Positions 1 to 33,369 of a DNA stretch of 33,369 nucleotides are shown here, piece by piece; position 1 is the first letter of the stretch, and the number at the start of each line of letters is the position of its first letter. Source of the DNA: Campylobacteraceae bacterium. Its GTDB lineage: Bacteria > Campylobacterota > Campylobacteria > Campylobacterales > JALSKU01. The stretch spans positions 1 to 33,369 of the forward strand of contig JALWUQ010000087.1 in the NCBI GenBank assembly GCA_026993075.1, in the 5' to 3' direction. The position numbers were made by a program, and so were the translations under genes. A model generated the notes under the pieces. The model did not search any database. It worked only from the letters and a program-made list of their open reading frames with translations, and had not been told where the DNA came from.

Positions 1-60
1 TTTTAAACTATTTACTATATAAAACATGATAATATATATAAATTTTTTTAAGGAGTTTGT

Positions 61-1491
61 ATGGGAAAATTTGTAAGCAGTATAGTTAAATTCTATGAAT
101 TTTGTGAAGAAAATGAAGTCAAATTTATAGATTTTAGATTCAGTGATATCAAGGGTGCATGGCATCATATAACTTATAATATTGATGCTGTTGATGCAGA
201 TATGTTGGAGTCTGGAATTCCGTTTGATGGAAGTAGTATCGATGCTTGGCAACCTATCAATGAGTCTGATATGATGTTAAAGCCTGAAGTTACTACGGCA
301 TTTTTAGATCCTTTTACCGCTGATCCGACTATTATAGTAATTTGCGATGTTTTTGATCTATATAAAAATGAGTTATATGAAAAGTGTCCAAGAAGTATAG
401 CTAAAAAAACTCTATCATATCTTCAAGATTCTGGGATTGGAGATACGGCATATTTTGGGCCGGAAAATGAATTTTTTATTTTTGAGAATGTTAAAATAAA
501 AGATGAAATAAATTCAGCATTTTATCAAGTTGATTCAAGTGAGGGTGAATGGAATGATGCTAATGATTTTGTAGATGATCTTAATACAGGCCACAGACCA
601 AGAACAAAAGGTGGTTACTTTCCTGTTGCCCCAACTGACTCTATGGTTGATTTAAGGGCTGAAATGATGCAGGTTTTAGAGGAAGTTGGGCTTGAAGTTA
701 TCATGGGTCACCATGAAGTTGGTCAGGCTCAGGGTGAAATAGGTGTAAAATATGCAACTCTTATTGAAGCGGCTGATAATGTGCAAAAATTTAAATATGT
801 AGTTAAAATGGTAGCACATTTAAATGGGAAAACAGCAACTTTTATGCCAAAACCTTTAATGGGAGACAATGGTACCGGTATGCACACTCATCAATCAATA
901 TGGAAAGATGGGCAAAATATATTTTATAAAAAAGGTGAATATGCAAATCTAAGTGATGATGCGAAGCATTATATGGGCGGTATATTTAAACATGCTCATG
1001 CACTTGCTGCTTTTACAAATGCATCAACTAACTCTTATAAAAGATTAATTCCTGGCTTTGAAGCTCCAAGCATTTTGACTTATTCTAGCCAAAACAGATC
1101 TGCTAGCTGTCGTATTCCTTACGGTGGAGGTGAAGCTTCTACTAGGATTGAGCTTAGATTTCCAGATGCCACAGCTTGCCCATATCTTGCATTTTCTGCG
1201 ATGATGCTTGCAGGACTTGACGGAATTAAAAATAAATATAAACCGGTTGGTCCTATGGATGAAGATTTGTTTGAACTTAGTTTGGCTGAAATCAGAAAAA
1301 AAGGTATTCCTCAAATGCCTCATACTTTAAGAGAGGCACTTGAAGCTCTTATAGCTGATAACAGCTTTTTAAAACCTGTTATGAGTGATCTTTTTATAGA
1401 TACTTATCAGCACTATAAGTTTGAAACACAGGTTTGGCCTGATGAAGCAAGACCAACTGCTTATGAGTTTAAGTCAACCTATTCTTGTTAA
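61..1491 (+). CDS. glnA: Glutamine synthetase, type I
   Basis: ATP-dependent ligation of ammonia to glutamate, the main entry of ammonium into cytoplasmic metabolism. The 476-aa length is normal for GSI. Visible motifs are the N-terminal DGSS loop (57-60), the metal/glutamate-binding GPENEFF (133-139), [11 protein letters not shown] (216-226), GMHTHQS (273-279), NRSASCRIP (345-353) and [13 protein letters not shown] (358-370). The start at 61 follows an AAGGAG box at 50-55. At the place of the adenylylation tyrosine (Tyr397 of E. coli, in NLYDLP) this protein has DLFELS with Phe404, so GlnE-type control cannot act there; I recall the same for Helicobacter pylori GS. The gene stands alone on the plus strand and is closed by a hairpin. 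The -10 region is AT-rich with several possible boxes, so I call no promoter. Confidence 0.97.
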
Positions 1492-1492
1492 A

Positions 1493-1527
1493 TTACAAAG
1501 AGGAGAGATTTTCTCTTCTCTTTGTAA
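1493..1527 (+). terminator. Hairpin between convergent glnA and PBP1A genes
   Basis: A 15-bp stem (1493-1507 with 1513-1527, one G-T wobble) closes on a 5-nt loop directly after the glnA stop codon. There is no T-run on the plus side and only a weak ATTTAA on the minus side. It lies between two converging genes, so it may stop or stabilise both transcripts. Confidence 0.65.
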
Positions 1528-1548
1528 CCTGACCCTGTGAAAGGTTAA

Positions 1549-3468
1549 TTAAAATATAAGCTTATTGTTGCCTATGGTTTCATCATTTTGTTTTTGTGGT
1601 TTTGAGATATCTGTAAAATAATAAACTTTTTTATTTTGTATCATCTTATGTACTCCTTTTGGGATAGTAAACTTTCTTTTTGTCTCAGGATGAATTTTTA
1701 AATACCTTTGTAGAAAATATTTAAAAGCTGGAGCTGCAGCTCTTCCTCCTGTTTCTCCTCTTTTCATAGGAGTATTATTATCATTGCCATACCATGTTAT
1801 TATCTCTATATCTGGAGTAAAACCACAAAACCAGGCATCAATATATTTATTTGTTGTTCCTGTTTTTCCAGCTATTTCTATACCCGGAACTCTTGCATTT
1901 CTTCCTGTTCCATGTGTTACAACATTTTCCAATATATTTATAAGCAAAAAAGCTTGTTTTGGTTTGTTTATATCTCTGCCTTGAGGTTGAAAAATCTCTT
2001 CGTCACCATATCTGTTTATAATTTTTTTAATCAAAAAAGGTTTCATCATTTTTCCATAATTGGAAAAAAGTGTATATTTTCCGGCAAATTCATAAGGCGA
2101 TACTCCAAGACTTCCAAGTGCTATGGATAAGTTGTATGGTACTCCTTTAAAGCCAAGAAATTTTAAATTACTGTAAACATTTTCAAGCCCCAAACTGTTA
2201 ACTAAATTTATCGTTGCTAAGTTTCTTGAATGTACCAATGCATACTCTAAGGTAATCAAACCTTCAAAATTATTTTCATAGTTTCTCGGTTTCCATTTTT
2301 TATCTTTTTGTACATTTTTATATACTCGTGAAATATCTGGAATTTTACTGTTTTGTGCATAACCTGAGTTTAGTGCTAATTGATAGATGAAAGGCTTGAT
2401 ACTAGATCCTGGCTGCCTTTTACTTTGTGTGGCACGGTCAAATTTACTTTTTTTATAATCAACTCCACCAACCATGGCAAGAACTTCCCCTGTACTGTTG
2501 TTTAATACAACCATGGCTCCATTTAAAGTACTGTTTTTATCTTTGATATTTTTTTTGAGACCATCATATCCAAATTTAAGAGCTTTTCTTGCTAAATTCT
2601 GTAAAGATAAGTCTATATTTAGATATATTTTGTATCCGCCTGTTCTAAAATCTTTATATTTTCCTCTGATTTTTTTGATAACTTCTTCAACAACATAGGG
2701 TGCTTTGTTCTGGCTTAAAGTATCATCAAAAACCATGGGTCTCTCATTTAAAGCTTTTTGGTATTGTTTTTTTTCTATCCAACCTAATTTATACAATCTT
2801 GCCAATACAGTATTTGCTCTTGCCAATGAAAGATCCAGGTGCCTTGTGGGGTTGTAGGCACTTGGAGCTTTCGGCAGTCCGACTAACATAGCTATTTCTT
2901 TTAAATTAAGTTGATTTAATTGTTTATGAAAGTATCCCAAAGATGCTGTTTTAATGCCATAATATCCATGTCCAAAATAAACTTGATTTAAATATCTTTC
3001 TATAATTGCTTCTTTGCTTATAGCTTCATCGACTCTTATTGCGAGCATTGCTTCTTTAATTTTTCTCATTATTGTTTTGTTTCTAGTAAGAAGAGTATCT
3101 TTTACAAGTTGTTGTGTTAGTGTACTAGCCCCTTCCACAAATTTCATAGCTTTTATATCTGTTATAGCCGCCCTAAATATAGCTTCAAGATTTATGCCGG
3201 AGTGCTCGAAAAAAAGAGTATCTTCTATAGCAACGAGTGCTTCTACGACTCTTGGAGGAATATTTTTGTATTTAACATACAATCTGTTTTGTTTGCCGAA
3301 AATATTTGCTATTAATTTACCATGTCTGTCAAATATTTGCGTTGTTAAAGGTGGTGAATAATTAATGATTTTATATGCTTCAAATCTTATATCAGAGTAT
3401 GTTTTGATTAAAAATATAGAAACTCCAATTACCAACAACATAAAAATTGATATAATATATTTTAACAT
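1549..3468 (-). CDS. mrcA: Penicillin-binding protein 1A (bifunctional glycosyltransferase/transpeptidase)
   Basis: Class A PBP that polymerises lipid II and cross-links peptidoglycan in the periplasm. A membrane anchor covers residues about 3-23. The GT51 domain follows, with EDTLFFEHSG (catalytic Glu82), GASTLTQQ (113-120) and ERYLNQVYFG (157-166). The transpeptidase domain has SSIK (355-358, nucleophile Ser355), SRN (414-416) and KTGT (535-538). At 639 aa it is the compact PBP1A form common in Campylobacterota. The ATG is preceded by GGGAG on the minus strand, 2 nt after the stop of the ABC ATPase gene, so it is the last gene of the alaS-to-PBP1A unit. I recall PBP1A next to a bioF-type gene in H. 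pylori as well. The family is certain; the symbol mrcA is by analogy. Confidence 0.94.
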   Translation of the reverse strand: MLKYIISIFMLLVIGVSIFLIKTYSDIRFEAYKIINYSPPLTTQIFDRHGKLIANIFGKQNRLYVKYKNIPPRVVEALVAIEDTLFFEHSGINLEAIFRAAITDIKAMKFVEGASTLTQQLVKDTLLTRNKTIMRKIKEAMLAIRVDEAISKEAIIERYLNQVYFGHGYYGIKTASLGYFHKQLNQLNLKEIAMLVGLPKAPSAYNPTRHLDLSLARANTVLARLYKLGWIEKKQYQKALNERPMVFDDTLSQNKAPYVVEEVIKKIRGKYKDFRTGGYKIYLNIDLSLQNLARKALKFGYDGLKKNIKDKNSTLNGAMVVLNNSTGEVLAMVGGVDYKKSKFDRATQSKRQPGSSIKPFIYQLALNSGYAQNSKIPDISRVYKNVQKDKKWKPRNYENNFEGLITLEYALVHSRNLATINLVNSLGLENVYSNLKFLGFKGVPYNLSIALGSLGVSPYEFAGKYTLFSNYGKMMKPFLIKKIINRYGDEEIFQPQGRDINKPKQAFLLINILENVVTHGTGRNARVPGIEIAGKTGTTNKYIDAWFCGFTPDIEIITWYGNDNNTPMKRGETGGRAAAPAFKYFLQRYLKIHPETKRKFTIPKGVHKMIQNKKVYYFTDISKPQKQNDETIGNNKLIF

Positions 3469-3470
3469 AG

Positions 3471-4166
3471 CTACTCCCTAAACTTTCTATTTTCAAAACT
3501 GGATTCGATTAATTTTTTAGTATAACTCTTTACAGGATTTTTTAAAACTTCACCTATATCACCTTTTTCAATAATTTTACCTTTATGGATAATGCCTATT
3601 TTATCACAGATAATTTTGCTTGAACTTATATCATGGGTTACAAACAATATTTTAAACTGATAAGACTCTTGTAATGATTTTATAAGTGATAGCAACTCTT
3701 TTTTTGAATCACTGTCAAGTGCAGTTGTGGGTTCGTCCAATAACAATATTTTTGGTTTATGAGATAGTGCTATTGCTATAATAATTCTTTGGAGTTGTCC
3801 TCCGCTAAGTTCGCTTGGAAATCTGTATATTAAGTTAGGATCCAATCCAACCATTTTTAAAAATTCTTTTGCCTGTTCATCTTTTGTAAAAAAATTGTCT
3901 TTTATTTTAGTTAGAGGAGAGAGTGAAGTAAAAGGATTTTGTGGTACCAAAACTATAGTTTTACCTTTTTCAAGAGGGTAATTCCAGGAAAAATCCAATT
4001 CATATTTTAAATTAGCTGGCAGCATTCCCAAAAGTGCTTTTAAACTTAAACTTTTGCCACTTCCGCTTTGTCCAACTAAGGCAAATGATTTATTTATTTC
4101 AAAATCAATATCTACAAGGGTGTCGTTGTTATTGGTAATTTTTAATTTTTTGCAAATAAATTTCAT
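3471..4166 (-). CDS. ABC transporter ATP-binding protein, Opp/Dpp-like, orphan
   Basis: A 231-aa ATPase with Walker A GQSGSGKS (32-39), Q-loop Gln76 in PQNPFTSLSPL, signature LSGGQLQR (120-127), Walker B ILLLDE (140-145) and switch His178. The Q-loop context resembles OppD/NikD-type peptide and nickel importers. It is shorter than the usual 320-330 aa of OppD because the C-terminal oligopeptide-transporter extension is missing. No permease or binding protein lies nearby; its neighbours are a bioF-type gene (1-nt overlap, TAATG) and PBP1A. It must work with a permease encoded elsewhere or do something other than transport. The substrate cannot be told from the sequence. Confidence 0.88.
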   Translation of the reverse strand: MKFICKKLKITNNNDTLVDIDFEINKSFALVGQSGSGKSLSLKALLGMLPANLKYELDFSWNYPLEKGKTIVLVPQNPFTSLSPLTKIKDNFFTKDEQAKEFLKMVGLDPNLIYRFPSELSGGQLQRIIIAIALSHKPKILLLDEPTTALDSDSKKELLSLIKSLQESYQFKILFVTHDISSSKIICDKIGIIHKGKIIEKGDIGEVLKNPVKSYTKKLIESSFENRKFRE

Positions 4167-5263
4167 TATTTTATCTCTTGTATAATTAATTTCAAAAGTT
4201 TTTTAAATCCTTTTTCATTTATTTTAGGGATTACTCTCAAGATTGGTTTTAAAACTGTCGGTGCTCTTATAGCTCCAACTAAAAAGCCTTTTACTAATAA
4301 ATTTTTCTTTATCCTCAAAGCATCAGTTGAACTTTTAACTTGTATAGGCAGTATCAAACTTTGCAAATTGGTATCAAAATATCTCTTTACTAAATCTTTT
4401 CTTTTTTTTATCTTCTTTTTTATCTTCTTTTTCTTTTTTTCAATATATAAAAAGCCTTCATGGGCTAAAGCTATATCCAAGAGTGATGGTGCTGTTGTAT
4501 AAATGATAGCTTTTGCACGGTTGCAAAGATATTCGTAAATTTCATTTGAGCTTAGTATATAAGCACCATAACTTCCGAGAGCTTTTCCCAAGGTTCCCAT
4601 TTTGATATGGTTATCTTGAGGTTTGATTTTGTAATATTCATAAACTCCGAGTAAATTATCTCCGACTACTCCGACACTATGGGCTTCATCTACAACTAAT
4701 AAAGCATTTGATTTATTTGCTATATCAAAAATCTCTTTTTTCACCATATCGCCACTCATAGAGTAAATACCTTCAACTGCTATTATTACTCTTCCTTGAC
4801 TAATATCTTTAAAAGTTTTTATTTTTTCCTGCAAATCTTGCATATCATTATGTTTAAAAGTTTGCACTTTAGCTTTGCTTAAGTTAGTAGTTATCATTCC
4901 GCTTGCATGAAATTCTTCATCAAAAATAAGCAAATCACCTCTTCTTGGAAGTGCTTCAAAAATAGATAGATTTGCCAAAAATCCACTTCCTACACAAATT
5001 GCCTTTGAAAAGTTGTTGATTTTAGAGATATAATCTTCAAAGTCTTTATGCACAAGATGATAGCCATTTACTAAAGTAGAAGATTTTGGAGAATGGTTTT
5101 TATGACGAGAAACTCTTTTGCAAGCTTTTTTTAAAAGTTTTTTATTATAAGAGAGTCCAAGATAGTCATTTGATGCAAAATCTAAAATATCTTCACTAAA
5201 AACTTCTCTAATTCTATATCTGTTGGCCTTTTTAATGGCTCGTAACTCTTTATCATAAAACAT
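4166..5263 (-). CDS. bioF: Alpha-oxoamine synthase, probably 8-amino-7-oxononanoate synthase
   Basis: PLP-dependent fold-type-I enzyme of the AONS/KBL/ALAS family. AONS joins pimeloyl-CoA or pimeloyl-ACP to alanine in biotin synthesis. It shows DFASNDYLGLS (28-38), FHASGM (118-123), VDEAHSVGVVG (191-201, with the PLP-contacting Asp and His) and TLGKALGSYGAY with the Schiff-base Lys227. The 365-aa length is slightly short of the usual 380-390. Residues about 256-270 are nearly all lysine and isoleucine, encoded by a polypyrimidine-like tract on the plus strand. The start abuts the maf stop with no gap and has no clear ribosome site, so translation is probably coupled. 2-amino-3-ketobutyrate CoA ligase is the main alternative; no other biotin gene is in the window. 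Confidence 0.82.
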   Translation of the reverse strand: MFYDKELRAIKKANRYRIREVFSEDILDFASNDYLGLSYNKKLLKKACKRVSRHKNHSPKSSTLVNGYHLVHKDFEDYISKINNFSKAICVGSGFLANLSIFEALPRRGDLLIFDEEFHASGMITTNLSKAKVQTFKHNDMQDLQEKIKTFKDISQGRVIIAVEGIYSMSGDMVKKEIFDIANKSNALLVVDEAHSVGVVGDNLLGVYEYYKIKPQDNHIKMGTLGKALGSYGAYILSSNEIYEYLCNRAKAIIYTTAPSLLDIALAHEGFLYIEKKKKKIKKKIKKRKDLVKRYFDTNLQSLILPIQVKSSTDALRIKKNLLVKGFLVGAIRAPTVLKPILRVIPKINEKGFKKLLKLIIQEIK

Positions 5264-5806
5264 TTATAAAAATGGTAATAATTTTTCTATCTGAAGTCCC
5301 ATAGCATTACTTTCAAGCCCTATTACTTCTTTGATATATTTTTTGCAAAAGCCCTCAACCATACAAGCTCCAGCCTTACCTTGCCACTCGTTACTTTCCA
5401 AATATCTTTCCATCTCATTTTCATCAAACTTACCAAACATATATTTTGTAGCACTAATATCTATAAAACTCAACTTTTCTGATTTGTACATCATGCAAGT
5501 AAGAATTGATACTTCATTATTGCTTTGTTTAAGAAGTATGTTTTTAGCATCATTTTTATTTTTAGCTTTTCTTAGTATTTTATCATTTACACTTACTACT
5601 GTGTCCGCACATAGTAAAGGAGGATTTATCCCATACTTTTGCTCACATAAATTCATCTTGCCTTTACAAGATAGGTATACAAAACTTTTAGCTGAGTCAA
5701 CATGGATACTCTCTTCATTAAAATTACAACCTATTTGCTGAAATTTAATGCCAAAATCCTTTAAAATCTTTGCTCTTGTGGGTGAAGATGAGGCAAGAGT
5801 TAACAT
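5264..5806 (-). CDS. maf: Maf-family nucleoside triphosphate pyrophosphatase
   Basis: Cytoplasmic house-cleaning pyrophosphatase that hydrolyses non-canonical or modified (d)NTPs; Maf proteins were first described as septum-formation inhibitors. The N-terminal LASSSPTRAKIL (4-15) is the phosphate-binding motif SxSPxRxxLL. LCADTVV with Asp68 is the catalytic region, and the C-terminal KYIKEVIGLESNAMGL matches the epsilonproteobacterial form. The 180-aa length is normal. It lies 1 nt after the CopD-like gene and directly abuts bioF, inside the alaS operon. The exact nucleotide preference cannot be read from the sequence. Confidence 0.9.
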   Translation of the reverse strand: MLTLASSSPTRAKILKDFGIKFQQIGCNFNEESIHVDSAKSFVYLSCKGKMNLCEQKYGINPPLLCADTVVSVNDKILRKAKNKNDAKNILLKQSNNEVSILTCMMYKSEKLSFIDISATKYMFGKFDENEMERYLESNEWQGKAGACMVEGFCKKYIKEVIGLESNAMGLQIEKLLPFL

Positions 5807-5807
5807 T

Positions 5808-6305
5808 TTAAAGCCCTCTTAATATGACGCCAAAATAAACCGCAACAAAACCAAGAAATATATTTAAAGGTAATAGATAATTACTTATTGTAAAAATACT
5901 CTCAGCCGTTCCCTCATTGTCTCCGGATAAAAATTGTTTCGCAGCACTGTTTCTTTTTTTGTATATATAGAAAAAATTCAGTGCCATAAGAGTCCAAATA
6001 GCCTCTTTTATATGAACGAGCATATATAGTGATGGAGAAGAGTGCTTAAAATCAAGTCCCAAACTCATCAAAGTTCCGGTTATTACTATGAGTATCATAA
6101 AAATAAATGAAAAATTAAGAAGCCTTTGCATAATTTCGAGTATTCTTGAGAGCCTTACTTTTACATCTTGTATGGAAGCCATAACCGGTGCGACAATGAA
6201 TTTTACAACTATCATGCCTCCTATCCAGATTATTGCTGATATGACATGTAAAAATACTATATATTTACCGTAATCTCTAAAAAAATCTATAAAAAATTGA
6301 CTCAT
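5808..6305 (-). CDS. Four-helix membrane protein, CopD/HemJ-like
   Basis: A 165-aa integral membrane protein with hydrophobic segments at about 14-40, 58-78, 92-112 and 137-160. The first segment carries FLHVISAIIWIGGM, a His/Trp/Gly motif shared by CopD-like and HemJ-like proteins, in which the histidine can bind a metal or heme. A second histidine sits in LVHIKEAIW at the third segment, which would suit a cofactor between helices. It starts 1 nt after the alaS stop, after a GGGAGAG ribosome site inside the end of alaS, and ends 1 nt before maf. Its function is not known to me; a role in copper or heme handling is only suggested by the motif. Confidence 0.75.
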   Translation of the reverse strand: MSQFFIDFFRDYGKYIVFLHVISAIIWIGGMIVVKFIVAPVMASIQDVKVRLSRILEIMQRLLNFSFIFMILIVITGTLMSLGLDFKHSSPSLYMLVHIKEAIWTLMALNFFYIYKKRNSAAKQFLSGDNEGTAESIFTISNYLLPLNIFLGFVAVYFGVILRGL

Positions 6306-6306
6306 T

Positions 6307-8874
6307 TTACTCTCCCAAACTATTTTTAATATACTCTTTTGCTTTTATGATAGCTTCATTTAACTTGGATACATCTTTACCGCCGGCTTGAGCAAAATCA
6401 TCTCTTCCTCCACCGTTTCCGCCTAAAACAGGAGCAATTTCTTTTATCCAGGCTCCGGCTTTAATTGGAGTATTTTTAACACCGCAGGCAATCATAACTT
6501 TATCACCTTTTTTTTGAAAGAACATGACGCAAACTTTATCATTTTGATTTTTAAGTTCATCTATTAAATTTTTGATATCACCCGCGTCAACCTCTTCAAC
6601 TATAAGAGAAATACCAGCAACTTTATCAATTGACAATTCTTTTTTTGTATTGTTTTGCAGTTTAATTGTTTGTGCTTTTTGTTCCTTTAACTGTTCTTTT
6701 AATCTCTTTATTCCCGCAAAAGGATCTTTATTTTTCACCTCTTCACAAATAAGAGCATAATTTTTCATATAATTTTTACTATATTTATAAGCTGCTTTGC
6801 CACATACTGCTTCTATCCTTCTAACCCCTGCACTGACTCCACTTTCTTTTGTGATATAAAAACTGCCGATTTCGCTACTATTTTTTACATGAGTACCGCC
6901 ACAAAGTTCAACACTTACTTTATCAAACGATACGACTCTGACTTCATCTCCGTATTTTTCGCCAAAAAGTGCCATTGCACCACTTTTTTTTGCTTCATCT
7001 ACTGGCATTATTTTGGTGAGGGATGCAATAGCTTGAGAAATAACCTCATTTACAAAATCTTGAACTTGTTCTATCTCTTCTTTGCTCATAGCTTTTGGAT
7101 GAGAGAAATCAAATCTTAACTTATTTCTTAAAACTAAACTCCCGGCTTGATTTACATGTTCTCCTAAAATCTTTTTTAAAGCTGAATGTAAAAGATGAGT
7201 AGCTGAGTGATGTTTTTTTATCTCATTTCTATCATCATTAACTATACATTGTACTTTTTGGTTTATTTCTAACTCTTTTTTTATTAAAACTTGGGCGAGA
7301 TTAAGCTCAAAAAACTTTTCGGTATCAAGAACTTCAGCCAAAGACTCTTTATCTTCATTAAAAATAATTCCCCTATCGCCACATTGACCGCCACTTTGTG
7401 CATAAAAAGGAGTTTTGTCTAAAAATACCCAGCCTTTTTCCCCTGCACTTAAGTTGTTGGTTAACTTAAAGTTTTCATCAAGAAGAGCTAAGATAGTGCT
7501 TTGAGCATGTAAGGAGTCATATCCTACAAATTCATTTTTAGAGAATTTTTCCAAAAGCTCTTTAAAGTCACCGTCTTTTGTCTTGTCGCCACTACCTTTC
7601 CAAGATGCCTGCGATCTTCTTTTTTGCTTATCCATCAACTCTTCAAATTTATTTATATCAACACTTTTTTGTATCTCTCTTAGCATATCGGATGTTAAAT
7701 CAAGAGGAAATCCAAAAGTATCATACAATTTAAATGCAACTTCACCACTAAAAACATCTTTGGTGTTAAGAAGTTCTTTTTCAAACAGTGCCAATCCACT
7801 CTCAATAGTAGATAAAAACTTTTCTTCCTCGTTTTTTATCATCTCTTTTATAGTACTACTCTTTTCTATAATATAAGGATAATGTCCTCCCATTATGTCG
7901 CAAAGAGTATCAACAAGCTTATACATAAAAGGCTCTCTAAGCCCCAAAAGATATCCATGTCTGAGGGCACGTCTAAGTATCCTTCTTAAAACATAACCTC
8001 TTCCTTCTTTGTCAAATGCTATGCCTTGTGCCAAAAGAAATGTAACACTTCGTATATGATCAGCAATAACTCTGAAGCTTGCCCCTGTGTCATAAATATA
8101 AGGGATATTACACATATTTGAAACTTGTTTGATAAGAGGCATAAAAAGTTCTGTATCATAGTTGCTTGAAACTCCTTCCATGACAGCCACAACTCTCTCA
8201 AGCCCCATGCCAGTATCTATAGAAGGTTTTGGAAGCGGTGTTAAAGTACCGTCTTTGCTTCTTTCATACTGCATAAAAACTAAGTTCCAAATCTCTAAAA
8301 ATCTATCCCCTTCTCCACCTAAATAATCTTCATCAGTATCAAATTTTTCACTTCCTTGGTCATAAAATATTTCACTACAAGGGCCGCAAGGTCCGGTGTC
8401 CCCCATTTGCCAAAAGTTATCTTTATCACCAAATCTTTTTATTCTGTCGCTTTTGACATATTTTTTCCAAATACTCTCAGCTTCATCATCACTGTTATGA
8501 ATGGTTACCCAAAGTTTATCAACAGGCAATTTTAAAACTTCAGTGATAAATTCCCATGCATACTTTATAGCATTTTCTTTGAAATAATCACCAAAAGAGA
8601 AGTTTCCAAGCATCTCAAAAAAAGTATGATGTCTGTTTGTGTATCCCACATTTTCAAGATCATTATGTTTTCCACCAGCTCTTATACATGTTTGAGAGCT
8701 GACTGCTCTTGGTGGATTTGGAGTGGGAATCTCACCTGTAAAGATACTCTTAAACTGCACCATTCCAGCATTGACAAAAAGAAGTGTCGGATCATCGGGT
8801 ACTAAAGGTGCACTATCATATACCTTGTGTCCTTTTTTTTCAAAAAATTCTAAAAATTCTGCTCTAATATCCAT
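6307..8874 (-). CDS. alaS: Alanyl-tRNA synthetase
   Basis: Class II synthetase charging tRNA-Ala, with an editing domain that removes Ser and Gly. The catalytic core has [13 protein letters not shown] (65-77) and motif 3 GMGLERV (222-228). The editing site zinc ligands are HSATH (His556, His560) and CGGTH (Cys658, His662). A lysine-rich coiled-coil (about 705-745) leads into the C-terminal C-Ala domain with the [15 protein letters not shown] motif near 820. The 855-aa length is normal. The ATG at 8874 follows AGGA with 8-nt spacing. It is the first gene of the six-gene minus-strand unit and lies divergent to nhaA across 167 bp. Confidence 0.97.
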
Positions 8875-8994
8875 ATTTATAGTCCTAAATAAAATTAAAC
8901 ATTAATTTTATCAAAAAAATGATTAATTATAAATTGAATGAGTAGGTAAACATAAGCAGTTTTGATTTGTGTTGAAATATTTTAAAATTAAGGT

Positions 8995-9010
8995 TATGTT
9001 TGTTAACATA
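8995..9010. promoter_or_regulatory. Inverted repeat upstream of nhaA
   Basis: TATGTT-TGTT-AACATA is a perfect 6-bp inverted repeat 31 bp before the nhaA start codon, in the divergent alaS/nhaA region. It could be an operator or part of the nhaA promoter. In this AT-rich DNA a chance match is also quite possible. Confidence 0.25.
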
Positions 9011-9041
9011 TCATCATAAATTATATTCCAAAGGAATCTGA

Positions 9042-10223
9042 GTGAAAATAATAGAAGAATTTATAAAAAAGGAATCCTCAGCAGGCATTTTATTGATATT
9101 GGTGACGATTATTGCACTTATTTTGCAAAATAGCGGATTTTCTGAAATTTATAATCATATTTTACATACTCATGTTGAAATACGCTTTGGAAATTTACAA
9201 ATAGCAAAACCTTTTCTCTTGTGGGTAAATGACGGATTAATGGCGATATTCTTTTTTCTTATAGGATTAGAAGTCAAAAGAGAAGTATTGCAAGGTCATC
9301 TTTCATCTATCGCTCAAATATCCTTACCGGGAATTGCTGCAATAGGAGGTATGATTGCACCTGCATTGGTATTTATTTTCTTCAACAAAGGTGAATCTTT
9401 TGCTATGAATGGTTGGGCGGTACCGACTGCTACGGATATTGCTTTTGCACTTGGGATACTGTCTCTTCTTGGTAATAAAGTCCCACCGTCTTTAAAAATA
9501 TTTTTAATGGCATTGGCTATTATAGATGATTTAGGAGCTATCATAATAATAGCAATATTTTATACAAGTGACTTGTCAACCATATCTATTGTGATTGCCG
9601 CAACAGCACTTATGATACTATTTATTATGAACAGATTTGGAGTTGCTAAAAAATCTGCTTATATCCTTGTTGGAATTATATTGTGGGTAAGCGTTTTAAA
9701 ATCAGGTGTCCATGCGACCTTAGCAGGTGTTGCACTTGCTTTTTTCATACCTTTAAATTCAAAAGACAAAGATGGTAAAGAGTTTTCGATAGCAAAAGAG
9801 TTAGAGCATGACTTGCACTATTGGGTGGCATTTATGATTTTACCTTTATTTGCTTTTGTTAATGCAGGAGTAAATTTAAGAGGAATATCACTTTCAGATA
9901 TGGTAGGTACTGTGCCTTTAGGTATCATGCTTGGGCTTTTTATAGGTAAACAAGTTGGAGTATTTGGTTTTTCTTATATTGCCATAAAGTTAGGCTGGGC
10001 AAGTTTGCCAAAAGGAAGCACCTGGCTACAATTTTATGGAGTAGCGATACTGACTGGTATCGGTTTTACTATGAGCTTATTTGTGGATAGCTTGGCTTAC
10101 AATGATACACAAATCTATCATTTTGCAGATAAGTTGGCTATTTTATTAGGCTCATTCCTTTCTGGTATTGTTGGATATATAATATTGAATATGTCAAAAT
10201 CATTAATCAAAAAAGATACATAA
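9042..10223 (+). CDS. nhaA: Na+/H+ antiporter NhaA
   Basis: Inner-membrane secondary antiporter that exports Na+ (or Li+) in exchange for protons and so handles salt and alkaline stress. The 393-aa protein shows about 12 hydrophobic segments. Family hallmarks are FFFLIGLEVKRE (70-81), PTATDIAFALGIL (128-140, with Asp132) and AIIDDLGAI (159-167), whose Asp162/Asp163 correspond to the ion-binding pair of E. coli NhaA. A lysine in LFIGKQVG fits the conserved Lys300. The start is GTG, 6 nt after AAGGA (9031-9035). The 3' end overlaps the convergent cupin gene by 21 bp. Confidence 0.95.
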   Translation: MKIIEEFIKKESSAGILLILVTIIALILQNSGFSEIYNHILHTHVEIRFGNLQIAKPFLLWVNDGLMAIFFFLIGLEVKREVLQGHLSSIAQISLPGIAAIGGMIAPALVFIFFNKGESFAMNGWAVPTATDIAFALGILSLLGNKVPPSLKIFLMALAIIDDLGAIIIIAIFYTSDLSTISIVIAATALMILFIMNRFGVAKKSAYILVGIILWVSVLKSGVHATLAGVALAFFIPLNSKDKDGKEFSIAKELEHDLHYWVAFMILPLFAFVNAGVNLRGISLSDMVGTVPLGIMLGLFIGKQVGVFGFSYIAIKLGWASLPKGSTWLQFYGVAILTGIGFTMSLFVDSLAYNDTQIYHFADKLAILLGSFLSGIVGYIILNMSKSLIKKDT

Positions 10224-10520
10224 CCAAATTGTGATTTCATTACTTTTGGTATAGCTAACTCTATGTTTTTTATGTTTTGGAATTAAGCAATAATCACCTT
10301 TTTTTAGTTTAATATTATCATCTTCAAACTCAATTCCTGCCTCTCCTTGTAAGAGTAGAACAAATTCATTCTCTTTTTGGTTGTACCAAAAGTTTTCGAT
10401 AGAACTTTGACCAGTTGAGATAATTCTTTTGATTTTAACATTACTGTTTTTTAAAATCGTTTCGATAACTTCTTTATTATAGTCAATATTTTCAACTTCC
10501 AAAATATTTTTTATGCTCAA
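10203..10520 (-). CDS. Small cupin-domain protein
   Basis: A 105-aa single-domain cupin. ENFWYNQKENEFVLLLQGEAGIE (from 42) forms the first cupin motif region, and LKKGDYCLIPKHKKHRV (72-88) the second, followed by a Trp-rich last strand. The start is TTG, 5 nt after a GGAG box that overlaps the yaaA stop, so translation is probably coupled to yaaA. The HxH pair of classical metal cupins is not complete, so metal binding is uncertain. Substrate and role are unknown. Pairing with yaaA hints at a stress role, but this is inference. Its 3' end overlaps nhaA on the other strand. Confidence 0.8.
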   Translation of the reverse strand: MSIKNILEVENIDYNKEVIETILKNSNVKIKRIISTGQSSIENFWYNQKENEFVLLLQGEAGIEFEDDNIKLKKGDYCLIPKHKKHRVSYTKSNEITIWLCIFFD

Positions 10521-10522
10521 AA

Positions 10523-11266
10523 TTACTCCAATATTTTAAATATCAATTCTTTATTATTTTTTATCTGTTTTACTTCTGTTATTTGTAAAGTTTCAAAGTT
10601 TATGCTCATAAATTCTTTTTCATTTTTGGGTCTTATCTTAGCTATTTCTCTAGCAACAATACCTCTGTAAGCTTTAGCCCAGTGACTGACGACTTTACCA
10701 TTTTTTAAAAATTTAAATGTTAGATAGTTGTTTTTGGGGGTATAGAATTTATTATAAAATGAAGCTCTTAAATCAATTATGAATTTATCTTTTAAAAAAT
10801 TGTCCAAAGTGTCAGAAAAATTTTCATTATAATATCGCTCAAATGCAAAATCTCCAATTTTCTCTCCCTGTTTGAGTTTATAATATGGTATATGATCTTT
10901 AGATAAAATGGGACCAAATAAGTTGGAAAATATGATTAAATGTAAATCAATAAAATTTTTGGCAACAATATCCAAAGAGTCATACCCAAGATATTTATAA
11001 CCTACACCGCTATATCTTATAACTGCCTTGTTTGTTTTAGAATAAAATATATCTATCTTTTTTAAATCATTTAAATATTTTGAATTTTTAATGCCAAATA
11101 ATTTTTTTAACTCATTTTCACTGCTCGTTTTGATGAAATCTTGATAAACTTTTAAAGCTCTTTCTCTTTTGCTGTATAATTTTGAAAAGACAAAAGAATT
11201 TTTATCTATATGGTTATATGTGTTAATATCTGTTTTAGCCTCACTTGGTGAAAATAGTATTATCAT
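10523..11266 (-). CDS. yaaA: YaaA-family protein (peroxide stress, DUF328)
   Basis: A 247-aa member of the YaaA/DUF328 family. E. coli YaaA is needed during hydrogen-peroxide stress, where it lowers free intracellular iron; DNA binding has been reported for the family. The family signature is clear: MIILFSPSEAK at the N-terminus, IRYSGVGYKYLGYDSL (83-98), the FYNKFYTPK stretch (170-178) and VSHWAKAYRGIVAREI (193-208). The ATG follows a GAGGA box on the minus strand. The cupin gene follows after 2 nt, so the two are co-transcribed. No promoter could be assigned with confidence. Confidence 0.9.
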   Translation of the reverse strand: MIILFSPSEAKTDINTYNHIDKNSFVFSKLYSKRERALKVYQDFIKTSSENELKKLFGIKNSKYLNDLKKIDIFYSKTNKAVIRYSGVGYKYLGYDSLDIVAKNFIDLHLIIFSNLFGPILSKDHIPYYKLKQGEKIGDFAFERYYNENFSDTLDNFLKDKFIIDLRASFYNKFYTPKNNYLTFKFLKNGKVVSHWAKAYRGIVAREIAKIRPKNEKEFMSINFETLQITEVKQIKNNKELIFKILE

Positions 11267-11680
<414 letters not shown>

Positions 11681-11727
11681 TTAAAATGAGACAGTGTTTG
11701 ACCAGATATAAATATAACAATCGTTAT

Positions 11728-11813
<86 letters not shown>

Positions 11814-11822
11814 TTGCTATAA

Positions 11823-11899
11823 GCGGGAGTAGCTCAGTTGGCTAGAGCATCAGCCTTCCAAGCTGAGGGTCGCCGGTTCGAGCCCGGTTTCCCGCTCCA
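11823..11899 (+). tRNA. tRNA-Gly(TCC)
   Basis: A 77-nt cloverleaf. Acceptor GCGGGAG pairs with TTCCCGC (one G-T), anticodon stem TCAGC/GCTGA, anticodon TCC at 11857-11859, encoded CCA at 11897-11899. A 132-nt spacer without recognisable content separates it from the next tRNA. Confidence 0.96.
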
Positions 11900-12031
11900 T
11901 ATCAAAAAAACTGGGAGCTGTTGTAAGAAATACTGATTTTGTTTGTCATTATTTGTGTCTTCTGCAACTTTATACTCCAAGCACCATTTTGATTTGTTTT
12001 TATAGTTGGTTTTGAAGTTATATGAGAGTTT

Positions 12032-12106
<75 letters not shown>

Positions 12107-12120
12107 TAAAGCAAAAAATA

Positions 12121-12142
12121 AAAAGTTTCGGCCGAAGCTTTT
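12121..12142 (+). promoter_or_regulatory. Hairpin in the tuf leader
   Basis: A 9-bp stem (12121-12129 with 12134-12142, one wobble) around a GGCC loop sits between the last tRNA and tuf. It could be a tRNA-mRNA processing site or a weak attenuator. There is no T-run beyond the stem. Confidence 0.4.
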
Positions 12143-12190
12143 AGGCTTGCTCTAATAGTAAGTTAAGTAAAATTATCCACGGAGGAAAAG

Positions 12191-13390
12191 ATGGCAAAAG
12201 AGAAATACGAAAGAACCAAACCACATGTAAATATAGGTACCATTGGTCATGTCGATCATGGTAAAACAACATTAACTGCTGCTATTTCAGCTGTACTTGC
12301 TGAAAAAGGTCTTGCAGAAAAAAGAGATTTTGATCAGATAGATAATGCCCCTGAAGAAAGAGAAAGAGGTATAACCATAGCTACTTCTCATATAGAATAT
12401 GAAACAGACAAAAGACATTATGCTCATGTTGACTGTCCTGGTCACGCGGATTATGTTAAAAATATGATTACCGGTGCGGCACAAATGGATGGAGCTATTT
12501 TAGTTGTAAGTGCAGCTGATGGTCCTATGCCTCAAACAAGAGAGCATATACTTCTATCTCGTCAAGTTGGTGTACCATATATAGTAGTATTTATGAATAA
12601 AGCTGATATGGTTGATGACGAAGAGTTACTTGAATTGGTAGAGATGGAGATAAGAGAGCTTCTTGATGAATATCAATTTCCAGGAGATGATACACCAATC
12701 GTTGCCGGTTCAGCACTAAAAGCTTTAGAAGAAGTTAAATCAGGTACACTTGGTGAGTGGAGTGAAAAAATCATGGAACTGATGGATGCAGTTGATGAGT
12801 ATATTCCAACTCCTGAAAGAGATACTGATAAAGACTTTTTGATGCCTGTTGAGGATGTATTTTCAATCTCAGGAAGAGGTACAGTTGTAACTGGAAGAAT
12901 CGAAAGAGGAGTCGTAAAAGTTGGTGATGAAATTGAAATAGTAGGTATCAAACCGACTCAAAAAACAGTAGTTACTGGTGTTGAAATGTTTAGAAAAGAG
13001 TTAGATCAAGGTGTCGCAGGCGATAACTGTGGTGTACTTCTTAGAGGAACAAAAAAAGAAGATGTTGAAAGAGGTATGGTGCTTTGTAAACCAGGCTCAA
13101 TTACTCCTCACACATCATTTGAAGCTGAAGTTTATATCTTGACAAAAGAAGAAGGTGGAAGACACACTCCTTTTTTCAATAACTACAGACCCCAATTTTA
13201 TGTAAGAACAACTGATGTTACAGGCTCTATTACATTACCTGAAGGTGTTGAAATGGTTATGCCAGGGGATAATGTAAAAATTAGTGTTGAGCTAATAGCC
13301 CCAATTGCATTGGAAGATGGTACAAGATTTGCAATCCGTGAAGGTGGCAGAACTGTAGGTGCTGGTGTTGTTTCAAAAATAATTAAATAG
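12191..13390 (+). CDS. tuf: Elongation factor Tu
   Basis: GTPase that carries aminoacyl-tRNA to the ribosomal A site. G1 GHVDHGKT (19-26), the switch I region [10 protein letters not shown]3 DCPGHADY, G4 NKAD and the SAL motif are all present, followed by the two beta-barrel domains ending in VSKIIK. The 399-aa length is normal. A strong GGAGG box (12181-12185) precedes the ATG. The gene follows the four tRNAs, as in E. coli tufB, and is separated from rpmG by a hairpin that may lower read-through. Confidence 0.98.
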
Positions 13391-13402
13391 TTTAAAATTA
13401 AT

Positions 13403-13426
13403 AAACGGAGTAATTTTACTCCGTTT
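13403..13426 (+). terminator. Hairpin after tuf
   Basis: A perfect 10-bp stem, AAACGGAGTA with TACTCCGTTT, around a 4-nt loop, followed by T-rich sequence, 12 nt after the tuf stop. It lies 20 nt before rpmG, so it probably works as a partial terminator that makes tuf mRNA more abundant than the downstream genes. Confidence 0.75.
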
Positions 13427-13445
13427 TATTTTAGAAGGATAATCA

Positions 13446-13604
13446 ATGAGAGTAAAGATAGGTCTTAAATGCAGTGAATCAGGTGATATCAACTATACAA
13501 CAACAAAAAACAGTAAAACACATGCTGAAAAGTTTGAAGTAAAAAAATATAGTCCAAGACTTAAAAAACATACAATTCATAAAGAAGTAAAGTTAAAGTC
13601 GTAG
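13446..13604 (+). CDS. rpmG: Ribosomal protein L33, cysteine-poor form
   Basis: A 52-aa protein translated from an ATG after AGAAGGAT. The pattern [22 protein letters not shown] and [19 protein letters not shown] is the epsilonproteobacterial L33 frame. Zinc-binding L33 has CxxC near residue 9 and a second Cys pair further on. Here only Cys9 remains: the second position is Ser12-Gly region instead of Cys and KYCP is KYSP. This is therefore a zinc-independent (C-minus) type, though it sits at the conserved main locus between tuf and tRNA-Trp. Confidence 0.93.
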
Positions 13605-13628
13605 TTTTAAAACTGTATTATTTAATAT

Positions 13629-13704
13629 AGGGTAGTAGCTCCAATGGTAGAGCGCCGGATTCCAAATCCGATGGCTGGGGGTTCGAGTCCCTCCTGCCCT
13701 GCCA
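13629..13704 (+). tRNA. tRNA-Trp(CCA)
   Basis: A 76-nt cloverleaf with acceptor AGGGTAG/CTGCCCT (one T-G), anticodon CCA at 13662-13664 and encoded CCA end at 13702-13704. The outermost anticodon-stem pair (27-43) reads C-A, a mismatch. It lies between rpmG and secE, the usual position of trnW in this block. Confidence 0.95.
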
Positions 13705-13759
13705 CCAGAGGATTATGGAAATTGAAACTGAGCTTTGCTTGGATTAATAGGAGAGTTAA

Positions 13760-13939
13760 ATGGAAAAATTGATAAGTTATGTAAAACATTCCAGAGCTGA
13801 GCTAACGAAAGTTATCTTTCCCACTAAAGAACAAGTTCGAAATGCTTTTGTTTCCGTTGTAATTGTAGTTACTGTTATTGCAATATTCTTAGCATTGATT
13901 GACTTGATAATGTCTTTTGCATTATCAACTATAGCATAA
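13760..13939 (+). CDS. secE: Preprotein translocase subunit SecE
   Basis: A 59-aa subunit of the SecYEG channel in the inner membrane. The amphipathic SRAELTKVIFPTKEQVRNA (11-29) is the conserved SecE motif, with the W of ...VxWP replaced by F, and one transmembrane segment covers about 30-55. This is the short single-helix form. An AGGAG box (13749-13753) precedes the ATG, and nusG follows after 13 nt. The order secE-nusG-rplK confirms the assignment. Confidence 0.95.
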   Translation: MEKLISYVKHSRAELTKVIFPTKEQVRNAFVSVVIVVTVIAIFLALIDLIMSFALSTIA

Positions 13940-13952
13940 GTTAGGAAGAGTT

Positions 13953-14483
13953 ATGTCGCTTAAATGGTATGCTATACAAACTTATGCCGGTAGTGAGCAG
14001 AGTGTAAAAGAAGCAATAAAGAATTTAGCAGTTCAGTTTGGTATAGAGGATAGATTAGGCGATGTTATCGTGCCTACTGAAGATGTAATAGAGATAAAAA
14101 ATGGTAAAAAGAAAATAAGCGAAAGAAGCTTATATTCTGGTTATGTTTTTGCCCAGGTTGACTTAGATACAAATTTTTGGCAAAAGATACAATCACTTCC
14201 TAGAGTAAGTAGATTTATCGGTGAATCAAAAAGACCTACTCCTCTTAGTGAAAAAGATATAGAGTTGATTATAAAAAAAGCTGAAAAAAGAGGTGATCCT
14301 AGACCGAAAGTTTCATTTGACGAGGGTGAAAATGTAAGAATAGTAGAAGGCCCATTTGCAAATTTTATAGGTATAGTTGAAGAATATGATATGGAGCATG
14401 GAAAATTAAAATTAAATGTTTCAATATTTGGAAGAAGTACTCCGGTAGAAATATTATATTCACAAGTTGAAAAAGTAGTGTAG
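13953..14483 (+). CDS. nusG: Transcription termination/antitermination factor NusG
   Basis: A 176-aa elongation factor that binds the RNA polymerase clamp and couples it to Rho or ribosomes. The NGN domain starts with WYAIQTYAGSEQSVKEAI (5-22) and contains YSGYVFAQVD and the RFIGESKRPTPLS stretch. A C-terminal KOW domain is present with FDEGENVRIVEGPFANFIGIVEEYD. Length is normal. AGGAAGAG precedes the start. It is followed by a 119-nt leader before rplK. Confidence 0.97.
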   Translation: MSLKWYAIQTYAGSEQSVKEAIKNLAVQFGIEDRLGDVIVPTEDVIEIKNGKKKISERSLYSGYVFAQVDLDTNFWQKIQSLPRVSRFIGESKRPTPLSEKDIELIIKKAEKRGDPRPKVSFDEGENVRIVEGPFANFIGIVEEYDMEHGKLKLNVSIFGRSTPVEILYSQVEKVV

Positions 14484-14602
14484 AATTTATAAGAGGCAAA
14501 TTGATTTTGCACTCAATAGGTTTTACTGTGAGATATCATGTGCGAGTTGATAAGTACGATTATTCTCCGGTTCTCTCAAATAAATTTAGATAAAGGAAAG
14601 AA

Positions 14603-15028
14603 ATGGCTAAAAAAGTTACAGGTGAAATTAAACTTCAAATAGCTGCGGCAAAAGCAAATCCCTCACCTCCTGTTGGACCTGCACTTGGTCAGCAAGGTGT
14701 TAATATAATGGAATTTTGTAAAGCTTTTAATGAAAAAACTAAAGATATGGCAGGCTTTAAAATCCCTGTTGTTATAACTGTTTATGCTGATAGAAGTTTT
14801 ACTTTTATTACAAAACAACCACCAGCTTCAGATTTGATAAAAAAAGCTGCAAATATTCAAAAAGGTAGTGACAACCCATTGAAGAATAAGGTTGCTACAC
14901 TAACAAAAGCTCAAATTGAAGATATAGTTGCAAAGAAAATTGCAGATTTAAACACAAATGACATAGCAACTGCTTCAAAGATTATTGAAGGCAGTGCAAG
15001 AAGTATGGGCATAGATATTGTAGATTAA
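14603..15028 (+). CDS. rplK: Ribosomal protein L11
   Basis: A 141-aa protein of the GTPase-associated centre. The proline-rich [19 protein letters not shown] (21-39) and [17 protein letters not shown] motifs are diagnostic, and the C-terminal RNA-binding domain ends in [12 protein letters not shown]. The start follows AAAGGAAAG. The upstream 119 nt contain a short GCAAA/TTTGC stem; I see no clear L1 operator there, although L1 autoregulation at this place is known in E. coli. Confidence 0.97.
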
Positions 15029-15077
15029 ACACCCAACCACAAGGAATATTGTGGTAGCAAAAAATGCGGAGATAATA

Positions 15078-15782
15078 ATGGCAAATAAAATTTCAAAAAG
15101 ATTTAAAGAATTAAATAGTAAATTCGACAAAAATAAAGTTTATATAAAAGATAATGCAATTGATATTATCAAGACCTTGGCTTCTGCAAAATTTGATGAA
15201 ACAGTTGAAATTGCAATGAAGTTAAATGTTGATCCAAGACATGCAGATCAGATGGTAAGAGGTTCAGTTGTGCTTCCAAGCGGAACTGGTAAAAGTGTGA
15301 GAGTCGCAGTTGTTGCCAAAGATGTCAAAGCTGATGAAGCAAAAGCTGCAGGAGCAGATTTGGTGGGTGCTGAAGAGCTGATAGAAGATATTCAAGCAGG
15401 AAATATCGACTTTGATGTACTTATCTCAACTCCAAATATGATGGGTTTAGTTGGAAAAGTTGGTCGTACACTTGGTCCAAAAGGTTTGATGCCGAATCCA
15501 AAAACTGGTACTGTTACTATGGATATTACTAAAGCAGTTGAAAATGCTAAAGGCGGACAAGTTAATTTTAGAGTTGATAAGCAAGGAAATATTCAAGCTG
15601 GAATAGGAAAAGCTAGCTTTACAAAAGAGCAATTAGATGAAAACTTGACAACTTTTGTAAGAGCAATCAATAAGCACAAACCAGCAAGTTCAAAAGGTAG
15701 ATATATAAAAAATAGTGCTATTTCTCTTACAATGAGTCCGTCTGTTCATTTAGATGTATTAGAATTAATGGAAATAAAATAA
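15078..15782 (+). CDS. rplA: Ribosomal protein L1
   Basis: A 234-aa protein of the mobile L1 stalk, which binds 23S rRNA and often represses its own operon. [16 protein letters not shown] is the signature. The start is ATG at 15078 after GGAG (15068-15071). An in-frame GTG at 15051 would add nine residues, but it lies in a 7-bp hairpin (15036-15055), has no good ribosome site and gives an atypical N-terminus, whereas [15 protein letters not shown] fits the family. Confidence 0.96.
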
Positions 15783-15789
15783 ATCTTAA

Positions 15790-15866
15790 AACTGAAGACA
15801 GCAGGTTGGGATACCTCCTTATCCCTTTAAATCCCGCCGAAGTTCGATGTTTTGAAAGGAGAATAT
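15790..15866 (+). promoter_or_regulatory. L10-type ribosomal protein leader
   Basis: The 84-nt rplA-rplJ gap contains GACAGCAGGTTGGGATACC, CTTATCCC and ATCCCGCCGAAG. These match my memory of the L10 leader, in which the L10-(L12)4 complex binds a kink-turn-like helix and represses rplJL. The GCAGGTTGGGAT/ATCCCGCC arms can pair. Position and sequence both support this. Confidence 0.8.
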
Positions 15867-16352
15867 ATGTTAAGAAGCGATAAAAAGAAAATTATTAATT
15901 TTCTAGAAGATGAGTTTAAAGTAGCAAATGCAATAGTTGTCTGCGGTTTCTCTAAACTTACTCATAAAAAACTTGAAGAGTTAAGAGAATATGCAAATAA
16001 CAATAACACTCAAGTTAGAGTTGTAAAAAATTCTTTTGTAACTTTAGCAGTTAAAAATGCTGGATTGGAAGATCTCAATATTATTGAAAATAATATAATT
16101 GTTTGGTCGGAAGATCAGATTTCTGCATGCAAAGTTGCTGAAAAATTTGCCAGTGACAATAAAGATAAATTTATTGTAAAAACTGGTTATATAGAAGGTA
16201 AAGTTGCTGATATTGCTACAATAAATGCAATGGCTAAGTTACCTAGTAAAGATGAATTAATAGGCATGTTACTTTCTGTTTGGACTGCACCTTTGAGAAA
16301 CTTTGTAACTGGGCTTGATAATCTTAGAGCCAAACAAGAAGAGGCAGCATAA
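15867..16352 (+). CDS. rplJ: Ribosomal protein L10
   Basis: A 161-aa protein that forms the base of the L7/L12 stalk. MLRSDKKKIINFLEDEF and the KLTHKKLEELREYANNNNTQVRVVKNSF stretch are typical of Campylobacterota L10, and the C-terminal helix that binds L12 dimers ends in the ...RAKQEEAA tail. The ATG at 15867 follows AAAGGAG (15855-15861) at 5 nt. An in-frame ATG at 15852 would lie upstream of that box and is less likely. A 133-nt spacer separates it from rplL. Confidence 0.95.
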   Translation: MLRSDKKKIINFLEDEFKVANAIVVCGFSKLTHKKLEELREYANNNNTQVRVVKNSFVTLAVKNAGLEDLNIIENNIIVWSEDQISACKVAEKFASDNKDKFIVKTGYIEGKVADIATINAMAKLPSKDELIGMLLSVWTAPLRNFVTGLDNLRAKQEEAA

Positions 16353-16485
16353 GTAGTGAATAATTAGTAGTAAATAGTGAATGGATCAATGATTGAGTTT
16401 TCATATTACATGGTAGCATTCATATTGAAAAGTAGAGCTTGATTCTGCACACACAAATATTAAAAAAAATAAAAAAGGAAAAAAT

Positions 16486-16854
16486 ATGGCAATTTCTAAA
16501 GAAGATGTATTAGAATATATATCTAATCTTAGTGTTTTAGAGCTTTCTGAGCTTGTTAAAGAGTTTGAGGAAAAATTTGGTGTTTCAGCACAACCTACAG
16601 TTGTAGCTGGTGGTGCGGCGACTGAAGCTGCTGTTGAAGAAAAGACAGAATTTGATGTTATTTTAACTGGTGCTGGCGATAAAAAAATAAATGCTATAAA
16701 AGTAGTCAGATCTATAACCGGTCTTGGCCTAAAAGAGGCAAAGGCTGCTGTTGAAGAAGTACCAACTACTTTAAAAGAAGGTATTAGTAAAGATGAAGCT
16801 GAAGAGATAAAAAAACAGATAGAAGATGCAGGGGCAACTGCTGAAATTAAATAA
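16486..16854 (+). CDS. rplL: Ribosomal protein L7/L12
   Basis: A 122-aa acidic stalk protein that recruits translational GTPases. The N-terminal dimerisation domain holds [16 protein letters not shown]. An Ala/Gly-rich hinge lies at about 38-50, and the C-terminal domain has [27 protein letters not shown]. The ATG follows AAAAAGGAAAAA. Two hairpins in the 139-nt gap to rpoB probably set the ratio between ribosomal protein and polymerase expression. Confidence 0.97.
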
Positions 16855-16856
16855 AT

Positions 16857-16885
16857 TATAGTGCAGAGCATCCCTCTGCACTATA
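16857..16885 (+). terminator. Attenuator hairpin after rplL
   Basis: A perfect 12-bp stem, TATAGTGCAGAG with CTCTGCACTATA, around a 5-nt loop, 2 nt after the rplL stop. There is no T-run, so it is more likely a processing or partial termination site, as known between rplL and rpoB of E. coli. Confidence 0.65.
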
Positions 16886-16912
16886 GAGTACAGACCGTTA
16901 TAATGGTGTTAA

Positions 16913-25643
<8,731 letters not shown>

Positions 25644-25677
25644 AATATAGATAATATTTTTAATATCTATCCTTGCA

Positions 25678-25706
25678 CACTATAATGAGCAAAGCTCGTT
25701 ATAGTG
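25678..25706 (+). terminator. Hairpin downstream of rpoC
   Basis: CACTATAATGAGC and GCTCGTTATAGTG form a 13-bp stem with one T-G wobble around an AAA loop, 34 nt after the rpoC stop. No T-run follows; a GGGAC/GTCCC stem comes next. It probably marks the end of the rpoBC transcript or protects its 3' end. Confidence 0.5.
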
Positions 25707-25774
25707 GCAGGGACTAAAGTCCCTACAACCCTTTTGAAGCTTACGAAAAGTAAAACTTTTCGAGAAAAAAGTGC

Positions 25775-25862
25775 GTAAGGTCAGAGATATAATTCTATTT
25801 GGAAAATATGGCAGTATGCTTCTTGGAAGTAAGAACTTTTAACATATAGCATCTGACCTTAC
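25775..25862. repeat. 11-bp inverted repeat in the str leader
   Basis: GTAAGGTCAGA (25775-25785) and TCTGACCTTAC (25852-25862) are perfect inverted copies enclosing 66 nt. The enclosed part contains a small CTTC/GAAG hairpin and a 13-codon frame. It could be a long-stem RNA element or the ends of a dispersed repeat. Confidence 0.55.
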
Positions 25863-26009
25863 AGACTAAACATAATGAAATCTCAAATATTTCTTTCAAG
25901 CAAATCTACTTAAAAATTACTTAATTTAATAAAACTAAAAGCTATAAAAAGATAGAATATCGTCTATTTTTGGAGAACTCCATAAATAAAATCAGAAAAA
26001 GGAAAAGAT

Positions 26010-26381
26010 GTGCCTACCATCAATCAATTGGTAAAAAGAGAGAGAAGAAGAGTGATTAAAAAGTCAAAATCACCCGCACTTGATAAATGTCCTCAAAGAA
26101 GAGGTGTTTGTACAAGAGTTTACACTACAACTCCTAAAAAACCTAACTCAGCTTTAAGAAAAGTTGCTAAAGTTAGACTAACTAGTGGATTTGAGGTTAT
26201 TAGCTATATAGGCGGCGAGGGTCATAATCTACAAGAACACTCTATTGTTTTAGTTCGTGGCGGAAGAGTAAAAGATTTACCTGGTGTCAAGTATCATATA
26301 GTAAGAGGTGCTTTAGATGCTGCTGGAGTTGCCAATAGAAAAGTTGCTAGAAGTAAATACGGAACTAAAAAACCAAAATAA
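26010..26381 (+). CDS. rpsL: Ribosomal protein S12
   Basis: A 123-aa decoding-centre protein. [37 protein letters not shown] and [18 protein letters not shown] are diagnostic. Lys43 and Lys88 are both wild type, so no streptomycin-resistance change is seen at these sites. The start is GTG at 26010, after AAAAAGGA (25995-26002). An ATG at 26008 overlaps it (ATGTG) but is in another frame. First gene of the rpsL-rpsG-fusA operon. Confidence 0.97.
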
Positions 26382-26451
26382 CAAATAGCTAAACAGGTTG
26401 AGCTTTAAATCAGGCTTATACTTGAGTAAATTTAAAATTGAAGGAAGATAA

Positions 26452-26919
<468 letters not shown>

Positions 26920-26933
26920 TTAAAGGAAATATG

Positions 26934-29012
26934 ATGGCAAGAAAAACACCAATAGAAAAAATTAGAAATATAGGTATTGCAGCTCATATAGACGCCGGAA
27001 AAACAACTACAACAGAGAGGATATTGTTTTATACAGGAATCAGCCATAAAATAGGTGAAGTTCATGATGGCGCAGCTACGATGGATTGGATGGAACAAGA
27101 AAAAGAAAGAGGTATCACTATAACAAGTGCTGCAACAACTTGCTTTTGGAATAATCATCAAATAAATATCATAGATACTCCAGGCCATGTTGATTTTACT
27201 ATAGAAGTTGAAAGAAGCATGAGAGTACTTGATGGTGCAGTTGCTGTTTTTTGTGCAGTAGGAGGTGTTCAGCCTCAAAGTGAAACTGTATGGAGACAAG
27301 CAAACAGATACAAAGTTCCAAGAATGGTTTTCGTCAATAAAATGGATAGAGTCGGTGCCAATTTTTATGAAGTTGAAAAGCAGATAAAAGAGAGACTAAA
27401 AGCCAATCCTGTTCCAATTCAGCTTCCAATAGGTGCAGAAGATAACTTTAAAGGTGTAGTGGATTTGGTTGAAATGAAAGCTTTTGTTTGGGAAGATGAA
27501 GCTGCTATGGGATCAAAATATGAAGTAGTTGAAATACCAGAAAATTTAAAAGAAAAAGCAGAACAATACAGAGAGCATTTAATAGAATCAATTTCCGATA
27601 CAAGCGATGAGTTGATGGAAAAATATCTTAGCGGTGAAGAGTTAAGTACCGAAGAGATAAAAGCCGGAATTAAAGCCGGATGTTTAGCTATCAGCTTGGT
27701 TCCTATGACTTGTGGAACAGCTTTTAAAAACAAAGGTGTTCAACCTCTACTTGACGCAGTGGTTGATTATATGCCAGCTCCTACCGAAGTAGCACACATA
27801 AACGGCGAATATGAAGATGGAAGTACAACTGAAGTTAAATCAACCGATGATGCTCCGTTTGCAGCTTTGGGATTTAAAATCATGACTGATCCTTTTGTCG
27901 GACAGTTGACTTTTATACGAGTTTACAGAGGTGTACTTGAGAGTGGAAGTTATGTTTACAATACTACAAAAGATAAAAAAGAGAGAGTTGGAAGACTTCT
28001 TAAGATGCACTCAAATAAAAGAGAAGAGATAAAAGAACTTTATGCCGGTGAAATAGGTGCGGTAGTTGGTCTTAAAGATACACTAACAGGCGATACTTTG
28101 GCAAATGAGAAAGATAAGGTTATTTTGGAAAAAATGGATTTTCCTGATCCTGTTATCTCTGTTGCGGTTGAGCCCAAAACAAAAGCAGATCAAGAAAAAA
28201 TGGGTATAGCATTACAAAAACTAGCCCAAGAGGATCCAAGTTTTAGAGTTCAAACGGATGAAGAGAGTGGACAAACTATCATAAGTGGTATGGGTGAGCT
28301 TCATCTTGAAATCTTAGTTGACAGAATGTTAAGAGAGTTTAAGGTTGATGCTGAAGTAGGTCAGCCACAAGTTGCATACAGAGAAACTATCAAAAAAGCA
28401 GTCAATCAAGAGTATAAATATGCAAAACAAAGTGGTGGTCGTGGTCAGTATGGTCATGTATTTTTAAAGATAGAGCCTGTTAAGCAAGGTGATGGATATG
28501 AATTTATCAATGCAATAAAAGGTGGTGTTGTTCCAAGAGAATATATTCCTGCAGTTGATAAAGGTATTCAAGAAGCATTACAAAGCGGCGTTTTAGCTGG
28601 TTATCCGGTAGAAGATATCAAAGTAACTCTTTATGATGGTAGTTATCATGATGTTGACTCTAGTGAAATGGCATTTAAACTTGCAGCTTCTATGTGTTTT
28701 AAAGAGGGTGCAAGAAAAGCAACTCCTATTATTTTAGAACCTATTATGAAAGTTGAAGTTGAAGTTCCTGAAGAGTTTATGGGGGATGTGATTGGTGATC
28801 TTAACAGAAGAAGAGGGCAGATAAATGCAATGGATGAGAGAGGCGGAAATAAAATAGTTGATGCTTTTGTTCCGCTTGCTGAAATGTTTGGCTATTCTAC
28901 TGATCTTAGAAGTTCAACACAAGGAAGAGCTACTTACTCTATGGAATTTGATCATTACGATGAAGTTCCTAAAAATGTATCCGAAGAAATTATTAAAAAA
29001 AGAAATGGATAA
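26934..29012 (+). CDS. fusA: Elongation factor G
   Basis: A 692-aa translocase GTPase. G1 AHIDAGKT (17-24), switch [16 protein letters not shown]3 DTPGHVDF and G4 NKMD are present, followed by domains II-V ending in [15 protein letters not shown] chose ATG 26934, which lies 6 nt after AAAGGA (26922-26927) and gives [22 protein letters not shown]; the adjacent ATG at 26931 is only 3 nt away and would add one Met. A further upstream in-frame start at 26913 would overlap rpsG and has no ribosome site. Confidence 0.97.
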
Positions 29013-29021
29013 GATAATCAA

Positions 29022-29044
29022 GAAGGGCTATTTTACAGCCCTTC
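29022..29044 (+). terminator. Hairpin after fusA
   Basis: GAAGGGCT and AGCCCTTC form a perfect 8-bp stem with a 7-nt loop, 9 nt after the fusA stop. A T-run is missing on the plus side, so termination may be weak or Rho-aided. It closes the str operon. Confidence 0.65.
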
Positions 29045-29112
29045 AAAATACACACAATACATACATACACATTATATAACACTAAAGAATTATTTAATCT
29101 GCTTATATTTCT

Positions 29113-29127
29113 GTTACCCAAAGTAAC
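29113..29127. repeat. Short inverted repeat before the aap operon
   Basis: GTTAC-CCAAA-GTAAC lies about 70 bp upstream of the likely aapJ -10 box. It could bind a regulator, but a 5-bp stem is weak evidence. Confidence 0.25.
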
Positions 29128-29196
29128 GAATATCAAAAGAAATTATAATTTTTCTTTTTTTTCGTCAATTTTAAAGAATTATTTTTTAAAAATAAG

Positions 29197-29202
29197 TATA
29201 AT
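29197..29202 (+). promoter_or_regulatory. Likely -10 box of the aap operon
   Basis: A perfect TATAAT, 35 bp before the aapJ ATG, is preceded by T- and A-rich tracts (29150-29190) instead of a -35 hexamer. This is the usual form of vegetative promoters in Campylobacterota, so a dedicated promoter for the transporter genes is likely. Confidence 0.65.
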
Positions 29203-29231
29203 ATTAATGAAAAAATTAACAAGGAGAAATT

Positions 29232-30254
29232 ATGAGATTTTTATCGAAAGTAGCTGTTTCAGCTTTGATTGCAGTTTCTGCAATGACAGTAAGTGCTAGT
29301 GCGGATACATTAAGTAGCACTATAGCCCAGGGATATTTAAAATGCGGGGTCAATACAGGGCTTCCTGGCTTTTCTTCAGCCAATTCAGCAGGAGTATGGA
29401 GTGGTATTGATGTAGATGTGTGTAGAGCTGTTGCAGCAGCTGTTTTAGGAGATGCTTCTAAAGTAAGATATACTCCGCTAACAGCACAAGAGAGATTTAC
29501 TGCACTTCAAAGTGGTGAGATTGATGTGCTTTCAAGAAATACTACTTGGACAGAAACTAGAGATTCATCTTTGGGATTAAATTTTGCAGGTGTTAACTTC
29601 TATGATGGACAAGCATTTATGGTGCATAAGTCTATAGGTGTTAAGCATGCTTCAGGATTAAACGGTGCTGCTGTTTGTGTACAAACAGGTACAACCACAG
29701 AGTTAAATCTTGCGAATTATTTTTTAAGTCACGGTATGAAATATAAGCTTGTTGCTTATGATACAACTGCACAAGTTAGAAATGGATATGAAAGTGGTAG
29801 ATGTGATGTTATGACTTCAGATTCATCTCAACTTCACGCACTAAGAACTACTCTTCAGCATCCTGATAATTCTATAATACTTCCAGAAATAATTTCAAAA
29901 GAGCCTTTGGGTCCAGTTGTAAGACAGGGTGATGATGTATGGTTTAATATCGTTAAATGGTCTTACAATGCTATGGTTGCGGCTGAAGAAAGAGGTATTA
30001 CTAGTCAAAATGTTGACAAACTTAGAGCTACCTCAAAAAGTCCTGCAATTCAAAGAATTTTAAGTGTACAAGGAAGACTTTGTGAAAACTTGCACTTAAA
30101 AAAAGGTTGTTTTTATAACATTATCAAACAAGTAGGAAACTATGGTCAATCATATAGTAGAAATGTAGGTATGGATTCTCCTCTTAAAATAAAAAGAGGT
30201 TTGAATGCACAATGGAAAGATGGCGGATTACAATATTCACCTCCATTTAAATAA
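29232..30254 (+). CDS. aapJ: General L-amino-acid ABC transporter, periplasmic binding protein
   Basis: A 340-aa binding protein of the AapJ/BztA type (family 3, SBP_bac_3), which delivers a broad range of L-amino acids to the AapQM permease. A signal peptide covers 1-24 with the cleavage site ASA-DT. Typical stretches are LKCGVNTGLPGFS (36-48), WSGIDVDVCRAVAAAVLGD, FTALQSGEIDVLSRNTTWT, AAVCVQTGTTTELNLANYF and EPLGPVVRQGDD. Cys38 and the Cys of DVCRA may form a disulfide. AAGGAG (29220-29225) precedes the ATG. A GC-rich hairpin directly downstream probably keeps its mRNA level above that of the permease genes. Confidence 0.94.
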   Translation: MRFLSKVAVSALIAVSAMTVSASADTLSSTIAQGYLKCGVNTGLPGFSSANSAGVWSGIDVDVCRAVAAAVLGDASKVRYTPLTAQERFTALQSGEIDVLSRNTTWTETRDSSLGLNFAGVNFYDGQAFMVHKSIGVKHASGLNGAAVCVQTGTTTELNLANYFLSHGMKYKLVAYDTTAQVRNGYESGRCDVMTSDSSQLHALRTTLQHPDNSIILPEIISKEPLGPVVRQGDDVWFNIVKWSYNAMVAAEERGITSQNVDKLRATSKSPAIQRILSVQGRLCENLHLKKGCFYNIIKQVGNYGQSYSRNVGMDSPLKIKRGLNAQWKDGGLQYSPPFK

Positions 30255-30270
30255 TATATATTTAAATCTA

Positions 30271-30291
30271 GGGCGGGATTATCACCCGCCC
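30271..30291 (+). terminator. Intercistronic GC-rich hairpin aapJ-aapQ
   Basis: GGGCGGG and CCCGCCC form an all-GC 7-bp stem with a 7-nt loop in the 66-nt gap between the binding-protein and permease genes. Hairpins here typically block 3' exonucleases or partly end transcription so that the binding protein is made in excess. No T-run follows. Confidence 0.75.
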
Positions 30292-30320
30292 AATACCTAA
30301 TAATATAATGAAGGATAATG

Positions 30321-31475
30321 ATGCTGGCATTTTTAAGAGATAGAAAAGTTAGGGGCTATATATTCCAATTTCTTTCTATTGTGATAGTAGTTGCTTTTTT
30401 GTGGTATATCGGAGTGAATACTGCACACAATATACAACAAAGAGGCATTAGGACCGGATTTGGCTTTCTTAGTGGTACAGCAGGCTTTGCTATAAATGAC
30501 ACACCTATATCATACAATGAAGGCGATACTTATGCGAGAGTATTTTTAATTGGTATACTAAATACTTTAATAGTATCTTTTGTTTCCATAGTACTTGCTA
30601 CAATATTAGGTTTAATAATAGGTGTTTTGAGACTTTCTAAAAACTGGCTCGTAAAAAAGCTTGCAGCTGCTTATGTAGATATCTTTAGAAATATACCAAT
30701 ATTATTGCAAATATTGTTCTGGTACAATGTTGTCTTAAGGTCGCTTCCTGATCCTAGAGGCAGTATTGATTTTTTTGGAAAAATATTTATAAATAATCGT
30801 GGATTTTATATACCAAGGGCAGCATACAACTCAACTACATTTTCGGTAATAATATCATTCTTTTTAGTAATAGTTTTTTTAGTTTTTCTAAATAAATGGG
30901 CAAAAAAAAGACAAGAATTAACCGGTCAGGAATTTCCGGTACTTTTAACAGGTATTGCTTTGTTTATTGTAGTTCCGATAATTGCATTTTTTATAGGCGG
31001 TGCAAATTTTGATTTCTCATATCCTCATTTAAACGGATTTAATTTTACAGGTGGTAAGGTTTTTTATCCCGAATTTTTAGCACTCGCATTTGCTATTACT
31101 GTATATACCGCAACTTTTATAGCTGAAGCGGTAAGAAGTGGAATCGAAGCAGTAGACAAAGGTCAAAAGGAAGCAGCCGCATCCATTGGACTTACAGGGT
31201 ATCAATCATTAAAATTAGTTGTTCTTCCTCAAGCAGTGAGGATTGCAATCCCACCTACAATAAATCAGTATCTTAATATCGTTAAAAACTCTTCCTTAGC
31301 AACAGCAATCGGATATCCAGGATTGGTAACAATTTTTGCAGGAACTACGCTAAATCAGGTTGGACAGGCTATTGAGATAATTTCGATGACCATGGCAGTA
31401 TTTTTAACTATAAGCCTTACTATATCATTGGTTTTAAATTGGCTGAATCATAAAATGAAAATTAAGGAAAGATAA
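30321..31475 (+). CDS. aapQ: General L-amino-acid ABC transporter, permease AapQ
   Basis: A 384-aa inner-membrane permease of the HisMQ type. The first helix is at about 12-32; then follows the family-specific periplasmic part with GFGFLSGTAGFAI. The core helices start near ILNTLIVSFVSIVLATILG. FRNIPILLQILFWYN and the EAA loop AVDKGQKEAAASIGLTGYQSLKLVVLPQA, which contacts the ATPase, are clear. ATG 30321 lies 5 nt after AAGGA (30311-30315); ATG 30318 is only 2 nt away. It pairs with AapM, whose start comes 1 nt after this stop. Confidence 0.93.
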   Translation: MLAFLRDRKVRGYIFQFLSIVIVVAFLWYIGVNTAHNIQQRGIRTGFGFLSGTAGFAINDTPISYNEGDTYARVFLIGILNTLIVSFVSIVLATILGLIIGVLRLSKNWLVKKLAAAYVDIFRNIPILLQILFWYNVVLRSLPDPRGSIDFFGKIFINNRGFYIPRAAYNSTTFSVIISFFLVIVFLVFLNKWAKKRQELTGQEFPVLLTGIALFIVVPIIAFFIGGANFDFSYPHLNGFNFTGGKVFYPEFLALAFAITVYTATFIAEAVRSGIEAVDKGQKEAAASIGLTGYQSLKLVVLPQAVRIAIPPTINQYLNIVKNSSLATAIGYPGLVTIFAGTTLNQVGQAIEIISMTMAVFLTISLTISLVLNWLNHKMKIKER

Positions 31476-31476
31476 A

Positions 31477-32562
31477 GTGGCTGTATATAATAAAATAGAA
31501 TCAAGAAAAGCTCCGTCAAATTCAATAGGCTTCTTTCATTGGATAAGAGAAAACCTTTTTTCATCCCCTCTGAATTCAGCCTTGACAATACTTGGAATTG
31601 CCATATTGGTGTTAATTATACCGCCATTTATAAAATGGGCGATAGTAGATGCAAATTTTAAAGGTACAACAAGGGCTGCGTGTACAGGTGATGGAGCTTG
31701 CTGGGTATTTGTAAAGATGAAGCTAGACATGTTTTTATATGGCTTTTATCCAGAAGCTGAAAAATGGCGTGTAAATTTAACCTATGGACTCTTTTTTGTA
31801 GTTATTGCCAGTTTTAGATATTTAAAAGGATCTATGCTAAAACTCTCTATCGCAGCTTTATACTTTATAGTAGCATTTTTTTTAATACATGGAGGATTCT
31901 TTGGTTTAACAAATATTCCAACCAATAAGTGGGGTGGATTGATGCTTACTATAGTTATATCGGCTGTTGGTATAGTCTGCTCATTTCCAATAGGTATTAT
32001 TTTCGCATTTGGTAGAACTTCTGAATTACCTATTATTAAAAGTATTTCTGTTACATATATAGAATTTATTAGAGGAGTTCCGCTTATAACAATTTTATTT
32101 ATGTCTGCTGTTATTTTACCTCTGTTTTTTCCGGAAGGGGTAAATTTTAATAAATTACTTAGAGCGCTTATAGGTATCACTTTGTTTGAAGCTGCGTATA
32201 TAGCTGAAATAATTCGTGGCGGTATGCAAGCAATTCCTAAAGGTCAATATGAAGCAGCTGATGCTATAGGGCTTTCATATTGGCAAAAAATGCTACTTGT
32301 TATACTGCCACAAGCATTGAAAGTTGCGATTCCAAATCTCGTAGGTACATTTATAGCACTTTTTCAAGATACCACTTTGGTGCTTATAATTGGATTGTTT
32401 GATTTGCTTGCTATGGTGCAGCTTACAACAAGTGATTCACACTGGATAGGTTATGAAACAGAAGGATATGTATTTGTAACTATTATATTTTGGGTATTTT
32501 GTTATGCGATGTCAATATATAGCAAAACATTAGAAAAAAGATTTAATACGAATCTAAAATAA
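31477..32562 (+). CDS. aapM: General L-amino-acid ABC transporter, permease AapM
   Basis: A 361-aa second permease subunit. The N-terminal [15 protein letters not shown], the cysteine-containing [14 protein letters not shown] and the [14 protein letters not shown] stretch are specific to AapM/BztC. The C-terminal half has [15 protein letters not shown] and the EAA loop [29 protein letters not shown]. The start is GTG at 31477, 8 nt after AAGGA (31464-31468), one base after the aapQ stop. The C-terminal half resembles AapQ, as expected for a heterodimer. Confidence 0.93.
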
Positions 32563-32570
32563 GGGAAAAC

Positions 32571-33317
32571 ATGGAACAACAAGAAGATGTTATCGAAATA
32601 AGAAATTTAAATAAATGGTATGGTGAATTTCAAGTTTTAAAAGATATAAACCTTAATGTAAAAAAAGGTGAGATTATAGTAGTAGCCGGGCCTTCTGGAA
32701 GTGGTAAATCAACTCTGGTTAGATGCATAAATTATTTAGAACAGTTTCAAGAAGGTACAATTACTGTTAATGATGTTGAGCTTAGTGATGATGTGAAGAA
32801 GATAAAAGCTATCAGAGAAGATGTGGCAATGGTATTTCAAAGCTTCAATCTTTTCCCTCATCTGACAATATTGGATAATTTAACATTAGCTCCTATCTGG
32901 GTTAAAAAGACGCCAAAGAAAGAAGCAATTGAAACTGCCATGAATTATCTTGAAAGAGTCGGCATTGCCGATCAGGCAAAGAAGTATCCAAATCAACTCT
33001 CAGGTGGACAGCAGCAAAGAGTTGCTATTGCAAGGAGTCTTTGTAAAAATCCTTCTATCATGCTTTTTGATGAACCGACAAGTGCACTGGATCCTGAGAT
33101 GATTTCTGAAGTTTTGGATGTTATGATAGAACTTGCTCATGAGCATAGAACAATGGTGTGTGTAACTCATGAAATGGGCTTCGCAAAAAAAGTGGCTGAT
33201 AGAGTTATATTTATGGAATCCGGTCAAATCATAGAAGAAAATGATCCTGAAACATTTTTTAATCATCCAGAATCAGAGAGACTCAAACTGTTTTTAAGTC
33301 AAATTCTTTCTCACTAA
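32571..33317 (+). CDS. aapP: General L-amino-acid ABC transporter, ATPase AapP
   Basis: A 248-aa ATPase of the polar amino-acid group that drives AapQM. Walker A is GPSGSGKST (40-48), Gln90 the Q-loop in [20 protein letters not shown] (143-150) the signature, IMLFDE (163-168) Walker B and His200 the switch residue in VTHEMGFA. Length is normal. It starts 8 nt after aapM, with AAGGGAAA as ribosome site. A hairpin with a T-run follows, so aapJQMP is a complete operon. Confidence 0.96.
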
Positions 33318-33321
33318 AACT

Positions 33322-33347
33322 AAAAAGGCATCTTTTGATGTCTTTTT
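33322..33347 (+). terminator. Rho-independent terminator of the aap operon
   Basis: AAAAAGGCATC and GATGTCTTTTT form an 11-bp stem with one G-T wobble around a TTTT loop, ending in a T-run, 4 nt after the aapP stop. It has the full A-stem-T form and may act in both directions. Confidence 0.88.
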
Positions 33348-33369
33348 CAAAGCTTTTCGTGTTTCAAAA

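Follow-up and report, generated by a model that had tools for sequence, protein, structure and literature searches.

The string of hairpins between rpoC and rpsL is mainly the interior of one copy of a short, gene-less mobile element, and it does not have the look of a switch controlling the str operon. We place this element, a MITE, at positions 25666-25785 of the window (the whole stretch of 33,369 nucleotides that was analysed), downstream of rpoC and ahead of the native rpsL promoter, and we infer that it was mobilised in trans by an IS701-type transposase; to this explanation as a whole we assign a probability of about 0.93. There is good support for regarding the element as a new family of MITEs, mobile elements of a kind already known, with an ordinary mechanism. 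The features of the region are as follows.

21096-25643, plus strand: rpoC, from the list of open reading frames, named from the preliminary description and gene order
25647-25670, plus strand: first hairpin of the preliminary description, across the insertion border, mostly native DNA behind rpoC plus the first bases of the MITE TIR (z = -1.0)
25666-25785, plus strand: MITE copy, 120 bp from TIR to TIR, from repeat matches, TIR pairs and an alignment of it with 66 further copies (mean column identity 84%)
25666-25680, plus strand: left TIR, degenerate, TCTATCCTTGCACAC against the consensus WCTGACCTTACGCAC, from sequence, TIR pairing and alignment
25678-25706, plus strand: internal hairpin 1, CACTATAATGAGC-AAA-GCTCGTTATAGTG, from the fold and the inverted-repeat listing
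25709-25724, plus strand: internal hairpin 2, AGGGACT-AA-AGTCCCT, often imperfect elsewhere, from the inverted-repeat listing and a single fold
25744-25762, plus strand: internal hairpin 3, CGAAAAGT-AAA-ACTTTTCG, from the inverted-repeat listing and a single fold
25771-25785, plus strand: right TIR, GTGCGTAAGGTCAGA, exact (0 mismatches)
25786-25851, no strand assigned: 66-bp interval between the MITE and a second TIR, with unconvincing similarity to three MITE classes (depending on class and strand, 17 to 254 of 300 shuffles reach the same score)
25852 to about 25904, plus strand: remnant of the left end of a second element, with the greatest likeness to the class of about 260 bp, TIR (2 mismatches) plus about 35 bp
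about 25905-26009, plus strand: native DNA upstream of rpsL, judged by eye to hold the probable promoter and leader, AAGCTATAAAAAGATARAATAYYGTCTATTTTTGG...AAAGGAAAAGAT, kept in sister genomes (gap comparison)
26010-26381, plus strand: rpsL (S12), GTG start, from the list of open reading frames, with a match at E <= 1e-20 in 79 of 80 genomes of the order

The rpoC-rpsL gap and its hairpins

The five inverted repeats of the preliminary description are all real and lie no more than a few bases from the positions given there, and the inverted-repeat listing recovers them at 25645-25670 (two overlapping listings), 25678-25706, 25704-25729, 25744-25762 and 25770-25785/25852-25867. The region 25644-25870 folds at -68.6 kcal/mol, compared with -40.1 +/- 4.0 kcal/mol in 200 dinucleotide shuffles (z = -7.2, none of the 200 equally stable). 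Three of the hairpins were folded singly with DNA parameters against 200 shuffles each: 25744-25762 is clear (z = -4.0, 4/200 at least as stable), 25709-25724 is weak (z = -2.3, 8/200), and 25644-25670 is not significant (z = -1.0, 31/200), so that the first hairpin as originally described (25647-25670) exists as an inverted repeat but folds no better than chance. The long pairing of 25775-25785 with 25852-25862 is likewise present, but its arms are the TIRs of two separate elements, and it arises from the truncated second element next to the MITE. The interval first described, 25644-25870, does not coincide with the actual repeat unit, 25666-25785. No closed reading frame of at least 80 amino acids in the list overlaps this unit, which is thus short and without a transposase gene. 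Its flanks, TAATA on the left and GATAT on the right, form no target duplication.

The remnant TIR of the second element occupies 25852-25866. Compared with the start of a 260-bp element, the segment 25852-25904 reaches a score of 38 (0/300 shuffles as high), and compared with the 120-bp class a score of 29 (1/300), the TIR supplying much of the score in both comparisons, and no right end was seen after this left-end remnant. The second element would have inserted beside the MITE and later been truncated. A second 120-bp copy in 25786-25851, suspected by eye, was rejected on the shuffles listed above.

The product of 26010-26381 we take to be S12, following the preliminary description. The gap in front of it could be read in seven of the nine genomes of the genus (G001 and G002 gave no rpsL match) and measures 366 bp in the present genome, 120 in G006, 133 in G004, 134 in G007, 148 in G008, 206 in G005 and 371 in G003. 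The element is absent from the gaps of G004, G006, G007 and G008, and its TIRs are absent from that of G005. The G003 gap holds a decayed copy of another TIR element that belongs to the G003 genome itself (L179), with a local score of 133 against at most 34 in 300 shuffles; against the other six gaps L179 scores 20-36. This implies that the gap was struck independently in two species. By comparison with G008, native sequence resumes at about 25905 with a conserved AAGCTATAAAAAGATARAATA...GTCTATTTTTGG block, followed by AAAGGAAAAGAT before the start codon. Among 31 loci upstream of rpsL (30 callable), where the closest frame longer than 100 codons was taken as the upstream gene, which outside the genus need not be rpoC, only the present genome carries these TIRs in the gap (at most 3 mismatches). 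Because the sister gaps are empty and G003 holds a different element, the insertion is lineage-specific and not an str leader.

Several other features of this gap were observed. In G004 and G006 (L216, L217) the DNA immediately after the rpoC stop forms pairs with that at the presumed rpsL promoter (ATAGACGGTATT...AATACCGTCTATTTTT), and in these two genomes the 3' arm of an rpoC terminator may overlap the start of the str leader. In the present genome imperfect arms flank the insertion (25647-25658 and 25956-25971), and the joined flanks do not fold likewise. A small leader hairpin, GGAG-AA-CTCC, lies before rpsL at 25972-25981, and the rpsL leader hairpin has paired changes in sister genomes, GGATA...TATCC in G006 and GGAGAATTCC in G007 (by eye, within this genus). 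The G005 gap (L219) contains GAGCTTA tandem repeats with a matching inverted set. Upstream, the rpoB and rpoC frames overlap by 47 bp (21096-21142) in mechanical calls.

The repeat family and its distribution

A search of the genome's own assembly (1.9 Mb, 88 contigs) with 25644-26009 returned 76 matches, at least 41 of them at E <= 3.4e-23, the window included; the copy count is a lower bound, 40 of 165 first-look candidates having been scored. The strong matches mostly span about 25671-25784, and short extra matches on the opposite strand indicate that the start of the repeat is the reverse complement of its end. The consensus TIR is 15 bp, (A/T)CTGACCTTACGCAC, and the end pattern GTGCGTAAGGTCAGA occurs at 118 sites in the genome with at most 3 mismatches, versus 13 for the reversed control. 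The AGGGACT palindrome, AGGGACTAAAGTCCCT, is found at one place within the window, and the earlier impression that it belongs to a dispersed repeat is borne out by these matches. The search against the same genome and its relatives, which had been proposed as a check, also found copies in G002. The preliminary description had reserved chance folding of AT-rich DNA for a unique sequence that relatives do not conserve; the region is neither unique nor unconserved, and the hairpin string is therefore not chance folding.

Elements with WCTGACCTTACGCAC and GTGCGTAAGGTCAGW ends measure 48-51, 65-66, 78-83, 100, 118-124, 183 and 259-269 bp in the stretches fetched from this genome. Over all fetched genomes we obtained 114 distinct elements, accepted with at most 4 mismatches per end and 6 in total, so that a few may be chance pairs; 70 of the 114 are 117-126 bp long, both outer bases counted. 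When the outer base is treated as the element's own, 46 of the 114 have an exact 5-bp target duplication, compared with 2.44 on average and never more than 8 in 500 re-pairings of the flanks, and each of the five flank positions agrees between left and right in 72-84 elements. Duplications of 4 and 6 bases number 7/114 and 8/114, above the shuffled maxima of 6 and 4, and the counts for 2 and 3 bases equal chance. The length is thus not perfectly clean, and some duplications may differ in length or be offset by one base. The favoured 5-bp duplications are AT-rich (TAATA 9, TAAAA 7). An exact 5-bp duplication is missing from the remaining 68 elements, the window copy among them; age or rearrangement of a copy would be expected to have this effect. 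Among 36 aligned copies from the genome the median identity is 85% (630 pairs, range 70-97%), and the best match of the window copy has 89% identity.

For gene context we relied on rough frame calls made without annotation, with gap length uncontrolled and 21 of the 114 elements left out as lying near locus ends; on this footing 87 of 93 classifiable elements are intergenic, 4 lie in reading frames and 2 are unclear, and the median distance to flanking gene ends is 12 nt for 3' ends and 49.5 nt for 5' ends. The family has the marks by which a MITE is recognised, namely TIRs at both ends, a target duplication and many dispersed copies, and an autonomous element with the same ends is present in another genome of the order (L177). 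The suggestion of a mobile repeat family is thus strongly upheld: the copies are dispersed, they have their TIRs in common, target sites are duplicated over 5 bp, and an element with a transposase gene is bounded by the same TIR. Pairs of TIRs 400-2300 bp apart in the present genome were considered as autonomous elements and read as compound or chance pairs, and a pair 2048 bp apart in another genome (G363:C100) proved to be two separate short elements.

Longer elements (L063, L049, L062, L064, L181, L184 and L194, about 259-269 bp, and L179, 165 bp) have the same TIRs and interiors that differ largely across genera. By eye, the longer elements carry motifs such as CTAACGAAG/CTTCGTTAG and CCCGAAGGG between long hairpins, in what we take to be a loose resemblance to integron attC cores; in eight loci with the longer classes no Rfam family reached its gathering score. 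TIRs also lie within about 160 bp of contig ends in the present assembly (G000), for example C6, C9, C12, C24, C49, C53, C65 and C83, which suggests that the repeat may break the assembly there.

Within the genus (nine genomes), a 121-nt consensus matches in the present genome and in G002, which belongs to the same genus, at least 40 times each, and in none of the seven others. When the flanks of 52 elements of the present genome were compared with those of 18 from G002, two pairs matched on both sides (L003/L171 and L028/L104), so that some insertions are older than the split between the two genomes; the other sampled G002 elements had no partner by flanks among the 52. Across the order the exact 14-mer CTGACCTTACGCAC is found in 47 of 398 genomes, up to 43 times in one genome, and the reversed control in 0/398. 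A contig scan for exact TIR pairs gave eight stretches, seven in MAGs assigned to Campylobacterota, Campylobacterales or Campylobacteraceae (three WFMT01) and one, with a differing interior, in a "bacterium" MAG. A 120-bp element with exact TIRs, a different interior and, by eye, no 5-bp duplication was seen in a 3.6-Mb "bacterium" MAG (JAMOQH010000143.1, 7440-7559; L136/L165). Near-identical elements with the same flanks occur in L171 (G002:C272) and L178 (G363:C100), genomes assigned to different families; one of the two contigs may be misbinned, and the co-occurrence of MITE and transposase in G363 needs caution. The plasmid and phage collections contain no DNA match to 25660-25870. In the titles and opening parts of abstracts of the open-licence literature on Campylobacterota or Epsilonproteobacteria and on IS701 or ISAba11 MITEs we found no description of this family, which may be described elsewhere.

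A probable parent transposon

Locus L177, from genome G192, carries both TIRs exactly at 1362-2463, 1102 bp end to end, enclosing a 350-aa reading frame that matches the NCBIfam IS701 transposase model NF049921 (329.8 bits, cut-off 250) and the Pfam models DDE_5 (43.3 bits, cut-off 27) and DDE_Tnp_1 (33.1 bits, cut-off 23). The flanks of this IS, TTATA and TCCTA, form no duplication. The transposase or pieces of it were found in 11 of 398 genomes of the order (12 matches). Besides that in G192 there are 11 matches, of which seven (L200, L202, L203, L205, L206, L207 and L209) have a TIR with at most 2 mismatches overlapping them or within about 105 bp, and four (L201, L204, L208 and L210) have none, L208 and L210 having one 4-mismatch site each. 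At L207 a C-terminal piece of the transposase lies between two TIRs with TAATA on each side, which indicates an internally deleted IS with a 5-bp duplication. The exact 14-mer is present in 8 of the 11 transposase genomes versus 39 of the 387 others (Fisher P = 2.7e-6), an excess that is partly due to the IS's own ends.

The MITE was probably moved by the IS701-type transposase of related bacteria, as the sequence of its ends suggests. The likeness to the IS701 elements of NF049921 (transpos_IS701_2) is that the same TIR bounds a 350-aa transposase of that family; the difference is that the window element has no transposase and, by eye, has the TIR alone in common with the IS, not the sub-terminal sequence. 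No IS701-type transposase was found in the present assembly (best match 29% identity over 72 aa), and a search of the nine genomes of the genus gave weak fragments in G000 and G008 only. Because its own assembly carries no such transposase, the element seems to be stranded in this genome, barring loss of the gene at a contig break. In the mechanism that we propose, an IS701/ISAba11-like transposase would once have bound the TIRs in trans and cut the element out, the excised element would have been joined to AT-rich targets cut with a 5-bp stagger, often immediately behind gene ends, and the transposase would afterwards have been lost from this lineage. The internal hairpins would be structural baggage, or might aid the pairing of the two ends, rather than serve as an RNA that controls str.

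To assess the pairing of the internal hairpins, 75 oriented copies were found and 67 aligned, eight having been excluded by hand before the counts, mostly for deviant length (L003:2172, L004:2173, L128, L129, L139, L140, L171:1987 and L178:2990); two aligned rows, L171:3916 and L178:1043, are near-identical. In the named helices 90.3% of cells are paired, compared with 89.7% when partners are shuffled (0/500 as high) and 23-43% when they are slid. The inner ten pairs of hairpin 1 are paired in 89.9% of cells and six pairs of hairpin 3 in 97%. One pair of hairpin 2 is broken in 35 of the 67 copies, and two pairs of hairpin 1 are lost in 21 and 23. Cells changed on both sides number 28 versus 15.6 in shuffles (0/500), a count inflated by the kinship of copies; 13 are in hairpin 1 (11 at one pair, where UA becomes CG in 11/67 copies), 10 in the TIRs and 5 in hairpin 2. 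The covariation score is 0.096 versus 0.087 (0/500 as high), and neither the pairs with changes on both sides (9 versus 8.6) nor the pair types (38 versus 39.0) exceed the shuffles. Strong covariation as evidence of a functional RNA was set aside, the signal being modest only, with an RNAalifold consensus of -1.14 kcal/mol. This is the pattern expected if palindromes are repaired or passed on as palindromes, and a functional RNA gains little support from it.

Alternative explanations and known systems

The preliminary description had offered a regulatory leader of the str operon, and in that form the hairpins would be a leader or attenuator RNA, either sensing a ribosomal protein or governing read-through from rpoC. 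The position directly upstream of rpsL, the strong folding of 25644-25870, the paired changes in hairpin 1, and the both-side cells and covariation score above all 500 shuffles would suit it. The proposal is nonetheless very improbable, and it fails on comparison with relatives: four sister gaps are without the element and a fifth holds a different one, so that the element is not conserved at the orthologous position in the gaps read within the genus, and the same 120-bp unit stands at dozens of unrelated loci in both orientations. The native rpsL upstream region is intact downstream of the insertion, hairpins 1 and 2 lose pairs, the number of pairs with paired changes stays at shuffle level, RNAalifold finds almost no consensus fold, and at gathering score Rfam recognises nothing in the hairpin region and no family in the window besides five tRNAs. 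A palindromic repeat of REP/BIME type, spread by a RAYT (TnpA-REP) or by a hairpin-recognising Y1 transposase like that of IS200/IS605, would also be rich in hairpins, mostly intergenic and present in dozens of copies. Such HUH transposition is not known to produce TIRs or target duplications, however, and clear 15-bp TIRs, 5-bp duplications and a DDE transposase bounded by the same TIR make it extremely improbable.

Two further readings accept the mobile element and add a function or a history. The MITE may have been exapted, replacing a lost rpoC terminator or supplying an outward promoter: folding predicts stems after rpoC in the gaps of G003, G004, G006, G007 and G008, the joined native flanks of the present genome fold weakly (-11.5 kcal/mol), and TATAAT lies within hairpin 1. 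Against this, a terminator scan gave no plus-strand terminator in 25400-26500, and no sigma-70-like promoter was found inside the element or in the consensus-like copy L020, by a scan that requires a -35 box and would therefore miss promoters with a -10 box only; we consider exaptation quite unlikely. The broader reading is that one IS701/ISAba11-like lineage bred several unrelated structured, gene-less elements across the families of the order, with a preference for gene ends and with hairpins kept by selection. Its classes would be the three-hairpin 120-bp element, 260-270 bp classes with long internal hairpins, a 165-bp class and TIR-only palindromes of about 50 bp, and selection might, for example, favour hairpins that aid single-strand transposition or that insulate transcripts and so spare the host. 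This joint claim is unlikely as it stands.

With the hairpins read as a MITE insertion, an apparent regulatory puzzle upstream of the str operon becomes an insertion that is absent from sister genomes, and the case cautions against naming such hairpins leader RNAs. The family, abundant in Campylobacterota, is moderately useful as annotation and probably accounts for part of the contig breaks in such assemblies. Since empty and occupied sites can be compared between sisters, they offer a natural test of the effect of MITE insertions behind essential genes on transcription.

Small dispersed repeats such as Correia/NEMIS, ERIC and RUP are about 100-130 bp long, palindromic and intergenic, and are described from other hosts with other sequences; the present element is like them in size, palindromes and intergenic position. 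Among IS elements, classical IS701 makes a 4-bp YTAR duplication, whereas the present family has 5 bp in 46/114 elements and 4 bp in 7/114. ISAba11 is assigned to the IS701 family. An Acinetobacter schindleri plasmid carries a relative of the transposase with 54.7% identity; its TIR is ACTGATGTTACGCAG, and TATTT can be seen by eye on either side. A distant relative, from an A. lwoffii plasmid, shows the TIR core CTTACGCAC at one of its ends and CTTACGCAT at the opposite one, with ends TAGGACTTACGCAT/C. Among 30 of the 412 records, plasmid transposases annotated as ISAba11 family are only 22-23% identical to the 350-aa one. ISAba11 insertions are reported to have AT-rich 5-bp direct repeats, TATAG and ATTTA (PMC7885321), and the likeness to the parent IS lies in these repeats and a size of about 1.1 kb. 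Given the 5-bp duplications, we liken the parent to ISAba11 and not to classical IS701. A close parallel in kind is MITEAba12 of Acinetobacter, which is reported to be a short, gene-less element at many sites with a parent IS proposed as the source of transposase (PMC6382973). The present element resembles it in all these respects; it is set apart, by description, in that the proposed parent of MITEAba12 is ISAba12, and in its own three internal hairpins, several size classes and Campylobacterota host.
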